From Bdellovibrionales bacterium (lineage in GTDB: Bacteria; Bdellovibrionota; Bdellovibrionia; Bdellovibrionales; UBA1609): a DNA stretch of 64,000 nucleotides. Location of the stretch: assembly GCA_019637855.1 (NCBI GenBank), contig JAHBUX010000009.1, forward strand, positions 1-64,000, written 5' to 3'. Each line of letters begins with the position of its first letter. Position 1 is the first letter of the stretch. The notes under the pieces were generated by a model. The model was given only the letters and a program-made list of their open reading frames with translations. It was not told the DNA's origin and ran no database searches. Shown piece by piece: positions 1 to 64,000 of the stretch. Both the position numbers and the translations under genes were made by a program.

Positions 1-160
1 ACCACCGGATACGTGCCGCCCACCCAGATGCGGCCGGCAAGTGGGCGTGTGACCTCGAGAGCTCGCATTTAACTAAACAAAATATGTTACTTCCGCTGCG
101 GAAAACCGGTGCGTCATTTTTATTGCGGAGTTGACCTCTGCGGCGCGCCGTCGGAAACGC

Positions 161-250
161 CAGCCCGCAGCCCGCAGCCCGCAGCCCGCAGCCCGCAGCC
201 CGCAGCCCGCAGCCCGCAGCCCGCAGCCCGCAGCCCGCAGCCCGCAGCCC
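161..250. repeat. 7-bp tandem repeat (CAGCCCG), about 12.9 uninterrupted copies
   Basis: Ninety bases of perfect CAGCCCG repeat units with no visible interruption. The last base is shared with the stop codon (TAG, 252-250) of the leftward gene, so the array is the immediate 3' flank of that gene. On the minus strand it reads as thirteen GGG tracts separated by CTGC, which fits the classical G-quadruplex pattern. The seven-base unit is not a multiple of three, so copy-number change would shift any frame read through it, but the array lies after the stop and should not change the protein. Confidence 0.95.
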
Positions 251-1551
251 TACGCGAGGGCTGCCTTCGAGACGATATCGTGACCAATCCACCACACGTT
301 TTGGCGCGGTTGCATGGCTTCAAACAGCATAGCTTTGCCGCAGGCGCGGAACACGACTTCACTTAAACGCGCGGTTAATAGCTGCTTCTCATCTTTGTGC
401 ATCTCGATGATTTTTTCCGAAGTGGTGCGCATCAATTCCATCTGTTCAGGCCCATTGTGCTGCGGCCAAGCCGGGTAGTCCGACCAGCGCTTTTGAATCA
501 GATCGCTGCGGAAATACGCATCCGTCAAATCCAAGATCTCTTGCAAAGAATGTTCGGGCTTGAGCAGCGCCTGGCAGCTATCATTGAGCTCTTTGGTCAA
601 AGCCGAGTTCAGCCCTTCGCGTTTAAGCGCGCCCAATAACGGATACAGCGCCACCTCCACACCTAAGAAGATCGAGCTCGAGTTGGTGAGGATCTCAGGA
701 GCATTGTACACCGAAGCTTCAATGCCCTTTTGCCCCGCGCGGACCGCGATACGCTCTAACTCAAGCTTCGCAAAGCCTTGCAGGTAGGGAGCGTAAGATT
801 GCCACTTGTACTCGGAACCCATCAGAATTTCTGTGCCGTGATAGCCATAGGCCACATACGAAACGTGCTTGCCATTTTTGCCGGCGCGCTGGCGTAACGG
901 CTCGCTTAAATCAATCAAATCGGCAAAACTATTGGCCGTCACATCCATAAAACTCATGTCGCAGAGACGGCCCAGCTCGCCCTCCCAGAATTCGCGGCTC
1001 GAAGCATAGCGTTCACCATGGCCTTTAAATACGCGGTTCATGGCCGGCATGATGATTTTGGCGCGTGGAACACCGCCCGCCATGGTGTGGGCGATCAGAA
1101 TATTAGCGTCCGCAGGCAACTGCTTTTCGAGCTCCCCTAGATATTCGCGTACGCGCGAACGAAAGCTTTCGCGGCCCTTGCGGCGCGACTCTTCGACCTG
1201 TGCCCAGTCCAGTTTGGCCTGGTTCCATTCACTGAGTTTTAAGCCCTTCAACTGATCGCAGGGTGTTTGGCCCTTCGAGGAAGGCTCCATATCAAAGCCG
1301 CATTCTAAGGGAAGGTTGATCAGTGGTTGGTCCTTTTGCGCCAGCTCCTCCGCATTCAGCGGGCGTAAAGAGCCGTCGGCATCGCGCCGGCCCACAGTGC
1401 TGTAGATCACGCGCATACCAGCCTGCTTGGCCTCATCGATCAGACCATTCACATAACCGCGGGCGAACACCTCGCCAAACACCACAAGGACATCTTTAGA
1501 TGAGTAACCGGAGCTGGAACGCAGGTCGCGCAAAGGCTGATAGGCTTGCAT
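250..1551 (-). CDS. 433-aa enzyme-like protein, possibly FabMG-like enoyl-ACP reductase family
   Basis: A long soluble protein without signal peptide or membrane segments. The N-terminus (about residues 20-55) has a hydrophobic strand, then VFGEVFARGYVNGLIDEA and a following strand, resembling the start of a Rossmann-type nucleotide fold. Later it carries a conserved-looking YVAYGYHGTEI segment near residue 240. The overall pattern recalls proteins annotated in Bdellovibrio as FabMG-family enoyl-ACP reductases, but that is from memory of the family and not proven here. The start is supported by a GAGGAG ribosome site a few bases upstream of ATG (1551). It stands alone, and its stop codon touches the 7-bp tandem repeat. 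Confidence 0.75.
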   Translation of the reverse strand: MQAYQPLRDLRSSSGYSSKDVLVVFGEVFARGYVNGLIDEAKQAGMRVIYSTVGRRDADGSLRPLNAEELAQKDQPLINLPLECGFDMEPSSKGQTPCDQLKGLKLSEWNQAKLDWAQVEESRRKGRESFRSRVREYLGELEKQLPADANILIAHTMAGGVPRAKIIMPAMNRVFKGHGERYASSREFWEGELGRLCDMSFMDVTANSFADLIDLSEPLRQRAGKNGKHVSYVAYGYHGTEILMGSEYKWQSYAPYLQGFAKLELERIAVRAGQKGIEASVYNAPEILTNSSSIFLGVEVALYPLLGALKREGLNSALTKELNDSCQALLKPEHSLQEILDLTDAYFRSDLIQKRWSDYPAWPQHNGPEQMELMRTTSEKIIEMHKDEKQLLTARLSEVVFRACGKAMLFEAMQPRQNVWWIGHDIVSKAALA

Positions 1552-1878
1552 GGAATCTCCTCAAAACGTTCATTTGTACAAACGCGCGCGGGGTAAGTCC
1601 ATGCGCGACGTGTTCGCTAAAACCCGTTATTCAGACCACGAAGCGTGATGTTTAACCCCTGGGCAGATAGGTAAATTATTACAATCCCAACGGAATCCTG
1701 AGAATTTAAAGGTTGCGACTACTGCAGTTTTTCCCGTATATCCTCGGTCAAGAATCATTAAAAACGAGTTGTAGGAAGTTTTGAGCGAAGGTGTCCCCGG
1801 CCCGACAGGTCGTACAGTGGAACAGTTTTTGTAATCCACTGCCTTTCAAGAAACACCTACGATACGGGATGGGAAGAA
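1552..1878. other. 327-base intergenic region, probable divergent promoter region
   Basis: Lies between two divergently transcribed genes. I see no convincing coding sequence: the only frame (1839-1627, minus strand) has no ribosome site or family resemblance. A candidate sigma-70-type promoter for the rightward gene is TTGCGA (1713-1718), a 17-base spacer and GTATAT (1736-1741); this is a by-eye match only. No clear terminator or repeat was found. Confidence 0.4.
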
Positions 1879-3039
1879 ATGTTGGGGTTAAAAACCTTCA
1901 CATGGGCAGTCTTACTGACATTGATCAGTGGTTTGCCCGCGCGAGCTCAAGAGGCCTCAACTAGCACCCTAAAAGCAGAAGCACCGACCGAAGCGTCCAA
2001 ACGCCGCTGGAACGGCGATTGGAAGTTCGAGATCTCGGGCGGCGGGTTCAGTGAAGATCGTGATGAGGGTGCGGCCGCGGCCTTCAGCTTCACCTCTAAA
2101 TTCGACTATCGTTTCAACTCCATTCTTTCAGCCCACTTCGAACCGGAAGTGGATCTTTACTCTGGTCGTTTGCAAGAGCGTTTTGATAACGACGCTTACG
2201 AAAACCGCATGGGCCTTGGCAGTGGTTATGTGGGCCTGAAACCCATCGAGCAGCTGGAGGCACGCGGCGGTATTGTGTCGCAGGAATTCTTGGATCATCC
2301 GCTTTTGATCTCGCGCCATCGCGCCTTCCCTGGTCTTCAGGTATTGGCGCAGTCGAATACCGAGCCGGTCAATGTGATGGTGGTCGGTCAGCAGGTCATT
2401 CCCACATCTTATTCTTTGAACGCTGAGCGTACAGATAAAGAGGCGATGCCCTCCTTCCAGACAATCAGTCTGCATCTGTCAGGCAAGCGTCCCGGTTTGG
2501 TGGAGTGGGAAACTATGGCTGGTCACTACCGCTATAGCGAGTTACCGAACAAAGTATCGTTTCAATCGGCGCAGACGGGGAATACTCCGCTAGATGCTAT
2601 CGGAACCGCCGCAGGAACGCGCTTGGCCTATCAGTTTAATGGTTACTTCTGGCGGGCGGAAGCTTGCCTGTGCTTAGATGGTCCTCTGTCTTTTGACTTT
2701 AAATATGCAGGTATCCTGAACTCAGCAGCTCCTTCGGAAGCCCGCGACGGTCAAATTTATGGTGTGGGTCCGCGGTTTCGCATCGGCAGTGATGAGATCA
2801 AGTTTATCTATTACGGTTACTTCTTGGAGTCTGACGCCACCGTATCGCGCTATGCACGCTCGTCCCTCGGGTTTACCAACCGGATCGGCGACATTTTAGA
2901 AGCTGAATATCATTTTAAAGATCAAGGTTTCAAAATCAAAGCACAGTATGTCCGCGCCGACACGCTGGCGGAGACCGCCAACCAAAAGATCATGACCCAG
3001 TATTCACTCGGAGTGGAGACAGACTATGCACCTTTCTAG
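1879..3039 (+). CDS. Secreted beta-barrel outer-membrane protein (386 aa)
   Basis: Begins with a clear signal peptide (hydrophobic core at residues 5-20, cleavage near ARAQ-E). The mature part alternates short amphipathic strands with turns throughout and ends in ...YAPF, the C-terminal aromatic typical of outer-membrane barrels. A GGGAAG ribosome site precedes the ATG. I do not recognise a named porin family. Its 3' end overlaps by 14 bases the start of the giant lipoprotein gene, so the two are translationally coupled and probably work together at the outer membrane; that last step is inference. Confidence 0.8.
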   Translation: MLGLKTFTWAVLLTLISGLPARAQEASTSTLKAEAPTEASKRRWNGDWKFEISGGGFSEDRDEGAAAAFSFTSKFDYRFNSILSAHFEPEVDLYSGRLQERFDNDAYENRMGLGSGYVGLKPIEQLEARGGIVSQEFLDHPLLISRHRAFPGLQVLAQSNTEPVNVMVVGQQVIPTSYSLNAERTDKEAMPSFQTISLHLSGKRPGLVEWETMAGHYRYSELPNKVSFQSAQTGNTPLDAIGTAAGTRLAYQFNGYFWRAEACLCLDGPLSFDFKYAGILNSAAPSEARDGQIYGVGPRFRIGSDEIKFIYYGYFLESDATVSRYARSSLGFTNRIGDILEAEYHFKDQGFKIKAQYVRADTLAETANQKIMTQYSLGVETDYAPF

Positions 3040-6000
3040 ATGGCACTTCAGCCTTCTGCTCTGTGTGGCAGTGGGATTGTCCGCGTGTACGCCGGATCGT
3101 CGCAAAAGTTTAGGCGAGCAAAGCCAGGCGACTTTTTATGTAGAAACTCTGACTGGAACTTCCGAGCGGGGTCCGGTTTCCGCAGACTCACCGTGGAAAG
3201 TGCCGACGTCGATTCGTGCTGGTTTCTATGCGTGCTTAAAAGACAGTTCCACTAATCAGGATTTGCGTAACCAAGAGTTCTTTGTCAGCCTTCCCGGAAC
3301 CACCACTGGTTACAAAGCGCGCACCAATGATAGCGGTTGCTTGCGTTGGACTGAAGACACTATCCCGTTTAACTTTTACGCCGGCCGTAGTGGTTGGGTA
3401 ACCGTTCAGCGTGTTTTGCAGGGTCGTGGCGCCAATACGGGCAGTCGTACAGTCGATATCGCGATTAACCCTTGGGCGACGGGCGATCGCGCTCGTGATG
3501 ACGGCAAATCCATCATCTATTTAAAGGATGGCGATCACGGTTTCGTACCTGACAACCTAGTTCCCGCTGTCGAAAGCCGCATGTACTTGGCAGGTGATGG
3601 CAAGTCGCAGGGTTCGTCGCAGCTTGTGATTCAAAACGTACGCATCACTTCGATCCCGGAAGCTGAAGGCAATGGCTTCGTAACCAAGACCTTCAGTGTG
3701 GAGATGGAGCCGCGCATTCGTTCGTTGCGCGCCAATGGTGAGGTCTATTACTCCGACGTTCCAGATGGCGATTTCAACGTGTGGATGCAGATCCTGGCGG
3801 CGCAAGCTGGGCCTCAGATGGACCAAAAGGTTATCATTCTTGGTGGCGAGCCTTTTGCTGTTGGCAAAGTTGTCGATGGAAAATTGAAAGTCGAAATTCG
3901 CGTTCGCCAAGACCGCATTGCCAACCAGGGGAGCCTGGAACTGGCGATGAAAGTGGCTCCGCGTTCGCTAAGCTCTTTGGCCAGCATTCGACCGTCGCAC
4001 GGTCTTTACCGTTTGGGTTTGGGCAATGTGCCCAGCGATGGTGGGGCCTCGATCTACAGCATGTGCTTGGAGAACTCTCCGCGCTGCGATTTTACCCGGA
4101 TTGTCGAAGGTGCGAAGAACTATCAAGATTTGGTGAAGGCCGGTTATTTGCGCCCTTACCAGCGCTATGTGTTCACTAACTTGAGGCTGCGTTTCTTGAT
4201 GGTGCAGCCTGGTGAAACCGCCACGCAAAGAACCGTGTCGTACACCGCCTCGACCTGTATCACCGATATGGAGTCGGGCCGCCCGCTGGCCAAAACTCCT
4301 ATGGTCATCCACTATGAGAAGGCCGAGAGTCAAAACGCCGAAGTCGAGCGCGACACGGTGGCCAAAGAGACCGACGACTCAGGCTGTTTGAACTGGGATG
4401 GATTTGTTTTCCACAAGTACTATCAATCGGAAGAGTACTTCACGCGTACGGTCAGCATTGAGAAAGCCTCCGGATTTAAAGAAACATTCAAGTTTTATGT
4501 GAACCCCTGGGATACAAATATTAACTTTGGTTTCGACCAACGCGAATTCACGGCTGAAAAGATCGCCGATATCACTGGTCGTCGTAAAATCCGCTCGCGT
4601 TTCTTCTTGGGCGGCTATCAGTATCACACGGTGCGCTTCCTCTATAACATCGACCCCTTCATGGATTTGGAAGTGAAGAAGACGGTGTTGATGGAGCTTT
4701 CGCCGGAAGTCTTGCGTTACTCGGGTATTAAAGACGCCCGTAAGATGACCGAGAATCTGCGTGACGGTATTTACCTGCTTAAAGTGGCGATTCAGAAAAG
4801 TTATCTAGACCCACGCGACAACTCCCATTTGCTGATCAGTGATGAAAAGTATCAGGCCAAGATGGAGAAGGTCGGCAGCCGTGAACTCGCCACCAAAGAG
4901 TACATCACCACCAACACCGTGTTGGTCCGGGTGGTGAGCGGTTTGATTATCGTGCCGATCGAGCTCACCATGCGCGATTTGCGTCTGATGCGTGTACGCT
5001 CGAACTTCATCATGCAGCTTGAGACTGTGGATGAGCGCTTGATTCAAGCCTATCACGTGTTCAAAAAGCATGCGATCAATGCTCAGGATCTTGAGAACAA
5101 GCTGAGAGAGTTCCGCGAGAAGATCAAGGACGCCAACATGTCTTTGACCGATACGCAGCTCAAGGGCGACGACAAAGACATTTCCCCCGCGCTTAAGGGC
5201 ATCGTGGACGAGCGTGAAAAGTTAAGGCTGGCAGAGAATGCGGATGCGGCGGCGGCCGATCTGGAAGCGCGTGTGAAGAAGACGCAGGAGCTGATTGGCT
5301 CAAGCCTATTCTATTTGAAGCAGCGTTTGGAGACCGGCGGAGCTTTGGGAATGTATCTTAACTCCTCTGGCAAAGCGACTGATGTGCCGGTTGAAGTTTT
5401 GCGCGACACCAGCATCACGGACAACTTTGAAATGAGCCCTGAGATGCTGCAAGAGTTGAAGACGGCCTTGAACGTCAACGACTTCAGTGAAGTGTCTTTG
5501 CCGTCCAAAGAAGAGGTCGATCCGAATATCTTTATTGAACCGGATTCAGGGCTGGAAAAGCGTTCATTCGTAGGACCGGTGATCTTCTTGTCAAACGCTT
5601 ACAGCGATTCGGCTCGTGCCACCGACAACTTGGATGAAGCGGGCTGTACGGATCCTAAAAAGAATCCGTCTGTGCTGAAGCTGTCGCAAGATGCGCTTTA
5701 CGCCAATCTCAAGGAAAAGCAGACACAGCTCTATGGCCATCCCAAGGATGGTAAAGGTGAGCAGGCTTCGAACCAGTATCCCTCGGTATGGGTGCCGGAA
5801 TCGCAGTTGGAAGGCCGCCGTCAAAACAATGCTTATCAGTTTAGTAAGTACTTCGGCGCCCTCACTCATCTTTGCTACAAGCAAGTCGACGATCTGATCC
5901 AAGAAGAGAAGCAGCTGAAAGAAGATCGAGAGAACCAGGCGGTGGCCACTTCGTTGAAGTCGAACTTCATCGACTTCGTCAGCAAGATCGGCATCAACCT

Positions 6001-7360
6001 TGAGTTCGTTTCCCTGACCGATGAGCCTTTGGTGCGCCTTAAGAAAGGTTGCAATGGCCCTGCGGCTCAGTGTTTGGAAGCAACCACTGAAGGCACAATT
6101 CCAGCTTCTAAATTGAGTGCTTTGGTCAATACGGATCTGAAGAAGACCACTAGATACGCCAATGTGATGCAAAATACGCCTATGAGCATTTTCACCGGCG
6201 CTGCAACTTCTGATAAAGCCGATTGGGATTCGAAGGATTACGATAAGCTGTTCTTCAGCCGCTCTTTTGCAAACCGTGTAGGACTTTGTAACCTTCTGGC
6301 CAATCGGATCATGCCCGAGATCGATGCGGCCAATAAGGCCAATAAGTTGACCTCTATGGGCATGGCGCAGATTCGTGCGGCGATCGTTGCACGTTGCACA
6401 GAGGAAAACGGGCTGATTCACGACATCAAGTATCACGTCAATCGCACCGGTGAATATACGTTCTTGGGTGGATTGAACTTGAACATCAACGTTGGTCAGA
6501 GCTTCTCGACCGGCTGGAGTCGTTCTTGGTCCGCAGGTGCGGAGATCGCCGATGTGATCGGTCCCTTGGCTTCTATGGGTTCGGCAATGGTGGGCTTTTT
6601 CTTCAAGCCCGTTAGCTTGAAGGTCGGCAGCTCCATGTCGGAGTCGGAAGGCACCAGCATTAGTGAGTCGACGTATCTCGTGTCGCAGATCGCCGGCTTC
6701 CAGCTCGATCTTTTGCGCTACGAAAAGTGCGCAGTGGTCTCCTTATCACCACAAGCCTTCCGCAATCTTCGTTGGGACTGGGGTGACAATGCGATCGTTC
6801 GTACTGTGAATTCAATTGTCCCCAGGGGCACGTGGATGAACTACGACGACCCACGCCTGGCGGATGCGCTTCGTCATGGTTATATGGTGTGCGAAGGCAG
6901 CGGTCGCGATTTCAATCCGCCCACCAGCGTGAAAGAGTCGTACTTCTACTTCACGCAGCACTTTACCGAGGGCGACATGCTTGATCAGGCCGATCTGTAC
7001 AACCACCCGTGGTTGCTCGGCATGCGCGGTATGCGTGACTTCGTGGCCTTCGCTAATCGCGTACGTGCTCAAGAGACCGTGGGTCTTGGCGAGTTCCTAA
7101 AGGGTGTTACCGGAATCACTCCGGAAAAGAAGAAAGCCTGGGCCTTGAATCATATGACGTGGATTTACGAAAACGTGTTTCCGTCATTCCCAGGGTTCTA
7201 CACTGTGTTGGAAAGAGGCGAAGATATCCAGTTCTTGCTTGAGCAATCGCACGCCAAGCTGAGCAAAGTCGACGCTGATCCGAACGGCGAGATCACGCGC
7301 CGCAAACTCCTGATCAATCCGGGCGTCAGTCAACAAGGGCTTGCGCCCGAATCAAAATAG
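3026..7360 (+). CDS. Giant lipoprotein (1444 aa) with an internally duplicated Cys/Trp module and coiled coil
   Basis: The signal peptide ends in a lipobox (LSAC, Cys21), so the protein should be lipid-anchored. Two related modules are visible: about residues 68-152 and 408-496. Each has an early Cys, a DSGCL.W core (at about 102 and 453), a Tyr-rich stretch, a TV strand and a closing NPW.T motif. Residues around 690-760 are charged and heptad-like (coiled coil). Near 1150-1220 there is a Ser/Gly-rich, low-charge segment with paired SFSTGWSRSWS and SMSESEGTSISES strings. No catalytic motif is evident. It overlaps the upstream barrel gene by 14 bases and the convergent waaA gene by 9 bases. 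Function unknown; an envelope or surface role is inferred from the lipid anchor. Confidence 0.85.
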   Translation: MHLSRWHFSLLLCVAVGLSACTPDRRKSLGEQSQATFYVETLTGTSERGPVSADSPWKVPTSIRAGFYACLKDSSTNQDLRNQEFFVSLPGTTTGYKARTNDSGCLRWTEDTIPFNFYAGRSGWVTVQRVLQGRGANTGSRTVDIAINPWATGDRARDDGKSIIYLKDGDHGFVPDNLVPAVESRMYLAGDGKSQGSSQLVIQNVRITSIPEAEGNGFVTKTFSVEMEPRIRSLRANGEVYYSDVPDGDFNVWMQILAAQAGPQMDQKVIILGGEPFAVGKVVDGKLKVEIRVRQDRIANQGSLELAMKVAPRSLSSLASIRPSHGLYRLGLGNVPSDGGASIYSMCLENSPRCDFTRIVEGAKNYQDLVKAGYLRPYQRYVFTNLRLRFLMVQPGETATQRTVSYTASTCITDMESGRPLAKTPMVIHYEKAESQNAEVERDTVAKETDDSGCLNWDGFVFHKYYQSEEYFTRTVSIEKASGFKETFKFYVNPWDTNINFGFDQREFTAEKIADITGRRKIRSRFFLGGYQYHTVRFLYNIDPFMDLEVKKTVLMELSPEVLRYSGIKDARKMTENLRDGIYLLKVAIQKSYLDPRDNSHLLISDEKYQAKMEKVGSRELATKEYITTNTVLVRVVSGLIIVPIELTMRDLRLMRVRSNFIMQLETVDERLIQAYHVFKKHAINAQDLENKLREFREKIKDANMSLTDTQLKGDDKDISPALKGIVDEREKLRLAENADAAAADLEARVKKTQELIGSSLFYLKQRLETGGALGMYLNSSGKATDVPVEVLRDTSITDNFEMSPEMLQELKTALNVNDFSEVSLPSKEEVDPNIFIEPDSGLEKRSFVGPVIFLSNAYSDSARATDNLDEAGCTDPKKNPSVLKLSQDALYANLKEKQTQLYGHPKDGKGEQASNQYPSVWVPESQLEGRRQNNAYQFSKYFGALTHLCYKQVDDLIQEEKQLKEDRENQAVATSLKSNFIDFVSKIGINLEFVSLTDEPLVRLKKGCNGPAAQCLEATTEGTIPASKLSALVNTDLKKTTRYANVMQNTPMSIFTGAATSDKADWDSKDYDKLFFSRSFANRVGLCNLLANRIMPEIDAANKANKLTSMGMAQIRAAIVARCTEENGLIHDIKYHVNRTGEYTFLGGLNLNINVGQSFSTGWSRSWSAGAEIADVIGPLASMGSAMVGFFFKPVSLKVGSSMSESEGTSISESTYLVSQIAGFQLDLLRYEKCAVVSLSPQAFRNLRWDWGDNAIVRTVNSIVPRGTWMNYDDPRLADALRHGYMVCEGSGRDFNPPTSVKESYFYFTQHFTEGDMLDQADLYNHPWLLGMRGMRDFVAFANRVRAQETVGLGEFLKGVTGITPEKKKAWALNHMTWIYENVFPSFPGFYTVLERGEDIQFLLEQSHAKLSKVDADPNGEITRRKLLINPGVSQQGLAPESK

Positions 7361-8575
7361 ACTTTCGAGTAAACGCCGGCTCGCACCGAGCCGGCCATTG
7401 AATTCGCTCTTTAATATGGCTTTGAACTGCACGCGGATCGCCGGATGGCGCAGTCGTTCGCGCAAAAGGTTTTCGAATTCTGTTTCGGAATTCACCACGC
7501 TGACCGCCGGCCAGCCTTCGATCTGAATATTGTTAAACTCCATCGCCTCGCGATTGTTGGTGTGCTTCGGACCCACAATCGTCACACATCCTGCCCCTAA
7601 GGACTCCATCACCGAATGCACGTTGCGGCGAAAAGAACCGCCGATAAAAGCAAAGTCGGCCCATAGGTAGAGCTCGGCCAATACGCCCACCCGATCCACC
7701 AGTAAAACGTCTTTGTCTTCCCAGTGCCGTTGTTCGGAGTAAAGCGCGTAGGAAAGTCCACGCTGTTCGAGCTGACTCTTGAGATCGGAAATATGTGAAG
7801 GATCAGGTTCATGCGGAACCAAGATCATCTGCAGCCGTTTTTCATTCAACAAACTGCGCAAGCCGGTCAGTAAGATGTCTTCGTCTTGTGGCCAAGTGGA
7901 GCCGGCGACAAGACAAGGCCGCGTTGGCTTAAGAACCGCCGGTAGCTCTTTGGGATGATCCAGACGAAAGCGCACCTGATCGTAGCGTGTGTCACCCAGT
8001 ACGGTTAGGCGTGCGCGCACCTTCAAGGGTTCGATATTGCGCTGGTCCTCCTGGCTCACGCAGTCCACTTGATCGGTGAGGTTCAAGCGAAAGCGAGTTA
8101 ACCATGAAAGGCGCTTCTGCTTTTGCGTGTAAGAAAACACCTGAATGGGAATCCCACGGGCGCGCGCCTGGCTCAGCATCTCCGGCCAGAAATCCGTGCG
8201 CGCGATCAAAAGAGCGCGTGGTTTTACCTTCTTGAGAAAGTTGGCGCACGGGCCGGGAAGATCTAACGGTAGTGGCAGGGCAAAGTCGACACCGGGAAAG
8301 TTCTCAACCCCAAGTGCAAAGGTGGGAGAGAAATAGGTGACGACAATCGGAATCTCGGGATGTGTTTGTTTAAGCTCTCGAATGACGGGCTTGGCGTATT
8401 CGAACTCTCCGGAGGAGGCATGAATCCAAATCGGCGGCGTTTGAAAGAGCGGAAACTCACGCCGCTGAAGACGCATGCTGAGTCCACGCCGCACCTTTTT
8501 ATTGAAGACAGCTAAAAGCGGCAGCGCAAGAGTCAGCAAAGGGGCCGCCGCCAGTCGATAGGTCCACAGAATCAC
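7352..8575 (-). CDS. waaA: 3-deoxy-D-manno-octulosonic acid (Kdo) transferase
   Basis: Transfers Kdo from CMP-Kdo to lipid A precursor at the cytoplasmic face of the inner membrane. An N-terminal hydrophobic anchor (residues 1-23) is followed by the family motif IHASSGEFEYAKPVI (51-65), in which Glu57 fits the catalytic Glu of the HxASxGE motif. RTDFWPEM follows near residue 128, and a nucleotide-sugar binding C-terminal half contains IGGSF and ESLGAG. The length of 407 aa is usual. The start is GTG, overlapping the stop of the upstream CDF gene as GTGA. Its 3' end overlaps the convergent lipoprotein gene by 9 bases. Presence of this gene shows the cell makes Kdo-type lipopolysaccharide. Confidence 0.95.
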   Translation of the reverse strand: MILWTYRLAAAPLLTLALPLLAVFNKKVRRGLSMRLQRREFPLFQTPPIWIHASSGEFEYAKPVIRELKQTHPEIPIVVTYFSPTFALGVENFPGVDFALPLPLDLPGPCANFLKKVKPRALLIARTDFWPEMLSQARARGIPIQVFSYTQKQKRLSWLTRFRLNLTDQVDCVSQEDQRNIEPLKVRARLTVLGDTRYDQVRFRLDHPKELPAVLKPTRPCLVAGSTWPQDEDILLTGLRSLLNEKRLQMILVPHEPDPSHISDLKSQLEQRGLSYALYSEQRHWEDKDVLLVDRVGVLAELYLWADFAFIGGSFRRNVHSVMESLGAGCVTIVGPKHTNNREAMEFNNIQIEGWPAVSVVNSETEFENLLRERLRHPAIRVQFKAILKSEFNGRLGASRRLLESLF

Positions 8576-9516
8576 TTATGGTCCTTGTGCTCGCCGTGGT
8601 CGTGCTTTTCTTCACCATGCTCGCAATCGTCATGGCAGTGCTCATCTTCGGATTCGATCTCCACCGTGCAGTGGCAATCGCCGAGCAGGCGCGAAAGGTT
8701 GCGGATATGCTCTTTGTCCGCTTCGGATTTCGATAGATCTCTCAATACGGCATGCAGCGAGAGAATATGGCGAACGCCGTCCAAGCTCCAGAAATGCACG
8801 TCATGAATCTCAACCACATTGGGCATGGCTGCCACTTGTGTGCGAAACGCTCGTAAGCCTTCGGGGTTGGGATTGGCTTGCAGAAACAAACTGATGGTTG
8901 AGGCCAGGTTGCGCAGCACATTGACCAGCACGAAGATAGAGATTGCAAGCGCCAGTACAGGGTCCATCCAGTTCCATTCAAAGGCCCAGATAAAAATACT
9001 GCCGACCATCACGGCGATCCAACCCAGTAAGTCTTCAATCAAATGCCAGCGTAGCATTTTCTCGTTCTGCGTCTGCCCGCTGCTCATGCGCCAGGCGGCA
9101 AAGCCATTGACGGAAATGCCGAGCACAGCCAAGCCCATCATGCCAAGGCTATTGGGCTCGTGCGGTTGGTTGAAGCTCTCGATGGCCTCTTTGGCGATAT
9201 AGACCGCACCGACCGAGATAACTAATCCGGAAATAAAGGCGGAGAGCAGGGAAAGACGGCGTAAACCATAGCTGAAGTTTTCGCTGGGCCCTTGCGTGGA
9301 TTTCTTCTGCAGAACGTAGCCAACGCCTAAGCTTAAAGCGTCGCCAAAATCATGAAGGGCGTCGGAAATAACCGCTAAGCTTTGCGTGTAGTAGCCGCCG
9401 ACCAGTTCGACCGCGGCAAAGAGCAGATTGAGCCAGAAGGCGAGCCCAATATTGCGAGTTGCGCCGTCGGGCGTTTGATGAGCGTGATGATGATGCGGAT
9501 GCGAGCCATGCGCCAT
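8572..9516 (-). CDS. Cation diffusion facilitator (CDF) metal exporter, ZitB/CzcD-like
   Basis: An inner-membrane proton-driven exporter of Zn2+ or related divalent metals. Both ends are His-rich: HGSHPHHHHAH at residues 3-13 and a C-terminal tail full of HCHDD, HGEEKHDH and GEHKDHK. The transport site is visible as ISDALHDFGD in the second membrane helix and HLIED in a later helix, the two HxxxD sites of the family. About six membrane helices precede a cytosolic domain (from about 210) ending in HDVHFW, typical of CDF C-terminal domains. It forms an operon with waaA through a GTGA overlap. The metal is not determinable from sequence, but zinc is the likeliest. Confidence 0.93.
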   Translation of the reverse strand: MAHGSHPHHHHAHQTPDGATRNIGLAFWLNLLFAAVELVGGYYTQSLAVISDALHDFGDALSLGVGYVLQKKSTQGPSENFSYGLRRLSLLSAFISGLVISVGAVYIAKEAIESFNQPHEPNSLGMMGLAVLGISVNGFAAWRMSSGQTQNEKMLRWHLIEDLLGWIAVMVGSIFIWAFEWNWMDPVLALAISIFVLVNVLRNLASTISLFLQANPNPEGLRAFRTQVAAMPNVVEIHDVHFWSLDGVRHILSLHAVLRDLSKSEADKEHIRNLSRLLGDCHCTVEIESEDEHCHDDCEHGEEKHDHGEHKDHK

Positions 9517-9531
9517 GACTCGCAGTATAGC

Positions 9532-10836
9532 CTAAGGCTTTAGGCCGTGGTCAAGGCGGCGCGAATCCCAGGGCTTTTGCCGTTCTTGGCCATAGCGCGG
9601 CCCCCGGTTGGGATGCGCTTGCTTGCGGACAACACTGTAGTCCGTGGCTGCGACGGAGATCGGCACACGGAACTGTACGCCCGACCAGCCTAAAAACTCT
9701 AAAAACTCGGCGCCAAAAATGCGTTGAGCGCCTCCAGGCTTGTCCCAGCTGCCCATCAAATCATTGAAGGCGTAGGTGTCTTTGGATTCTTCTTCCAAAA
9801 AGCGCAAAAAGGCGGCGCGTAGAAAGGTCTTGCCGTCTTCATCATTCAAAACAAAGCCTTTGAGGGCGCGGCGCAAAACTCCAGCATTTTTGAACAGCTC
9901 AAGCTCGGGAAAGACCGCGCTGACGCGATTGGGGGTCAAATAGCGGCGCATCTGCGCAACCGTTTTGACCTTCTCGGGAAGATCAAAGCGCATAGAGTGC
10001 AACTGCTCTTCCAAAGCTTCGGGGGCCCATTTCTCCAGCAGTTTTATCAAATCCAAGGTGCCATTGAGCTCGGGTAGGTAAAAGCCATTGGCGCGGGCGA
10101 AGCTATCGTCCAGGCGAATCGAGTTGCGGCTGATCATCGAGCCTAGATTGTACGTTCCATAGTGCGTGTCGGTCGCGATGATCTGAAAGGGTACGCTCTG
10201 TGATTCACCCACCAAAGCTGAGTAGTAGTCGATGTCAGGGTCTTGTAGACCTAGGCGACTGAACTCGCGTGGGCTTAAGATCGGCGGGCTTGAGCTTATG
10301 GGAGTGGTGACCTGAACATTGCGTAGGCGATGAAACTGCAGGCCTTGCCATTTCTCAGTCAGGGGTAGCAGGTGCTCAGCCGGGACTTCTCCGGGAGGAT
10401 AAAGTTCGTCGAGGCGGGCGAGCAGTCGTTGCAGATTGGCCGCGCTCAGGGCGTTCAACTCAGATTCGCCGTCAAAGCTCGGTGTGGCGCGCTCAGGCCC
10501 GGGCGATAATTTGCGCAGTTCAACGGCTAGGGCAGCCATGCGCTGAGGGTGGTTGATCTGACTCAGGTGCTTCCATTCCACCAAGGTGAACTGACCCAAC
10601 CACACTTCGCGTTCGATTTCGTTAAGGTTTACTAAGCTTTGTCCGTGTTCCGCTAAGAAAAGTCCGAAGCCGTTCGGTGGCCGGCCATGCAAACGACTCT
10701 GGATCCACTCGGCCGCGGGCAAAATATCCGAACTGCCGGCCGGGAGATCTGCGGGGGCACTGAGAAGTCTGTAGCACTCCATTTTGGCGTGCGCCGGAAA
10801 GCTCAATGCTAGGGTGATGAGTAAAGTCTTAAACAT
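9532..10836 (-). CDS. Secreted protein of unknown function (434 aa)
   Basis: The start is placed at the ATG giving MFKTLLITLALSFPAHA, a compact signal peptide with cleavage near AHA-K. An in-frame ATG ten codons upstream (10866) would add MTRYKWHNAY; neither has a good ribosome site. The mature protein is helical and charged, with a region (about 180-260) of ATDTHYGTYNLGSMISRNSIRLDD. No family is recognised and no catalytic motif is clear. It lies 15 bases downstream-side of the CDF gene on the same strand, so it could be first in a three-gene transcript with CDF and waaA. Confidence 0.75.
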   Translation of the reverse strand: MFKTLLITLALSFPAHAKMECYRLLSAPADLPAGSSDILPAAEWIQSRLHGRPPNGFGLFLAEHGQSLVNLNEIEREVWLGQFTLVEWKHLSQINHPQRMAALAVELRKLSPGPERATPSFDGESELNALSAANLQRLLARLDELYPPGEVPAEHLLPLTEKWQGLQFHRLRNVQVTTPISSSPPILSPREFSRLGLQDPDIDYYSALVGESQSVPFQIIATDTHYGTYNLGSMISRNSIRLDDSFARANGFYLPELNGTLDLIKLLEKWAPEALEEQLHSMRFDLPEKVKTVAQMRRYLTPNRVSAVFPELELFKNAGVLRRALKGFVLNDEDGKTFLRAAFLRFLEEESKDTYAFNDLMGSWDKPGGAQRIFGAEFLEFLGWSGVQFRVPISVAATDYSVVRKQAHPNRGPRYGQERQKPWDSRRLDHGLKP

Positions 10837-10932
10837 ATATGCGTTGTGCCATTTGTAACGCGTCATTGCAACCCAAAATCTAGTTAACTATTTGATATCC
10901 AATGTAATTTTTAGGTCCTATAAGAAAAAGCC

Positions 10933-11379
10933 ATGTCCACTTTGAAGCAATTTCCTGAAATCATGCGCCACGCGCATCAAGATCTGGGCGCCACAGTATC
11001 CGGGCGCTTTTCGCCGGAGGATTGGCAGAAGATTTTAGAGCGCGCGGAAGCCAAATGGCGGGCAGCTTTAGAGACTGCTGAGGCTGGGGAGAGCGATCTG
11101 ACGGCCTGGCAAGCTGTGATTCGCGACTTTCACCGCGAACGCTATTGGGGTTATCAGCCCAACTATCAACCGCCTAAAGCGAAGGGCAATCTGGGCACGA
11201 GTTTTATCTGGGTGGGTTTTATCACCTTTACGCTGGTGAATATGTCTCTGGCTTGGTTAGGGCAGCGCTACACCACCAGCGATGAGCCGCGCGATGGCTA
11301 TATTTTCTTTGCCGTATTGGCATTTTGGCTGATCGCTTTTGCCGCATTTTTGTGGCGCCAACGCAAACATCGCGATTAG
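10933..11379 (+). CDS. Small membrane protein with two C-terminal transmembrane helices (148 aa)
   Basis: The first ~85 residues are soluble and helical (an HAHQDLGATVSG.FSPEDW stretch, then FHRERYWGYQPNYQPP). They are followed by two hydrophobic segments at about 88-108 and 122-141 and a basic tail (WRQRKHRD), so the soluble part is predicted on the cytoplasmic side. The family is not recognised. The ATG is divergent from the neighbouring secreted-protein gene, with about 66-96 bases between starts, enough for back-to-back promoters. Confidence 0.75.
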   Translation: MSTLKQFPEIMRHAHQDLGATVSGRFSPEDWQKILERAEAKWRAALETAEAGESDLTAWQAVIRDFHRERYWGYQPNYQPPKAKGNLGTSFIWVGFITFTLVNMSLAWLGQRYTTSDEPRDGYIFFAVLAFWLIAFAAFLWRQRKHRD

Positions 11380-11428
11380 ATTCAGCGCGCCTTGAGTGTA
11401 CGTTCAGCCTTATGGTGAAATTTCCTCT

Positions 11429-11830
11429 ATGAAAAAGACCATTCTTATTTTCATGGGATTGTTTTTATTGGTCGGCTGCTCGAGTACCGGCGGCTCTACG
11501 GACAAAGGCGATGCGCAAGCGCAGCTCAGCGTGAGTTCAGTGCCTGGTCGTTTAAAAGCCAAGCTGGTTATGAAGAACGAGAGTGGCAAAGAGCTGGTGT
11601 TCACCGATTTAAATCCCAAGTACTTCAAAGTCGAAATGGTTAACGGCAAAGCGATGGCTTACAAAGGCCCGGGCCAATCGACGGAAGCGCTCACAGTAAA
11701 ACCTGGCGCAATGGCCGAAACCGCATTCAGCTTGCAGGACAGCTATGCGTTCTGGGATCGTCGCACAAAATACAAGATCTGGTACGACTCGCCCAGCTTG
11801 AAGTCCAACGCCGTTCAGGTTTGGTTTTAG
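11429..11830 (+). CDS. Small lipoprotein with a single beta-sandwich-like domain (133 aa)
   Basis: The start is set at the ATG at 11429, because it gives MKKTILIFMGLFLLVGC, a textbook lipoprotein signal (lipobox LVGC, Cys17); an upstream GTG (11396) would bury it. The mature domain alternates strands: KLVMKNESGKELVF, then YFKVEMVNGKAMAYKG, then LTVKPGAMAETAFSL, then YKIWYDS. This order resembles the Ig-like propeptide domain seen in M35-type metalloendopeptidases (constraint, 'PxxYxG', 'LxPGE', aromatic end), but there is no catalytic domain here. That resemblance is weak inference. An inhibitor or binding lipoprotein is possible. Confidence 0.78.
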   Translation: MKKTILIFMGLFLLVGCSSTGGSTDKGDAQAQLSVSSVPGRLKAKLVMKNESGKELVFTDLNPKYFKVEMVNGKAMAYKGPGQSTEALTVKPGAMAETAFSLQDSYAFWDRRTKYKIWYDSPSLKSNAVQVWF

Positions 11831-11890
11831 ACCTCGCCCGCTCAAGTGAAAGCGAACTGAGTTCTCTCTGTAAACATTCCTAAAGCCAGG

Positions 11891-11918
11891 GGCGGTGAAC
11901 ACCGGTACGGTTCCCGCC
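11891..11918 (+). other. Stem-loop upstream of a secreted-protein gene
   Basis: GGCGG (11891-11895) and GAAC (11897-11900) pair with GTTC (11910-11913) and CCGCC (11914-11918) around a nine-base loop, with one bulged T. There is no following T-run, so it is a poor intrinsic terminator. It sits 23 bases before the GTG start of the next gene and could be a weak terminator of the lipoprotein gene or a leader hairpin. Confidence 0.4.
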
Positions 11919-11941
11919 TGTAACTTTACAAGGGAACTTCT

Positions 11942-12772
11942 GTGCGCTGTGTTTTGTTGGCCATGCTAATGGCGTGGCCGGTGTTGGGTGCGAGCGAAAT
12001 CTTGGTTCGCGATATTGGAACAATAGGTCTGTTTTCTCACGACATCTTTGCCTGGGATCGAAAGAGTAAAACGAATCTGGAGAATGGGCGTCTCGATCTA
12101 AGCACCATCTTTGACTACAAGAGCGGTCATTATTGGATCACCGGTGGCAATCCTAAGAACTCCGACAATCCCCCTGTCTACACGGTCGCGATGCAGTTGG
12201 TGGACTATTACCGTGGCCGAATGTTGCGCGGCTATGGGGCGGATGAAGCTCGCCGTCTTACGGTGCTGCGTTTTCATGAGATGGTGCGCGCGACCTATGA
12301 GCGTTTGCGTGGCAAACCCCTTCCGCCGCGTTATTTGCGTGCGGCGGTGAGCAATCAAGAGCAAGCGGCGTTTCGCGGTTTGCATGACGCGATCCCCGGT
12401 CACATCCCTTTGGTCGGGCGTTGGATCGATGAATCGGTATCTATGACGAGCTACTGGCTGAGGCAAACACTGCTCAATGAGGTCGAGCTCGATCAGCCCA
12501 TTGCCAACTTTGACGGCGATTACGACGAGAGTTTTAAAAACATCACGATTCCATTCACCGGCGTGTCGTTCAATTTGATGGAAGTGGATCGCAAGTTTAT
12601 TGAGGCCAACAGCCCATATAAACAGGCCGATATGTTGGCCGCGCTCGCGGCTTATGGTCATGGTGAGATCTCCAGTGAGGAAGTGTTCTTTATGCCGGAT
12701 CTGGACAGTCTTTTTGCGAAAGCCTTTTGCCCGGAAGGCAATCCTTGGATGCCGGCAGGGGAATGTGAATGA
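11942..12772 (+). CDS. Secreted protein of unknown function (276 aa)
   Basis: GTG start preceded by AAGGGA. Residues 1-17 (MRCVLLAMLMAWPVLGA) form a short signal peptide. The mature protein has no family I recognise; features include a segment TVAMQLVDYYRGRMLRGYGADEA, a helical ...LRFHEMVRATYERLRGKPLPPRYLR part, and two Cys near the C-terminus. Its stop overlaps the start of the next gene as ATGA (12769-12772), so the two are co-translated. A periplasmic or exported role is inferred from the signal only. Confidence 0.75.
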   Translation: MRCVLLAMLMAWPVLGASEILVRDIGTIGLFSHDIFAWDRKSKTNLENGRLDLSTIFDYKSGHYWITGGNPKNSDNPPVYTVAMQLVDYYRGRMLRGYGADEARRLTVLRFHEMVRATYERLRGKPLPPRYLRAAVSNQEQAAFRGLHDAIPGHIPLVGRWIDESVSMTSYWLRQTLLNEVELDQPIANFDGDYDESFKNITIPFTGVSFNLMEVDRKFIEANSPYKQADMLAALAAYGHGEISSEEVFFMPDLDSLFAKAFCPEGNPWMPAGECE

Positions 12773-13542
12773 GTTTGCTTTTCGTTTTTCTAAGCCTTAG
12801 CTCTGCCTTCGCTCGCACAGAGGAGTGTGAAGCGCGCTTGAGTTTTCGTCTAGAGGCGGCGCAAGAGCGTACACTTTCGTTTCGTGACACAGAAGTCTTT
12901 CGCCGCAACAACGATTTTGGCATGCAACAGCAGGGCGATTTGCACTTTGACCAGTGGTTTGATTTGCCTACGGGATTGCGAACGGTGGAGTCTTTTCTCG
13001 GTCTCAATAGCGAAGGGCGTATTTATCACGTCGTGCAATGGCAAGGGCGACGTATCGCGCGCTTACTTTCCGGGCGTTTGAACTTTAAAAAGATTTGGTT
13101 GGGGACAGACAAAATCCTGGTGGCTGCGGATGCGAATGATCGTGTGTACTTGTTCTCTCCCCAAATGTGGATGAAGCCTGCTGGTAAGGGCAAGGTTATG
13201 CAGAGCATGCTGATTTGGGCTGCAACCACGGCAGCCGTGACGGCAGGGACCGCCTTCGCCACCGATGTCACTATGCAGGAGTGGCCTTTGTTTTTGAGTG
13301 CCATTGCAACAACCAGCGGTCTGAACTCGATGTTTATTGCGATCTACCGCTTTGATCGCGATAACACGTTTCCCAATGGTTTTGTTCCGACGAATCTGTC
13401 GGCGGCGAATCTCTCGCAGCTGCGCGAGCAGTTGCTCGAGCGTGATCTTAAGCTTTTTATGGCCGGTGATCACTTTGCTCCGCCGGAGCTAGAGTCGTTG
13501 TCACCACAGATTCCTCGCGAAGCTCTTGAAGCGATACGTTAA
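12769..13542 (+). CDS. Secreted or envelope protein of unknown function (257 aa)
   Basis: Starts at the ATG of an ATGA overlap with the gene before. The N-terminus MSLLFVFLSLSSAFA is a minimal signal peptide. A central hydrophobic stretch (about residues 143-190, MLIWAATTAAVTAGTAFA and LFLSAIATTSGLNSMFIAI) could form two membrane helices, so the product may stay in the inner membrane. Before it, residues 60-130 are strand-rich (YHVVQWQGRRIARLLSGRL, then KILVAADANDRVYLF). No known family. It is coupled to the secreted protein upstream and followed by a hairpin terminator. Confidence 0.73.
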   Translation: MSLLFVFLSLSSAFARTEECEARLSFRLEAAQERTLSFRDTEVFRRNNDFGMQQQGDLHFDQWFDLPTGLRTVESFLGLNSEGRIYHVVQWQGRRIARLLSGRLNFKKIWLGTDKILVAADANDRVYLFSPQMWMKPAGKGKVMQSMLIWAATTAAVTAGTAFATDVTMQEWPLFLSAIATTSGLNSMFIAIYRFDRDNTFPNGFVPTNLSAANLSQLREQLLERDLKLFMAGDHFAPPELESLSPQIPREALEAIR

Positions 13543-13590
13543 GAGCTGGCTGACCACTGGGTGGTTGGCGGATGCATGTCCGCCAGCTCT
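13542..13590 (+). terminator. Stem-loop terminator after the two-gene secreted-protein unit
   Basis: AGAGCTGGC (13542-13550) pairs perfectly with GCCAGCTCT (13582-13590), followed by TT. Smaller inverted repeats inside (ACCAC/GTGGT and GGCGGA/TCCGCC) allow an alternative branched fold. The T-run is short, so strength is uncertain. Confidence 0.55.
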
Positions 13591-13665
13591 TTCCGGCTTG
13601 ATTTCAAAACCCTTTCAACAACTCATTTCAGTTTCCTTAAAGCGGCGAATCTATAAAGTCGCCTG

Positions 13666-14811
13666 ATGCTCCATTTTGCCGCGACCCTAATCGCACTGGC
13701 TGTGAACGCTAGCGCGTGGACTTTAAATGATGTTTCCATTCTTTTGCCTTTGCCGTCGACTTCTGAAGAAGCCAAAGAGTTGATCGGTGCGAGTGAGCTT
13801 CTGCCGCTGGAGGTTTACCAAGCTCTTCCGCGTTTGATTATGGGGGCTAATCCCGATCTGATCTATAACCAGCAGCTCAAGGTTGTGGCGATTCGTATAG
13901 ATCCTTGTTTTCGCGAAACCGGTGGGCCGACGCAGTGTCGGCGTCAGATCCGTATGGTGTGGCAGCCAGTGCTGCATGGTGGGTACGGCGTTCTGACAGC
14001 CGATGCAGCCATGCATACCTTCTTTGATCTTAGTGAAACAGAGTGGTCGAGCCTCTTACATGACCTTACGCCGCTGACGGGGAGTGAAGAGAACGAGAGT
14101 TTGGGCGTACATCCGCGGATTTTGAGCGAGGGGCTCAAGGGAGCGCATTGGCGGAATTTAAAACGCATTTTGTTGAAGTACGCCAGCAAGCATAGCCTTA
14201 CGCGCGCGACCGCTATGAATGTGCATCCCTTGGGTAGTGCTTGGACCTTCACCGGTGTTGATATCAAAAATGGGGTGATGACTAGATCTATGATCCCGCG
14301 CGCCCATCACACAGTTCAGGGTGTGGTGGTGGATGTGGGGAATTTGAACGAGCTACGGATCGGTTTTCGTCCTATGCCTGACGGTGCGGCTTGGGAGACC
14401 TTATTGACCGATTCGGTGACGGCCGAAAGCAGAATGGGTCGCGAAGGAATCCGTGAGGCCTTGGAGCAGGCTTTACGCATCGAGAATCCGCGCTTAGAAG
14501 ATACGGGTACAATGGACTGCGCGAGCTGCCATGTGGCGCAGACGGTCCGCTTGTGGGGTGTGAGGCGTGTGCCTGAGTGGAATTGGCGTTCGAGCGAATG
14601 GCTCTATGCGGAGCCCAAAGGGTTGTTGGCCGATCTTCGTAACAACAGTGTGAATCCAGGCTTTGTGAATCGCTTGCGAGCATTCGGCTATTTCTTTGGC
14701 GATCCGACCATATCTCAGCGGGTGGTGAATGAGAGTGCTGAGGTCTTACATGCCATTCGTGCCGGCGCCGAACAGAATTGCGAACAAAAATTAAATGGAG
14801 GAAAGAAATGA
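13666..14811 (+). CDS. Secreted protein with one CxxCH haem-binding-type motif (381 aa)
   Basis: A signal peptide (MLHFAATLIALAVNASA) is followed by a mature protein of about 364 residues. A single CASCH motif lies at residues 285-289, the c-type haem attachment pattern, and the protein is exported to where c-haem is attached. Two further Cys (81 and 91) could form a disulfide. His residues upstream (for example RAHHT, about 212-216) could serve as distal ligand, but that is not established. It does not match a standard cytochrome family that I know. It overlaps the next gene by four bases (ATGA). It may be an electron-transfer or haem-dependent enzyme. Confidence 0.78.
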   Translation: MLHFAATLIALAVNASAWTLNDVSILLPLPSTSEEAKELIGASELLPLEVYQALPRLIMGANPDLIYNQQLKVVAIRIDPCFRETGGPTQCRRQIRMVWQPVLHGGYGVLTADAAMHTFFDLSETEWSSLLHDLTPLTGSEENESLGVHPRILSEGLKGAHWRNLKRILLKYASKHSLTRATAMNVHPLGSAWTFTGVDIKNGVMTRSMIPRAHHTVQGVVVDVGNLNELRIGFRPMPDGAAWETLLTDSVTAESRMGREGIREALEQALRIENPRLEDTGTMDCASCHVAQTVRLWGVRRVPEWNWRSSEWLYAEPKGLLADLRNNSVNPGFVNRLRAFGYFFGDPTISQRVVNESAEVLHAIRAGAEQNCEQKLNGGKK

Positions 14812-15155
14812 TTCAGAAATTAGCCGTGGTTTTGTTGATGGTAGCGGCACCCACTGCATTTGCAAAACAGACGTTACAGGCGGCGATGGCGCAGAGTCCG
14901 ACACTGACGGCGCTGGTTGGGGCGGTCAAAGCCTCTGCTGGTGTGGATTGCTTAACAGTGGATTCGGCGATGTCGGTAAATGTGCGCGGGCCGCAAGGCC
15001 TCAAAGCGGTCACTCAACAAGTGGCGTGCTTTGATCCTGAGGCTTTTAATCCCAATCAGTTGGGGCAATTGGTCGTTACTTACTATGGCGATGGGTCGAC
15101 TAACGATTCGGCGGTTGGGGCCGTTATTGAAGTTCAGTTTGAGGTCTTTAAGTGA
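14808..15155 (+). CDS. Small secreted protein coupled to the CxxCH protein (115 aa)
   Basis: The start is at the ATG preceded by a strong GGAGGAAAG ribosome site, overlapping the stop of the upstream gene (ATGA); a longer frame from 14778 would hide the signal peptide. MIQKLAVVLLMVAAPTAFA-K is a clean signal peptide. The mature ~96 residues carry two Cys (in GVDCLTVDS and QVACFDPE) likely disulfide-bonded, and strand-like segments to the end. The family is not recognised. Co-translation suggests it acts with the CxxCH protein in the periplasm. Confidence 0.77.
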   Translation: MIQKLAVVLLMVAAPTAFAKQTLQAAMAQSPTLTALVGAVKASAGVDCLTVDSAMSVNVRGPQGLKAVTQQVACFDPEAFNPNQLGQLVVTYYGDGSTNDSAVGAVIEVQFEVFK

Positions 15156-15321
15156 ATATCTATATTTGCAGTACGAACACACCGCTCATCATGAGCCTGC
15201 CAGCATAAGTCACAAAACCACCATATTAACTAATTTAGTTTTGTTTATGTGGTGATCATGAGCTTTGAGTTTTGGCATATAAAATGAATCATTAGGAATG
15301 CCGCTTAATGTGGAGGCGTAA

Positions 15322-16077
15322 TTGCGTTCCTATGTGAAACAACTTCATCTATACTTGGTCCTTCTAGTGTGTGTTTTTTTGCTGGGTAAGGACGGCCATG
15401 CAACCGACGACTCTGTGGAGGGGGTGGAGGCCTGTGCTAGGCTCTTGGCGAAGCTCGTAGATAGCGACATTAGTATTCCCCCTTACCTAGGTCGTCCAGC
15501 GACAGCTAAAGAAGTCTACGAAGTAGAAGACCTGGTTCGATGGCTTAGGGGAAGAATAGGAATACTGTCGCGATTAGACAATGGCGGCAGTGAGGCTAAA
15601 GTCTTTCGTTGGTCGGCAGGGGATGGTGACCACTTTGTTATCAAGGCTTATTTTGACCGTGAAGACGCGCAAAGAAGCGATAGGCAGTTCAAACTTTTGA
15701 CGTCCAATTTTCCCCGTGGGTTGCTTAAGATCGTCCCTGTGCTTGGTAGGTATAGAGCGCTTAGATTCTATCAGGATATTCAGGGCGTAACTATCGAACA
15801 TCTCTTTAAGGACGAACGCTACTCTCAAGAATTGAAGTCTGAAATACGGCGGCTCTATAGTGAGCACCTTGAATTGCTTAAGGGTCAAATCGTTCGTCGT
15901 TACGGAGTAGAGAATGTAACGGAGTTCATTGATAAGGAATGGAACCTGCTTCTGCCCGAGCTGCACTTAGAGGTGAAAGTTTCATCAGAGATCCCACCGC
16001 TTGGAATCTGGATTTACGAAGAAAATGTTTTATTTGATTCGAGAACAAAGCAGTTCTGGATCATCGATCCGGAATAG
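15322..16077 (+). CDS. Exported protein-kinase-fold-like protein (251 aa), probable pseudokinase or divergent kinase
   Basis: TTG start behind GGAGGCG. A hydrophobic signal (residues 8-22, cleavage near GHA-T) exports it. Then LDNGGSEAKVFR (85-96) looks like a Gly-rich nucleotide loop, FVIKAYF (105-111) like the VAIK strand with Lys108, and EENVLFD (233-239) plus WIIDPE (246-251) like the catalytic-loop Asn and the metal-binding Asp of kinase/aminoglycoside-phosphotransferase folds. The residue where HxD Asp should be (five before Asn235) is Trp230, and the protein stops right after IIDPE. So either it is inactive or the match is a divergent fold. The gene is A/T-richer than most neighbours. 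It sits 12 bases before another secreted-protein gene. Confidence 0.72.
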   Translation: MRSYVKQLHLYLVLLVCVFLLGKDGHATDDSVEGVEACARLLAKLVDSDISIPPYLGRPATAKEVYEVEDLVRWLRGRIGILSRLDNGGSEAKVFRWSAGDGDHFVIKAYFDREDAQRSDRQFKLLTSNFPRGLLKIVPVLGRYRALRFYQDIQGVTIEHLFKDERYSQELKSEIRRLYSEHLELLKGQIVRRYGVENVTEFIDKEWNLLLPELHLEVKVSSEIPPLGIWIYEENVLFDSRTKQFWIIDPE

Positions 16078-16089
16078 TGGAATTGATAT

Positions 16090-16824
16090 ATGACCCGACC
16101 TTTGCGATTTTTTCTCTTTCTTTCGTTTTCCTGCAGCGTAGTTTATGCGGCCTCTAGTCCCGGATTTGATTCGCTTTGGATATATAAAAACAATATTAGT
16201 CCAAGAACATATAAGATGCTCGAAAGTAAATCGATCAAGACTATAGCGCAACTAAGACGGTTCGCAGAGCGGCCCTGGTATGCGCCGGGCTACTCTGGAG
16301 TTGACGGTCAGATGGCGCGTGAGATCGACATTCTTATCAATGGCCAGATCGATTCGACGGCCGAGCAAGCTTACGAAATTTTGCTATCAGATTCTGGCCT
16401 GAGCGCGCGTTCCGTTAACGCTTTGAGCAGAGCCCAATTCGAAAATGTCGGACAGCTGATTTTGACCCGCAGAAGTTTGGGCAAAAAGGCGTTTAGGGAT
16501 CGACTAGATCGTATTCCCAACATCGCGGATGTATCTGCGGAGGAGATTTGCGAGTTTGTCGAAGGCTTTCCACAAATGCGGGTCACTTTATTGAGCGATA
16601 TGGGTTTTCCCGCTCGCGCTTTGATTTCACTGATCGAATATGAGCAAATCAAAACATATGAGCAACTCTTAGCAAAGAGGCATAGCCTCGCAGATCAGGC
16701 CGCGTTTCGCGCCTGGTTAAAGAGGCTGCCAAACGTGGGCAATCAGACGGTGTCGCAAATTGAAGAGTTCATTACTCGAAATGGTGGTGGGCGCCCCTGC
16801 GCGCAGTTGCTTTTGGACTTTTAA
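16090..16824 (+). CDS. Secreted protein of three RNA-polymerase alpha-CTD-like helical repeats (244 aa)
   Basis: Signal peptide MTRPLRFFLFLSFSCSVVYA-A. The mature part is three related units at about 28-85, 97-160 and 168-230. Each follows the alpha-CTD plan: a start like LSARSVNALSRA, a middle like FENVGQLI or IKTYEQLL, and an end like PNVGNQTVSQIEEFI. The bacterial alpha-CTD has the same order (L..R..N.L...I...GDL...P.LG.KSL.EI). In polymerase this fold binds DNA and factors in the cytosol, so an exported version is unexpected. It lies 12 bases after the secreted kinase-like gene and is followed by two hairpins. The function is unknown; extracellular or periplasmic nucleic-acid or protein binding is speculation. 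Confidence 0.76.
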   Translation: MTRPLRFFLFLSFSCSVVYAASSPGFDSLWIYKNNISPRTYKMLESKSIKTIAQLRRFAERPWYAPGYSGVDGQMAREIDILINGQIDSTAEQAYEILLSDSGLSARSVNALSRAQFENVGQLILTRRSLGKKAFRDRLDRIPNIADVSAEEICEFVEGFPQMRVTLLSDMGFPARALISLIEYEQIKTYEQLLAKRHSLADQAAFRAWLKRLPNVGNQTVSQIEEFITRNGGGRPCAQLLLDF

Positions 16825-16827
16825 TAT

Positions 16828-16867
16828 CTGGCCCGAGGGGCCAGCTATTGTTTCGATATGAAACAAT
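16828..16867 (+). terminator. Two adjacent stem-loops after the alpha-CTD-like gene
   Basis: The first hairpin has CTGGCCC (16828-16834) pairing with GGGCCAG (16838-16844). The second has ATTGTTTC (16847-16854) pairing with GAAACAAT (16860-16867). They begin four bases after the stop codon. No long T-run follows, so termination is likely but not certain. Confidence 0.6.
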
Positions 16868-16975
16868 CACCGTTCTATATTGAGGCAATTTTCCTATTTT
16901 TGCGATCGACGTTCTGCAACGAGATGGTTTCTATCTTAGACTGAAAGTCGACTCTGTGAATTATGGGGGAAGTCG

Positions 16976-18898
16976 ATGTCCAAGCTGGTTCATCTTGCCG
17001 TGACCTTTGCGGTGATTGCTTTGCAATCAGTGGCCTTTTTGAATTGCTCTGGCAGGATGCAGAGTTACATGTACAGCGAAAACTCTTCGCTGAGCGAGCC
17101 CAAAGCCGTGGGTAACTTTCGTGCGCTGGGCGACATGCTTGTGCACGAGGATGTTTACAAGAATTGGCAGGCCGGAATTATGGACGGGGGCGCCACGCCC
17201 GCACCTGGTCAGATCAGTGTGCAATCCGCCCACTACAACATCGGTATGAAGTACTGGCCGCAAGGTCTTATCCCGATCAAATACGATTACAACGAAGCCG
17301 CCTTCACGGTGACTGAGAGCAATGACTTTAAGAACAAGATCAGCGAAGCCTGTCGTATCTGGGGGCAGTACGCCAACATCAAATGCGTGGCTTACACGGG
17401 GACTCAAGAGTTCTATTTGGCGGCAATCCTATCGACGCGCGATGAGATCATTGCGGGTTGTGGAAGTTTTGCCGGAGCTTGTGCCACATATCCCTTGGGA
17501 ACGTCTCGTCGCTACATGCATGCGATGACTACGGCCGAAATGCCCACGATCTTGCATGAATTCGGACATGCTTTGGGCCTTGTGCACGAGCACCAACGTC
17601 CGGATTTGGGGGCTTACCTGAACTATCCGGCCTCGCGTCCATCCAATGTGAGTGCTCAGTACTACTCTTCTGTTATGCCGGTGAGTGCCGCCAGGGCGTT
17701 AGGCGAATATGATCCTCAGTCGATCATGCACTACGCATATAACGTGATTTCTGATGCCGGTATCACCTTGAAGCCGCAGTACGCTTATATGGCTTCGGTG
17801 ATGAGAACTGTGGCCGAAGCGCGGGTGTCACCGCTCGATGCGGAAGGGGTGCAACGCCTTTACGGCGCCTCGACCAGTGTGCCGGGAAAAGCCTGCGAAA
17901 GCCCGTCGACGAACAAGTTTATCTTTCCGCACGACACGCGGTACTCGTTTTTTGAAAATGCTTCGCCCGTGAACTCCGCTTGCAAAGCTCAAGCGAGAAT
18001 CTGTCAGAACGGAACCTTGACGGGCAGTAGCAGCTATCGCTTCACGAGTTGCGAATCGATTTGCCAAACCCGCGATGGTGGGCAGTTCAAAGCTGCCGCG
18101 GGTGCTCAGCGGTTGTACTTAACGGTTTCTGGATCGACGACCGAGTTTTATAGCATCATGGCTCAGTGTGAAGGTACTCGCATCCGCACTCAGTCCGACA
18201 CGATCCTACGTTGCGTTTCGGGCTCCTGCAAATCTGTCAGCTATTTCGAAGCCAGCGATGTCGTGACGTTCACCACCAATGCGGCCGACTATCTTTCGAA
18301 GGCTCCTGTGGCGGCGCAAGTCAATCAGCCTTGCACATTCCAGGGCAAGACGGTGAATGATGGCGCGCGTGTTACGGCCTATAAGGTGGCCAGCGTGGCC
18401 AGTGGAAAGTCCTGCAGCTCTGAATCAGAAACACGAACTTGCAGCAACGGCACTTTGAGTGGGTCTTATGTATACGCCTCTTGCACTGTTGAGAATCCGC
18501 CGTCGGTGATGGACTATCTGACTCCGCAAGAGCAGAAGCGGGCCAAGTACGTCACTGTGGTCTACAGAAAAGCTCTTATGCGTGATCCCGATGACCGGGG
18601 GCTGATCTTCTGGTCGCGGGACTATGAAGGTTACAATGGCTGTCGTAACGTCACGAAGTCCTTTGTGGTTTCACCTGAAGCCAGCGCTGTGCAGGCGAAG
18701 TTGAACAATCGCGATTTCGTGCACTACGCCTACGACATCGTGTTCTCTCGCGACAGTTATAAGGATGTCGAGGGTTCCAAGTTCTGGACGAGCATGCTCG
18801 ATACCGGGGCAATGACCCGCGCTGAAGTCCTGGATGACTTCTTCTTTAGCGACGAATTGACGAATATCTGCGTGAAGACCTACGGGATTGAGCCTTAA
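16976..18898 (+). CDS. Astacin-type (M12A) metalloprotease lipoprotein with Cys-rich repeats and DUF4214-like C-terminus (640 aa)
   Basis: The N-terminal signal ends in FLNC (Cys24), a plausible lipobox. The protease domain (about 90-290) has the zinc motif HEFGHALGLVHEH (His194, Glu195, His198, His204) and a Met-turn SIMHY, both hallmarks of astacins. Next are Cys-rich segments of the type C.NGTLSGS.Y.SC (about 335-360 and 480-505), a repeat often seen in secreted proteins of predatory bacteria. The last ~110 residues (YRKALMRDPDDRGLIFW, then a second helical unit) resemble DUF4214. The domain mosaic suggests a surface-bound protease that digests protein outside the outer membrane; the target is unknown. 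A strong terminator follows at 18967. Confidence 0.9.
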   Translation: MSKLVHLAVTFAVIALQSVAFLNCSGRMQSYMYSENSSLSEPKAVGNFRALGDMLVHEDVYKNWQAGIMDGGATPAPGQISVQSAHYNIGMKYWPQGLIPIKYDYNEAAFTVTESNDFKNKISEACRIWGQYANIKCVAYTGTQEFYLAAILSTRDEIIAGCGSFAGACATYPLGTSRRYMHAMTTAEMPTILHEFGHALGLVHEHQRPDLGAYLNYPASRPSNVSAQYYSSVMPVSAARALGEYDPQSIMHYAYNVISDAGITLKPQYAYMASVMRTVAEARVSPLDAEGVQRLYGASTSVPGKACESPSTNKFIFPHDTRYSFFENASPVNSACKAQARICQNGTLTGSSSYRFTSCESICQTRDGGQFKAAAGAQRLYLTVSGSTTEFYSIMAQCEGTRIRTQSDTILRCVSGSCKSVSYFEASDVVTFTTNAADYLSKAPVAAQVNQPCTFQGKTVNDGARVTAYKVASVASGKSCSSESETRTCSNGTLSGSYVYASCTVENPPSVMDYLTPQEQKRAKYVTVVYRKALMRDPDDRGLIFWSRDYEGYNGCRNVTKSFVVSPEASAVQAKLNNRDFVHYAYDIVFSRDSYKDVEGSKFWTSMLDTGAMTRAEVLDDFFFSDELTNICVKTYGIEP

Positions 18899-18966
18899 AG
18901 CTCCTTCGGTTCTAGTACTAAGGGGGCGCTCTGGGCAATCTAGAGGACGTCTTCGATCCTGACTAA

Positions 18967-18993
18967 ACGCCCGCTTAAAGTAGCGGGCGTCTT
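18967..18993 (+). terminator. Intrinsic terminator after the astacin-type gene
   Basis: ACGCCCGCT (18967-18975) pairs perfectly with AGCGGGCGT (18982-18990) around a six-base loop, followed by CTTCGTTT. An outer inverted repeat (ACTAAACG with CGTTTAGT) surrounds it. Confidence 0.8.
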
Positions 18994-19181
18994 CGTTTAG
19001 TGGCAATGAAGCTCAGGCCGCGCGCAGCTTCCCAAGTTTTCCATGATCAAGCAAAGTTACAATTAAGCTATTTAGCTTTCGAAAAAAAATCATGAAAAAC
19101 GGCGGAATATTGGAGGATTTGGTCGAAATCGGTACCGACCAAGTAAAGAAAAAGCATTCTGGATTCGACTTAATTTTAGAG

Positions 19182-19646
19182 TTATTTGTAAATGGACTCT
19201 CCATACTCCAAATTAAATTTCTCCCGTCCAAAATAGGTGAGCTTATCGCCCTGAATGGAAAAGGCGAGCGCATATCTATTGGCAATGTTATTTCCGCCAT
19301 CCCAAGTGGCTACGCCGATTTCCGGTGAGCCATCTCCGTTGACGTCGAAGATATAACGTCCTGGTTTAACGGGAACGAAAAAAGCGTAATCCCAGAGGCG
19401 GTCAAACTCTGCCTCGTAGCACTGTTTGTGCAAGGTACTCTTTCCTCGTTTAACGACCAAGCAGTGGCAATGGACACCACAACGAACGGCTTCAATGATG
19501 CGCCCATCGGAAAGCTTGATCTCAGTTTCATCAATAGGCATTTTACCGTTGGCCGCGTAAGCGGATATAGCTCCCAACGTCAGAATTGCTGATGCACTAA
19601 CGGCCTTTTTTAGACTTTTGATAAAGCTCTTCCACAGATTTTGCAT
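19182..19646 (-). CDS. Secreted small protein, possible partner of the transglycosylase (154 aa)
   Basis: MQNLWKSFIKSLKKAVSASAILTLGAISAYA-A is a long, basic signal peptide. The mature part has a Cys cluster (CGVHCHC, about residues 56-62, plus another Cys at about 76) and a DVNGDGSPEIGVATWDGG segment resembling an FG-GAP/calcium-loop repeat. The ATG has a GGGGGAAG ribosome site and overlaps the 3' end of the transglycosylase gene by 50 bases, so expression is coupled. I do not recognise the family. A periplasmic protein protecting the cell from the neighbouring murein hydrolase is a reasonable hypothesis but unproven. Confidence 0.75.
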   Translation of the reverse strand: MQNLWKSFIKSLKKAVSASAILTLGAISAYAANGKMPIDETEIKLSDGRIIEAVRCGVHCHCLVVKRGKSTLHKQCYEAEFDRLWDYAFFVPVKPGRYIFDVNGDGSPEIGVATWDGGNNIANRYALAFSIQGDKLTYFGREKFNLEYGESIYK

Positions 19647-20307
19647 AGGCTTCCCCCTGATTGTCCCAGGAATGATAGTTTTTAATGGTGTTATGAAGCG
19701 TCTTTTCCGCGCGCTTCGGAATCATGGAATATTTATGGGCGAGCCAGCGCGTACCAGCCGCGACGGCGACAATCGGATCTTGTACATCGGTTTGCGAAAG
19801 CTCGAAGTAATTTGATTTCAATTCGCGGTATCCTTTTCTTGGACGGCCTGAAAGAACTCCGCGGGTTTCATTGGTGATCTGCATGAGCCCTGTCGCCGAA
19901 CTGCCTTTGATCTTGGTTATTTCTTTGGGCTTGAAAGAAGATTCAATCGCAATGATTGTTTTGACTAGCAACGGATCGAGCCCGGTCGGAAACTTAAGGC
20001 CCTGCTCCTTCCAGTAATCGAGCCAAAATTGGATAACCGTATCCAATTCGGCGTTCTCAGGAAATCCATGGATTTTGCCGATTCGACCGTATTTTGTGTT
20101 GGAAGCCCAGTACAAATGATGGATGTTCTCGATCAATAGTATTTGGGGGTTCGATCCGCGATTTCTTCGAATATGGGCATCAACCCAAGTGCGGGTCCCC
20201 GAATGACATGTACGCTCGTGTCCGCGAACCACATGATAACCGGGTGGGCACATTTCGCTTGCGGGTGGTTTAGATAATTTAATGGAGTTACCATAGTTGG
20301 ATTCCAT
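19597..20307 (-). CDS. Lytic transglycosylase (SLT-type) without a signal peptide (236 aa)
   Basis: Residues 110-225 match the goose-lysozyme-like SLT domain: IIAIESSFKP with catalytic Glu122, then GLMQIT near 145, then AVAAGTRWLAHKY and a final NYHSW. Such enzymes cleave the MurNAc-GlcNAc bond of peptidoglycan. The N-terminal ~50 residues are not a signal peptide; they hold CPPGYHVVRGHERTC and WVDAHIRRNRG, a 'VRgHxR' type motif pair. The start has GGAG at 20320-20317. It follows the truncated Doc frame by six bases and overlaps the secreted-protein gene. How it would reach the wall is unclear: a secretion-system effector, phage-type release, or a mis-set start are all possible. Codon use is A/T-rich, suggesting transfer. 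Confidence 0.85.
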   Translation of the reverse strand: MESNYGNSIKLSKPPASEMCPPGYHVVRGHERTCHSGTRTWVDAHIRRNRGSNPQILLIENIHHLYWASNTKYGRIGKIHGFPENAELDTVIQFWLDYWKEQGLKFPTGLDPLLVKTIIAIESSFKPKEITKIKGSSATGLMQITNETRGVLSGRPRKGYRELKSNYFELSQTDVQDPIVAVAAGTRWLAHKYSMIPKRAEKTLHNTIKNYHSWDNQGEAYAKSVEELYQKSKKGR

Positions 20308-20313
20308 TCGACT

Positions 20314-20451
20314 TTACTCCGAATAAGGTTTTGCAAGCTTTTCGAAGATCTTTGTAAGCTTGGCTTTGTCGATTCGTTTTTCCGCAAGATACATTTCGTG
20401 CAATTCCAAAACGTCTTCAAGACTTAAGAAGCGATATTCAGTAGCGCTCAC
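20314..20451 (-). pseudogene. Truncated Doc (death-on-curing) toxin, 45 codons
   Basis: A GTG start overlaps the antitoxin stop (GTGA), the usual layout of an AbrB-Doc pair. The frame reads EYRFLSLEDVLELHEMYLAE, matching the N-terminus of Doc/Fic-family toxins, then runs through a Lys-rich tail and stops at TAA (20316-20314). The catalytic Fic motif (HxFxxGNKR-type) is absent, and full-length Doc is about 125 residues. So the toxin has lost everything after its first helix; the transglycosylase gene begins six bases on. Confidence 0.65.
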
Positions 20452-20669
20452 TTCGCCAATTTCCTGAAAGTGGGGCCATGCTTTTTCATGACCTTTTCTA
20501 CCGAAGAACGAAGGCTTTTCTTGCCTGTGCGGATGGGCTCGATCACAAGACGATACCCATCAGTCGTCATCTCCAGCTCGGTGTCTCGGTCGATTTTCAG
20601 TAATTCCAGAATAGGTTTTTCAATCACGATACCATAGCTATTGCCGATCGCCGAAAGTTTCTTTTTCAT
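20448..20669 (-). CDS. AbrB/MazE-type antitoxin (73 aa)
   Basis: The start is the ATG at 20669, preceded by AGGA and giving MKKKLSAIGNSYGIVI. The swapped-hairpin AbrB DNA-binding fold covers residues 1-48 (GNSYGIVIEKPILELLKI, then ELEMTTDGYRLVIEPI), and the basic C-terminal tail (about 50-73) would wrap the toxin. It normally neutralises a co-expressed toxin and represses its own promoter. Here the downstream Doc toxin is truncated, so it may be an orphan regulator. A palindromic operator-like site lies 23 bases upstream. Confidence 0.88.
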   Translation of the reverse strand: MKKKLSAIGNSYGIVIEKPILELLKIDRDTELEMTTDGYRLVIEPIRTGKKSLRSSVEKVMKKHGPTFRKLAK

Positions 20670-20691
20670 AAAATCCTCAGTACTTATTTTA

Positions 20692-20710
20692 GTTATAACC
20701 AGTGTATAAC
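20692..20710 (-). promoter_or_regulatory. Operator-like inverted repeat upstream of the antitoxin gene
   Basis: GTTATA (20692-20697) and TATAAC (20705-20710) form an inverted repeat across seven bases; GTTATAAC itself is also palindromic. Its position just upstream of the antitoxin start fits an autorepression site for an AbrB-type protein. Confidence 0.45.
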
Positions 20711-20901
20711 AGAATAATAAATTCATATACCGAAAGATTGCGACTGAGCTTGGGTGCAGCAAGGCGGGCGTGTTAAGATCCTTCGCGCTAAATAGGCGAC
20801 AAAGGGCGGTCGTGCCGCTATTCAGGATTCTCTAGGAGATTAATTCTTTTTTGGCGTAAAGCATAAAGGCGTCGGAGCAGCTTGAGGGACTGTGGTGATT
20901 T

Positions 20902-21714
20902 GTGAAAGTGAACGATCTGTTAGGGTTCAATTTGGATGATTTTATATCTGCAGATGAGCACAACCGTAAGGCATCTCTGGAAAACCTGAAGCCTTACTGC
21001 TTGCACTTGACCAACGTCACGGACATGTATGCGGATCTCTATTCTGGCGCAAGCATGCAAACCTTTTTTACGCCATCCGGTAGTGCCCGTTTCTATTTGC
21101 TCTCAGGCTGCTACGTAAACATTGTGAAAGCGGCGGCAAACATTGTTTCGGGCCATATTACCGATGCAAATATCTACTCGCGTCGGACACTCGAAGCCAT
21201 TCAGTACTCCGCATTCTTGCGAGATCATCAGGAGCACGGGGAACTCTGGTTCAAAACCTTTGAGCCTGACAAGAAGTCCCAGTTTCATAAGTCATATCAA
21301 AGATGGGCTGGTCGACCGTCCGAACTTGGCGGCCTGGCCAAGACATATGAAGAGCTAAAGCTTCCGCACGACACCTATGTCATTGCATCAGATGTAGGCG
21401 CGCATCCGAATTGGGCACTGGCAGTTAATCAGAATTCGTTTAAGGTGAACGGCAAGAAAATCGACTTCAAGATTTTTTTCAACGAACTGGGAAACGATCG
21501 AAAAGACCTGCTCAACCAATTGCAGATGTTTCTTTGGCATTTGCGCAATCACTTCCACGCAATTGATTGGTGGGTGGAGTTTTCAGGTATTGAATTTGGC
21601 TTGGCGCAGCAGCGAATGTCGTTCTGGAGGGACTGCAGGCGCGAATTCACTCGCGCCTGCGAGAAGGTCAGACCTATCATTCATAAAGAATTCGCCGGTA
21701 ATAGCAAGCTCTGA
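20902..21714 (+). CDS. Uncharacterised helical protein in the toxin-antitoxin patch (270 aa)
   Basis: GTG start. Soluble, mostly helical, without signal peptide. Distinct pieces are LYSGASMQTFFTPSGSARFYL (about 45-65), NIVKAAANIVSGHITDANIYSRRTLEA (about 73-100), and LRNHFHAIDWWVEF (about 215-230). The second segment recalls DUF5677/HEPN-like helical proteins of defence and accessory loci, but I cannot confirm this, and the RNHFH string is not a standard HEPN RNase motif. It lies between two toxin-antitoxin loci with no operon partner. Cargo of a mobile island is possible. Confidence 0.75.
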   Translation: MKVNDLLGFNLDDFISADEHNRKASLENLKPYCLHLTNVTDMYADLYSGASMQTFFTPSGSARFYLLSGCYVNIVKAAANIVSGHITDANIYSRRTLEAIQYSAFLRDHQEHGELWFKTFEPDKKSQFHKSYQRWAGRPSELGGLAKTYEELKLPHDTYVIASDVGAHPNWALAVNQNSFKVNGKKIDFKIFFNELGNDRKDLLNQLQMFLWHLRNHFHAIDWWVEFSGIEFGLAQQRMSFWRDCRREFTRACEKVRPIIHKEFAGNSKL

Positions 21715-21919
21715 CTATGCTAGCCCCCGCGCGCGAAATCTGTGATATCAAAGTGAACTGCGCCTGCGTCTATTAAGGCTTTAGTTTTACGAACGCTCGC
21801 CGCTCGACGTTCTGCCTGTAATTCCAATGGGTTATGTTTTAGGTAAATGTTCGGTAATTTTTGGGTAAAATGTGGTATATGTTGTGCGGAAAAGATCCGA
21901 TACCTTTAGTGGAGGATAA

Positions 21920-22294
21920 GTGTCTAGACCCGTCGCTAATGAAATTACCGCTTCTACATTTACAAATCACCTCCATCTCTTTACCGATGAGGGTAAGGCG
22001 AAGCCCTCCGAAGTCGCAGGGTTTTTAGAGATCTCATTAAATAAACTCGCGAAGGCTTTAGGGGTGGATACCTTGCGGGAAGACCGGCTGGGACCTGTGG
22101 CGACACTTCGTCTTCAGGAATTGGCCTCGGCTCTCGAAATTGTAGCTCAGAGCTTTGGCGGTGACCGTAAGAAGGCTCGCTTTTGGATCAATACTCCCAA
22201 TTTACATTTGGGAGCAGCTATTCCTAAAAATTTGATCCTTATAGGAAGATACAAAAAGCTTCTTGAATTTGTACAGGCCGTAAGAGACGAGTAG
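21920..22294 (+). CDS. Xre/MbcA/ParS-type antitoxin of a RES toxin pair (124 aa)
   Basis: GTG start behind GGAGGA. The N-terminal part (about 28-60) is a helix-turn-helix-like region (KPSEVAGFLEISLNKLAKALGV). The C-terminal toxin-binding domain is diagnostic: KARFWINTPNLHLGAAIP (about 85-102), followed by GRYKKLLEFVQAV. These antitoxins bind RES-domain NAD+-degrading toxins and regulate the operon. The toxin gene begins three bases after this stop, on the same strand, but is frameshifted. Confidence 0.9.
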   Translation: MSRPVANEITASTFTNHLHLFTDEGKAKPSEVAGFLEISLNKLAKALGVDTLREDRLGPVATLRLQELASALEIVAQSFGGDRKKARFWINTPNLHLGAAIPKNLILIGRYKKLLEFVQAVRDE

Positions 22295-22297
22295 TCG

Positions 22298-23233
22298 GTG
22301 ACGAAAAAACCTGATGATGAACTCTCGGTCTTTCTTGAGGCGCTCGAAATCTCGCCAGAAGCATACGCTGAGATAGCACTAATAAGATTACATAAGGCAA
22401 GCTCTGCGGTTCTCTTTTGGTGGGAGACGTACTGGACGTTTTTGGCACAGCAGCGCGAGCGGAGGCTTGATGAAATTATTCTCAGTCTTCAAAGAGAGCT
22501 TGCCATCTTTTTCCCACGCCGCGCTCTCACGATTTGTAACGGGCAATCATACGAAGTCACCACTAAGCGTCTTAGGAAGCCAAAAGGTGCCGGGTCGCTT
22601 CAATATAGGCCACATCTCGCCTTCGCAAAGAAGTTTTGGGTGTCTATATCTCGCCAGCGATGAGGCGACCGCCCGCGCGGAAAAATTTTTGAATCCGTCA
22701 CAGTCTGGAATCGGCAAGTTAACGCCTGAGGAGATGTATACGGCGCCTATAGGCCCTTACCTGCATTCAACAGTACGTGTAGTATTGAGAAATGTTCTCG
22801 ATCTTCGTCAGAAGGAATCTCTCAAAGAGTTCCTTGGGGTCGTTTCTAAAATCAAGATCCCAAAGATTTACCTAACACGGGCCAAAAGCCTCCGCATCAA
22901 ACCGCTACCCTCCCCATCGAGGATTTGGATACGCTTATGTCGTCTATCTTTGAGCAAAATTTCACACAATGGCAAACCTTGACCAATGTGCCTAGCAATT
23001 CACAATGGTTGGGTTTTTACGCGTTCCTTGCTGGAATCCAGGCGATAATTTACCCTTCGATTAGGAACCCCGAAGGCTACAATTTGGCAGTTTACCCGGA
23101 AAATTTGCGAGAGACCGATTCATTTGTTGAGTTAAGTCCAGCCCTTGAGCACGTTAGCGCAGACAATGTGCGGATGGACGCAAAGACCTACTCGTTCTTT
23201 GCCAACCCGCACGCTTCACCCGTACGGCACTAA
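22298..23233 (+). pseudogene. RES-domain toxin gene broken by two frameshifts
   Basis: Three overlapping frames make one protein. Frame one (from 22298) gives the helical N-terminus (ISPEAYAEIALIRLHKAS). Frame two (about 22505-22880) gives the RES core with VPGRFN and CLYLASDEATARAE, the NAD-binding Arg/Glu region. Frame three (about 22880-23233) gives the C-terminus (WLGFYAFLAGIQAIIYPSIRNP, then NLAVYPEN), typical of RES proteins. The first switch is near a T5 run (about 22508-22513), the second near an A4 run (about 22884-22887). A GGAGG before an internal ATG (22470) would let the core start separately. RES toxins phosphorolyse or hydrolyse NAD+. This copy is inactive unless the shifts are sequencing errors or programmed. 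Confidence 0.7.
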
Positions 23234-23277
23234 TCCGCTTTTTTAGCGCCAGTGCCTCACTGCAGCGGCGTTAGCAT

Positions 23278-23445
23278 ACCGAAGAGATTGTGAAACAAGC
23301 GATCGAGTTTCCCCACTAAGAGCACGTCGAATTCTTAGGCGACTGGAAATCTGACCAGCACTACAACAACACGATTAAAAAATGCGCGAAATTATATAAC
23401 GCTCTAGTCACAAAACGTAAGCGCCCACACTTGTGGGTTGGATGA
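23278..23445 (+). pseudogene. Remnant of an unidentified gene with an internal stop
   Basis: A 56-codon frame reads TEEIVKQAIEFPH, then a TAA, then EHVEFLGDWKSDQHYNN and NALVTKRKRPHLWVG before a TGA. The composition looks coding, but there is a stop in the middle and no start context. The source family is not recognised. It lies between the broken RES gene and tRNA-Ala, as expected of decayed island DNA. Confidence 0.3.
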
Positions 23446-23492
23446 AGCCTGTTTTATGAGATCCGCTGCTGGCGCGGTTTCTGAAGATAAAA

Positions 23493-23568
23493 TGGTGGAC
23501 GTGACAGGAATCGAACCTGCGACCCTCAACATGCCATGCTGATGCTCTCCCAACTGAGCTACACGCCC
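23493..23568 (-). tRNA. tRNA-Ala (anticodon GGC)
   Basis: On the minus strand, acceptor GGGCGTG (5' end 23568) pairs with CACGTCC. There is a D-arm GCTC...GAGC, an anticodon stem TCAGC/GTTGA with loop ATGGCAT (anticodon GGC), a T-arm GCAGG TTCGATT CCTGT, discriminator A and an encoded CCA (23495-23493). The 3' end faces the toxin-antitoxin patch, the side where integrating elements normally insert. Confidence 0.95.
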
Positions 23569-23694
23569 ACAGACAATGGCTTGGAACGAAGACTTGTAAT
23601 CGGGCCTTTCAGGATTGTCCAGAATGTTCTTGAAAATCCTGCCACTTAAGGGGTTAATCGTGGCTATATCTTAGGACTTTTTTGCGGGGAAAAT

Positions 23695-24183
23695 ATGCGT
23701 CGGTTCATCTTGTTGATTGCCGTTCTAACTCTAGGCTCAGCCGCTCAGGCTAAGGATCTTACGTCCCGTTTGGCCGTCGGTTACGCCAACCAATTCGGAC
23801 TGGATGAGGAATTGCCCAGTGTCGCACTCCGTTATTTTCCTAACGGAGAGTACGGTTTGATGGGCGCATTGGGCGTCGACACCACCAAAAACAACTCGCG
23901 CTTTGGCTTTTCGGCCAAGATTATGAAACTGATTTTCAAAGAAGATAACCTCAACTTCTACACTGGTGCTTCGGCGGGGATTGTGAGTCGGGAGTTGGCG
24001 GGCAAAACCAATTCGGGCTTCGATTTGACTGGGGTGATGGGCGTTGAGTTCTTCTTACCCGGCCTGGAAAACCTTGGCTTCAGCATGGAAGCCGGAGTAG
24101 GGGTGACTTCGGTATCTAGCGAAGTGCGCTTTCGCACCATCGGCGATCACCCGTTGCGCGCCGGTATATTCTTTTACTTCTAA
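23695..24183 (+). CDS. Small outer-membrane beta-barrel protein (162 aa)
   Basis: Signal peptide MRRFILLIAVLTLGSAAQA-K. The mature ~143 residues alternate hydrophobic strands (LAVGYANQFGL, YGLMGALGVDTT, RFGFSAKIMKL, NFYTGASAGIV, FDLTGVMGVEFFLPG, GFSMEAGVGVTSV) and end in GIFFYF with a terminal Phe, as in small eight-strand barrels. No named family. A possible promoter is TTGAAA (23630-23635), 17 bases, GTTAAT (23653-23658). It is followed nine bases later by ridA. Confidence 0.82.
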   Translation: MRRFILLIAVLTLGSAAQAKDLTSRLAVGYANQFGLDEELPSVALRYFPNGEYGLMGALGVDTTKNNSRFGFSAKIMKLIFKEDNLNFYTGASAGIVSRELAGKTNSGFDLTGVMGVEFFLPGLENLGFSMEAGVGVTSVSSEVRFRTIGDHPLRAGIFFYF

Positions 24184-24192
24184 GGAGAAAGC

Positions 24193-24570
24193 ATGAAGAC
24201 CATTCACCGTACCGATAAAGCCCCTGCCCCCGTCGGCCCTTATTCGCAAGCTGTCGAGGCGGGCGGATTTATGTTTTGCTCAGGTCAAATCGCCATCGAT
24301 CCCAAAACCAATCAAGTGCTCACCGGCCCGGTGTCGGATCAAATGCGTCTGGTTATGGAAAACATCAAAGCAGTCTTGATGAATGCCGGTATGGATTTTA
24401 ACAATGTGATCAAGACCACGATTTTTCTCACCAACATGAATGACTTTGCCGCCGTGAATGAAGTCTATGCGACCTACTTCACCGCCGAACCTCCGGCTCG
24501 TTCCACCATCGCGGTGGCAGGCTTACCCAAAGGCGTTCACGTTGAAGTCGAAGTCATCGCCAAGCGTTAA
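24193..24570 (+). CDS. ridA: RidA-family enamine/imine deaminase
   Basis: Hydrolyses reactive enamine/imine intermediates such as 2-aminoacrylate made by PLP enzymes, preventing damage. The 125-aa length is standard for the family. Signatures are APVGPYSQAV (12-21), FCSGQIAIDP, and the C-terminal signature PARSTIAVAGLPKG with the key Arg, then VEVEVIA. The ATG follows AAGGAGAAAGC. It is cytosolic and probably trimeric. The next gene begins immediately after its stop. Confidence 0.95.
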   Translation: MKTIHRTDKAPAPVGPYSQAVEAGGFMFCSGQIAIDPKTNQVLTGPVSDQMRLVMENIKAVLMNAGMDFNNVIKTTIFLTNMNDFAAVNEVYATYFTAEPPARSTIAVAGLPKGVHVEVEVIAKR

Positions 24571-25134
24571 ATGAAGACAGGCCGCTGGCTTACGCTCCTC
24601 AGTGTGGTGGCCGCCTTGCTGTTTTTCGGCTGGCTCTACCGGCGCGAAGAGTCGTTGATCTCAGCTGAGCCGATTTCGGCTTGGAGCGAAGATCATCGCG
24701 CCGACTGCGCCGTTGTTCTCACCGGCGGCCCCGGTCGCGTGCGGGAAGGTTTTGATCTTTTAGCTCAGGGGCAAGTGCATAAGCTGATCATCTCTGGCGT
24801 ACATCCGCGCGCCACTTTGCGCGAAATCTTTCCGCAGTGGCCATTCTACGGAGCTTTGCGCTTAGAAGATGTCGTACTCGAGCGACGCTCGACAACGACT
24901 TATGGAAACGCTTTGCAGAGCCTTCCCCTGGTCGAAGCGGTGCGCTGCCGGTCCATGGTCCTGATCACCTCTCAGCTGCATATGCGGCGATCGTTCCAGA
25001 CTTTCCGCCATATTTTCCCCGATGAGATCCTGATTCTGACACGTTCGGTGTCCTCGGGGGCCGTACCTCCGCGCTCCAGCGATTTGAGCATCGAAGTTTT
25101 TAAATCCCTCTTCTACTCTCTTTGGGCCTACTAG
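24571..25134 (+). CDS. DUF218/YdcF-like membrane-anchored protein (187 aa)
   Basis: An N-terminal membrane anchor (residues 6-22) leads to a DUF218 domain on the outer side of the inner membrane: DCAVVLTGGPGRVREGFDLLAQGQVHKLIISG (about 46-77), then ERRSTTTYGNA (the conserved S/T-T-N segment), then MVLITSQLHMRRS. Family members such as SanA and ElyC affect envelope integrity at low or high temperature. The gene starts at the base after the ridA stop, so the two are likely co-transcribed. The reaction is unknown. Confidence 0.88.
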   Translation: MKTGRWLTLLSVVAALLFFGWLYRREESLISAEPISAWSEDHRADCAVVLTGGPGRVREGFDLLAQGQVHKLIISGVHPRATLREIFPQWPFYGALRLEDVVLERRSTTTYGNALQSLPLVEAVRCRSMVLITSQLHMRRSFQTFRHIFPDEILILTRSVSSGAVPPRSSDLSIEVFKSLFYSLWAY

Positions 25135-25182
25135 ACCTGTTTAGGTCTCAATCCTAAGCACCTGAACTCCGATAACATAGAT

Positions 25183-26028
25183 ATGACAAGAGAGAGTGTC
25201 GTTCGGACATTGAACGGCGGCTTGAGCTCCATGGGCCGCTACATCTTGAACCCGTTGGAATACACGGCCGAGGTGTTCTTGATGATCTACTTGTCGTTTC
25301 GTGCGGCTTTCTTTGACCAAGCGCAGGGGCTGCGTACCGTGTTCGCGGTGGTGTCGCAGCAGATCTACTTTACCGGATTTCAAGCTCTGCCCCTGATTTC
25401 GGTTCTGGCTATCGCCAGCGGCAGCATCGTGATGTTGCAAACCTCGAGCAATTTAAGCTTGCTCGGCGGCAATGCCATGCTCGGCGAGTTGATGGTGGGT
25501 ATTGTCGTGCGCGAACTGGCTCCGCTATTGACGGCGCTGATCGTGATCGCCCGCTCGGGAACAGCAGTGGCTTCTGACTTAGGCAATATGCGCGTTAACC
25601 GCGAGATCGAAGCGTTGGAAGTGATGGGCATCAACCCGTTGAGCTACATCGTGTTCCCACGCCTTTTGGGCGGCATCGTTAGTGTGATTTGCCTCTCCGT
25701 GTACTTTGTGATGGTGGCTTGCTGGGGCGGATTTTTGGTCAATATGATGTTGCGTAACATGCAGTTCGACTTTTTCGCCGACTCTCTGGCCCGCGCCTTC
25801 ACCAGCGCGGATGTGGGTTTGTTTTTTTTGAAAAACGCCTTTGGCGGCGCGACTATTTTCATGATCTGCTGCTACCAAGGTTTGCAAGTCAAACAGGCGC
25901 CGCATGAGGTGCCGCAGGTGACCACCAAGGCGGTGGTGAACAGCGTGATCTACGTAACGGCGTTCAATATGACCGTGACGATTCTCTTCTACCTGTCGCG
26001 GCTGATGGCTTTGGGAGTGTCGCTATGA
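25183..26028 (+). CDS. mlaE: MlaE/YrbE-family ABC permease
   Basis: Inner-membrane permease of the Mla phospholipid transport system, which moves lipids between inner and outer membranes. It has about five or six hydrophobic helices and the family signature block RELAPLLTALIVIARSGTAVASDLGNM, followed by EIEALEVMGINPLSYIVFPR (split here to key parts). The 281-aa length fits. It is the first gene of a tight three-gene set with the ATPase and MCE-domain genes (four-base overlaps). No mlaB or mlaC is nearby. Confidence 0.93.
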   Translation: MTRESVVRTLNGGLSSMGRYILNPLEYTAEVFLMIYLSFRAAFFDQAQGLRTVFAVVSQQIYFTGFQALPLISVLAIASGSIVMLQTSSNLSLLGGNAMLGELMVGIVVRELAPLLTALIVIARSGTAVASDLGNMRVNREIEALEVMGINPLSYIVFPRLLGGIVSVICLSVYFVMVACWGGFLVNMMLRNMQFDFFADSLARAFTSADVGLFFLKNAFGGATIFMICCYQGLQVKQAPHEVPQVTTKAVVNSVIYVTAFNMTVTILFYLSRLMALGVSL

Positions 26029-26726
26029 GCGTGCAACGCAAAGCCATTCAGTCCCTTAAGCTCGACGACATCACCTTTGCCTACGAAGGCCACGCGCCGA
26101 TCTTTGAAAACATCTCGCTCGAGCTGCCGAAGAGCCGGGCGGTGTGGATTCGCTCTCCCGGTCAGCGCGGAAAGAGCACGCTGCTCAAGATTCTCGCAGG
26201 TCTGCTGACGCCTCAGATGGGGCGCTACCTCATCAACGGTGAGACGGTGAGTGAAATGTCCTTCGAGGAGTTTCTTCCCTATCGCCTGTCGATGGGCTAC
26301 GGCTTCGATATGGGCGGCTTGTTCAATAACAAGTCGATGACCGAAAACCTTACGCTGCCGCTCTTGTATCATAATCTTTTGTCGCCCTCCGAGACCAATG
26401 ACCGGGTGAACGAGGTCATGCAGCTGTTTGGCTTGGGCAGTATCAAAGAACATCGCCCGTTTGCCGTCAGCGGGTCGCAGCGCAAACTGTTTTGTGTGAT
26501 CCGCCCGTTCATTCACTGGCCGCAGGTCGTATTCCTAGATGATCCGGTCACCGGTTTAAAGCAGGACAACCTCAATGATTTCTTTCATTTTGTCGATGAA
26601 GGATTTGCTAGTCGCGGGTTGAAGCAGATGTTCTTTACCGGCGAAAGTCCGGTGCTGGCCAACCGCTTTCAAGCGGAAGAGCTGATGGTGTCGGGCGATT
26701 GGTTTATGACGAGGTCAGTGGCGTGA
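26025..26726 (+). CDS. mlaF: MlaF-type ABC ATPase with degenerate catalytic motifs
   Basis: By position and fold this is the ATPase partner of MlaE (233 aa; family about 260). The motifs are altered. Walker A reads SPGQRGKST (44-52) in place of GxxGxGKST, so two glycines are lost. The signature is VSGSQ (148-152) in place of LSGGQ. Walker B ends FLDDP, with Asp173 where the catalytic Glu should be. The switch His is missing (TGES at 205-208). Lys50 and Asp172 remain. It may bind ATP but hydrolyse it poorly, or use another mechanism. It starts within the mlaE stop (ATGA) and overlaps mlaD (GTGA). Confidence 0.9.
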   Translation: MSVQRKAIQSLKLDDITFAYEGHAPIFENISLELPKSRAVWIRSPGQRGKSTLLKILAGLLTPQMGRYLINGETVSEMSFEEFLPYRLSMGYGFDMGGLFNNKSMTENLTLPLLYHNLLSPSETNDRVNEVMQLFGLGSIKEHRPFAVSGSQRKLFCVIRPFIHWPQVVFLDDPVTGLKQDNLNDFFHFVDEGFASRGLKQMFFTGESPVLANRFQAEELMVSGDWFMTRSVA

Positions 26727-27685
26727 AGATTCACTTCAATAAATTCGAAAAAGTCGCCGGCCTCTTTGTGGGTATCGCTGTGCTGAGTTGTATCCTCGGC
26801 ATGATCGGTATTGCGGTGAAGAACGGTTGGTTCGCTTCCAAAGTGAATTTCGTCACTGAGCTGGAAAGCGCCGACGGTGTGCATGCGGGGACGATCGTTC
26901 AGATCGCGGGTCTGCGCGTGGGTGCGGTCAACGAAGTCGAACTCATGGCAGATGACAAAGTTTTGGTGCGCTTTGAAGTTTTGGAGCGTTTTCGCGACAA
27001 GGTTCGCAAAGACAGCCGCGTGCAGATGTTCCGTCCGTTTATTCTAGCAGAGAAGGTTCTTGAAATCTCGGTTGGCTCGACCGATGCCGAACTGGTGGAG
27101 AACGACGGCTTGATCGCCACCCAAGCCAGCACCGACATCATGGATCTGTTGAGCGGCAAAAAGATGGGTGCGGTTCTCGCTTCTTTTGATCACTTGGCGG
27201 ACTCATTAAAAGTGATTGGCGAAGCGTTTGCCAACAAGGATCGCACGCGGGCCTTGGTGCAGATGGTGGATCGTTTGGTTCCTCTGGTGGACAATCTCAA
27301 TGCGCTCTCTACGGATCTGATTAAGATCACCACGGCAGCGAACAAAAACAAGCGTATCGAGACGATTGTTTCCAGCCTGACGACAGTTAGTGAACAGTTG
27401 CAAAAGATGGCGCCGGCCTTCAATGAAGAAGCTCCCAATGTGGGTATGCAGCTGGGGCAGATCGTCAGCAACCTGAATGTGCTCACCACGGAATTCAAAA
27501 AGGTCACGCCGGCCATATCGATGTTGGCGCCGGAGCTTCCGCGCACCAGCCGCCGCGCTGTGGAGGCGTTGGATGAGACGGTGGTGTTGCTAAAAGCCCT
27601 GCAGAAGTCATTCCTCTTGCGCGGCAATGTACGCGAAGTTCGAGAAGAAGAAGTACGCAAACCGGCCAATACAACGGAGCCTTAA
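26723..27685 (+). CDS. mlaD: MlaD-type MCE-domain lipid-transport protein (320 aa)
   Basis: The start is the GTG at 26723, overlapping the ATPase stop (GTGA); an upstream ATG at 26699 would add eight residues. A single N-terminal membrane helix (about 12-34) is followed by the MCE domain (about 40-120): VNFVTELESADGVHAGTIVQIAGLRVG with the GL.VG turn, then KVLEISVGS. A long helical C-terminal part (about 150-300) contains repeated LVDNLNALS and LTTVSEQL-like heptads. It would form the periplasmic lipid channel with MlaE and the ATPase. Confidence 0.92.
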   Translation: MKIHFNKFEKVAGLFVGIAVLSCILGMIGIAVKNGWFASKVNFVTELESADGVHAGTIVQIAGLRVGAVNEVELMADDKVLVRFEVLERFRDKVRKDSRVQMFRPFILAEKVLEISVGSTDAELVENDGLIATQASTDIMDLLSGKKMGAVLASFDHLADSLKVIGEAFANKDRTRALVQMVDRLVPLVDNLNALSTDLIKITTAANKNKRIETIVSSLTTVSEQLQKMAPAFNEEAPNVGMQLGQIVSNLNVLTTEFKKVTPAISMLAPELPRTSRRAVEALDETVVLLKALQKSFLLRGNVREVREEEVRKPANTTEP

Positions 27686-27763
27686 GTCCTATCCGCGCTT
27701 AACTCGGCGTTTCACTAGAGTTCCAGTGACTTTCTGCAGCTGATTTGAAAGCATGTCGACTCA

Positions 27764-28999
27764 ATGCTCGCATGGCTGATTTTCCGCAATTATCTACTGT
27801 CTCGTCGCGCTGGCGCCCTCGTGCGCATTATTGCCTGGCATTGTATTTTCGGCGTGAGCATGGGAGTTGCCGCGTTGATCATCGTCCTCAGCGTGATGAA
27901 TGGCTTTAACCAAACCATCCGCAGCCGCATGTTGAATGTGGAGGCGCATCTGCTAATCCCGCAGAAGGAGCGGCCCACTGCTGAAGGACTTCGGGCGATG
28001 GCCGCTGTTTTGGAAAAAGTGACCCCCGGAGCGGTAGATAAAATTGAGCGCTATGAGACGCAAGATTTGATTCTGCGTTCGACCGACGGCGTTTTTGGTG
28101 GAGCTGTGGCGAAGGGCTATGAGGACTCGACAGTGCAGGGTTTGCTGTCGCGTGTGTGGGAAGTCACGCATAAGAACACCCCGCCGCCGCAAAGTGAGTC
28201 CGCCGAGCTCGGTGCCAACGAAGTGATTATCGGAGTCGACCTGGCGCGCTCGCTCGGCATTTTCGAAGGCGATGAAGTGATCTTGGTGCCGCCCGAGGTT
28301 TTGCTGCTGCCGAAGGGCGAGATTCCGAAGTTCCAAAAGTTTCAGGTCAAATCGTTGCTCAATACACAAATGCCGGAATTCGACTCCAAGTTTATGTACT
28401 ACAATCTGGACCGCTTTCCCGATCGCATGCGATCAGCCAGTCGTGAGATGGGTTACGAGGTTCGGTTACATAATCCTTATGACGCCGACAGCGTAAAGAA
28501 GCGCCTGCAAGAAAACGGCATCGCCTCACAAACTTGGGGCGAACGCGACACCTCTCTATTCTTTGCTCTGAAGATGGAAAGCGCGGCGATGACTTTGTTC
28601 TTAAGTCTCGCGGTGTTGATCACCAGTTTTTCCATCGTGATCATTATGGTTTTGCTGATGAGTCAGAAGCGCCAAGATATCGGCATGCTGATGGCGCTCG
28701 GGATGTCCGTGCGCCGCACGCAGCGCTTGTTTTTAAAAGTCGGTCTGCTCTTAAGTTTCATTGGAATCTTCACCGGCGTGATTTTAGGCTCGGCCGTCTG
28801 CCTGTTTTTGGACTATCACAAGATGGAGCTTTTGCCGGATATCTATACGGACTCCACCCTGCCGGCCAAGCTGACCATGCGCATATTGGTATCCGTGCTG
28901 GTGGGCTCGAGCCTGATTGCCGTCGTGGGCGCCTGGTTGCCCGTATGGCGCAATGTTTTGAAAAGCCCGTCGGAAAGTCTGCGCCGCCAGGCTCCTTAG
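27764..28999 (+). CDS. LolC/LolE-family lipoprotein-releasing ABC permease
   Basis: Extracts outer-membrane lipoproteins from the inner membrane and hands them to LolA. The N-terminal motif LAWLIFRNYLLSRR and GVAALIIVLSVMNGF (first membrane helix) are typical. A periplasmic domain (about 45-270) is followed by the FtsX domain with three helices (MTLFLSLAVLITSFSIVIIMV, LLLSFIGIFTGVILGS, LVSVLVGSSLIAVVGAW), and it ends PSESLRRQAP. The 411-aa length is usual. No LolD ATPase is adjacent, so it must be encoded elsewhere. Whether it is LolC, LolE or a fused LolCE type cannot be told here. Its stop touches the convergent dapD stop with no gap. Confidence 0.9.
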   Translation: MLAWLIFRNYLLSRRAGALVRIIAWHCIFGVSMGVAALIIVLSVMNGFNQTIRSRMLNVEAHLLIPQKERPTAEGLRAMAAVLEKVTPGAVDKIERYETQDLILRSTDGVFGGAVAKGYEDSTVQGLLSRVWEVTHKNTPPPQSESAELGANEVIIGVDLARSLGIFEGDEVILVPPEVLLLPKGEIPKFQKFQVKSLLNTQMPEFDSKFMYYNLDRFPDRMRSASREMGYEVRLHNPYDADSVKKRLQENGIASQTWGERDTSLFFALKMESAAMTLFLSLAVLITSFSIVIIMVLLMSQKRQDIGMLMALGMSVRRTQRLFLKVGLLLSFIGIFTGVILGSAVCLFLDYHKMELLPDIYTDSTLPAKLTMRILVSVLVGSSLIAVVGAWLPVWRNVLKSPSESLRRQAP

Positions 29000-29848
29000 T
29001 TAAACCGGAATTTCAAATTCGCGTAGGACTTGATTGAGCGATGTTTTCTCATCGGTCGACTCGCTGCGGGTACCGATAATCAAAGCGCAGGGCACATCGA
29101 AGTCGCCGGCGGGGAACTTCTTGCTGCGGCTACCGGGAATGACCACGGCGTTTTCCGGAATTTCACCTTTAAAAGTTTTCGCCTCCGAACCGCGCACATC
29201 GATAATGGCAGTTGACTTGGTCAGTACCAAGCCCGCACCTAGCACGGCGCCACGTTTGACGTGAACGCCCTCCACGACCACGCAACGGCTGCCGACAAAG
29301 CAGTTGTCTTCGATAATTACGGGTGAGGCTTGAGGCGGCTCTAAAACTCCTCCGATACCGACGCCACCAGACAGATGCACATTCTTGCCGATCTGAGCAC
29401 AGGAGCCCACGGTGGCCCACGTGTCCACCATCGTGCCTTCGTCCACAAAGGCGCCCACATTCACGTAAGAGGGCATCAGCACCGCTCCCTTGGCCACGAA
29501 GGCACCAAAGCGCACGACCGCCGGAGGCACAACCCTTACGCCCATATCGACCGACCATTTTTTTACCGGAATTTTGTCAGTCCATTGAAACGGGTCGCAG
29601 TCCATCTGCTGCACATAGTGCGAACGGAAATAAAGCAAGATGGCCTGTTTCAACCAAGCGTGTGTCTCCCAACCGTTTTTGCCAGGTGAACATACGCGGG
29701 CTCGTCCGCGATCGATAAGGCCCACCGTCTCTTCGACGGCCAAGATGGCTTCGCTTGACAATGGGGCCGCCGGGTTTTGCGTGGATTTTTCCCAGGCTGC
29801 TTCGACTTGGAGTCGTAACGTTTCAGGTGGTTGAGAGCCAGCAATCAT
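29000..29848 (-). CDS. dapD: 2,3,4,5-tetrahydropyridine-2,6-dicarboxylate N-succinyltransferase
   Basis: Succinylates tetrahydrodipicolinate in the diaminopimelate/lysine pathway, using succinyl-CoA. The C-terminal two-thirds is a left-handed beta-helix of hexapeptide repeats (VVPPAVVRFGAFVAKGAVLMPSYVN, then GAFVDEGTMVDTWATVGSCAQIG). GGVGIGGVLEP is the conserved turn. The 282-aa length is typical. Its ATG overlaps the mpaA stop (ATGA), so the two share one transcript. Confidence 0.96.
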   Translation of the reverse strand: MIAGSQPPETLRLQVEAAWEKSTQNPAAPLSSEAILAVEETVGLIDRGRARVCSPGKNGWETHAWLKQAILLYFRSHYVQQMDCDPFQWTDKIPVKKWSVDMGVRVVPPAVVRFGAFVAKGAVLMPSYVNVGAFVDEGTMVDTWATVGSCAQIGKNVHLSGGVGIGGVLEPPQASPVIIEDNCFVGSRCVVVEGVHVKRGAVLGAGLVLTKSTAIIDVRGSEAKTFKGEIPENAVVIPGSRSKKFPAGDFDVPCALIIGTRSESTDEKTSLNQVLREFEIPV

Positions 29849-30513
29849 AATGTTTTCCGCCGAGTGGTTTCAGTCATTTTCAAAGCTTCTTCAATGGCCG
29901 GTACATGGATTTCCAAAATGGATTTGGTGTCCAGTCCGCGTTCGATCTCATAGGTCAGCGTGGGCATGTCGCGCTCAAGCCCGCAATAGGTGCCAAGACA
30001 GCCCGGCGTCGGGTAGCCGATGGATTCGCTGATCTTATAGCCGGTTCGTTGCGCAATGGCGCTAGCCTCTTGCTTGCAGTCGCCGTTCACATTCAAGACC
30101 GGGTGCCAGGAATGCAGCGACAAAATAAAGGCGGGGTGCAGCTGTTCAATCAGATGAATCAGTGCCCTGGTCTCGGGTTCGCTATTGGCCGCCTGACCCG
30201 GGTTGTAGCGCGGGTTTGTGACCTCAGGGCTCCAATCATTGGTGGCCATGTTGCGATTGAGATCAACGCCGTTGCCGTTGCTGCGCTGGTGGCGGATCAC
30301 ACCGTCAATGTTGAGAGCCGGGATCAGAGTCACCCGCAGGTGAAAGGGAAAGCTATTCGACCAGCGCTGCAGCAGACCAAGCGCGGCCTCAACTCCCTCA
30401 TGCTCGTCGCCGTGCACTCCGCCCAAGATAAGAACCTTGGGGCCGGCTGAGCCGAACTGATAGGCCGGGATGGGCAGACCGTTGGCGGAGTGTTCGATAA
30501 AAAAGTTCTTCAT
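29845..30513 (-). CDS. mpaA: MpaA-like murein peptide amidase (M14 zinc carboxypeptidase family)
   Basis: Cleaves the gamma-D-Glu-diaminopimelate bond of peptidoglycan peptides. Zinc ligands and catalytic residues are visible: GGVHGDEHEGVEA (His34, Glu37 region), NRN (about 88-90), SLHSW (about 132-136) and TYEIERG with the catalytic Glu near the C-terminus. There is no signal peptide, consistent with cytosolic recycling of imported peptides. It is the first gene of an operon with dapD, divergent from lysA. The grouping joins DAP release, DAP synthesis and DAP decarboxylation. Confidence 0.88.
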   Translation of the reverse strand: MKNFFIEHSANGLPIPAYQFGSAGPKVLILGGVHGDEHEGVEAALGLLQRWSNSFPFHLRVTLIPALNIDGVIRHQRSNGNGVDLNRNMATNDWSPEVTNPRYNPGQAANSEPETRALIHLIEQLHPAFILSLHSWHPVLNVNGDCKQEASAIAQRTGYKISESIGYPTPGCLGTYCGLERDMPTLTYEIERGLDTKSILEIHVPAIEEALKMTETTRRKTL

Positions 30514-30572
30514 CGCCCTTGAGTTTTGATTATTCTAGAGGGAAGGTCAAGGCGCGGAGGGTCTGTTCAGCT

Positions 30573-31769
30573 ATGGCGTTCACGTTCGAAAACGGCGAGT
30601 GGAATTTGAAAAGCGGTGGACAGGTTTGGCACTTAGAACGCTTAGCGAAAGAGCGTCCACGCCCGTTTTATCTTTACGATTTAGACTCTGTAAGTGAGCG
30701 TGCCCGCGCTTTTGCCAAAGCCCCGGGGCAGGTGCACTACGCCATGAAAGCCAACGCTCATCCGCGCTTGCTCTCGGTGTTACGCCAGGCGGGCTTCGGT
30801 GTGGATGTGGTCAGCTTGGGCGAGATGCAAAAAGCGCTGGCCTGCGGTTTTTCTCCACAGCGCGTGATTTTCTCCGGTGTCGGAAAGGACACTGAGGATT
30901 TGAAGGCTGCACTGGCTCATCGGATTTTTCAAATCAACGCCGAAAGCTTTGAAGAGCTTCAAGCCTTGGCGGTGTTGACCGCCTCCACTGGTCAAACGGC
31001 GGATGTGGCCATTCGTTTGAACATCCATCTGACGGCCCCGACGCACAAAAACATTCAAACGGCGACGGAAGAGAGCAAGTTTGGTTTGGATTTGCGTTTG
31101 TTGCCTGAGGTGCTGAGTTGGTTGAAGACACAACCGCAATTGCGTTTGAAAGCGTTGGCCGTGCATATCGGTTCGCAGATTTTAGACGTCTCTGTTTTTG
31201 AAACTATGAGCCGGAAAATGGGAGAGCTGTTTCGCGACGTCAAAGCGCAGAGTTTTCCCCTCGAGCGTCTAGATTTGGGTGGCGGTTTGGGGATTGATTA
31301 TCAAAACGACGGGGCAGAAGATTTTCCGCGTTTGCAGCGCTACTTCAAAGCTCTGAGCGCTCATGATTCACCGGCTCAACTCCTTTTAGAGCCGGGACGT
31401 TTTTTGGTGGCGCGCTCCGGTGTCTTGATTGCCAAAGTGGTTTATGTGAAACGTGGCGTGTCGCGCCAGTTTGCGATTTTGAACGCAGGCATGACTTCCC
31501 TCATGCGACCTGCTCTGTACGACGCTTATCATCGCATCGAGCCGCTGAGAGTTCGTGGCGGTGAGCGCGAGACATATTCGGTGGTCGGCCCCATCTGTGA
31601 AAGTACGGATGTGTTTGCTGAGGCGCGCGAGATGCCGCGGCTCGCGGCCGGCGACCACGTGGCCATTTTTGAGGCCGGCGCCTATGGTGCGGTTATGGCA
31701 AATACTTATAACGAAAGCCCGTTGCCTGAACAGTGGAGTGTGCTGGACGGCCGTATGGAGGTTTTGTGA
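30573..31769 (+). CDS. lysA: Diaminopimelate decarboxylase
   Basis: PLP enzyme converting meso-diaminopimelate to lysine. The start is placed at MAFTFENGEW (ATG 30573, with GCGGAGGG upstream); a frame from 30519 lacks support. VHYAMKANAHP holds the PLP lysine (Lys59), then GVDVVSLGEM, HIGSQI, LDLGGGLGIDY and LEPGRFL follow in family order. PICESTDVFA and GAYGAVMANTYN near the end carry the cross-subunit Cys and Tyr. The gene starts a three-gene operon with a DUF502 protein and an aldehyde dehydrogenase. Confidence 0.96.
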   Translation: MAFTFENGEWNLKSGGQVWHLERLAKERPRPFYLYDLDSVSERARAFAKAPGQVHYAMKANAHPRLLSVLRQAGFGVDVVSLGEMQKALACGFSPQRVIFSGVGKDTEDLKAALAHRIFQINAESFEELQALAVLTASTGQTADVAIRLNIHLTAPTHKNIQTATEESKFGLDLRLLPEVLSWLKTQPQLRLKALAVHIGSQILDVSVFETMSRKMGELFRDVKAQSFPLERLDLGGGLGIDYQNDGAEDFPRLQRYFKALSAHDSPAQLLLEPGRFLVARSGVLIAKVVYVKRGVSRQFAILNAGMTSLMRPALYDAYHRIEPLRVRGGERETYSVVGPICESTDVFAEAREMPRLAAGDHVAIFEAGAYGAVMANTYNESPLPEQWSVLDGRMEVL

Positions 31770-32371
31770 AGCATGTCACGTCCACATTTTTAAAAGGGTT
31801 GTTCACGGCGCTGCCCCTGCTGCTTTCCATCTATGTGTTCATTTGGTTTCTTGCTCTGGTCGAGCGCAACACCAGTCAGCTTCTTTTGGTTTTCTGGCCA
31901 GAGTTCCTCTACATCCCGGGCATGGGTGTGGTGCTGGCCTTCGCGCTGATCTACTTGCTCGGTACGGTGGTCGATAAGCCCTGGTCGCGTTGGTTTTTCA
32001 ATCTGACCGAGACGCTGCTGAGTGAAGTGCCTGTGGTGAAAACCGTGTACATGGCCATCAAGGATTTTACCGATTTCTTGAAGCCGAAGAGTGATCGCAA
32101 GAGCAATCAGGTGGTCTTAGTCAAATTCCCAGGCAGTGCGATTGAGATGATTGGTTTGATGACGCGTGAAAATCTTAAGGACATGCCTGAGCCTGTGACC
32201 AAAGAAGAGCGTGTCGCTGTGTACCTGCCCATGAGTTACCAGTTTGGTGGTGTCACTGTGTTTATCCCGCGGGCTTGGGTAACGCCCACCAATATGAGTG
32301 TGGAGGCCGCTATGCGCTCGATCATCACGGCATGGTTGCCAGGGCAGGACAAGAAGTTGGAGAACGTATGA
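31766..32371 (+). CDS. DUF502-family membrane protein (201 aa)
   Basis: The start is the GTG at 31766, overlapping the lysA stop (GTGA). Two membrane helices (about 9-32 and 48-70) are followed by a soluble domain with VPVVKTVYMAIKDFTDFL, the DUF502 signature, and a C-terminal AVYLPMSYQFGGVTVFIPRAWVTP. Family members are conserved inner-membrane proteins of unknown role. It overlaps the aldehyde dehydrogenase gene by ATGA, so lysA, this gene and the dehydrogenase form one unit. Confidence 0.9.
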   Translation: MKHVTSTFLKGLFTALPLLLSIYVFIWFLALVERNTSQLLLVFWPEFLYIPGMGVVLAFALIYLLGTVVDKPWSRWFFNLTETLLSEVPVVKTVYMAIKDFTDFLKPKSDRKSNQVVLVKFPGSAIEMIGLMTRENLKDMPEPVTKEERVAVYLPMSYQFGGVTVFIPRAWVTPTNMSVEAAMRSIITAWLPGQDKKLENV

Positions 32372-33723
32372 GTGTTCAGATCATAAATCCAGCCACTGAG
32401 CAGCTTGTGCGTGAATATGGTTTTATGAGTCCTGGCGAGCTGGACGCGGCTGTGACGCAAAGTACGGAGGCCTATCCGCACTGGCGGCGTTTGGATTTAA
32501 AGGCGCGTTTGGAGTGTGTGCGTACGTTTGAAAACGCGTTGCAGGCCGCGCTGGAAGTCGCTTCGAATCAGATCACCACTGAGATGGGCAAAGTACGCAA
32601 AGAGGCGCAGGCCGAGGTCAACAAGTGCATCGCCAGCTGTAAGATCTTGCGCGAAAACTTCGGCGCATGGAAGGCACAGAAGGAGTATGTGCTTTCGAGT
32701 GGACACTCTGTGCACTACGAACCCTTAGGCCCGCTTCTTGGCATTATGCCGTGGAACTTCCCCTTGTGGCAGGTGATCCGCTTTGCGATTCCCGCGCTTT
32801 TGTGTGGCAATACGGTTTTATTGAAACACGCGCCCAACACCTGGGGAGTGGCCGAGTTTTTGGAGGGACTATTCAAGCAAGCGTTTCCGGAAGGGACGTA
32901 CGTTAATTTGCGTGTCGGTGTGCCGGAAACGAGTGCGCTGATCGGTGACTCCCGCGTGCGCGGAGTTTCACTGACCGGGTCGCGCCAGGCGGGCCAAAGC
33001 GTGGGTGAGCTCGCCGGTCGGCATTTGAAGAAATGCGTTTTAGAGTTGGGCGGCAGCGATGCCTATATAATTTTAGATGACGCCGACCTGGATTTGGCCG
33101 CAGACGTGTGCGCGCGGGGCCGCATGGTCAACGCCGGTCAGAGCTGTGTGGCAGCCAAGCGTTTTATCGTGACCAAGAAAAACAGCGCTGCCTTCACTGA
33201 GCGTTTTCAAAAGCAGTTGGAGAAGTTTCAGTACGGCGATCCCTTGTCTGCGACGACGGGCATAGGCCCGTTGGCCCGTCGTGATCTGCGTGACCAGTTG
33301 GCGGCGCAGGTCGATCATTCGGTAAAACAGGGCGCGCGTTTGCTTTTTGGCGGACAAGTTCCAAAAGAAAAGGGATTTTATTACCCGGCCTCTCTACTCG
33401 TCGGTGTGAAGCCGGGCCAGGTCGCCTTTGATGAGGAGCTTTTCGGTCCCGTGGCCGCCGTGATCGAAGCGGACGACGAAAAACAAGCCATCGCTCTAGC
33501 CAATCGCTCGCGCTACGGTCTGGGCGGCGCCGTCTTCTCAAAAGACACGGCCCGTGCCAAAGAGATCGCCGTGCATGAAATCGAGGCGGGAATGGTTTTC
33601 ATAAACGACTTTGTGAAGTCCGACGCCTTAGTCCCCTTCGGTGGAATCAAAGATTCCGGCATTGGCCGCGAGTTGGGACGAGAAGGCGCTTTTGAATTCA
33701 CCAACGCGAAGTTGGTTAAATAG
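32368..33723 (+). CDS. NAD(P)-dependent aldehyde dehydrogenase, succinate-semialdehyde dehydrogenase type (451 aa)
   Basis: Oxidises an aldehyde to a carboxylic acid. The start is the ATG at 32368 within the DUF502 stop; a frame from 32275 would run far into that gene. Key residues are PWNFPLWQ (128-135), LTGSRQAG (202-209), LELGGSDAY with Glu226, and NAGQSCVAAK with catalytic Cys260. It ends in GGIKDSGIGRELG. Length and the short N-terminus resemble the YneI/Sad succinate-semialdehyde group. Lysine or 4-aminobutyrate breakdown is possible from the neighbours, but the substrate is inferred. Its stop lies inside a 68-base palindrome. Confidence 0.93.
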   Translation: MSVQIINPATEQLVREYGFMSPGELDAAVTQSTEAYPHWRRLDLKARLECVRTFENALQAALEVASNQITTEMGKVRKEAQAEVNKCIASCKILRENFGAWKAQKEYVLSSGHSVHYEPLGPLLGIMPWNFPLWQVIRFAIPALLCGNTVLLKHAPNTWGVAEFLEGLFKQAFPEGTYVNLRVGVPETSALIGDSRVRGVSLTGSRQAGQSVGELAGRHLKKCVLELGGSDAYIILDDADLDLAADVCARGRMVNAGQSCVAAKRFIVTKKNSAAFTERFQKQLEKFQYGDPLSATTGIGPLARRDLRDQLAAQVDHSVKQGARLLFGGQVPKEKGFYYPASLLVGVKPGQVAFDEELFGPVAAVIEADDEKQAIALANRSRYGLGGAVFSKDTARAKEIAVHEIEAGMVFINDFVKSDALVPFGGIKDSGIGRELGREGAFEFTNAKLVK

Positions 33724-33789
33724 GTACCAGCTTCCTTTCCGCTTTTCGGACCGCATGCGGTCCGAAAAGCGGAAAGGAAGCTGGTACCT
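33722..33789. terminator. 68-base perfect palindrome between two convergent genes
   Basis: Arms 33722-33755 and 33756-33789 are exact reverse complements (34 bases each, no spacer; centre GCATGC). It spans from inside the aldehyde dehydrogenase stop (TAG 33721-33723) to the base before the murI stop (TCA, 33790-33792). RNA from either strand would fold into one very long hairpin. There is no T-run at either end, so it is not a standard intrinsic terminator, but position suggests a bidirectional one. Confidence 0.75.
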
Positions 33790-34566
33790 TCAGATATCCA
33801 CCGTTTCTAACGAGTCAATGGGGGTGGGGCCGAGAAGTAGGCGAATGGTCTCTTCAAGGCGAGGGGAGAAGTCCGTGCACAAAATCTGCGTTTTCCCGCC
33901 GCCTTTGGCTTCGAGAGGTTGGATGCGGGTTAAGTCCTCGATCAAGCCATGGGCTGAATCCACCAACTGAATTTCTGGACCCGCGGCTTTGGCAATTGCG
34001 GCACGCAATGCGGGATAATGTGTACAGCCCATTATCAAAGTGTCGATATTGTTGCGAACCACCGCACTGACATAGCGATAGACGATCAGATTTGTGACCG
34101 GGTCGTCTAGCCAACCCTCCTCGACCAAGGGGACAAACAAGGGGCAGGGCTGTTGAAAGACTTCGGTGTCGGCTTGCAGCCGGTGAATGGCACGCACGTA
34201 AGCTTCGCTAAAAACCGTGGCCCGCGTGCCCAGCACTCCTATGCGTTTTCCACTTGAGACTTCAACGGCTTTGCGAGCGCCCGGCTCGACCACGTTGAAG
34301 ATCGGCACATCGCTTTTCATGGGGCGTTCGAGCAGAGCGGTGGAGGCCGAGTTGCAGGCCACCACCACAGCCTTGAGATCGTAGTTGCGTAAGAACGCGA
34401 TACACTGTTCGACATACTGAGAGATGGTGTGCAGGGATTTGCTGCCATAGGGCAGGCGCGCGGTGTCGGCTAAATAAATAAAATGTTCGCCCGGCCAGCG
34501 CGCGCGAAGAGCATTTAAGACAGTGAGTCCGCCGACGCCGGAATCAAAAACTCCAATGGCGGGCAT
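33790..34566 (-). CDS. murI: Glutamate racemase
   Basis: Converts L-glutamate to D-glutamate for peptidoglycan. The two catalytic cysteines are in ACNSAS (Cys71) and GCTHYP (Cys181), and the start GVFDSGVGGLTV carries the conserved Asp8 and Ser9. The 258-aa length is typical. It starts at the base adjoining the stop of the IMPDH/GMPR gene, suggesting one transcript (membrane protein, IMPDH/GMPR, murI). It ends at the long palindrome. Confidence 0.96.
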   Translation of the reverse strand: MPAIGVFDSGVGGLTVLNALRARWPGEHFIYLADTARLPYGSKSLHTISQYVEQCIAFLRNYDLKAVVVACNSASTALLERPMKSDVPIFNVVEPGARKAVEVSSGKRIGVLGTRATVFSEAYVRAIHRLQADTEVFQQPCPLFVPLVEEGWLDDPVTNLIVYRYVSAVVRNNIDTLIMGCTHYPALRAAIAKAAGPEIQLVDSAHGLIEDLTRIQPLEAKGGGKTQILCTDFSPRLEETIRLLLGPTPIDSLETVDI

Positions 34567-35616
34567 CTACTTCACTCCGTGCGCACCGGATTCGCGATAA
34601 CCGTTGGAAGACATCTCCATAAAGCGTGCCTTTTCGGGAATTTCGGCAAGCTCGACGGCGTTGATGTAGCTCATGCCACTGCGCAAGCCGCCAGCTAACT
34701 CCAAAACCACATCTTTGACATGGCCTTTGACGGGGATAGAGGTGGCTTCACCTTCCGGCGCCATGCCTTCGGGTAAACCTCCGCGCCACGACACTTGGGC
34801 TGCGCGCGAGGCCATTCCGCGATAATGTTTTTTGCCATGATGAATACTGCCCGGTGTTTCAAGAGTGCCGGCCAAAAGTGAGCCAAGCATCACGCTGTCC
34901 GCGCCCGCCGCAAGAGCTTTCACCACGTCGCCGGAGGCTTTCAGTCCGCCGTCGGCGATGACGGGCACGCCGTGCGAGCGTGCCACTTGCGCGCACCAAG
35001 CCACGGCGGTCAGCTGCGGAACGCCAGCACCGGTGATGATGCGCGTGGTGCACATCGACCCGGGGCCGATACCCACCTTAATGGCGTCCGCCCCGGCGGC
35101 GATCAGCTCTTCGGTGGCTTCTGGTGTGGCCACATTGCCGGCAATCAAGTCGACACGATCATCGAATTTGGCACGCAACCATTTGAGCGTCTCGATCATC
35201 GCCACGGAATGTCCGTGGGCGATATCGATGGTTAGGATATTCACTCCTTCTTTTACCAGGGCTTCCGCGCGGGCTCGTCCTTCTTCGTTCACGCCAATGC
35301 TGGCCGCGAGAATTTTGGCGCCACTGTCTTTGACCTTGCGTACCTCTTGGACTTGCTCTTCGATGCTCATGAAACGATGCAAAATTCCAAGTCCGCCCAT
35401 GTTATTCATGGCGATGGCCATGGCACTTTCGGTGACCGTGTCCATGTTGGCGCTGATAAAGGGCAGCTCGGTGCGGTAGCGGCGAGTGATCTGTGTGCTT
35501 AGTGAAGGGTCTTTGCGCGAACGTACGGCGGATTTGCTGGGTACGATAAGAACGTCGTCATAGGTGAGGCCGTGTCCGCGTTGCAGAATTCCTTGTGCGT
35601 TAAAAGTCAATTCCAT
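34567..35616 (-). CDS. IMP dehydrogenase/GMP reductase family enzyme without CBS domains (349 aa)
   Basis: A TIM-barrel nucleotide oxidoreductase. GHGLTYDDVLIVP starts the barrel; the catalytic Cys lies in GIGPGSMCTTR (about residues 176-186); GGLRSGMSY is near the end. IMPDH normally inserts a CBS pair, which is absent here, so at 349 aa the length matches GMP reductase (GuaC). The segment APEGEATSIPVKGHV does not clearly settle IMPDH versus GMPR. GuaC would recycle GMP to IMP. It overlaps the upstream membrane-protein gene by 10 bases. Confidence 0.93.
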   Translation of the reverse strand: MELTFNAQGILQRGHGLTYDDVLIVPSKSAVRSRKDPSLSTQITRRYRTELPFISANMDTVTESAMAIAMNNMGGLGILHRFMSIEEQVQEVRKVKDSGAKILAASIGVNEEGRARAEALVKEGVNILTIDIAHGHSVAMIETLKWLRAKFDDRVDLIAGNVATPEATEELIAAGADAIKVGIGPGSMCTTRIITGAGVPQLTAVAWCAQVARSHGVPVIADGGLKASGDVVKALAAGADSVMLGSLLAGTLETPGSIHHGKKHYRGMASRAAQVSWRGGLPEGMAPEGEATSIPVKGHVKDVVLELAGGLRSGMSYINAVELAEIPEKARFMEMSSNGYRESGAHGVK

Positions 35617-36341
35617 GCGAATTCCTCCATGGCTTGCTCGAACAGAAGATACAGAAGGGAATAAAGCCAGATCGAGATAAAAAAGCTTATACCTAAGAAA
35701 ACAATGCGCATCGGCAAGATGTGCAGAGAAGGCTCTAGGAGAGGTGCGAACTCAACCCCAAGCTGCACCGCCGTGAATGCCAGCACGATCAACAGCAGCT
35801 TCAGGTAGCGTCCACGCGTAAGATCGGCCGCGAGTCGAAGGCAGTCGCGTTGGCCTTGGCGATAGGGGCGGGCGAAGAGGGCCACATAGGGTACAAAAAC
35901 GAGGCGGATGTAGCGCAAGAAGCCGGGGATGATCAGCAGTAGGCCGTAAAGGAGAACATTGGCCAAGAGCCTTAGGTACTCGCCTAAGAAGCTGCTGATA
36001 TAGCTCTCTTGGAAGGGGTGCTGTTGATAGTGGGCTTCGGTGAGGTCGCGCACCTTTGGAATTCCCCAACTGAGAACCAGCATCAGCATCACGCCCTCAA
36101 GCAGGTCATAGAGCCCGATGCTCACTTGCACGACCCAGCGCGAGCTGTCGTCGGACGCAGTTAGCGTGCGTAGGACGCTCTCGCTAGTCAGCGTAAAAAG
36201 GGCGCTGACAGCAAAAAGAATAAGCAGGGGCGTCAGTTGTTCGCGCACGAGGCGCATGGAAAGAGAGAATGAATTGGCAAAGAGGCTCGGCTTTTGTTCC
36301 ATGTGACGTAAAAGATTGACAGAAGCGTCCGAGAAAGTCAC
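35607..36341 (-). CDS. Multi-pass membrane protein of unknown function (244 aa or shorter)
   Basis: About five or six hydrophobic helices (LLILFAVSALFTL, LLEGVMLMLVLSWG, LANVLLYGLLLIIPGFL, LLLIVLAFTAVQLGV, IVFLGISFFISIWLYSLLYLLF). RYIRLVFVPYVALF between helices is the most conserved-looking part. The start is uncertain: GTG at 36341 or ATG at 36302 (MEQKPSLFANSF), neither with a clear ribosome site. It is first in a unit with the IMPDH/GMPR gene and murI. The family is not recognised. Confidence 0.78.
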   Translation of the reverse strand: MTFSDASVNLLRHMEQKPSLFANSFSLSMRLVREQLTPLLILFAVSALFTLTSESVLRTLTASDDSSRWVVQVSIGLYDLLEGVMLMLVLSWGIPKVRDLTEAHYQQHPFQESYISSFLGEYLRLLANVLLYGLLLIIPGFLRYIRLVFVPYVALFARPYRQGQRDCLRLAADLTRGRYLKLLLIVLAFTAVQLGVEFAPLLEPSLHILPMRIVFLGISFFISIWLYSLLYLLFEQAMEEFAWN

Positions 36342-36358
36342 TTTTTAGAACTTCAAAA

Positions 36359-36449
36359 GCCCCGGTGGCGAAACTGGTAGACGCACAGGACTTAAAATCC
36401 TGAGTTGGGTCACACTGACGTGCCGGTTCAAGTCCGGCCCGGGGCACCA
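36359..36449 (+). tRNA. tRNA-Leu (anticodon TAA)
   Basis: Acceptor GCCCCGG (36359-36365) pairs with CCGGGGC (36439-36445). The anticodon stem is CAGGA/TCCTG with loop CTTAAAA (anticodon TAA). There is a long class-II variable arm, a T-arm GCCGG TTCAAGT CCGGC, discriminator A and an encoded CCA (36447-36449). Confidence 0.96.
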
Positions 36450-36530
36450 GAGTCATTCTGATATCGGATATCAGTCGATCTCTTTAAAAGGCCATAGACT
36501 CAATCAATGGCGTAAGAAACAATCCTCAAT

Positions 36531-37082
36531 ATGGCAAAGCTAGAGCCGTCATTTTTTTTGCAGAAGAACGGGCGCGAAATTGTTTTTAAAAGCCTTGCGC
36601 CAGAAGATGCAGAAAATTTCTTAAAGTTTCGTGAACAAGTCGCTCACGAGAGTACGCATACCATGCACTATGTTGGAATGGAGCTTCCTGGCGTAGCGGA
36701 AGCTGCAAAGCGACTAGCCATTCAACAAGGCGACAAGGCCGGCATAAACATAGCCGCATTTGATGGCGATAAGGTTGTCGCCTATTTGAACTTTAGGCTT
36801 CCATGGAGCGAGCACCCGTGGGTTCAGCATGTGGGACAATTCGGTATGATGGTTCTCAAAGAATATTGGGGCCAAGGAATTGGAATGCGATTGCTAGATC
36901 TCCAAGACACTTACGCTCGCTCTATTGGGGTAAGCCGCCTTGAGGCAATGGTTCGTGTCAAAAACGACCGAGGGATTCAGCTCTACCTACGCAATGGTTA
37001 CAAAATTGAGGGCACGCGAGAAAAGGCGGCAAGAATAAACGGCGAATTTCATGATGAGTATTTTATCGCCAAGATCCTCTAG
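36531..37082 (+). CDS. GNAT-family N-acetyltransferase (183 aa)
   Basis: Transfers an acetyl group from acetyl-CoA to an amine. The acetyl-CoA site is in GMMVLKEYWGQGIGMRLL (about 104-121; the Q/RxxGxG/A motif as GQGIGM), followed by RLEAMVRVKNDRGIQLYLRNGYKIEG, the usual motif B with YxxxGY. It is alone on its strand, 81 bases after tRNA-Leu. The substrate is not determinable; RimI-like or antibiotic acetylation are both possible. Confidence 0.9.
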   Translation: MAKLEPSFFLQKNGREIVFKSLAPEDAENFLKFREQVAHESTHTMHYVGMELPGVAEAAKRLAIQQGDKAGINIAAFDGDKVVAYLNFRLPWSEHPWVQHVGQFGMMVLKEYWGQGIGMRLLDLQDTYARSIGVSRLEAMVRVKNDRGIQLYLRNGYKIEGTREKAARINGEFHDEYFIAKIL

Positions 37083-37277
37083 TAAATCTTCGTGCCGCCG
37101 GGGGCGAAGACCCACGACATTTCTACGCGGTGAAAGAGGCCGTTTTCCGAATGTACCGAATAACGGACTCACGTGCGGAATACTTCCACTCATTTCGCCG
37201 CACAGGCGCTGTCGCACGGGGGAGTGGCGCTTGGCCTGCATATTGAAATGCACAGCCATCATTTGGAGGAAATATTT

Positions 37278-38393
37278 ATGTTGAGAGCTCTCACTCTAGT
37301 TGCGGTCATTACCGGCGGTGCACCGGCGATGGCCATAGATGCGAACCTAACCGGAAAGGGGACTAGCACTCACCAGCACGTTTGCGAGCAGTTGCTCAAT
37401 GCGGATTTGAGCGGCTACTACGTCGCTTCGAATCTGAACAACGGACATTCGAGTTTGGTGCAACTGCGACCGCTCGGAAGTTCCGGCTCTTACGTAATAT
37501 CCACGGTGCGTATCAATTTGCCCGCCGAAGGATTTCGGCAGCTCGAGTTTGAGCGCCTGCCAAAAGGGTGGTTGGTCGATCCGAAGAGTGATCGCCGGGT
37601 GAGCGTGATGAGCATTGACCGTTCCGACTCCGAAATGCTGATCCGCTTTGAAGACACTATCGATTCCGACAAGGACATGCTCTTCGCCAAGCCGGCCACG
37701 CGGGAGCCCTCTGTGCGCGGCAATATTCTTAAGCCCGACGCCTTCCAGCTGACCTTGCGTAATGGTACGGAGACCGAAGTGCGTTTCACGCGCTTGGATT
37801 TGGATCGCGCGATGGATTCCTCCTTCAGCATGCCGTTGAAGTCGTTTCTGGCGACACGCTTGAATGATGAGGACAGTGGCGATGGCGACTATGTGTTTAC
37901 TGTGGAAACCAAACGCCCCATGACCACCGCGGAAGCCTGTGAGTTGCTTCAGAGCAAAACCATCTGTTCGCTTGAACATGATGAAGACCCCGATCAACGC
38001 TACTATAAGTTCGCGGTCGCCCAAAGCGCACATGAGTTTTTGGAGTCGGTCGGTACTTGGTTGCGCAACTGGGAGGTCACACGTTTTGACATTCAGTCCT
38101 TGCGCGGCCTTAGCGATCCTTTAAAGCGTCGTTTGGTGCAAAACCTGCGTTCCGACCAGCCGCTTCCGTTGGGTTCCGCGAAAGAGCGCGCCGCTCTGAT
38201 GTCGAATCTTGAGCAAGCGCTGACCCCGCTTTCCGAAAGCGGCGGCCGCGTTGCCAGCGAAAAGCCTACGACCCAGCCGCTGCCACCATTGCCGCGCACG
38301 TCTACGCGCGATTTTTCGCCGACGCTGCACACGGTTAAATCTTCTGGTGGCGATCAGAAGTCCAATGAGGATTTGGACGAGCGGTCGAATTGA
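37278..38393 (+). CDS. Secreted protein of unknown function (371 aa)
   Basis: The start is the ATG at 37278, preceded by a clear GGAGGA; a longer frame from 37173 would place the signal peptide inside. MLRALTLVAVITGGAPAMA is the signal. The mature protein has two Cys pairs (HVCEQLL; ACELLQSKTICSLEHDE) and a Ser/Pro/Thr-rich C-terminal tail (about 320-371, TTQPLPPLPRTSTRDFSPT). No family recognised. A strong hairpin follows its stop and precedes the next gene. Confidence 0.78.
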   Translation: MLRALTLVAVITGGAPAMAIDANLTGKGTSTHQHVCEQLLNADLSGYYVASNLNNGHSSLVQLRPLGSSGSYVISTVRINLPAEGFRQLEFERLPKGWLVDPKSDRRVSVMSIDRSDSEMLIRFEDTIDSDKDMLFAKPATREPSVRGNILKPDAFQLTLRNGTETEVRFTRLDLDRAMDSSFSMPLKSFLATRLNDEDSGDGDYVFTVETKRPMTTAEACELLQSKTICSLEHDEDPDQRYYKFAVAQSAHEFLESVGTWLRNWEVTRFDIQSLRGLSDPLKRRLVQNLRSDQPLPLGSAKERAALMSNLEQALTPLSESGGRVASEKPTTQPLPPLPRTSTRDFSPTLHTVKSSGGDQKSNEDLDERSN

Positions 38394-38399
38394 CATCCA

Positions 38400-38435
38400 C
38401 CTGTCAGCAGCTAGAATCTCTAGGCTGCTGACAGG
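38400..38435 (+). promoter_or_regulatory. Strong stem-loop at the start of the thioredoxin-like gene
   Basis: CCTGTCAGCAGC (38400-38411) pairs with GCTGCTGACAGG (38424-38435), and TAGA/TCTA extend the stem with one bulged G. It begins right after the upstream stop and overlaps the GGGGGAG ribosome site (38434-38440) of the next gene. It may be a terminator, or it may control translation by hiding the ribosome site. Confidence 0.5.
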
Positions 38436-38443
38436 GGGAGTTC

Positions 38444-40150
38444 ATGTTCCTACAATTGCTATCGATCATTGTCGGTGCGAGCGCGGCCACCACCGCGCCC
38501 GTGCTCTTGCAAACCTTTCCGCACGAAGTTCTGCGCAACGAAGTCGTCACTTTCAAACCTGAAAAGAACCATCACTTCAGCGTAGAGGCGCCGCAAAACT
38601 GCGGTAGTGGCCAGCTAATTGATAAGACCACGCGCGAAGTGAAATGCCAGTTCACGCAAGTGGGCGCGGTGCAAGCGCTGCTGAACGTGTGTGACGACAA
38701 AAAGACTTTTTGCAAGCCGATCAATCTGGAAATCCAGGTATTGGCCCGCGCGAGTGGGGAGACGGAAAAGCTCACTAAGAATGAAAACCTGAATAAAGAA
38801 CTCAAAGCCAAACTGGTTCCGGGTTTCGAGATCGGCACTCCCGAGGCCATAAAGGCTAAAGCTTTGGCTAAGGGCAGACCGGTGTTTCTGATGATTTCGA
38901 CGGATTGGTGCCCGCCATGCAACGAAGCCAAAGAGCACTTGCTCACAACAAAAGCCTTCGAAACCGCCACTGCGGATTGGTACAAGGTATACGTCGACGG
39001 CGATAGCCTGCAGGCGGGAGACTGGGACAAGGTGGTGCCGCATCGCTTTTATCCTAGCTTCGTGTTTTTAAATCCGAAGTTCGAAGAGGTGGCGCGCTAC
39101 ACCGGCTCGATTCGCCAAGCGGATTTTGCCGCCTGGGCCAAAGAGGTGACTGCGCTTAAGGGCGATCCGATTTCGGCTTTGCAGAAACGAGTGTTGGCTC
39201 GTCGCGAAGGCAATGGACTGCAGAAAATCCACGACTTTATGAATGGAATGAACGCGGCCAAGCGCGGGCAGGAAGAGACGCGTCTTTTGCTATGGGCTAT
39301 CGGTCAAGACAAAGGCGATATCGTGAACCTTTTGGCTGCCGAAGCCAAATTGCCGAATGAAGAGCATGAGCTCACCAAATGGAAATTGTCGCGTTTGGAA
39401 GAGGAGCAAAACAAGGGCGGAGAAGACAAGAAGGATCTGCGCATCGAGCTCTATCAGCGCCTTCTTGGTCAACTTATCCGGCGCGATGGATGGGCGCTCG
39501 CCTGGGCGGACTTTTGCGAATACGACAGCAAAGCCTGCTATTCGCAAATGACCCATGTCGATGCGCGCTTGCGTTGGTTGAGTGAGCGCCAAGGTTTTAG
39601 TGAATCCGAAATGGCCAGCATGATGGGCGAGGAGTACGCAGTGCTGGCCTTTGTCTATGAAACGCTTGGCCGCAAGGCCGACGAGAAAGCTATGGCTGCT
39701 AAGTGCGTGAGCGAATATGAAAAGCTCGGCAAGAGCAGCATTCTTAAACTGTCGCGCTCAAGTCAGCAGGGGATCATCTCTTGCCTTGAAACCGTCGGCG
39801 ATTTTGCCAAAGCCGAAGCGCACTTAAAACCTTTGATTGAAGTCTATCCTTCAGAGCCGACCTTTTTGCTGCGCATGGCGCGCATTCAGCGGAAAAACAA
39901 AAAGCCCAAGGAAGCTTTGGAGTGGGTCACTAAGGCCGAAGCCAAGACCTATGGCTACAACTGGTTCAGCACTCAAGCTCTCAAAGCCGATCTGCTGCTG
40001 GAGTTAAAGCGTCCCGCCGAGGCCAAAGTGGTGCTCGATGCAGCGCTAAAACAAGTGCCACTGGATGGAAGTTTAGACTCACGCAATCAGCGCACGGTCG
40101 CTCGTTTGCGAAACGCTCAAGCCAAGGTCGAGGCCAGATTGAAGCGTTGA
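38444..40150 (+). CDS. Exported thioredoxin-fold protein with TPR-like C-terminus (568 aa)
   Basis: A signal peptide (MFLQLLSIIVGASA-A) leads to a small Cys-containing beta domain (about 20-105; Cys53, 68, 83, 90). Next is a thioredoxin domain (about 130-235) with TDWCPPCNEA (CPPC at 156-159) and HRFYPSFVFLNPK (cis-Pro type), and then a helical repeat part (about 240-568) whose C-terminus follows TPR spacing (PTFLLRMARIQRKNKKPKEALEW). It probably handles disulfides or acts as a scaffold in the periplasm. The redox partner is unknown. The ATG is preceded by GGGGGAG in the hairpin base. Confidence 0.85.
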   Translation: MFLQLLSIIVGASAATTAPVLLQTFPHEVLRNEVVTFKPEKNHHFSVEAPQNCGSGQLIDKTTREVKCQFTQVGAVQALLNVCDDKKTFCKPINLEIQVLARASGETEKLTKNENLNKELKAKLVPGFEIGTPEAIKAKALAKGRPVFLMISTDWCPPCNEAKEHLLTTKAFETATADWYKVYVDGDSLQAGDWDKVVPHRFYPSFVFLNPKFEEVARYTGSIRQADFAAWAKEVTALKGDPISALQKRVLARREGNGLQKIHDFMNGMNAAKRGQEETRLLLWAIGQDKGDIVNLLAAEAKLPNEEHELTKWKLSRLEEEQNKGGEDKKDLRIELYQRLLGQLIRRDGWALAWADFCEYDSKACYSQMTHVDARLRWLSERQGFSESEMASMMGEEYAVLAFVYETLGRKADEKAMAAKCVSEYEKLGKSSILKLSRSSQQGIISCLETVGDFAKAEAHLKPLIEVYPSEPTFLLRMARIQRKNKKPKEALEWVTKAEAKTYGYNWFSTQALKADLLLELKRPAEAKVVLDAALKQVPLDGSLDSRNQRTVARLRNAQAKVEARLKR

Positions 40151-40206
40151 GAATCTTGCATGTTTCAAGGTAATCAGCCCCAACGTCCCGTCAGCAAATA
40201 ACCCGT

Positions 40207-40246
40207 AAGTCCCGATATATAGCTTGAGCATATATAGATGGGACTT
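40207..40246 (+). promoter_or_regulatory. Inverted repeat immediately upstream of the FecR-like/barrel gene start
   Basis: AAGTCCC (40207-40213) pairs with GGGACTT (40240-40246), with an inner TATATA/TATATA pairing (40216-40221 and 40231-40236). It ends five bases before the TTG start, so the weak ribosome site (GGGACTTGG) lies in the stem. It may control translation or be a protein-binding site. Confidence 0.45.
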
Positions 40247-40251
40247 GGACG

Positions 40252-42852
40252 TTGAAGCGGGAAGATCGCACAGATCGAATACTTATAGCCATTGCGCTGG
40301 TCATACTTTTTTTGACCGGCGGGATGTTCTATTTCGATCAGTGGATGTGGGGCTCGGGCCGTAGTCGCGGAGAGACCATCGGTGTGATCAGCAGTCGCAA
40401 CGGGGATGTGCGCTTAAAGTACCAAGATGATCTGCGCTGGTCGCAAGCCACCAATGGACAGGATCTGGCGTACAACGACGCTGTCTATGCGGGCGCCGGC
40501 TCACAAGCGGAATTGCAAATCAGCAATAGTAAGATGACCGTGACTGAAAACACGCTTGTGGTTTTGCGCCGCGATCAAGATGTGAGTTTTTTGAATCTCA
40601 ATTACGGAACCTTGTTCGGTAAGCTGGCTAAAAACGACAAATTCGTGATCGATACCGGCAATGGTAAGCCGATCGCGCTGCACGCCGGTGCCGGAGCTCA
40701 GATCGTCGTACGCCGCACGGACGGCAAGACGCAATTGGATCTGACCGCGGGCGAAGCTTACGTCACCGTCGATGGTCAGCGCAAAAAGGTCGATAAGTCT
40801 TCGCGTCTTGTGTTCGGCGATAAAACGCCAGCCCTTTTGCAAACGCAGGGCCTGCGTATTTTAAAACCGCTGCGTGATCAAGTGATTGCTTCCGAAGACG
40901 CCGCTCGCATCGACTTCGCGTGGGCATGGGAAAACGCTCGCCCTGCGTCCGCGGGCGAAACCTACAAGCTCGAGTTTTCTGCCGACGCCTCTTTCAACAA
41001 GATTCACATCAGCAAAACGGTGCAAGGCGCGCTCACTACAAGCATGACGGTGAGTCGCTCGGTGTCACTCTTCTATCGCGTTAAAGGTCCGAACGACCAA
41101 GTCTCCGCCATCGAGCAAGTGAACTTCTTGCGCTTGGAAAAGCCGATGATCGTCACGCCTCAAGCTGACGCTCACTTTGAGCTTTCAGCCAATTCTTTGT
41201 CTAAAGTGCCGTTTGAGTTCCGTCGCCCAGAGAAAGCCACGGTGTGGTATCAGATCGCGACCGATGCCGAGTTCAAAGACGTCGTTTTCAATCAAAACAC
41301 TCCCGATCTGAAGCAGATTCAGGAGCTGCCTGTGGGGAGCTACCAGTTGCGCGCGCGCAGCGACTTCGGCAATGGCAAATTGACCGCATGGACCGAAGCA
41401 CGCCCCTTCTTTGTCGACAAGCAGTTGGAGGTCTTCCGTTTGAGCGGGGGGCACGTACCGACCCGAGTTTTGATCCCGAATCGTGCCTATCCGTCTTATT
41501 TGTATAAGGCCGATGAAGAGCAGGTGAAGACCTATCTGGCCGATCAAGGCGTGCTCAAAAAATTCTTCCCTTACAAAGAGGGAGAGATCGACGAGCTTAA
41601 AATCCAGATGGAGACTGGCGAGCAGCGGCTGTATGCGCAGACCGACAGTCGTTGGCCGGCGGAGCACCTGGAGCCGGGGCGCTTCTCCTATAAAACTCAA
41701 GTCAGTAAGCGGGGGTTCAGACCTTCGGAATGGTCGTCGAGCAAGCGGCTGCAGATCGCGATGGAACCGGTTAAGCCCATGGGTGATGCGCTCTACTCCG
41801 ATCCCGACGAGAAGGGGTTAAGGCAGGCACAGTGGGGCTTCACGCCCTTGCTGTATGCCGCGAGCTACGATGTTGAGGTTTCGCCGTCACAAGCCTTTTT
41901 GGATCCGTTGACCATCAAGACGCGGACACCGCGGGTCACCACAGAGCTTCCACAGGGAGGGTTCTACTGGCGGGCGCGAGCGCGCGATCGTCAGGGGCGT
42001 ATCATCAGCGGATTTTCCCAAGCGTATCGCTTGAAGGATCAAGTGGTGAAGGTGCCGCAGTTCCTGGCTAAGAACCAAGAAGAGCGTAAACCTGCGGCCA
42101 CCGAGCGTACGGCTACACGAGCTCAGCGCGTGCGCGAAAAGCCCTGGGAGCGCAGCGGTTGGTGGACTTGGCTTGGTGCCGGCACAAACTATGTGGACTA
42201 CCGTCAGTCGATTCCGACGCGCGGGACGCTGCAGGCCCATCACGTAAAAGGTCCTTCGCAGTATTTTGAGGGTGGGTATACCGGTGGCAATGGCGTCGGC
42301 GGTGTCTTGTCCTACAAGAACACGCCCGGCGAATTCACGATTCCCGGAGTGCCGATCCTGCCCAATACGTTCCGTTGGACATCGATGTCCTTAGAGGGAA
42401 TTGTGCGCAAGACGTCCAGGTTCTCGCTGTTCGATGCGCCGATCGTTTACGGTATGCGGGCGGGTGTGCAGCAGCACAATATCCCGTTCTTGTTCCTGCC
42501 GGCGCTGGCCGACGTTCTGCTGTTAAGGAACAACCAGATGAACACGGCGTCCTTTGGGTTGCTGGCAGAAATGACCCGGGCGCGCTGGAGCTATCAATGG
42601 TTGATGCGCTACCAGTTCCCACTGAGTTCAAAGGCCGATGGCGCGAGTTCCTTCAGTATGCAGCCAGTGTTTGCGTTCGATGGCTCTATGGGTGCTAGCT
42701 ACAACATCACTCAGCGCATGAAGCTGGGATTGTTCTGGTATGGCCAGTGGCACCAGTTCAACTTTGTCTACGGCGATACGGATGTCACGAATACGGGCTT
42801 CCAGTCCTTGTTCTATTCGAACGTGGATGTCCGTTTGGGCGTCGATTTCTAG
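40252..42852 (+). CDS. FecR-like domain protein with Ig-like modules and a barrel-like C-terminus (866 aa)
   Basis: TTG start. One hydrophobic segment (about 10-30) is a signal or anchor. Residues 40-195 read like a FecR domain: GVISSRNGDVRLKYQDDLRWSQATNGQDL, then VTENTLVVLRRD and LDLTAGEAYVTVDGQRKKV. Several fibronectin-like repeats follow (about 210-620; GSYQLRARSD and GGFYWRARARD are typical strand ends). The final ~230 residues are strand-rich (WWTWLGAGTNYVDY, MRAGVQQHNIPFL, MGASYNITQRMKLGLFWYGQW) and end in RLGVDF with a terminal Phe, as in barrels. A single protein may therefore span from a periplasmic sensor to an outer-membrane barrel; this is inference. Confidence 0.83.
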   Translation: MKREDRTDRILIAIALVILFLTGGMFYFDQWMWGSGRSRGETIGVISSRNGDVRLKYQDDLRWSQATNGQDLAYNDAVYAGAGSQAELQISNSKMTVTENTLVVLRRDQDVSFLNLNYGTLFGKLAKNDKFVIDTGNGKPIALHAGAGAQIVVRRTDGKTQLDLTAGEAYVTVDGQRKKVDKSSRLVFGDKTPALLQTQGLRILKPLRDQVIASEDAARIDFAWAWENARPASAGETYKLEFSADASFNKIHISKTVQGALTTSMTVSRSVSLFYRVKGPNDQVSAIEQVNFLRLEKPMIVTPQADAHFELSANSLSKVPFEFRRPEKATVWYQIATDAEFKDVVFNQNTPDLKQIQELPVGSYQLRARSDFGNGKLTAWTEARPFFVDKQLEVFRLSGGHVPTRVLIPNRAYPSYLYKADEEQVKTYLADQGVLKKFFPYKEGEIDELKIQMETGEQRLYAQTDSRWPAEHLEPGRFSYKTQVSKRGFRPSEWSSSKRLQIAMEPVKPMGDALYSDPDEKGLRQAQWGFTPLLYAASYDVEVSPSQAFLDPLTIKTRTPRVTTELPQGGFYWRARARDRQGRIISGFSQAYRLKDQVVKVPQFLAKNQEERKPAATERTATRAQRVREKPWERSGWWTWLGAGTNYVDYRQSIPTRGTLQAHHVKGPSQYFEGGYTGGNGVGGVLSYKNTPGEFTIPGVPILPNTFRWTSMSLEGIVRKTSRFSLFDAPIVYGMRAGVQQHNIPFLFLPALADVLLLRNNQMNTASFGLLAEMTRARWSYQWLMRYQFPLSSKADGASSFSMQPVFAFDGSMGASYNITQRMKLGLFWYGQWHQFNFVYGDTDVTNTGFQSLFYSNVDVRLGVDF

Positions 42853-42987
42853 TGCCGTTTTTGCGCCTAGCACTCACCTAATTTCATGTAAATCCCCGTG
42901 TTCTCGAGGTCTAAGGGCCTAAAAGCATGGCATAGATTTCGAAAAAGGCAGCCATGTCCAGAGCACGGATGCTCGAGGAGGACGATC

Positions 42988-43620
42988 ATGTTCAAGCTGC
43001 GTTTAAGCGACATTGCGAAACGGATTTCAGTCTCGATCTTCTTGTCGGCGGCGGTGTTGAGCATCGCCAGTGTGGAGTCGCTCTGGCACGACCGCAATGC
43101 ACCTGATCTGTTGCGTGAGGAGACTCAGAAAAACCTGCGTGTGGCCTTGGATGCGGCGACCGAAAAAGCCACGGTGGCGACGGACCCCACTCAGGCTGAG
43201 CGCTTGCGGTTCACCTTTACCCAAGATGAATTTGGGAACGTGTCGCCTTTTGGTCAGTTAAACACGATTGCGCCATTAACTCAGATGATGAACAAGGGTG
43301 TGGTGGGATTTAACCGGCAAGCGTACCGCAGCCCGCAGTACAAAGAAGAGGTGGGCTACGATCTTTTGCAGTACGAGATCGAGCACAAAGACGGCAGCAA
43401 ATCCTACGTGCTCGCTTACTTAGAGCGGCCTTTAGAAGGCAATCCGGATGAGTTGGTGCCTGTTGTGATCGTGATGCAAGGCCATCAGGGAGCGGCGAAG
43501 CAGTCACTTTTTCGCTCCGGACAGCTGGTGGAGCAGGGCGATTTAAGCCTCGCGCAGGTGCAATCTCTGATGACTCAAAAGCTAAACTCCGGCGTCCCTT
43601 TCTTTTCAGTCGCGCGCTAA
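42988..43620 (+). CDS. Exported or membrane-anchored protein of unknown function (210 aa)
   Basis: The start is the ATG at 42988 with GAGGAGG upstream; a longer frame from 42898 lacks support. Residues 8-25 (DIAKRISVSIFLSAAVLSIA) form a signal or anchor. The rest is soluble: EFGNVSPFGQLNTIAPL, then YDLLQYEIEHKDGSKSYVLAYLERPLEG, then ELVPVVIVMQGHQG. No family recognised. A small inverted repeat (GAGCA/TGCTC, 42961-42974) precedes the ribosome site. Confidence 0.76.
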   Translation: MFKLRLSDIAKRISVSIFLSAAVLSIASVESLWHDRNAPDLLREETQKNLRVALDAATEKATVATDPTQAERLRFTFTQDEFGNVSPFGQLNTIAPLTQMMNKGVVGFNRQAYRSPQYKEEVGYDLLQYEIEHKDGSKSYVLAYLERPLEGNPDELVPVVIVMQGHQGAAKQSLFRSGQLVEQGDLSLAQVQSLMTQKLNSGVPFFSVAR

Positions 43621-43709
43621 ATGAGGCGCATTTAACACTCCTGTAGTATTTACACTCGATACGCCTTACAACGCGCCTCTCCCGCGCGTTCTGACACGAA
43701 TCTAACCTC

Positions 43710-43738
43710 TTGACGTATTTAAACGACTCAATGCATAA
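43710..43738 (+). promoter_or_regulatory. Sigma-70-type promoter of the tandem barrel genes
   Basis: TTGACG (43710-43715), a 17-base spacer and GCATAA (43733-43738). The spacing and the -35 match are good, the -10 is partial. It precedes a leader of about 60 bases with a stem-loop. Confidence 0.5.
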
Positions 43739-43741
43739 CAG

Positions 43742-43767
43742 CCCGATAACGGAACTCCGTTATTCGG
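43742..43767 (+). promoter_or_regulatory. Leader stem-loop before the first tandem barrel gene
   Basis: CCCGATAACGG (43742-43752) pairs with CCGTTATTCGGG with one bulge around a short loop. At the predicted 5' end of the message it would protect the mRNA from decay or act as a regulatory site, a common arrangement for strongly expressed porin genes. Confidence 0.45.
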
Positions 43768-43803
43768 GTTGGTTCCAAACTTTTAAAAGAAGAGGTTCAT
43801 GCA

Positions 43804-44742
43804 ATGAAATTTCTTAGTCTCGCCGTCGCGGTGACATTCGGCTTTGCAGCCTTTGCCCAAGAGCAAACGCAGTCGACTGAAGCTCAGACGAAACTGAAGA
43901 TTGAAGACACCAAAGAGAAAAACAAAGTCGATGGCGATATCGACCAAGAAATCACGAACGCGAAACTTCGCGCCGAGTCTGGTTCGAAGTCGAAGTGGTC
44001 CGGATCTGCGAGTATCTCGTATATGGGCTCATCTTTGGAAACTCCGTTGGGCAATGAACGTCCGAACACAGCACAAGAAGCTGTTGCTCCACCGGTTTCC
44101 ATGGGTGGTAGCTTGGCTATCCGTTACCGCATGACTAAAAATCAATCCTTAACTGCTGGCGTGGGTTGGGGTTTGGATAGCCCGTGGGAGAAGCAGGAGG
44201 GTAACGTTTCTGATCCGTACCTTTCTTATAACTATGTGGGCAAAATTAAAGGTGTTCAGAATATCGCTACTGTTGCCGGCTCTGTGATCACCAACAATCA
44301 AAGTCGTTCAATCGGTCAAAATGCCGATCTCGGTGTTAGCAACATCATGATGTACGACTTTGATGGCAGCAAATTCACGGTCGGGTTAATCTTGGCGGCC
44401 GATCGCGGATTCTTTGGCGAAGGCAATGCCGCTCGTCAACGTGAATGGACCTTTGGTGCCTATGTTCCCATGGAATACGCATTCAATGACACTGTTCAAT
44501 TGCGTACAGTCTTCCGTCCTTGGACGGTGTACAGAACTGCAGCTCAAGAGAGCTGGACGTTCAACTCTATCCGTTGGACGCAATCTCTTGGCGTCGCTGT
44601 TGCTGTTACTCGCGATATCAACCTCTACCCGAATTTTCAGTGGGATGTTGAACAATGGCGTGGCAATGACTACAACTTCTTCTCTAAAGATGTTCGCGCC
44701 AACTCGACTGTTGGTTTGCAGGCAGCGATCAACGTTTTTTAA
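43804..44742 (+). CDS. Outer-membrane barrel protein, tandem paralogue 1 (312 aa)
   Basis: Signal peptide MKFLSLAVAVTFGFAAFA-Q. The mature N-terminus is a charged segment (TEAQTKLKIED, KVDGDIDQEITNAKLRAESGSKS) nearly identical to that of the next gene. The rest is strand-rich and ends in LQAAINVF with terminal Phe, a barrel signature. A GAAGAGG ribosome site precedes the ATG. The leader hairpin, good promoter and own terminator suggest high expression. Possible porin; the specific family is not recognised. Confidence 0.87.
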   Translation: MKFLSLAVAVTFGFAAFAQEQTQSTEAQTKLKIEDTKEKNKVDGDIDQEITNAKLRAESGSKSKWSGSASISYMGSSLETPLGNERPNTAQEAVAPPVSMGGSLAIRYRMTKNQSLTAGVGWGLDSPWEKQEGNVSDPYLSYNYVGKIKGVQNIATVAGSVITNNQSRSIGQNADLGVSNIMMYDFDGSKFTVGLILAADRGFFGEGNAARQREWTFGAYVPMEYAFNDTVQLRTVFRPWTVYRTAAQESWTFNSIRWTQSLGVAVAVTRDINLYPNFQWDVEQWRGNDYNFFSKDVRANSTVGLQAAINVF

Positions 44743-44762
44743 TTTCACTTTAAAAACCTGAA

Positions 44763-44795
44763 TTAAAAAGGCAGCTCGCAAGGCTGCCTTTTTAA
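44763..44795 (+). terminator. Intrinsic terminator between the tandem barrel genes
   Basis: TTAAAAAGGCAGC (44763-44775) pairs with GCTGCCTTTTTAA (44783-44795), giving a stem with a T5 run. The GGCAGC/GCTGCC core is shared with the terminator of the next paralogue. Confidence 0.92.
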
Positions 44796-44826
44796 ATTTC
44801 AACCAATACTAAAAGAAGAAGTAAAT

Positions 44827-45789
44827 ATGAAACTCACATCTTATGCACTTACAATTTCATTGTTATTTTCCGGAACTGCTTTTGCTCAGGAAACAAAGTC
44901 TACCGAGGCTCAAACGAAGCTGAAGATCGAAGAAACAAGAGATAAAAACAAAGTCGATGGTGATATCGATCAGGAGATCACTAACGCTCGTATGCGTGCG
45001 GATAGCGGATCGAAATCCCGCTACTCATTGTCAACGGGCCTCTCGTACACCGGTGGTGCGGTCAAGAGTGCGTTCGGTTCGGGGCGTCCCAATCTGTCGG
45101 GTGAGCCTGGTGTACAAACGGATACCAGTGCGCAAATTGACGTCAGCGGCCGTTACCGCTGGACGAAAAACGATAGCTTAACGTTTGGTACGGCGCTCGG
45201 CATGCTCACGCCATTTCAGGGCAAAGTTGGAAAAAGAGATCAGATGAACTGGTCCAATCCGTCCCTATACTATAATCGTGTAGGCAAGCTGGGGCCGCTG
45301 CAAACGACAGCAAAAATCGGCGGCTCGATTGGAACTTCGCAATATTCTGAAAGCGTCGACAATGATTTTAACGTTGCGGTCAGCTATTCGGTCTTAAAAG
45401 CATTCGAGAATCGCTGGACCGCTGGCGTTAGCGTCAATGGTGGATACTTGAACTATGATTCGAAGCCCGGTGAAAACCTTGCTAACCGTAGCAAGATGTA
45501 TGGTGGCGATAAACGTTCGCAGTTCAATTTAGGGGTTTTCCCCTTTGCAGAATACGCCTTCAACGATACGTATTCGTTCCGCACTGTGTTCGGTTACTTC
45601 AACTGGAAACACCTTTATGGCGACAACAACAAATGGCGTTTGCTGCAAACTTACGTTTATCAGTCTGTTGGCGTGGGCATCTCGGTGACTCGAGATGTGT
45701 ACTTGTACCCGAACATTCAGTTCTTGCCGGGTAATCTGCGTTCGGATTTCACGAACGTATCCATGTCTGCGACCCTCAACGTTTTCTAG
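44827..45789 (+). CDS. Outer-membrane barrel protein, tandem paralogue 2 (320 aa)
   Basis: Signal peptide MKLTSYALTISLLFSGTAFA-Q, then the same charged leader as its neighbour (STEAQTKLKIEETRDKNKV, DGDIDQEITNARMRADSGSKS). The barrel part has diverged but keeps landmarks (YRWTKNDSLTFGTALGML, FPFAEYAFNDTYSFRTVFGY, GVGISVTRDVYLYPNIQF) and ends NVF. It arose by tandem duplication of the preceding gene. It follows the first terminator by 31 bases, so it depends on read-through or its own promoter. Confidence 0.88.
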   Translation: MKLTSYALTISLLFSGTAFAQETKSTEAQTKLKIEETRDKNKVDGDIDQEITNARMRADSGSKSRYSLSTGLSYTGGAVKSAFGSGRPNLSGEPGVQTDTSAQIDVSGRYRWTKNDSLTFGTALGMLTPFQGKVGKRDQMNWSNPSLYYNRVGKLGPLQTTAKIGGSIGTSQYSESVDNDFNVAVSYSVLKAFENRWTAGVSVNGGYLNYDSKPGENLANRSKMYGGDKRSQFNLGVFPFAEYAFNDTYSFRTVFGYFNWKHLYGDNNKWRLLQTYVYQSVGVGISVTRDVYLYPNIQFLPGNLRSDFTNVSMSATLNVF

Positions 45790-45812
45790 ATTTCGTTAGA
45801 AAATTGAAAAGG

Positions 45813-45843
45813 AAAAGGCAGCCCTTTGGAGGCTGCCTTTTTT
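45813..45843. terminator. Intrinsic terminator after the second barrel gene
   Basis: AAAAGGCAGCC (45813-45823) pairs with GGCTGCCTTTT (45831-45841) with T6 following. It serves the rightward gene and, read in reverse, could also stop the leftward barrel gene at 46920-45865. Confidence 0.9.
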
Positions 45844-45864
45844 ATTTGTTCAAACCGTAAGCTC

Positions 45865-46920
45865 TTAGAGCGTGAAAGTGTAGGCTACCCGCACACCTAG
45901 TTCGGTGGCTTTGTTGTCCCACGTTTCATCGACCGTGTCGGTTTTGTCTTTTAGCTTGGTTGTGCGGTTGTTCCAGAATACGTCCAGCCCCATGCCGTGG
46001 CGGGGATTGAAATCAAAGCCAGTGCCGATCTTTAAATAGTAGCTGGAGTTGGACTTCGAAGTGACTGAACCCGAGCTGCCAATGCCCAAACCGTGATTGT
46101 AGCCCGCTGTCGAACGGAACAGGAGACGATCAGTGATCGGGGATTGATACGTCAGATTTAAACCGGCCACGATGTCTTGCAAACGATCCAACTTCAACTT
46201 CGTACCCGACACCCACGACAGCACCGGGTAAGCGTCGTTACCAATGTCGAAGCCGGGGCAGATCTGTTGAAAAAAGCTCGACGAGCCAAAGAAGCAATAG
46301 CGCATCTTTGCGTAGTAGATATCATAGCCCGCTTTGCTCTCTTGGAACTGGCGCCCGCCAACACCACTTCCGGTTTTGGCTTCATCCATTTTTAGTTCGG
46401 CATGCGTGTACTCAAAGCCGACGGCGAAGCGGGGAGTGCTGACCAAGTCATAAGCCACACCGTAACCCAAGCTGTTGCTGCGGAAGTTGAAGTCCTGACC
46501 GCCCTGACTCCAAGTTGCCGCCACACTCTTCGGTACCACCAAGGCGCTCAGGCGATGTTTAGGATACCCAACATAGGTGCGAAACGGGGCATCGTCACTC
46601 ACGCTGTCATTGTAGGTTTCGGCCGCGGTCGGAGTCAGGCTTTCACCCTCCTCTTTGAACTGGATCATAGGGACTGAGCTTGCCTTTTCTTTCATTGATG
46701 CTTCATCAATGCGGAAGTTGAGAACTTCACCGGGCGCCACTTTGCTGCCGGCCCCCGCTGCCGCAGACGGCGCTGTCTCAGTCGTTGCAGGTTTAGTGGC
46801 GGCCTTCTTTGCTGACTTCTTGGCTTTCGGTGTTGCCGGAGCTTCTTGTGCATTGGCCGCTGATGCGGCCGTGGTCAGAGCGAAGAACAATCCAAGAACA
46901 AGATTCAAGGCGCTATTCAT
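45865..46920 (-). CDS. Outer-membrane barrel protein with Ala/Lys-rich linker (351 aa)
   Basis: Signal peptide ending in SAANA-Q, then an Ala/Lys/Thr-rich low-complexity linker (about 25-62: APATPKAKKSAKKAATKPAT). From about 110 the protein is strand-rich (FRSNSLGYGVAYDLVS, FAVGFEYTHAELKM, AGYDIYYAKMRYCFF, LLFRSTAGYNHGLGI) and ends LGVRVAYTFTL, a barrel end with a hydrophobic terminal residue. The linker may contact peptidoglycan. It is convergent with the tandem barrel genes across a shared terminator. No named family. Confidence 0.85.
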   Translation of the reverse strand: MNSALNLVLGLFFALTTAASAANAQEAPATPKAKKSAKKAATKPATTETAPSAAAGAGSKVAPGEVLNFRIDEASMKEKASSVPMIQFKEEGESLTPTAAETYNDSVSDDAPFRTYVGYPKHRLSALVVPKSVAATWSQGGQDFNFRSNSLGYGVAYDLVSTPRFAVGFEYTHAELKMDEAKTGSGVGGRQFQESKAGYDIYYAKMRYCFFGSSSFFQQICPGFDIGNDAYPVLSWVSGTKLKLDRLQDIVAGLNLTYQSPITDRLLFRSTAGYNHGLGIGSSGSVTSKSNSSYYLKIGTGFDFNPRHGMGLDVFWNNRTTKLKDKTDTVDETWDNKATELGVRVAYTFTL

Positions 46921-47098
46921 GTTGGCGAACCCTTTGTTGAGCTTACGGAGACGTTAGCATTTTGAATCCCAGTACATAAGCCTGGTGTTAAAGGAGCTTA
47001 AGAAATCTGGACCATGGTTGATGAAAGAGATCTTTGAACTCCAAGCAAGCCGCGCTACCATTTATTCATTCTCCCCAAGAATTTTATTGGAGGCATCT

Positions 47099-47803
47099 AT
47101 GATTCGGGGTCTTTTGGCGAGTTCTCTTCTGGCGATCGCGGCATTGGGCGCGACGGCAGCGCAAGCTCAGGTTGAGATCTATTGTAAGCTTCGTTCGGGT
47201 GGCTCCGCGTTGGAGTGCCAATCGACGGGCAAGGACAAACGTGTGATGACCGCCGAAGACATCACCAACTTTGTGGACGCCGGTGAAGTCGCCGCGTTTA
47301 TCACATTGAAGAGCAAAAAAGGCATCGAGCGCACGTACATGTTGGATCCCAAAGCCCCGCAATACAAAAGATTGGGCGAAGTGAAACGCAACTCTTCGAT
47401 CTCCGAGATCGCCAAAGCCAAAACTGATCTGTTCAACGAGATCGAAAAGAGAGTGATCGAGACTTCCGACAAACTCGACGCTCAAGCCTCAACCGCTGAG
47501 CTGGTCTTGTGGGACCCGGGACTTTCTTACGACAAATTCCATCGCGAACAGCGTACGATGGTGGCGGAGCTCGATGGCTACCGCAAAAACCGTGACAAGG
47601 TGTGCACCAGCACGCCGGCTTTCGAACAGGTGTCGAAGGCCAATTCGAAACTGCAACAGACCCTCTCCAATATCGTGTTCGCGTTCCAGACGCCTGGAAC
47701 CTGTATGTCGAGTTTCAAGGTCTTCAAAGATCGTGACGGCTCGATCGATCTGCGCCAGTTGGACGGAGTGAGCGATCAGTACAGAGAGAGCTGTAAGAAG
47801 TAA
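47099..47803 (+). CDS. Secreted protein of unknown function (234 aa)
   Basis: The start is the ATG at 47099 with TTGGAGG upstream; a frame from 46985 would bury the signal peptide. MIRGLLASSLLAIAALGATAAQA is the signal. The mature part has Cys residues in YCKLRSG and ECQST, a helical region (about 95-150, SEIAKAKTDLFNEIEKRVI), and CTSTP...TCMSSF...SCKK towards the end, suggesting several disulfides. The family is not recognised. A strong terminator follows. Confidence 0.78.
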   Translation: MIRGLLASSLLAIAALGATAAQAQVEIYCKLRSGGSALECQSTGKDKRVMTAEDITNFVDAGEVAAFITLKSKKGIERTYMLDPKAPQYKRLGEVKRNSSISEIAKAKTDLFNEIEKRVIETSDKLDAQASTAELVLWDPGLSYDKFHREQRTMVAELDGYRKNRDKVCTSTPAFEQVSKANSKLQQTLSNIVFAFQTPGTCMSSFKVFKDRDGSIDLRQLDGVSDQYRESCKK

Positions 47804-47832
47804 GCCAAATCACTCATCGGGTGAGTGAGAAG

Positions 47833-47857
47833 GGCCTAGGGAAACCTAGGCCTTTTT
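47833..47857. terminator. Intrinsic terminator between convergent genes
   Basis: GGCCTAGG (47833-47840) pairs with CCTAGGCC (47845-47852) around GAAA, followed by T5. A weaker hairpin (CACTCA/TGAGTG) lies just upstream. It sits between a rightward gene and the leftward fibre gene. Confidence 0.88.
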
Positions 47858-47870
47858 GTTTTTAGGGGAG

Positions 47871-49241
47871 TTAGTTGGCGAGGTAGTTACATTGAACGTA
47901 CATCGTCACGGTCGTATCCATAGCGAGAGCGGCGTCGGCCACGCCCGTTGTTACCACAGGGTTGTTGCGTAAAGTCACTGTTGTCGAGTTGGGCGCGATC
48001 ACGCCTTTGATCCCGCTACCAGTGAATACGGTTGTTGAATGACCAATGGTACATACCTGGTTCAGGTTTGCCTGGTTGAGCGACGTTTCGGGCAGGCCGG
48101 TCAGTGTCATATTGCCTGTTCCTGTTCCGCCTGAAGTCACAAAGTACCAGTTCAAGAAAACCATTTTACCAATTTTGGTGTAGTAGCAAACGTTGGTCGT
48201 GAATGTCGGTGTACCGGCCACAGTCGTTCCCGTCACCGTCATGGTGCACGTTTGTGCTTCCGCATAGGCTGCCAGATCCGATGTTCCACCGCCGAGGCGA
48301 ACAGCGCCGATAGAGGCCGTACCTGTTACAGCCAAATTGTGGTCAACGGTCAAACCCGTCGGCGAGGCGGCGTACGCAGAAGCGCCAGCGAAGTGGCTTG
48401 TGCCGGAAACGGCAAGCGTAGTCAGATTGCTCAAGGCGCTGACGTCCAAGGCGGCGAAAGAACCGGTGCCGCTGGAGATCAGGTTTGCGACATTGGTCGG
48501 ACCGGTTACGGTCACGCCGTCAGCAAATGTCTTCACGCCAGCAAAAGTCTGAGTCGAAGTGTCGACGATACCCGCTGCTCCCGTACCCGCCGTCGGCAGG
48601 TAAGCCGAACCCACAGTGCCCGAGTCGATTTGACCGCCACCGATATTGGGAAGAACGCTGATATCCAAGAGACCTGCGGCATCCAAGCGTACAAGTTTAC
48701 CGTCATCTGCGGCGCCTGCCGAAGCCACAGTCATAGCGCCAGTCGCCATCGAGGCCGTACCGATGCTGCCGTCAATCACGTTCTTTGCGGTTTCCGCGAT
48801 ATAGGAAGTAGGGACAGAGGCTACAGTGATGTCGAAGCTGGGGTTAGTGCCATCGATGGCACTGATCGCATACACGCGAATGGCGACAGCGCCCGCCGCT
48901 CCACCTGCGAGCAGCGACGGGGTGAGAGACACACCGGACCAATCACCTTGCATGCCCGTTGCGGAGTAAGCGCCTGCGGAGAGATCGTCACCGGCGCCGG
49001 TCAGCGTGCGACTGAACAAGCCGTTTGACACCGCAATCGAGTAGCTTTTCGCCCACACGGTTGCACCGTTTTGGCGCACACCGATCACCATGGTGTAGGT
49101 GCCGTCGCTCACCGCCGTGTTATTGGCTTTTTTCATATAGCCCTGCACCGTGAAACTATCCAGTGTGGGCGCGGCGTGGGCAAGGCTGATCAAAGCCGTT
49201 GCAAGCCACAGAACGGGAGTGAGAAGGGTTTGAGTTTTCAT
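47871..49241 (-). CDS. Phage-tail-fibre-like surface fibre protein (456 aa)
   Basis: Signal peptide MKTQTLLTPVLWLATALISLAHA-A. The N-terminal domain (about 25-150; SFTVQGYMKKANNTAVSDGTYTM, then NGLFSRTLTG) recurs in surface fibres of predatory bacteria. The middle (about 150-330) is Gly/Thr/Ala-rich with repeated strands (LTTLAVSGTSHF, LAVTGTASIGAVRLGG), the pattern of a trimeric beta-helix shaft. The last ~110 residues (VCYYTKIGKMVFLNWYF, MTLTGLPETS) match the receptor-binding tip of phage tail fibres. The layout matches the chimeric fibre (mosaic adhesive trimer) proteins described in Bdellovibrio; assignment to that group is inference. Last gene of a three-gene operon. Confidence 0.83.
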   Translation of the reverse strand: MKTQTLLTPVLWLATALISLAHAAPTLDSFTVQGYMKKANNTAVSDGTYTMVIGVRQNGATVWAKSYSIAVSNGLFSRTLTGAGDDLSAGAYSATGMQGDWSGVSLTPSLLAGGAAGAVAIRVYAISAIDGTNPSFDITVASVPTSYIAETAKNVIDGSIGTASMATGAMTVASAGAADDGKLVRLDAAGLLDISVLPNIGGGQIDSGTVGSAYLPTAGTGAAGIVDTSTQTFAGVKTFADGVTVTGPTNVANLISSGTGSFAALDVSALSNLTTLAVSGTSHFAGASAYAASPTGLTVDHNLAVTGTASIGAVRLGGGTSDLAAYAEAQTCTMTVTGTTVAGTPTFTTNVCYYTKIGKMVFLNWYFVTSGGTGTGNMTLTGLPETSLNQANLNQVCTIGHSTTVFTGSGIKGVIAPNSTTVTLRNNPVVTTGVADAALAMDTTVTMYVQCNYLAN

Positions 49242-49242
49242 A

Positions 49243-50127
49243 CTAGTTAGCCCTCACTGAATTAGTGATGTAGTTGAAGCCAGTTTGAAGTGTCATGCCA
49301 GAGGCACCATTGTCGTTAACCGAACCGGGATAGGCGATGATGGCGGCCTCGAGTTTAAATCCCGAAACGCCGTCAGTGATGGTCGAGCTGCCGGGAAATG
49401 CACCGGCCGCTTTCAGGCTAATATTAGGTGACCACTCAATCGTCTGTGTAGTGCCAGCGGACTGGTTGCCGGCCAAATCATAAGAGTAGAAAGTGAAATC
49501 TAAAGTCGAGCCCGGGGTTAGCGTCACATCGTGACTCCAGCTGGTGCCAGACGGAGTGATCGTTACGCCACCGGGGCCAGTCAGCTTCACCGTGTCGGTG
49601 CTCACGCTGCCTAGAATTTGAAACACAGCATCCGAGCCGCTGTGTTCGTAAGGACTGCCTGAAGGAGTCGAGATCACCGGCGCGCTCGGAGCAGTGGCAT
49701 CGATACGCACGTAAGTAGTGGCGGTCGAACCTGAAATCAAAGCGTCGGAAGAGTCATAAGCCGTCAGTGTCAAGGTGATGTCACCTTGAGCGCCGCTCAG
49801 ATAGGTCTTACTGAATGTGAAAGAGCCATCGCCTTGGCAAGTGGCTGTTTCGGTGTAGGCGTTGACCATGATTTTGCTCACACCGCGCGAACAAATGCCG
49901 GCGATGGTCAGGTTCAAGCCTTTGATGTGATAACGATTGTTGTCGTTGGTGTCGATGATGGGCGACCATGATGCGCCCGAGGCGGTCGGGTAAACCAGCG
50001 TCACTGTGATCGCGCCTGTCTCCGAGGATGAACCAGAGGAGGAAATCTGCCCGCCCTTCACGCACGCCGTAACCGAGGCGGTGAGGGTGATGAGTGTTAA
50101 AATGTTGCGAACAAATGACTTCAACAT
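49243..50127 (-). CDS. Lipoprotein with Ig-like domains, operon partner of the fibre (294 aa)
   Basis: Lipobox VTAC (Cys22) after a hydrophobic signal. The mature protein is Ser/Thr/Gly-rich and consists of at least two bacterial Ig-like modules (about 40-145, with GDITLTLTAYDSSD; about 146-235, with VRIDATAPSAPVISTPSGSP and the hallmark FTFYSYDLAGNQS). It ends one base before the fibre gene begins and starts six bases after the coiled-coil gene ends, so it is the middle of a tight operon. A surface anchor for the fibre is a plausible role. Confidence 0.85.
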   Translation of the reverse strand: MLKSFVRNILTLITLTASVTACVKGGQISSSGSSSETGAITVTLVYPTASGASWSPIIDTNDNNRYHIKGLNLTIAGICSRGVSKIMVNAYTETATCQGDGSFTFSKTYLSGAQGDITLTLTAYDSSDALISGSTATTYVRIDATAPSAPVISTPSGSPYEHSGSDAVFQILGSVSTDTVKLTGPGGVTITPSGTSWSHDVTLTPGSTLDFTFYSYDLAGNQSAGTTQTIEWSPNISLKAAGAFPGSSTITDGVSGFKLEAAIIAYPGSVNDNGASGMTLQTGFNYITNSVRAN

Positions 50128-50133
50128 AAGTAA

Positions 50134-51426
50134 TTAGTCCTTGTAGTCGCCGCAGCTGCCTTCAACGAAAACCGACTTGCCGGCGCCGTTGGAGATCTCG
50201 ATCCAGTTGCCACCGCTGTCACGGCCCATAAGTTTGCGGCCGGATTCAAAGAAACCCACGGCCTGGCCCGAACTGTTGGGTGTCAGATATGCTTTGCACT
50301 TTTGCTTGGTCATCCACACGCGGCCGCCGTTCAGCAAAGCCGCCGCCTCCGCAGCTGAGGCCAAACCACGACGCTTGCTTTCGGCTTTTTCATTCAAGAG
50401 CACGCGCCGATCGGAAGATTCCACATCGCGATGCAGTTCCGAGCGGGCCGTTTCCACAGCCACTTTGGTGCGCAAAACCAAACCATTGGTTTCCGTCTCT
50501 TGTTCCGCCGCTTGATCGCGGGTTTCGCGAATGCGGGCGGCATAGTCTTTCATCTTCTCAGCTTCGGAAGACAGGCGAATTTGCTCAGCTTCGCCGGCGA
50601 TCTTGGCGCGGTTCGCAGCGAGGATTTCTTTTTCATAGCGGGCCACTTCATCGTTCACGCGTCCCACCACACTGTCACGGGCCTTCTGTACACGCGACAA
50701 ATCCGCTTTGGTTTCGCTTAAGTCTTTCTGCGCCAGGTTCCAGCGTTCACGTGCTTCGTTCAATTGTGCGTTGGCTTCGTCGTTTTGACGTTGGGCTTCA
50801 GCCAAAGCCATTTTGGCCTGCATCCAATCGGTGCGCATTTTCATCTCTTCCGCGTCGAGAGCGGTTTTCTTGGCGTCGGCCGCGGCGAGTTTGGTCTCCA
50901 GGCGGGCGGTGTCGGTCTTCATACGCTGCACGTCGATGCCTTTTTCGTAGATCTCGCGTTCGGAGCGCTTACGCGCGAGCGTGAGATCTGCGATTGTGGC
51001 TTCCATTTTCTTCTGCTCGGCTTCCATGACGGAACGTTCGCCTTGCAAGCGTTTCAAAACCGTTTGCGTATCTTTGTCCAATTGCGCGTGCTGCGTTTCA
51101 TAGCCGCGAATTTGGTCGCGCACATGTTGCAGGCTAGCGTTGAGCATCTCGAGCTCTTCCTGGGCCTTCGCCTGGCGCGTCTTCAATTGCTCAATCTGGT
51201 ACTTATGACCAGCCACCTGACGTTCAGATTCGCGCCGCTTGTTTTCGTAGTCGTCGCGTTTGCGTACGGCTTCGCGTTCCATCTCGTCGGCTTTGGCTTG
51301 CTCGGCCTTTTCTTGGTAGTAGGCGTTGCTTAAAGCGCCATGGGGGAAGTATTGATCCTCCTGTGCGTGTGCCAACGCGGGAATCAGAGAAATCAACAAG
51401 AATTGTAGAGTCCATTTTTTAACCAT
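50134..51426 (-). CDS. Exported long coiled-coil protein with SH3-like C-terminus (430 aa)
   Basis: Signal peptide MVKKWTLQFLLISLIPALAHA-Q. Residues 35-350 are almost pure heptad-type helix (KADEMEREAVRKRDDYENK, QLKTRQAKAQEELEML, MKTDTARLETKLAAAD). The last ~70 residues (AYLTPNSSGQAVGFFESGRKLMG, NWIEISNGAGKSVFVEGSC) have the strand order of bacterial SH3 domains, often wall-binding. It is first in the operon with the Ig-like lipoprotein and the fibre. It could form a periplasmic spacer or tether linking wall and outer membrane; unproven. Confidence 0.85.
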   Translation of the reverse strand: MVKKWTLQFLLISLIPALAHAQEDQYFPHGALSNAYYQEKAEQAKADEMEREAVRKRDDYENKRRESERQVAGHKYQIEQLKTRQAKAQEELEMLNASLQHVRDQIRGYETQHAQLDKDTQTVLKRLQGERSVMEAEQKKMEATIADLTLARKRSEREIYEKGIDVQRMKTDTARLETKLAAADAKKTALDAEEMKMRTDWMQAKMALAEAQRQNDEANAQLNEARERWNLAQKDLSETKADLSRVQKARDSVVGRVNDEVARYEKEILAANRAKIAGEAEQIRLSSEAEKMKDYAARIRETRDQAAEQETETNGLVLRTKVAVETARSELHRDVESSDRRVLLNEKAESKRRGLASAAEAAALLNGGRVWMTKQKCKAYLTPNSSGQAVGFFESGRKLMGRDSGGNWIEISNGAGKSVFVEGSCGDYKD

Positions 51427-51620
51427 TTTAGGTCCCCTTCAACCAGGTGCTCGACTCTCTTTCGGAGAATTCTGAAGTCGTCTTAACAATGCATTGCGAC
51501 AATGTCAGAACATGGTTTTTGCCACAGGACGAAGGGTGGGCCGGATTTGAGGGGAGTCGGGGAGTCTTCCTTGACCAAGATCTAGATATTCTCAATCCTA
51601 AAGGTCTCACGAGGTAGTAT

Positions 51621-52565
51621 ATGAAACATAATCTTTTATTTCTTGTTCTCACTTTTATTTTTAGCGCTGGCTGTAAATCAAATCCGCATAAGGCGGAACA
51701 AATCGAAACCAACATGGAGAAGTCCAGTCTGGTTTCTGGTTCTACGGCTGTGGGCGTGAAGAAGGGTGACATGGTCGTGCAGGACAAAGTGCAGATGTCC
51801 GAGAAGCTGCGTGATCTGCAAAATGGTGTCTATTCCCTCGAGGACAAAGTCTATGGTACGCGCAAACTGGGGAGTTTGGGGCTGTACGGTGACTTGAAGT
51901 CCTGTCGGCGCAAGCTTGCTTCGCGGCAGTTCGGCGGCAGCGGCACGATGATGTGGACCGAACCGCTTGATCGCGTGACCGACAAAGAAGAAGAGATGAA
52001 GATCGGTTTGGATGAGAAAAAAGATCTGGTTGGCGTCACTGAAGAGTACCTTAAAGATCGTTTGGCCCGCTTCACCGGTTACAAAACGATTTTGCAAAAA
52101 CGCTCTGACGAATTCGCGGAAAAAATCGAGACCTGCAAAGCCGAGTTGGCAGCCAAAGATATGGACGCCAACGAATCCAATAAAGTGATGGTGCAAGAGG
52201 CACCGAAGGCCTCGTCGGATCGCGCGGCCATCAATCAATATATGTGTGGATTCGTACGCTCGGGAGCGAGTCTTCAAGCCCTGATGATGAATGCTTTTGC
52301 GAAGGGTTGGTTGTCGCTGTCTGACTTTAAGCTGGATCAAAATCTGATTGCGGCAAGTCTCAAAGACGCCAAAGGTTCTTCGCGCGACAACGGCATGCTG
52401 TTCAATGGCTGGAAGCTGTCCTTCGACAACGACAAGGTGACCGTGGGTGAACTTCTGGAAGAGGGTAAAGACGCCCGGCTGCAAGCTTGGAGCTACACTC
52501 GCAAAGAAGAGGTTCCTGGCGCGACTCAATGCTTGGCCGCCGCCGATGGAGTTTGGAACCGCTAG
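51621..52565 (+). CDS. Lipoprotein of unknown function (314 aa)
   Basis: Lipobox SAGC (Cys18) after MKHNLLFLVLTFIFSAGC. The mature part is helical and charged, with coiled-coil-like stretches (YLKDRLARFTGYKTILQKRSDEFAEKIETC) and a C-terminal domain (about 200-314; NQYMCGFVRSGASLQALMMNAFAKGWL, then a final TQCLAAADGVWNR) with several Cys. No family recognised. It is divergent from the fibre operon (194 bases between starts). Confidence 0.82.
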   Translation: MKHNLLFLVLTFIFSAGCKSNPHKAEQIETNMEKSSLVSGSTAVGVKKGDMVVQDKVQMSEKLRDLQNGVYSLEDKVYGTRKLGSLGLYGDLKSCRRKLASRQFGGSGTMMWTEPLDRVTDKEEEMKIGLDEKKDLVGVTEEYLKDRLARFTGYKTILQKRSDEFAEKIETCKAELAAKDMDANESNKVMVQEAPKASSDRAAINQYMCGFVRSGASLQALMMNAFAKGWLSLSDFKLDQNLIAASLKDAKGSSRDNGMLFNGWKLSFDNDKVTVGELLEEGKDARLQAWSYTRKEEVPGATQCLAAADGVWNR

Positions 52566-52610
52566 TCCTTTCCTGGAACATTCTCCGAATATGCCCCGAG
52601 TGGTGCGGTT

Positions 52611-52635
52611 GAAGGCTCATTTTTTCTGAGCCTTC
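52611..52635. terminator. Stem-loop after the lipoprotein gene
   Basis: GAAGGCTCA (52611-52619) pairs with TGAGCCTTC (52627-52635). Unusually the T6 tract is in the loop and not after the stem, so it would be a poor intrinsic terminator on the plus strand. It lies 46 bases after the lipoprotein stop and 61 before the hemerythrin gene. Confidence 0.4.
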
Positions 52636-52695
52636 GGGTGGGCCCGCGTTTGCAATACGTTTGCAACGACAGAAACGCGAAAGGAGCCGCACACT

Positions 52696-53226
52696 ATGGA
52701 TATTTATCAAGCCCTGGTTAAAGATCATCGTAAGGTGCAAGACCTTCTCAATGTGCTCGTCAATCTGGATGAGAGCGATTCGGATGTACGTAAGGAGCTA
52801 ACGGATAAAATTCGTGATGAATTGATCCCGCACTCACGCGCCGAAGAAGCCGTGTTTTACAACTCGATTCGCGCCATCAATACGGCTCAGGATTTAGTGT
52901 GGCACGGTTATGAAGAGCATATGCAGGCGGAAGCCTTGCTCCGCACTCTGCAAGCTGCAGAAAAAATCGACGTTGGATTTAAGAAGACGGCCGAGAAACT
53001 GCGCGAAGCTTTGAATCATCACATTCAAGAAGAAGAGGAACGCATTATCCCAGTGGCGCGTCAGCTTTTCACGGAGGATGAGGCACGAGTGATGTGCGAA
53101 GCCTTCGAGGAGATGAAGCCGGAAGTGCGAGAGGAAGGAATCGTACAGACGACGCTGGACATGATCGCCAATATGATGCCACCGCGCCTGGCCGCACCGC
53201 TGCGCACGTTCACCTTGAAGTCCTAG
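52696..53226 (+). CDS. Hemerythrin (HHE) domain protein (176 aa)
   Basis: A di-iron, oxygen- or NO-binding four-helix protein. Metal-ligand residues fit the family: KDHRKVQ (His11), PHSRAEEAVFY (His46, Glu50), WHGYEEHMQAE (His70, His75) and HHIQEEEERIIP (His and Glu near 111-117). There is no signal peptide, so it is cytosolic. The ~50-residue C-terminal extension has no known motif. Likely roles are oxidative or nitrosative stress or iron handling; which one is not visible. The gene stands alone after the lipoprotein gene. Confidence 0.92.
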   Translation: MDIYQALVKDHRKVQDLLNVLVNLDESDSDVRKELTDKIRDELIPHSRAEEAVFYNSIRAINTAQDLVWHGYEEHMQAEALLRTLQAAEKIDVGFKKTAEKLREALNHHIQEEEERIIPVARQLFTEDEARVMCEAFEEMKPEVREEGIVQTTLDMIANMMPPRLAAPLRTFTLKS

Positions 53227-53285
53227 TTGATGGATCTGCCATTTCCTTGTTGACGGAAGTTTAAGCTTCGCCAACATTTCAAGAA

Positions 53286-53936
53286 ATGGCAGATTTTTTT
53301 GACATCACTCCGAAAATATCGCCGCGCTTAGCGGTATTCCCTGGCGATCAGCCTTTTGAACGCAAGATCGCGCTGTCCTTTGCCCAAGGTCATCACTTGG
53401 AACTCTCGGCCATGTTGGCCACTCTGCATTTAGGTGCGCACGCCGATGCTCCCAGTCACTACGGGGCACGTGGTGTGAGCATCGACAAACGTTCGCCTGG
53501 GCTTTATATGGGACGAGCGCAAGTCGTGCGTGTGTCGGGGCTGGCGCCCAAAGCGCGGGTGATGCCGCGAGATTTCGACACCCCTGTGCAAGCGCCGCGC
53601 GTCCTGCTCGACACGGGCTCTTTTGTGGACCCTGACCATTGGAACCCGCATTTCAATTCCTACTCGCCTGAGTTGCTGAGCTGGCTGGCCGATCAAGGTG
53701 TAAAGCTCGTGGGTATTGATACGCCGTCGGTGGATCCCGAAGACTCAAAGGCTCTGGAGTCGCATCAGATTTTGCGTCAGCGTGACCTGGCGGTGTTGGA
53801 AGGGTTGTTATTAAAGAACGTGCCCGAGGGCATCTACACCCTAATCGCGCTGCCACTGGCGATTGAAGGCGGCGATGCCTCGCCCGTTCGAGCTGTTCTC
53901 TTGCCCGAAGTGAAGGACTTTCCCGAACTGGCCTGA
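53286..53936 (+). CDS. kynB: Kynurenine formamidase (metal-dependent cyclase type)
   Basis: Hydrolyses N-formyl-L-kynurenine to kynurenine and formate. The family metal motif HxGxHxDxPxH is perfect: HLGAHADAPSH (His48, His52, Asp54, His58). GIDTPSVDPEDSK matches the second signature. The 216-aa length is typical. It faces kynA on the opposite strand (15 bases between the stops). Together they give the first two steps of tryptophan breakdown. Confidence 0.93.
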   Translation: MADFFDITPKISPRLAVFPGDQPFERKIALSFAQGHHLELSAMLATLHLGAHADAPSHYGARGVSIDKRSPGLYMGRAQVVRVSGLAPKARVMPRDFDTPVQAPRVLLDTGSFVDPDHWNPHFNSYSPELLSWLADQGVKLVGIDTPSVDPEDSKALESHQILRQRDLAVLEGLLLKNVPEGIYTLIALPLAIEGGDASPVRAVLLPEVKDFPELA

Positions 53937-53951
53937 TCCTGGCCTAGGTCT

Positions 53952-55037
53952 TTACTTGGAGAAATGAAAACCCAACTCGCGCTCGACCTCTTTGGGTAGC
54001 ACGGGCAGCTTTGAGCGCGGCACAAAAAACGTGGTCAATTGAAACAGATCGCCAAACACCTTGTGTTTGTCGGCGGCGTCTTTCAAATATTGAAAGCCGC
54101 TCGACCCCCCGGTGCCGACTTTAGAGCCCAGCATGCGTTTGGCCATCAGGGCGTGCCTTTGGCGCCAAGTGGTGAAGTACTCGTCCATATCCATAAGAGC
54201 TGTCAGTAGGCGAAATGGCAGCTGCAAAGCGGGTTGGTCGCGATAGAGTTGAATCAAGAGAGCCGCGTGCACGGATTTGTAAGATAGGCGCCAATCGCCA
54301 GCCGCGCGGGCCTGATTGTATTTGTTCTCATCGAACAGAGCGTAGAAAGCATCCAAGGACATTTGCAGGATTTTTTCATTGCGCTCGCGATCGGCGGCGC
54401 CGAGAGCGGGGTTGCTTTGGATGATCTTCAAGTCGTGGGTGAGCACGTCTTGCACGGTTTGCTTGTAGAGGTTCCAGAAGTCAAAGCCCTGCATCTTTAA
54501 AAATGGGGTGCGCTCCAGCCATTTGTCGACACATTCGAACAGCGTGGATTGCGTGTCGAGTTCGGCCATGGACTCACGCTGCTCGGGTTTGAGCAATTGA
54601 TCGTACTCAGATTGGTTGTAGCGCATACGTTGGTCGCGCTTCAGGCCGAGTTTTGTCTCCAGCATGCGAAACTGATGGCTTTGAAAGCCCGAAGCGGGGA
54701 TCAAGAGGTCACGGAACTCGAGAAAATCCAGCGGAGTCATGGTTTCTATGATGCGCACTTGATCGACCAGATGTTTTTGGATTTCGATCACCCGCTGCAG
54801 TCGAGCCACGATTAGGTCCATCAGGCGTTCATCGACACGCTCACCGCGGAAGATGGTTAAGATCGAGTCGAGTTCGGTTAGGATCAGCTTGAACCACAGC
54901 TCGTAAACTTGGTGAACTACGATAAAAAGCATTTCATCATGAGCGGCGTGGCCGCGGGCTTCGCTCTCGGGCTTTTGTGCGCTCAAGAGCTTATCGATCT
55001 GCAAGTAGTCGTGGTAATTCATTTTAGGGTTGAACAT
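53952..55037 (-). CDS. kynA: Tryptophan 2,3-dioxygenase
   Basis: Haem enzyme opening the indole ring of tryptophan to N-formylkynurenine. The start is MFNPKMNYHDYLQID (ATG 55037, with GAGGTG upstream), not the longer frame from 55136, which overlaps the PLP-lyase gene. Signatures are FIVVHQVYELWFK with the distal His, LIPASGFQSHQFRMLE (SGFQSxQFR), and GTGGSSGFQYLK near the C-terminus. The 361-aa length is within the family's range. It is the last gene of a leftward unit with a PLP lyase and an arginase-family enzyme. Confidence 0.95.
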   Translation of the reverse strand: MFNPKMNYHDYLQIDKLLSAQKPESEARGHAAHDEMLFIVVHQVYELWFKLILTELDSILTIFRGERVDERLMDLIVARLQRVIEIQKHLVDQVRIIETMTPLDFLEFRDLLIPASGFQSHQFRMLETKLGLKRDQRMRYNQSEYDQLLKPEQRESMAELDTQSTLFECVDKWLERTPFLKMQGFDFWNLYKQTVQDVLTHDLKIIQSNPALGAADRERNEKILQMSLDAFYALFDENKYNQARAAGDWRLSYKSVHAALLIQLYRDQPALQLPFRLLTALMDMDEYFTTWRQRHALMAKRMLGSKVGTGGSSGFQYLKDAADKHKVFGDLFQLTTFFVPRSKLPVLPKEVERELGFHFSK

Positions 55038-56080
55038 GTTTTCACCTCGGTGATGGCGGTAAGAAGCTTTTGATTGTGCTCGGCGGTCCAGTCCCAGCTG
55101 ATCATCCAGCGGCATAACTGAGTGTCTGAATCCCAAATGTAAAAGAAAAAGCGTTCGCGCAGGTCTTTAAGCAGCGTCTTCGGAACGTGCACAAAGAGCG
55201 CATTGCTTTGCACAGGGAGTGCGATTTTGAAATCCGGGTGGTTCACCCGCAGACGTTCTTCTAAGTCGCGTGCTAGGCCTGTGCTGTGCTCGGCGATCTG
55301 GCGCCATAGATCGTCTTTTAAATAGGCGTAAAACTGCGCGGCTAAAAAGCGTGTCTTCGACGACAGTTGCATCGCTTGTTTGCGATAGAATTTGAACGCT
55401 TGCTTGGCGGCGGGAGTGAAAAGTAAAACCGCTTCCGCACCCATCAGACCGTTTTTGCTGCCGCCCAATGAAACCACGTCGGCGCCCACGCCACGGGTCA
55501 GATCCTCAAGACTCACATCCAAAAACGCGGCGGCATTGGCCAAGCGGGCGCCATCAAGATGCAACATAAGATTTCGTTCTTTGGTAAAACGTCGCCATTC
55601 GCGCAGTTCATCGAGTGAATAGCAAACGCCGAATTCGCTGGGCAAAGTCAGGCTTACGCACTTGGGCTGCGAAAAGTGTTGATCACCCATTCGCTGCAGT
55701 AAGGATTCACACTGTTCCGGTGCGATCTTTCCGTCCCGCGAGGGCAGGGGCCAAAGTTTTGTGCCAAGAAACTTTTCGGGTGCGCCACACTCATCCAAGT
55801 GCAAATGGGCCTGTTCGGAGCAGATCACCGCTTCGAAGCTGCGTACCTGCGTAGCCATCGACAGCACGTTGGCGGCAGTGCCGGTAAACACGTACTGCGC
55901 CTCCACCTCAGGTCCGAAGGCGCGTTTGAACTCGACGGTGGCCAGTTGGCACAGTTCGTCCATGCCGTAGGCGTGAGCATGGCCGCGATTGGCGGCTTGC
56001 AAAGCTTCCATCACCCGCGGATGCACACCGGAGTGATTGTCGCTGCCTAAGCTCAGGGAGAATTTGAGCTCTTCAAACAT
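55019..56080 (-). CDS. PLP-dependent beta-eliminating lyase, threonine-aldolase-like (353 aa)
   Basis: Fold-type I PLP enzyme. The start is MFEELKFSLSLGSDNHSGVHP (ATG 56080), overlapping the upstream arginase-family gene by eight bases. SDNHSGVHPRVMEAL and AHAYGMDE match the LtaE-type N-terminus. CSEQAHLHLDECGA, LHLDGARLANAAAF (Asp of the PLP pocket) and VSLGGSKNG with the PLP lysine follow in order. Cleavage of threonine or a similar beta-hydroxy amino acid is the default. Because kynA follows directly, a role on kynurenine or tryptophan-derived substrates is possible but not shown. Confidence 0.88.
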   Translation of the reverse strand: MFEELKFSLSLGSDNHSGVHPRVMEALQAANRGHAHAYGMDELCQLATVEFKRAFGPEVEAQYVFTGTAANVLSMATQVRSFEAVICSEQAHLHLDECGAPEKFLGTKLWPLPSRDGKIAPEQCESLLQRMGDQHFSQPKCVSLTLPSEFGVCYSLDELREWRRFTKERNLMLHLDGARLANAAAFLDVSLEDLTRGVGADVVSLGGSKNGLMGAEAVLLFTPAAKQAFKFYRKQAMQLSSKTRFLAAQFYAYLKDDLWRQIAEHSTGLARDLEERLRVNHPDFKIALPVQSNALFVHVPKTLLKDLRERFFFYIWDSDTQLCRWMISWDWTAEHNQKLLTAITEVKTCSTLK

Positions 56081-56999
56081 CGTGTAAAAATCCGTGCGCC
56101 AATTGCGCTGCCCATTTGGAAGTGGCGGCGGCCACATCGAGAGTTGGTGCCACCTCGTAAATCCCCAGCGCCCGCACATCCAATCGTTGCAACAAGGTCA
56201 GGTAGAGTGGCCAGAATTCCTGTGGCAGAAGGCCCAGCGGGCCGGGCGCGCTGGCGCCGGGGGCGAAGGGCAGTGCGAAAGCGTCGATATCGACAGCTAA
56301 GAAGGTTGGACGCTTGCGTAAGATCCATTCGCCCAGCGCGCGCACGGTGTACTCAGTCAGGCTTAAACCGGAATCAAAGTACTCTTCCATGGTAAGAATG
56401 CGCGCGCCTTTGCCATGCACGTAGTCCCAGTGGTGCTTGGAGTTGCAGTGGGTCTGAATGCCGAACTCGACAAAGTCAAAGGGTATGCCGCTTTCGAGCA
56501 GACGATAAAACGGAGTGCCGCTGTTCGGGCCGCGTTCGAGATCGCGCACATCGAAATGAGCATCGACGTTGATGATCAGCGGCTTGTCATTGGCATGGGT
56601 TTTTAGAAAAGCAAGGCCGTCGGAGTATGCCCAATCGTTACCACCGCCGAAACTAAGCAGTTGTTGTTTCTGCTTCAGCACATCCTGTGCGGCGCGGGCC
56701 GCCTCTTCGTGGCGTTCAGCCAGCGCGGTTTTAGAATGCAGATCTCCCAGGTCACAGAAACGTTTGCGGGTCCGCTTCGGGTGAGGGGTCATTTTATAAA
56801 GCGCACGCCGGATCTCTTGCGGACCGAGGCGGGCGCCTTCCCGGCCGCCGTTGAGTTTGACGCCCTCATCATCCGGGTAGCCGATAAGGGCCACTTGCGC
56901 CTCTTGCGGCGTGGATTCTGCCAGTTCACCGAGTCGTGGGTCTTTGGGGTCTTGGCGCGAAAAGAACAACGTGGGATCAGCGGGAGTAAACGATTTCAT
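56073..56999 (-). CDS. Arginase/agmatinase/formimidoylglutamase-family enzyme with an altered metal site (308 aa)
   Basis: Ureohydrolase fold. Metal-ligand motifs are LSFGGGNDWAY (118-122), NVDAHFDVR (Asp146, His148, Asp150) and AVDIDAF (Asp237, Asp239). In normal members the first motif is GGDH or GGGH; here the His is Asn121, so one manganese site may be weak or missing. SGTPFYRLLE (160-169) is close to the formimidoylglutamase type. It is first in the unit with the PLP lyase and kynA. The substrate is unknown; an amide or guanidino compound is likely. Confidence 0.9.
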   Translation of the reverse strand: MKSFTPADPTLFFSRQDPKDPRLGELAESTPQEAQVALIGYPDDEGVKLNGGREGARLGPQEIRRALYKMTPHPKRTRKRFCDLGDLHSKTALAERHEEAARAAQDVLKQKQQLLSFGGGNDWAYSDGLAFLKTHANDKPLIINVDAHFDVRDLERGPNSGTPFYRLLESGIPFDFVEFGIQTHCNSKHHWDYVHGKGARILTMEEYFDSGLSLTEYTVRALGEWILRKRPTFLAVDIDAFALPFAPGASAPGPLGLLPQEFWPLYLTLLQRLDVRALGIYEVAPTLDVAAATSKWAAQLAHGFLHDV

Positions 57000-57105
57000 G
57001 GTGCTGACAAAAATCTCTTTTCGTCATTCTCAAGTCCACCAAAATGCGGGTGCCGCAATGCATTTCATTGGCAAAAACCTGAGGTTTTGGGTCAATAGTG
57101 TGCCT

Positions 57106-57561
57106 ATGGCACATCTGCAAATTTCGCAATTGATTCCAGCCACCCGTTTTGAGGTCTTTGACTATCTGACGGACCCATCGCATTTGCCGTTCCTTATGGC
57201 TCCGAGCATCGATGTTCAGGTCCTGAGCCCGGAGGTGGACATGAAGCGCGGCACTGAGGCGCACTTCAATATGACCCGCTTGGGGATGACTCAAAGTATC
57301 CGTTTTCGCATCGAGGATGTGCTACGCGGTTCGCGCCTGACCTATCGCCAGGTGGAGGGCTTGTTCGCGGCGTGGACACATACGATGAAGTTCGACGAGC
57401 ATGGCGAGAAAGAAACTCTAGTGACGGACTTGGTGGATTATCAGGTGCCGCTCGGTCTATTCGGGCATCTAGCGGATGATCTGTTGATCAAAGGAGATAT
57501 GCGTAAGCTTCTCGCGCATCGTTTGCAGAAGGCGCGCGAGCACTTCGATTCGTTAAACTAA
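57106..57561 (+). CDS. SRPBCC/START-fold ligand-binding protein (151 aa)
   Basis: The start is the ATG at 57106 (MAHLQISQLIPATRFEVFDYL), because the longer frame from 56911 lies in the promoter region. A START-like fold (SRPBCC, polyketide-cyclase type) is suggested by the N-terminal strand and helix ATRFEVFDYLTDPSHLPFL and the final long helix (HLADDLLIKGDMRKLLAHRLQKAREHF). These proteins bind a hydrophobic ligand; the ligand here is unknown. It overlaps the convergent HD-GYP gene by nine bases. Confidence 0.83.
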   Translation: MAHLQISQLIPATRFEVFDYLTDPSHLPFLMAPSIDVQVLSPEVDMKRGTEAHFNMTRLGMTQSIRFRIEDVLRGSRLTYRQVEGLFAAWTHTMKFDEHGEKETLVTDLVDYQVPLGLFGHLADDLLIKGDMRKLLAHRLQKAREHFDSLN

Positions 57562-58503
57562 CTTTTTCTCTTTGAGCAGAGCCTGCAGGTTCTGCAAAAC
57601 CGGCAGCGGGAAGATCCCCAGCTTATCAATCAGCAGAGTCTTCAACGCGTCTTTAGGCGCTTTGCCTTCCAGGCCGACCAAGCGATCGTAGGCATTGGCT
57701 GTGGCGGCCACCATGACCAGTGGGTCCATATCTGTTTCCGTAAGTCCTTTTGGAAATCCAGATCCATCCAAGTGCTCTTCATGCTGAGTGATGATGTTAA
57801 GCACCATCTGATCTACAAACAGAGCTCCTTGCAGACGGTGGGCGCCGGCCAATGGATGTGCTTTGCGCTTTTCCATCTCCTGTGGAGTTAGCGAGGCCAG
57901 AGGGCGACCGAAGCCCTCTGGATTGTAGTAGTGTTCGATGTCATGCAATAGACAGCCGAGAGCGAGCAAGTGAAGAGGGGTTCCTTCTTTCAGGCCGTTT
58001 TGCAAAACCATGGCGGTGCTCAGAGTGGCCACGTTCACGCAATGATGAGTAACGCTTTGATCCGAGTTTTGCAGTTTCAATAAGGCCGCGGCCCCGAAGG
58101 GCTCGCGATCGAGAAAGTCGACGAAGCGGTGCACAGTGCTGCGCACATGTTTGTACGACGTTTCGTCCTTGGGATCGTCCATGTACTCTTCGGCGGTGGC
58201 TTGCTGAAACCCTTGAATCACTTCGGCGCGGATTTCAATCGGTTTGGCTGGGTTGTTCGAATAAGCGGCGTCGATGCTGGCGTCCAAATACTGTTGATAG
58301 GCCGGCTGATCCTCAGAGCGGATGTACATGAATTTTAATTTTTTGCTCTTCAAGCGATCGAGACGGGCGCCTTCGAACGAGTCACCGCGACGGCAATAGT
58401 GAATTTGTTTGGATCCGACCTTGACGTAGACGTCAAACGGAATTTTTAAATCACCGCGTAGAGTGGAAACTCGAATGGAGAAGAAGTCGTCTTGATCGGC
58501 CAT
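57553..58503 (-). CDS. HD-GYP domain protein (316 aa)
   Basis: HD-GYP proteins hydrolyse cyclic di-GMP. The HD motif is LLHDIEHYY (about 190-198); further metal ligands are in SVTHHCVNVATLS and HPLAGAHRL. The GYP motif reads HEEHLDGSGFPKG, with Tyr replaced by Phe (GFP). The N-terminal ~110 residues form a separate small domain (FFSIRVSTLRGDLKIPFDVYVKVG) resembling DUF3391-type sensors. Activity may be intact, since GFP variants occur; this is not certain. Confidence 0.9.
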   Translation of the reverse strand: MADQDDFFSIRVSTLRGDLKIPFDVYVKVGSKQIHYCRRGDSFEGARLDRLKSKKLKFMYIRSEDQPAYQQYLDASIDAAYSNNPAKPIEIRAEVIQGFQQATAEEYMDDPKDETSYKHVRSTVHRFVDFLDREPFGAAALLKLQNSDQSVTHHCVNVATLSTAMVLQNGLKEGTPLHLLALGCLLHDIEHYYNPEGFGRPLASLTPQEMEKRKAHPLAGAHRLQGALFVDQMVLNIITQHEEHLDGSGFPKGLTETDMDPLVMVAATANAYDRLVGLEGKAPKDALKTLLIDKLGIFPLPVLQNLQALLKEKKLV

Positions 58504-58516
58504 ACGTGCAACCTAT

Positions 58517-59572
58517 TTAGGTTAGCCGAGCCAGCGCCCAGCGTGCAACATCCTTAAGTCTAGGATTGGTTGTCGCTTGTTCCACTTCGCCACGCAGGGC
58601 TTGCAGACGCCGATTGCCGATCACTACCAGAGCATTACGTTTTAAACCGGCAGGGCGGGCTCGCAAGAGAGGTGAGTGCACTAGAGCTTTTTCTATCTGT
58701 TTACCGCTTGAGTTTAATATCCAGCGCAGATCTTCAAGCAACAGCTCTTCGCTGTGAGCGTGGCCCTCAGCCAGTTGGCGCATCCAATCCCTGCCATGGT
58801 GCTTTTCGTTCCAGGGGCATACTGTTTGACAGATGTCGCAGCCGAAAAACCAATCGCCGGTGCGCGTGCGGATCTCTTCCGGCCCATCGTTACGCGCTTC
58901 GATCGTCCAATACGAGATGCATTTGTTGGCGTTCAGCCAGCGCGGGGCTTCCAGCGCTCCCGTAGGGCAAGCGCGAATGCAGCGATCACAAGTGCCGCAG
59001 GCATCGGCGACCGGAGTGCGGGGCGAAGTTTGCGGCGCGAGCGAAGTAAGAATCTGACCTAGGAAAAACAAACTGCCCTGTTTGGGGTGAATCACGCAAG
59101 TGTTCTTGCCGATCCAGCCGAGACCGGCGCGATAAGCAAGGTCGCGTTCAAGAATTGGTGCCGAGTCCGTGAAACATAAGAATTCTTCGTTCGAAAACTC
59201 TCGTCGCAAAGCTTCTGCTAAACTTTCCAGTTCGTCTTTGAACCTAAGGTGATAGTCCTCGCCTTGAGCATATAAGGCCGTGCGCAAACCCTTGAGCGGT
59301 CTTTCGCCGTAGGGATGGGGGGCGTAGGATTTGGCCACGACGATGGCGGAATGCGCGCGGTGAAAATGTGAGCGTGGGTTTTCTTTCGCTGCAGAGTGCG
59401 TCTGCAGATACTGCATATCTGCATGATGACCGCGCTCCAGCCACTGCCGATAGACGTCCATGGACAATGGGCGCTCCACGGCGGCCCAGCCATAGTGACT
59501 GAAAGGGCGACCTGTCATAATGCGGTCAAGCAGAGAGACAAAATCCATTGAGGCAGGCATAATGCAGTCCAT
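58517..59572 (-). CDS. queG: Epoxyqueuosine reductase
   Basis: Reduces epoxyqueuosine to queuosine in the wobble position of several tRNAs. Two 4Fe-4S motifs are visible: CGTCDRCIRACPTGA and CDICQTVCPW, with CISYWTIE between them. The N-terminal cobalamin-binding half contains GLGWIGKN and FTDSAPILERDLAYRAG. The 351-aa length is typical. Starts at 59572, 59560 or 59548 are possible (MDFVSLLDRIM fits family alignments best). The start overlaps the divergent CCA/poly(A) polymerase gene. Confidence 0.95.
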   Translation of the reverse strand: MDCIMPASMDFVSLLDRIMTGRPFSHYGWAAVERPLSMDVYRQWLERGHHADMQYLQTHSAAKENPRSHFHRAHSAIVVAKSYAPHPYGERPLKGLRTALYAQGEDYHLRFKDELESLAEALRREFSNEEFLCFTDSAPILERDLAYRAGLGWIGKNTCVIHPKQGSLFFLGQILTSLAPQTSPRTPVADACGTCDRCIRACPTGALEAPRWLNANKCISYWTIEARNDGPEEIRTRTGDWFFGCDICQTVCPWNEKHHGRDWMRQLAEGHAHSEELLLEDLRWILNSSGKQIEKALVHSPLLRARPAGLKRNALVVIGNRRLQALRGEVEQATTNPRLKDVARWALARLT

Positions 59573-60830
59573 GAAGACTCGTCAAAGACTTGAGCATATC
59601 CATGCCCATGCCGCCTTCAGGTCGGCCATAAAGGTGCTGACACGTCTGCAGAGCCTTGGGTTTAGCGCCGTTTTCGCCGGCGGAGGGGTGCGCGATGCTC
59701 TGATGGGTATAACTCCGAAAGATTTAGATATTGCCACCGCGGCCCCGCCCGACGATGTCGAGAGGGCTTTTGAGCGCACTTTGGCCGTGGGCAAGGCCTT
59801 TGGCACCATTGTGGTGATCGAGGATGGGCATAACTTTGAGGTGACGACCTTTCGTAAAGAAGGGCCTTACTACGACGGCCGTCATCCCTCGGCGATTGAG
59901 TTCACCGACATGAAAGAGGACGCCGCCCGCCGCGACTTCACAGTGAACGCTCTGTTTTATGATCCGAGCGAAATGAGCGTTTTGGATTTTGTCGGCGGCG
60001 TTGCGGATCTAGAGCTTCGCCGTCTGCGCACGGTGGGTGTGGCGGAAGAGCGTTTTGCTGAAGACCGCTTGCGGATGTTACGCGCCATACGTTTCGTCGC
60101 GCAGCTCGGTTTTGATTTGGAAGAGTCGGCGGTGCAGGCGATTCGCAAGCACGGCGCTCAGCTGGGGAGTGTTTCCGCCGAGCGTATTTTGAATGAAGTG
60201 AAACGCCAACTGGCCTCATCGCACTTGTCGAAAAGTCTGTACACGCTCAAAGAGTCCGAGTTGTACAAATACTTTTGGCCCGAACTCTCCACATTGAAAG
60301 TGGAGCGTATCGAAGCGTTTCCGGCCTTTCACTCTTGGGAAAATGCTTTTGCGGCCTTGATGGTTGCCTGCCGACCCTCTTTGCTCGAACGAGGCGCTGT
60401 TGATGCGATCGTGCGGGAGTCTGAAGCGCGCCTGCGGGCTTGGAAAGCTTCGCGTGAAAGCCAGCGCCGTGTGGTGGAGCAGATTCGGGCCGTTCATACG
60501 CTTCTCACCACCTCTTCGAAAGCTCAGCGTTTAAGAACTTTGGGCGGGGATGGCTATGCCGATATTCTCGTTTTAGCAGCGGGGGTTCTGGCTCAGCAGG
60601 AGCAGAGGGAGAAGTTGGATGTGTGGCGCCGCGAGTATTTGAGTGTCGCCACCCCTGAGGGCGGTTTACCTTTGCCTCTCTTGAACGGTCAGGATTTCAT
60701 CTCTTTAGGAGTGGAGCCCGGTGCTCGCTTGGGCGAGCTGATCAAGGGGCTTTACGACGCTCAGTTGGAAGGGCGAATCCAGTCCGAGGCGCAGGCTCGT
60801 GACTGGATTCGCGCACAGATTAAGGTTTAA
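59562..60830 (+). CDS. CCA-adding tRNA nucleotidyltransferase / poly(A) polymerase family
   Basis: Class II nucleotidyltransferase: FAGGGVRDALMGITPKDLDIAT (GG motif and DxD), RRDFTVNALFYDP, EDRLRMLRAIRFVAQLGF and ERILNEVKRQL in family order. It either adds or repairs CCA on tRNAs or is the poly(A) polymerase paralogue; sequence alone does not decide. Both tRNAs in this window encode CCA, so a repair or polyadenylation role is at least consistent. Starts at 59562 or 59571 are possible; the gene is head-to-head with queG with overlapping starts. It overlaps the convergent secreted-protease gene by 11 bases. Confidence 0.93.
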   Translation: MQSMKTRQRLEHIHAHAAFRSAIKVLTRLQSLGFSAVFAGGGVRDALMGITPKDLDIATAAPPDDVERAFERTLAVGKAFGTIVVIEDGHNFEVTTFRKEGPYYDGRHPSAIEFTDMKEDAARRDFTVNALFYDPSEMSVLDFVGGVADLELRRLRTVGVAEERFAEDRLRMLRAIRFVAQLGFDLEESAVQAIRKHGAQLGSVSAERILNEVKRQLASSHLSKSLYTLKESELYKYFWPELSTLKVERIEAFPAFHSWENAFAALMVACRPSLLERGAVDAIVRESEARLRAWKASRESQRRVVEQIRAVHTLLTTSSKAQRLRTLGGDGYADILVLAAGVLAQQEQREKLDVWRREYLSVATPEGGLPLPLLNGQDFISLGVEPGARLGELIKGLYDAQLEGRIQSEAQARDWIRAQIKV

Positions 60831-61692
60831 ACCAGCACAAGGGGCGAAGGCCGTCGTGATTGCCGTTGGCCATCGTGCAAGTGCCGACATTGGCGTCGTA
60901 GTTGCTCAGCTCAATGTTGCGATCGTGTACACACAATCCGCCTTGATAGTAGGTGTCCAGGCGACATTGTGTGCCTGGATGCGCGTCATCCATGCGGCTA
61001 ACGATCGTCGGGTCCGGAGTGGTGAATTGCGGCGCAGAAGCCTGTTTGCGCAGGACATGAAACAGCATCGCACCGGCCCGGCCGGCCATGGCTGAACGCA
61101 TGCACATGTTCTCTTCGTCTTGCGTGCTGTAAATCTCTTCGCACTTTTGGCGAACAGCCGCATCGATCTCTTGCGTCGCTACGAACTCCGCACTGTCGGC
61201 AGGCTGAAACAGATTGCGCAAGCAACGTAAGGTGGCGAAGTAATCGGCGCCGCCCTCATTGGTGGCCCAGCTCACGCCGAACCAGCCTTCGCCTTTCGGA
61301 GCACCACCGATGTGGTGACCGATTTCATGGCAGGCCACCAGCATAAAACCGTCTTTGGTCATCACTTGGTGGCGAGCTAAACCGCCGTACATGTTGATGA
61401 CCCAGGTGCTGCCCATTTGGCTCGCCGAAGCGTTCACAGTGTCGTCCGTCCAATAGCGGTTGACGCGCAGATTGCCGCCCTTAGCCGCGATGACCGGAGT
61501 GTAGTACTGCTCAACCTGATCAAGAACTTCATTGAAGTCTTTCTCGTTGATGCCGCCGACTTGGAAGGCCGTGATCGGAACTTTAAAATCGTTTTCCGGG
61601 AGGAAGCCTGAACAGAGTGTGTGAAGGCCGGAGACGGGCGCTGACACAGTCATTGCCAGCAACACCAGAACACTCAACCGTGAGTGAAGCAT
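60820..61692 (-). CDS. Secreted HEIGH-type zinc metalloprotease-like protein (290 aa)
   Basis: Signal peptide (about 1-22) followed by a mature protein with the HExxH motif ACHEIGHHIGGAP (about 121-131) and NEGGADYFA about 20 residues later, which supplies the Glu ligand of a gluzincin (HExxH + E). Six or more Cys suggest disulfides (LCSGFLP, CLRNLF, CEEIY, CMRSA, CRLDTY, CWF). It is exported and likely a protease or zinc-binding protein of the periplasm or medium; a known named family is not recognised. Confidence 0.85.
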   Translation of the reverse strand: MLHSRLSVLVLLAMTVSAPVSGLHTLCSGFLPENDFKVPITAFQVGGINEKDFNEVLDQVEQYYTPVIAAKGGNLRVNRYWTDDTVNASASQMGSTWVINMYGGLARHQVMTKDGFMLVACHEIGHHIGGAPKGEGWFGVSWATNEGGADYFATLRCLRNLFQPADSAEFVATQEIDAAVRQKCEEIYSTQDEENMCMRSAMAGRAGAMLFHVLRKQASAPQFTTPDPTIVSRMDDAHPGTQCRLDTYYQGGLCVHDRNIELSNYDANVGTCTMANGNHDGLRPLCWFKP

Positions 61693-61810
61693 GCAAGAGT
61701 CCTTTCTTGTTGGATGGACCCGAGTCTAGTGCCAAAGTGGGGCTGGTGCGAGGGGCGCCAGATGAGAACTGGTCAATGGTCTAGGCTAAAAATACTGTGT
61801 AAGATTCCGG

Positions 61811-61999
61811 CTAGTTCTGAGGTTTTCTTACAGTGCGCTCGGTGCCGCGATGTTGGCGCCAGTTGAAGTCACCATTCTTCTCGAAGCGCTCGCGCCAGGA
61901 TTTCCAGCGCTCTTCGGGAAGCTTGTGAACCACGTTGCCGTTGGCGTCGAAGATGTCAGGCGTTTTGCCAAAAAGGATGTCTAAAATCTTGCTTACCAT
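61811..61999 (-). CDS. Small conserved-type protein (62 aa)
   Basis: Short frame with clean features: MVSKILDILFGKTPDIFDANG, HKLPEERWKSWRERF, and a basic end. It is Lys/Arg/Trp-rich and soluble, without a signal peptide. Length and the PDIFDANGNVVHKLP segment look conserved in proteins of this bacterial group as I recall; the function is unknown. Confidence 0.65.
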   Translation of the reverse strand: MVSKILDILFGKTPDIFDANGNVVHKLPEERWKSWRERFEKNGDFNWRQHRGTERTVRKPQN

Positions 62000-62038
62000 A
62001 GGGTTAACTTAGCCGCATTTAACGGCTGAGACAACCGT

Positions 62039-62341
62039 CTATTGGCACTCGAGATTTACGCAAGCCAAAGCCAAGTCGTCGGCCACGTCTTGCGGGATAT
62101 TGCCGCGCTGAGCGATGTACTGATCGATCATCTTTTCACCGCAAGTGAGGCGTGCATTCTCTTTGGCTGACAGTGCGCTTGAGCCACGACCGATTGCGGT
62201 GCCGTAACCAGTGACGATCTTGCAGGTGAAGGTGCGCGCCGGTTCACGCTCGCTCGCCGGTGCACGGCTCGGCATGGCCGAAACTTCGGTAGCAATCAGG
62301 GTCAGGATCGCAACAGAGAAAAGAATCGATAAGGCACGCAT
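62039..62341 (-). CDS. Small secreted Cys-containing protein (100 aa)
   Basis: Signal peptide MRALSILFSVAILTLIATEVSA-M. The mature ~77 residues have four Cys (FTCKIV, LTCGEKM, LACVNLEC), probably two disulfides, and the segment GYGTAIGRGSSALSAKENARLTC. The family is not recognised. A periplasmic role is inferred from the signal. It is not obviously in an operon. Confidence 0.75.
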   Translation of the reverse strand: MRALSILFSVAILTLIATEVSAMPSRAPASEREPARTFTCKIVTGYGTAIGRGSSALSAKENARLTCGEKMIDQYIAQRGNIPQDVADDLALACVNLECQ

Positions 62342-62532
62342 GTGAAAACTCCTTGTGCCTTACCATAGAGCAAGGAAGGTTCCAGGCTCCCGTTTGGGGT
62401 ATAGATCTAAGTATATGAAATTAGTAACTTTTTAAGTACGCCTGAGGCGGGTCGGAAGAGACGGAGTGAGCTAAGTGCCATTGAGGCGCAATCCGGCTCA
62501 GCGACTGTCTAAATGTTCGCCATCCCCGTCCG

Positions 62533-62596
62533 GGAAAAGGTAGGGCCTAACATTTCCGGCAATGTATTGCCGGAAATGTTAGGCCCTACCTTTTCC
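62533..62596 (-). terminator. 64-base near-perfect palindrome downstream of greB
   Basis: Arms 62533-62563 and 62566-62596 are exact reverse complements (31 bases each) with a GT centre. It starts seven bases after the greB stop in the direction of transcription. No T-run follows; the arm ends carry CTTTTCC. The layout matches the 68-base palindrome at 33722-33789, but the sequence is different. Confidence 0.7.
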
Positions 62597-62602
62597 GTGG
62601 GT

Positions 62603-63079
62603 TTATTTGAATCTGACGTCCGTGATTTCGGCGTAAAGGGGGCCGGAGGGGCGATGGACTTCGATCTCATCGCCTTTACGCTTGCCTAGCAGGGCTTTGG
62701 CGACAGGAGATTTCCAGGAGATGCGGTTGCGGGCTGGGTCGATCTCGTCTTCACCGACGATTTGAATGGTTTTGCTGGCGCCATCTTCGTCTTCGTAAGT
62801 CACCGTGGCGCCGAAGACGATCTTGTCGCCGGTCACAGTGGCGGGGTCCACCACCTGCGCTTTTTCAATGCGATCGCGCAGGAACTTTAAACGTTTGTCG
62901 ATCTCGCGCAGACGACGTTTGCCGTAAATGTAATCGCCGTTTTCACTGCGATCGCCATTGCCTGCGGCCCAAGCCACAGTCTCTACCAGCTTGGGGCGCT
63001 CGTCGTGAAATAGCGCCAGAAATTCCTCTTGCAACTTCTTAAAACCTTCGGGAGTTATGTAGTTTATCGCATCCGCCAT
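62603..63079 (-). CDS. greB: Transcription elongation factor GreB
   Basis: Rescues backtracked RNA polymerase by inserting its coiled coil into the secondary channel. YITPEGFKKLQEEF starts the coiled coil; GDRSENGDYIYGKRRLREIDKRLKFL is the GreB-type tip (DYIYGKRRL). The C-terminal FKBP-like domain carries SPVAKALLGKRKGDEIEV. The 158-aa length is standard. A 64-base palindrome follows its stop. Confidence 0.95.
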   Translation of the reverse strand: MADAINYITPEGFKKLQEEFLALFHDERPKLVETVAWAAGNGDRSENGDYIYGKRRLREIDKRLKFLRDRIEKAQVVDPATVTGDKIVFGATVTYEDEDGASKTIQIVGEDEIDPARNRISWKSPVAKALLGKRKGDEIEVHRPSGPLYAEITDVRFK

Positions 63080-63107
63080 AAACCGACGTTACATTGAGGA
63101 AACCGCT

Positions 63108-63728
63108 TTGGCCACTGCTCACGCAACTCTCAATCCCATTCTGCGTAAATGGCTACGTGAGAGCTTAGCCGCAGAAACGGTGGATTTGGATTGCCTCGGC
63201 TGCCGCAAGCCGAACAAGTGCTGCGACTTTCAACCATTTGTGGCCAACTTCCTTCTGGGCGCGATCCTCGAGCGCGGCGGGGAGATTCCTGTTTCCACGA
63301 ACATAATATTTCAGCCGCTAGGGCTGATACCGTCGGGCGAATTTCGTGCTCGTCACGCCGCTCGCGAAGAAGGACGGCTAGGGCAAGAGCCGCTCTTGCG
63401 CTGTTCGTTTCTAAGCGTGGAGGGTCGTTGCACAATCTGGCAAGAAAGGCCAGGGGAGTGCAGCACCTACCTGTGTACGCCACCCACCGCGAGTCGCATG
63501 GCTCGTTCCGAGGAAGCGTTTGCTTTAGAAACCGCGGTCAGCCAAATGGCTTTGGCCTATTTGGGGTTTTCGTCCGACCAGATCGCCGGGCAAATTGACT
63601 TTCTGAATGCGCCCGAGCATGGATGGGGGCCGTGTCCTTCGCAAGACGAGATGTTTGCTTTGTACCGCAGAGCCTGGAATTGGGCTAGGGAGCTCTCAAG
63701 CGATGAGGTGCGCGCATGGCTGGAGTGA
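63108..63728 (+). CDS. YkgJ-type Cys-cluster protein (206 aa)
   Basis: TTG start behind GAGGA. The YkgJ family has a CxxCxxxC(C) metal cluster; here CLGCRKPNKCC (29-39) and a second set CTIWQERPGECSTYLC (about 108-123) fit zinc- or iron-cluster binding. RCSFLSVEGRCTIW is the second family signature. There is no signal peptide. The function is uncertain (metal chelation or enzyme). The next gene is sufE, which suggests a link to Fe-S metabolism, but this is inference. Confidence 0.86.
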   Translation: MATAHATLNPILRKWLRESLAAETVDLDCLGCRKPNKCCDFQPFVANFLLGAILERGGEIPVSTNIIFQPLGLIPSGEFRARHAAREEGRLGQEPLLRCSFLSVEGRCTIWQERPGECSTYLCTPPTASRMARSEEAFALETAVSQMALAYLGFSSDQIAGQIDFLNAPEHGWGPCPSQDEMFALYRRAWNWARELSSDEVRAWLE

Positions 63729-63736
63729 AATAGACG

Positions 63737-64000
63737 ATGAGTGTAGTGAACCGACAAAAAGAGATCGTAGCCGAGTTTCAGTCGCTGAGTGACTGGGAAG
63801 AGCGCTACAAAAAGCTCATCGAACTGGGCAAAGCCTTGCCCGATCTACCGGAAGGTAAGAAGAGCGAAGAGTTCAAGGTCAAAGGCTGCCAGTCGCAGGT
63901 GTGGATGCATGCGCGACTCGACGGTGAGCGTGTGATTTTTGAAGCCGACAGCGATGCGCTTTTAGTGCGCGGTTTGGTGGCGCTTTTGCTGCGGGTTTAT
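63737..64000 (+). CDS. sufE: SufE-family cysteine desulfuration protein, 3' end cut off by the window
   Basis: Accepts sulfur from SufS and passes it to the Fe-S scaffold. The visible 88 codons read SLSDWEERYKKLIELGKALPDLP, then FKVKGCQSQVWMHARLDGERV with the sulfur-carrying Cys in VKGCQSQVW. The start is the ATG at 63737, eight bases after the previous stop. The C-terminus lies beyond base 64000. It is probably co-transcribed with the YkgJ-like gene. Confidence 0.93.
   Translation, partial: MSVVNRQKEIVAEFQSLSDWEERYKKLIELGKALPDLPEGKKSEEFKVKGCQSQVWMHARLDGERVIFEADSDALLVRGLVALLLRVY

What the first reader, a model, noticed from the sequence alone, without database searches (positions are those of the whole stretch)
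47871..51426. Three-gene cassette: coiled-coil/SH3 exporter partner, Ig-like lipoprotein and phage-tail-fibre-like surface protein
The genes are separated by 6 and 1 bases. The fibre has an N-terminal anchor-like domain, a repeat shaft and a tail-fibre-like tip, as in the chimeric adhesive fibres described in Bdellovibrio. A coiled-coil wall tether and an Ig-like lipoprotein would form a plausible assembly and anchoring set. The three-part layout may be a conserved prey-recognition module.
Basis: partly seen in the sequence, partly recalled or inferred. Interest (0 to 1): 0.68.

Follow-up and report, generated by a model that had tools for sequence, protein, structure and literature searches.

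The report
Adhesive fibre with lipoprotein anchor candidate
The three genes encode a relative of the fibres Bdellovibrio uses to touch its prey, a lipid-tailed protein made next to it, and a coiled-coil protein; comparing about 100 such fibres suggests that a lipid-tailed partner, also present beside several well-studied Bdellovibrio fibres, may be the unknown piece that holds the fibre on the cell.

Summary
Three same-strand genes, 6 and 1 bases apart, encode a secreted coiled-coil/SH3 protein, a lipoprotein with two Ig-like domains, and a secreted fibre. The same order occurs in four other genomes of the order, across two families. It forms the core of a five-gene block with an outer-membrane barrel and a 272-aa secreted protein; the coiled-coil and 272-aa genes occur in the same 8 of 141 genomes. 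The fibre's N-terminal domain is homologous to that of Bdellovibrio MAT fibres (profile-profile 95%, E 2.7e-8) but fails NCBI's curated MAT model, so it is MAT-like, not a member.

The surprise is the lipoprotein. A lipoprotein gene lies directly upstream of 28 of 98 MAT-type fibres, against 1 of 196 control genes. This includes 6 of 21 MATs in the genome taken as B. bacteriovorus HD100, among them Bd2734, Bd2740, Bd3182 and (by length) Bd2439. The lipoproteins differ in length but share a weak C-terminal motif; searching with it found further fibre-linked lipoproteins. The MAT paper leaves the fibres' surface anchor unidentified and its main text does not mention lipoproteins. Best reading: a dedicated outer-membrane anchor or assembly partner. 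Binding and trimerisation remain untested.

The parts
47871..49241 (-). MAT-like fibre, 456 aa, with signal peptide
   Evidence: NTD homologous to MAT N-terminal domains by hhalign, 95.2% probability, E 2.7e-8
48744..49172 (-). fibre N-terminal domain (residues 24-166), beta-rich, directly after the signal peptide
   Evidence: conserved 28-66% in reported pairs of the six cassette fibres while the C-terminal 140 aa show only weak similarity; beta strands in model
48288..48743 (-). fibre shaft (residues 167-318), low charge, G/T/A/S/N/V/I/L-rich
   Evidence: composition; length varies from about 140 to 1512 aa among homologues
47874..48287 (-). fibre C-terminal tip candidate (residues 319-456)
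   Evidence: position and divergence; no homologue found in phages, IMG/VR or PDB
49243..50127 (-). Ig-like lipoprotein, 294 aa, lipobox ASVTAC (Cys22, Val at +2)
   Evidence: AF2 model; Foldseek to bacterial Ig-like adhesin domains; conserved in six genomes
49423..50010 (-). two Ig-like domains of the lipoprotein (residues 40-143 and 150-235), proposed spacer
   Evidence: pLDDT mostly 80-93; no room for them in the 92-94 aa lipoproteins beside MATs
49246..49416 (-). lipoprotein C-terminal tail (residues 238-294), the element proposed to be shared with other fibre-linked lipoproteins
   Evidence: alignment; leave-out profile tests; low confidence in the monomer model
50134..51426 (-). secreted coiled-coil protein with C-terminal SH3 domain, 430 aa
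   Evidence: close homologues in 8 of 141 genomes of the order
45865..46920 (-). outer-membrane beta-barrel protein (PF13505), fourth gene of the block
   Evidence: Pfam E 3.1e-7 above cut-off; homologue near the cassette or the coiled-coil gene in 7 genomes, the window's included
46985..47803 (+). secreted protein of unknown family, about 234-272 aa, fifth gene of the block
   Evidence: found in the same 8 genomes as the coiled-coil gene, plus one fragment
47828..47857 (+). intrinsic terminator-like hairpin between the convergent 46985 and fibre genes

Best explanation
The locus makes a MAT-like surface fibre together with its own envelope-attachment set. Shown: the fibre has a MAT-type N-terminal domain, and lipoprotein genes are coupled to MAT-type fibre genes across the order, including in the HD100-like genome. 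Inferred: the lipoprotein is sorted to the outer membrane (Val at +2), its Ig domains act as a spacer, and its C-terminal tail folds against the N-terminal base of the (probably trimeric) fibre. This would retain the fibre on the surface while the variable tip binds prey or another surface. The coiled-coil/SH3 protein, the outer-membrane barrel and the 272-aa secreted protein are proposed as periplasmic and outer-membrane accessories of this particular sub-type, perhaps linking the base to peptidoglycan.
For: NTD homology between cassette fibres and MATs: hhalign 95.2%, E 2.7e-8 over 130 columns; unrelated and shuffled controls at most 1.8%. An NTD profile that included MAT rows finds 21 fibres in a 3,782,950-base genome, the number of MATs reported for HD100 (PMC10769870). 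Lipoprotein gene within 60 bp upstream of 28/98 fibres (6/21 in that genome) against 1/196 control genes (Fisher 4.9e-14; 2.6e-6 for that genome alone). Paired fibres include Bd2734 and Bd2740 (identified by PDB 8OKW and 8OKS) and, by length, Bd3182 and Bd2439. When the tail profile was tested, background proteins among its top scorers (L115, L158, L197 with the cassette held out; L238 in other runs) proved to be fibre-adjacent lipoproteins that had not been used for training. Reverse search: 9 of 12 hits that were not used to build the profile and were inspected are fibre-linked. Total length runs from 92-94 aa with no Ig domain to about 300 aa with two. Five-gene co-occurrence: coiled-coil and 272-aa genes in the same 8 of 141 genomes (p 3e-13, no phylogenetic correction); the cassette lipoprotein/fibre sub-family only in 6 of those 8. 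The MAT paper states that the surface element binding the N-terminal domain awaits identification.
Against: No binding or complex was tested. Most MATs in the HD100-like genome (12 of 21) have no linked tail-lipoprotein, so they would need an anchor in trans or another mechanism. The tail motif is weak: with the cassette group held out the window tail is matched or exceeded by 12 of 760 background tails, L008 and L071 are not distinguished, one non-fibre protein (L073 13288-13821) scores as high as real partners, and a direct profile-profile comparison was weak (probability 4.9%) although the profile contained the window tail. Training tails were chosen because they lie beside fibres. Co-transcription alone is compatible with a folding or export helper. 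Four of the 98 fibres (window, L008, L015, L018) were found through the coiled-coil gene rather than through a fibre search. The +2 sorting rule is from E. coli, and two fibre-linked lipoproteins (L241, L158) have Asp at +2.
Confidence: 0.55

Rival explanations
1. The lipoprotein is an assembly or export helper, not an anchor: like SadB of Salmonella it holds nascent fibre chains in the periplasm, prevents mis-registration, then lets go.
For: SadB is a lipoprotein encoded beside a trimeric adhesin and improves its surface display (PMC3953254). A short tail that is unstructured alone could be a transient binder.
Against: SadB is an inner-membrane lipoprotein with a MATH-like fold. Here 33 parsed fibre-linked lipoboxes have no Asp at +2 (two others, L241 and L158, do), and long Ig spacers in the cassette copies suit reach beyond the membrane better than a Sec-side helper. 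None of this is decisive.
Confidence: 0.27
2. The lipoprotein and fibre are two independent adhesins co-regulated for prey contact, with no physical link.
For: Ig-like lipoproteins with bacterial-adhesin-like domains can bind surfaces themselves.
Against: Many partners are only 92-110 aa with no Ig domain, and the shared part is the C-terminal tail rather than an adhesive domain.
Confidence: 0.1
3. The five genes form an envelope structure unrelated to prey, for example for attachment to surfaces or biofilm; this concerns purpose and can be true together with the anchor mechanism.
For: Patchy distribution (8 of 141 genomes); lifestyle of the window's organism unknown; coiled-coil and 272-aa genes occur without a nearby fibre in the G031 and G069 stretches.
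Against: The fibre N-terminal domain is of the MAT type, for which predator-surface display is shown in HD100 (PMC10769870).
Confidence: 0.2

Closest known systems
Mosaic adhesive trimer (MAT) fibres of Bdellovibrio bacteriovorus HD100 (PMC10769870; NCBIfam NF053851 Bdello_MAT_N)
   Same: Signal peptide, then a beta-rich domain of about 130-145 aa homologous by profile-profile comparison, then a repetitive shaft and a divergent C-terminal part.
   Different: Fails the curated NCBIfam model (no hit at E<=10); no S74 domain; short (456 aa); sits in a five-gene block with coiled-coil and 272-aa proteins that were not found in the HD100-like genome.
SadAB of Salmonella (trimeric autotransporter plus trimeric lipoprotein helper, PMC3953254)
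   Same: A long repetitive surface adhesin encoded beside a cognate lipoprotein.
   Different: No autotransporter anchor found by Pfam in the fibre; SadB is an inner-membrane MATH-like protein, whereas here the shared part is a short C-terminal tail with an optional Ig spacer.
RadD / FAD-I of Fusobacterium (adhesin with small lipoprotein in one operon; listed, PMC7023056)
   Same: Small lipoprotein co-encoded with a large adhesin.
   Different: Only the start of the abstract was seen; no sequence comparison was made.
Bacterial Ig-like adhesin domains (Bap C region 7DM0, SiiE 2YN3/2YN5)
   Same: Fold of the two lipoprotein domains.
   Different: Here they sit in a short lipoprotein and are proposed to be a spacer.

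Membership tests
MAT fibres (mosaic adhesive trimers) | curated N-terminal domain model NF053851 at its cut-off (60 bits) | tested here: not met
   window fibre no hit at E<=10; its cassette homologues also fail (best L018, 10.2 bits); positive controls pass: Bd2740 176.5, Bd3182 109.8, own-genome fibres L076 84.2 and L190 100.9 bits
MAT fibres (mosaic adhesive trimers) | homologous beta-rich domain of about 130 aa immediately after the signal peptide | tested here: met
   hhalign A11 against A10 95.2%, E 2.7e-8; controls at most 1.8%
MAT fibres (mosaic adhesive trimers) | conserved base with exchanged tips | tested here: met
   N-terminal domains 28-66% identical over 137-148 aa in reported pairs; C-terminal 140 aa only weakly similar
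MAT fibres (mosaic adhesive trimers) | trimeric fibre | not testable with these tools
   only a monomer could be modelled; mean pLDDT 40.5
MAT fibres (mosaic adhesive trimers) | display on the predator surface and prey binding | not testable with these tools
   needs microscopy and binding assays
MAT fibres, S74 sub-group | C-terminal S74 peptidase/chaperone domain | tested here: not met
   no Pfam family in the window fibre (E<=1) or in the L008 and L015 fibres (E<=0.01)
Trimeric autotransporter adhesin with SadB-type lipoprotein | C-terminal YadA-type membrane anchor in the adhesin | tested here: not met
   no Pfam family in the fibre
Trimeric autotransporter adhesin with SadB-type lipoprotein | lipoprotein in the inner membrane with MATH-like fold | tested here: inconclusive
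   Ig-like fold instead; membrane not determined, Val at +2 suggests outer membrane by the E. coli rule
Phage tail fibre | sequence relatives in phages | tested here: not met
   no match for NTD, shaft plus tip, or tip in 50,697 phage records; tip absent from the IMG/VR scan; no PHROG below E 0.1
Bacterial SH3 domain (SH3_3) in the coiled-coil protein | PF08239 match | tested here: inconclusive
   window 14.5 bits against cut-off 27; best homologue E 5.4e-5

The most novel reading that the evidence does not exclude
MAT-type fibres of Bdellovibrionales are two-part devices: a family of lipoproteins that differ in everything but a common C-terminal tail is the dedicated outer-membrane receptor for the fibre's N-terminal domain, with spacers of different length. 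The window locus is an elaborated version with a peptidoglycan-binding coiled coil and an outer-membrane barrel.
Probability: 0.4. Interest if true: 0.75.

Novelty: new variant of a known kind. Interest (0 to 1): 0.6.

Why it matters
How Bdellovibrio holds its prey-recognition fibres on its surface is stated as open in the MAT paper. This survey names a concrete candidate gene beside several well-studied MATs: Bd2734 and Bd2740 (the two whose deletion slows prey entry), Bd3182, and a fibre matching Bd2439 in length. The question can be tested by single-gene deletion in a laboratory strain. It also shows that MAT-type fibres are spread across the order (100 of 141 genomes) and that one sub-type carries a five-gene accessory set.

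Tried and rejected
1) Phage origin of the tip or base: no match in the phage collection, IMG/VR scan, PHROGs or PDB. 2) Coiled-coil protein as a general partner of MATs: rejected, only 8 of 141 genomes have a close homologue and the HD100-like genome is not among them. PDB hits to its profile are coiled-coil look-alikes. 3) A search of named genomes with the coiled-coil protein found nothing; the fibre NTD alignment found only two records, the same contigs as G133 and G002. 4) Fibre structure: monomer model too poor to search by fold, so no fold search was run. 5) A direct profile-profile comparison of the cassette lipoprotein with the tail profile was weak (probability 4.9%); leave-out tests were used instead. 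6) Tail profile hit G000 C25:146000 (E 0.08) judged chance. 7) Promoter scan no better than shuffles. 9) My notebook entry says all top background hits of the tail profile were fibre-linked; on re-reading, one of the top four in the cassette-held-out run (L073 13288-13821) is not, and the report uses the corrected statement. 10) Failed calls through wrong coordinates or options: 21, 69, 82, 91, 109, 112.
Full report
OBSERVATION. All three have export signals; the lipoprotein has a lipobox ending in Cys22. The coiled coil is supported by composition and heptad periodicity and the C-terminal SH3 by weak Pfam matches that are clearer in a homologue. AlphaFold gives the lipoprotein two Ig-like domains (residues 40-143 and 150-235) with a poorly predicted C-terminal tail. 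Foldseek places the model with Ig-like domains of bacterial adhesins such as Bap and SiiE. The fibre model is poor.

CONSERVATION. The window lies in a 3.37 Mb genome of 26 contigs. Among 141 genomes of the order, homologues of the coiled-coil gene were found in 7 with a single sequence and, with a profile, also in G023 as a short copy. The full order coiled coil > lipoprotein > fibre is found in G002 (same genus), G133 (same family), G030 and G023 (another family). The fibre lengths there are 1807, 1085, 516 and 438 aa, against 456 in the window. G044 has the lipoprotein-fibre pair about 12 kb from the coiled-coil gene on the same contig. G031 and G069 have the coiled-coil gene without the pair on the stretches read; both genomes are incomplete (54% and 81%).

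THE BLOCK IS LARGER. An outer-membrane barrel (45865-46920, PF13505) and a 272-aa secreted protein (46985-47803, no family) travel with the cassette. In G030 and G023 all five genes lie on one strand with short gaps or overlaps. The 272-aa gene is found in the 8 genomes that have a close coiled-coil homologue, plus a fragment in G052. The cassette lipoprotein/fibre sub-family occurs only in 6 of these 8. These probabilities ignore shared ancestry.

FIBRE IDENTITY. Cassette N-terminal domains (A11) against MAT N-terminal domains (A10) give hhalign probability 95.2%, E 2.7e-8 over 130 columns; unrelated alignments and column-shuffled controls gave at most 1.8%. A combined profile (A6, which includes MAT rows) finds members in 100 of 141 genomes and 21 in G007. 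G007 is a single contig of 3,782,950 bases; to my knowledge this is the size of HD100, and 21 is the number of MATs in the MAT paper (PMC10769870). The window fibre itself gives no hit to the curated MAT model NF053851, whereas two other fibres of the same genome and the HD100 MATs tested pass. It is therefore MAT-like, not a member by that test. The cassette fibres keep the N-terminal domain and diverge in the C-terminal part.

THE LIPOPROTEIN. Looking upstream of about 100 MAT-type fibres showed that a lipoprotein gene often ends within a few bases of, or overlaps, the fibre start. With one automatic definition (lipobox gene of at least 60 aa ending within 60 bp), 28 of 98 fibres have one, against 1 of 196 other genes from the same loci. 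In the HD100-like genome 6 of 21 have one: Bd2734, Bd2740, Bd3182 (922 aa), a fibre of 1107/1122 aa (Bd2439 by length), and fibres of 1959 and 1661 aa. A 626-aa fibre (Bd2872 by length) has a divergent one two genes away, and a further one lies directly downstream of a tandem MAT pair. The partners range from 92 to 317 aa. Their common element is the last 45-60 residues, roughly '..sG(y/f)kv..s.G.........sGgykv....G.i'.

HOW GOOD IS THE TAIL EVIDENCE. In leave-group-out tests many held-out tails rank near the top of several hundred background tails. Among the top background scorers, L115, L238, L158 and L197 proved to be lipoproteins next to fibres that had not been used; L073 13288-13821 scored similarly and is not fibre-linked. 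A genome-wide search with the tail profile gave 12 inspected hits not used to build it: 9 beside a fibre gene, two orphans (L271, L273) and one probable chance hit. For the cassette itself the signal is modest: with all six held out the group is shifted (p 3e-4), the window tail is matched or exceeded by 12 of 760 background tails, and L008 and L071 are not distinguished. The coupling by gene order is strong; common descent of the window tail with the HD100 tails is suggested, not proven.

MECHANISM. The MAT paper says that the N-terminal domain presumably binds a predator-surface element still to be identified. Its main text does not contain the words lipoprotein or operon; its supplements could not be read. 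A lipid-anchored partner with a variable spacer and a shared C-terminal tail fits that role. I put the anchor reading at about 0.55 and a SadB-like folding/export helper (PMC3953254) at about 0.27. The roles of the coiled-coil/SH3 protein, barrel and 272-aa protein are inference only.

VERDICT. The added value is the recurrent lipoprotein partner of MAT-type fibres, which makes the open anchoring question directly testable.

Noticed in passing
43804-44742 and 44827-45789: Two tandem paralogous secreted proteins (shared motif STEAQTKLKIE..KNKVDGDIDQEITNA) that look like outer-membrane proteins; no confident Pfam family.
   Followed up: no
53286-56179: Cluster that looks like tryptophan/kynurenine catabolism (formamidase-like, tryptophan 2,3-dioxygenase-like, aldolase-like); its order is kept in G002. 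Names are from reading the sequences, not from a database match.
   Followed up: no
51621-52565: Divergent lipoprotein-like gene upstream of the cassette, 66% identical in G002 in the same place; no Pfam family.
   Followed up: partly
L076 8572-9258 and 9366-14798 (G000 contig C24): A second fibre of the same genome (1810 aa, passes the curated MAT model) with a divergent lipoprotein whose tail resembles the fibre-linked tails; the same divergent layout occurs in L197.
   Followed up: partly
L189, L190, L191, L192 (G000 contigs C19, C10, C14, C25): Four further MAT-type fibres of the window's genome run off contig ends, as expected for repetitive genes, so their lengths are unknown.
   Followed up: partly
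L271 1495-1818 (G039) and L281 1336-1686 (HD100-like genome): A similar small lipoprotein sits beside the same downstream genes (one methyltransferase-like) in both, but only the HD100-like genome has the MAT pair next to it.
   Followed up: no
40252-42852 and L190 6179-8704: Large proteins (866 and 841 aa) of the same genome with similar N-termini, one a few genes from the window cassette and one close to a MAT fibre; relationship judged by eye only.
   Followed up: no
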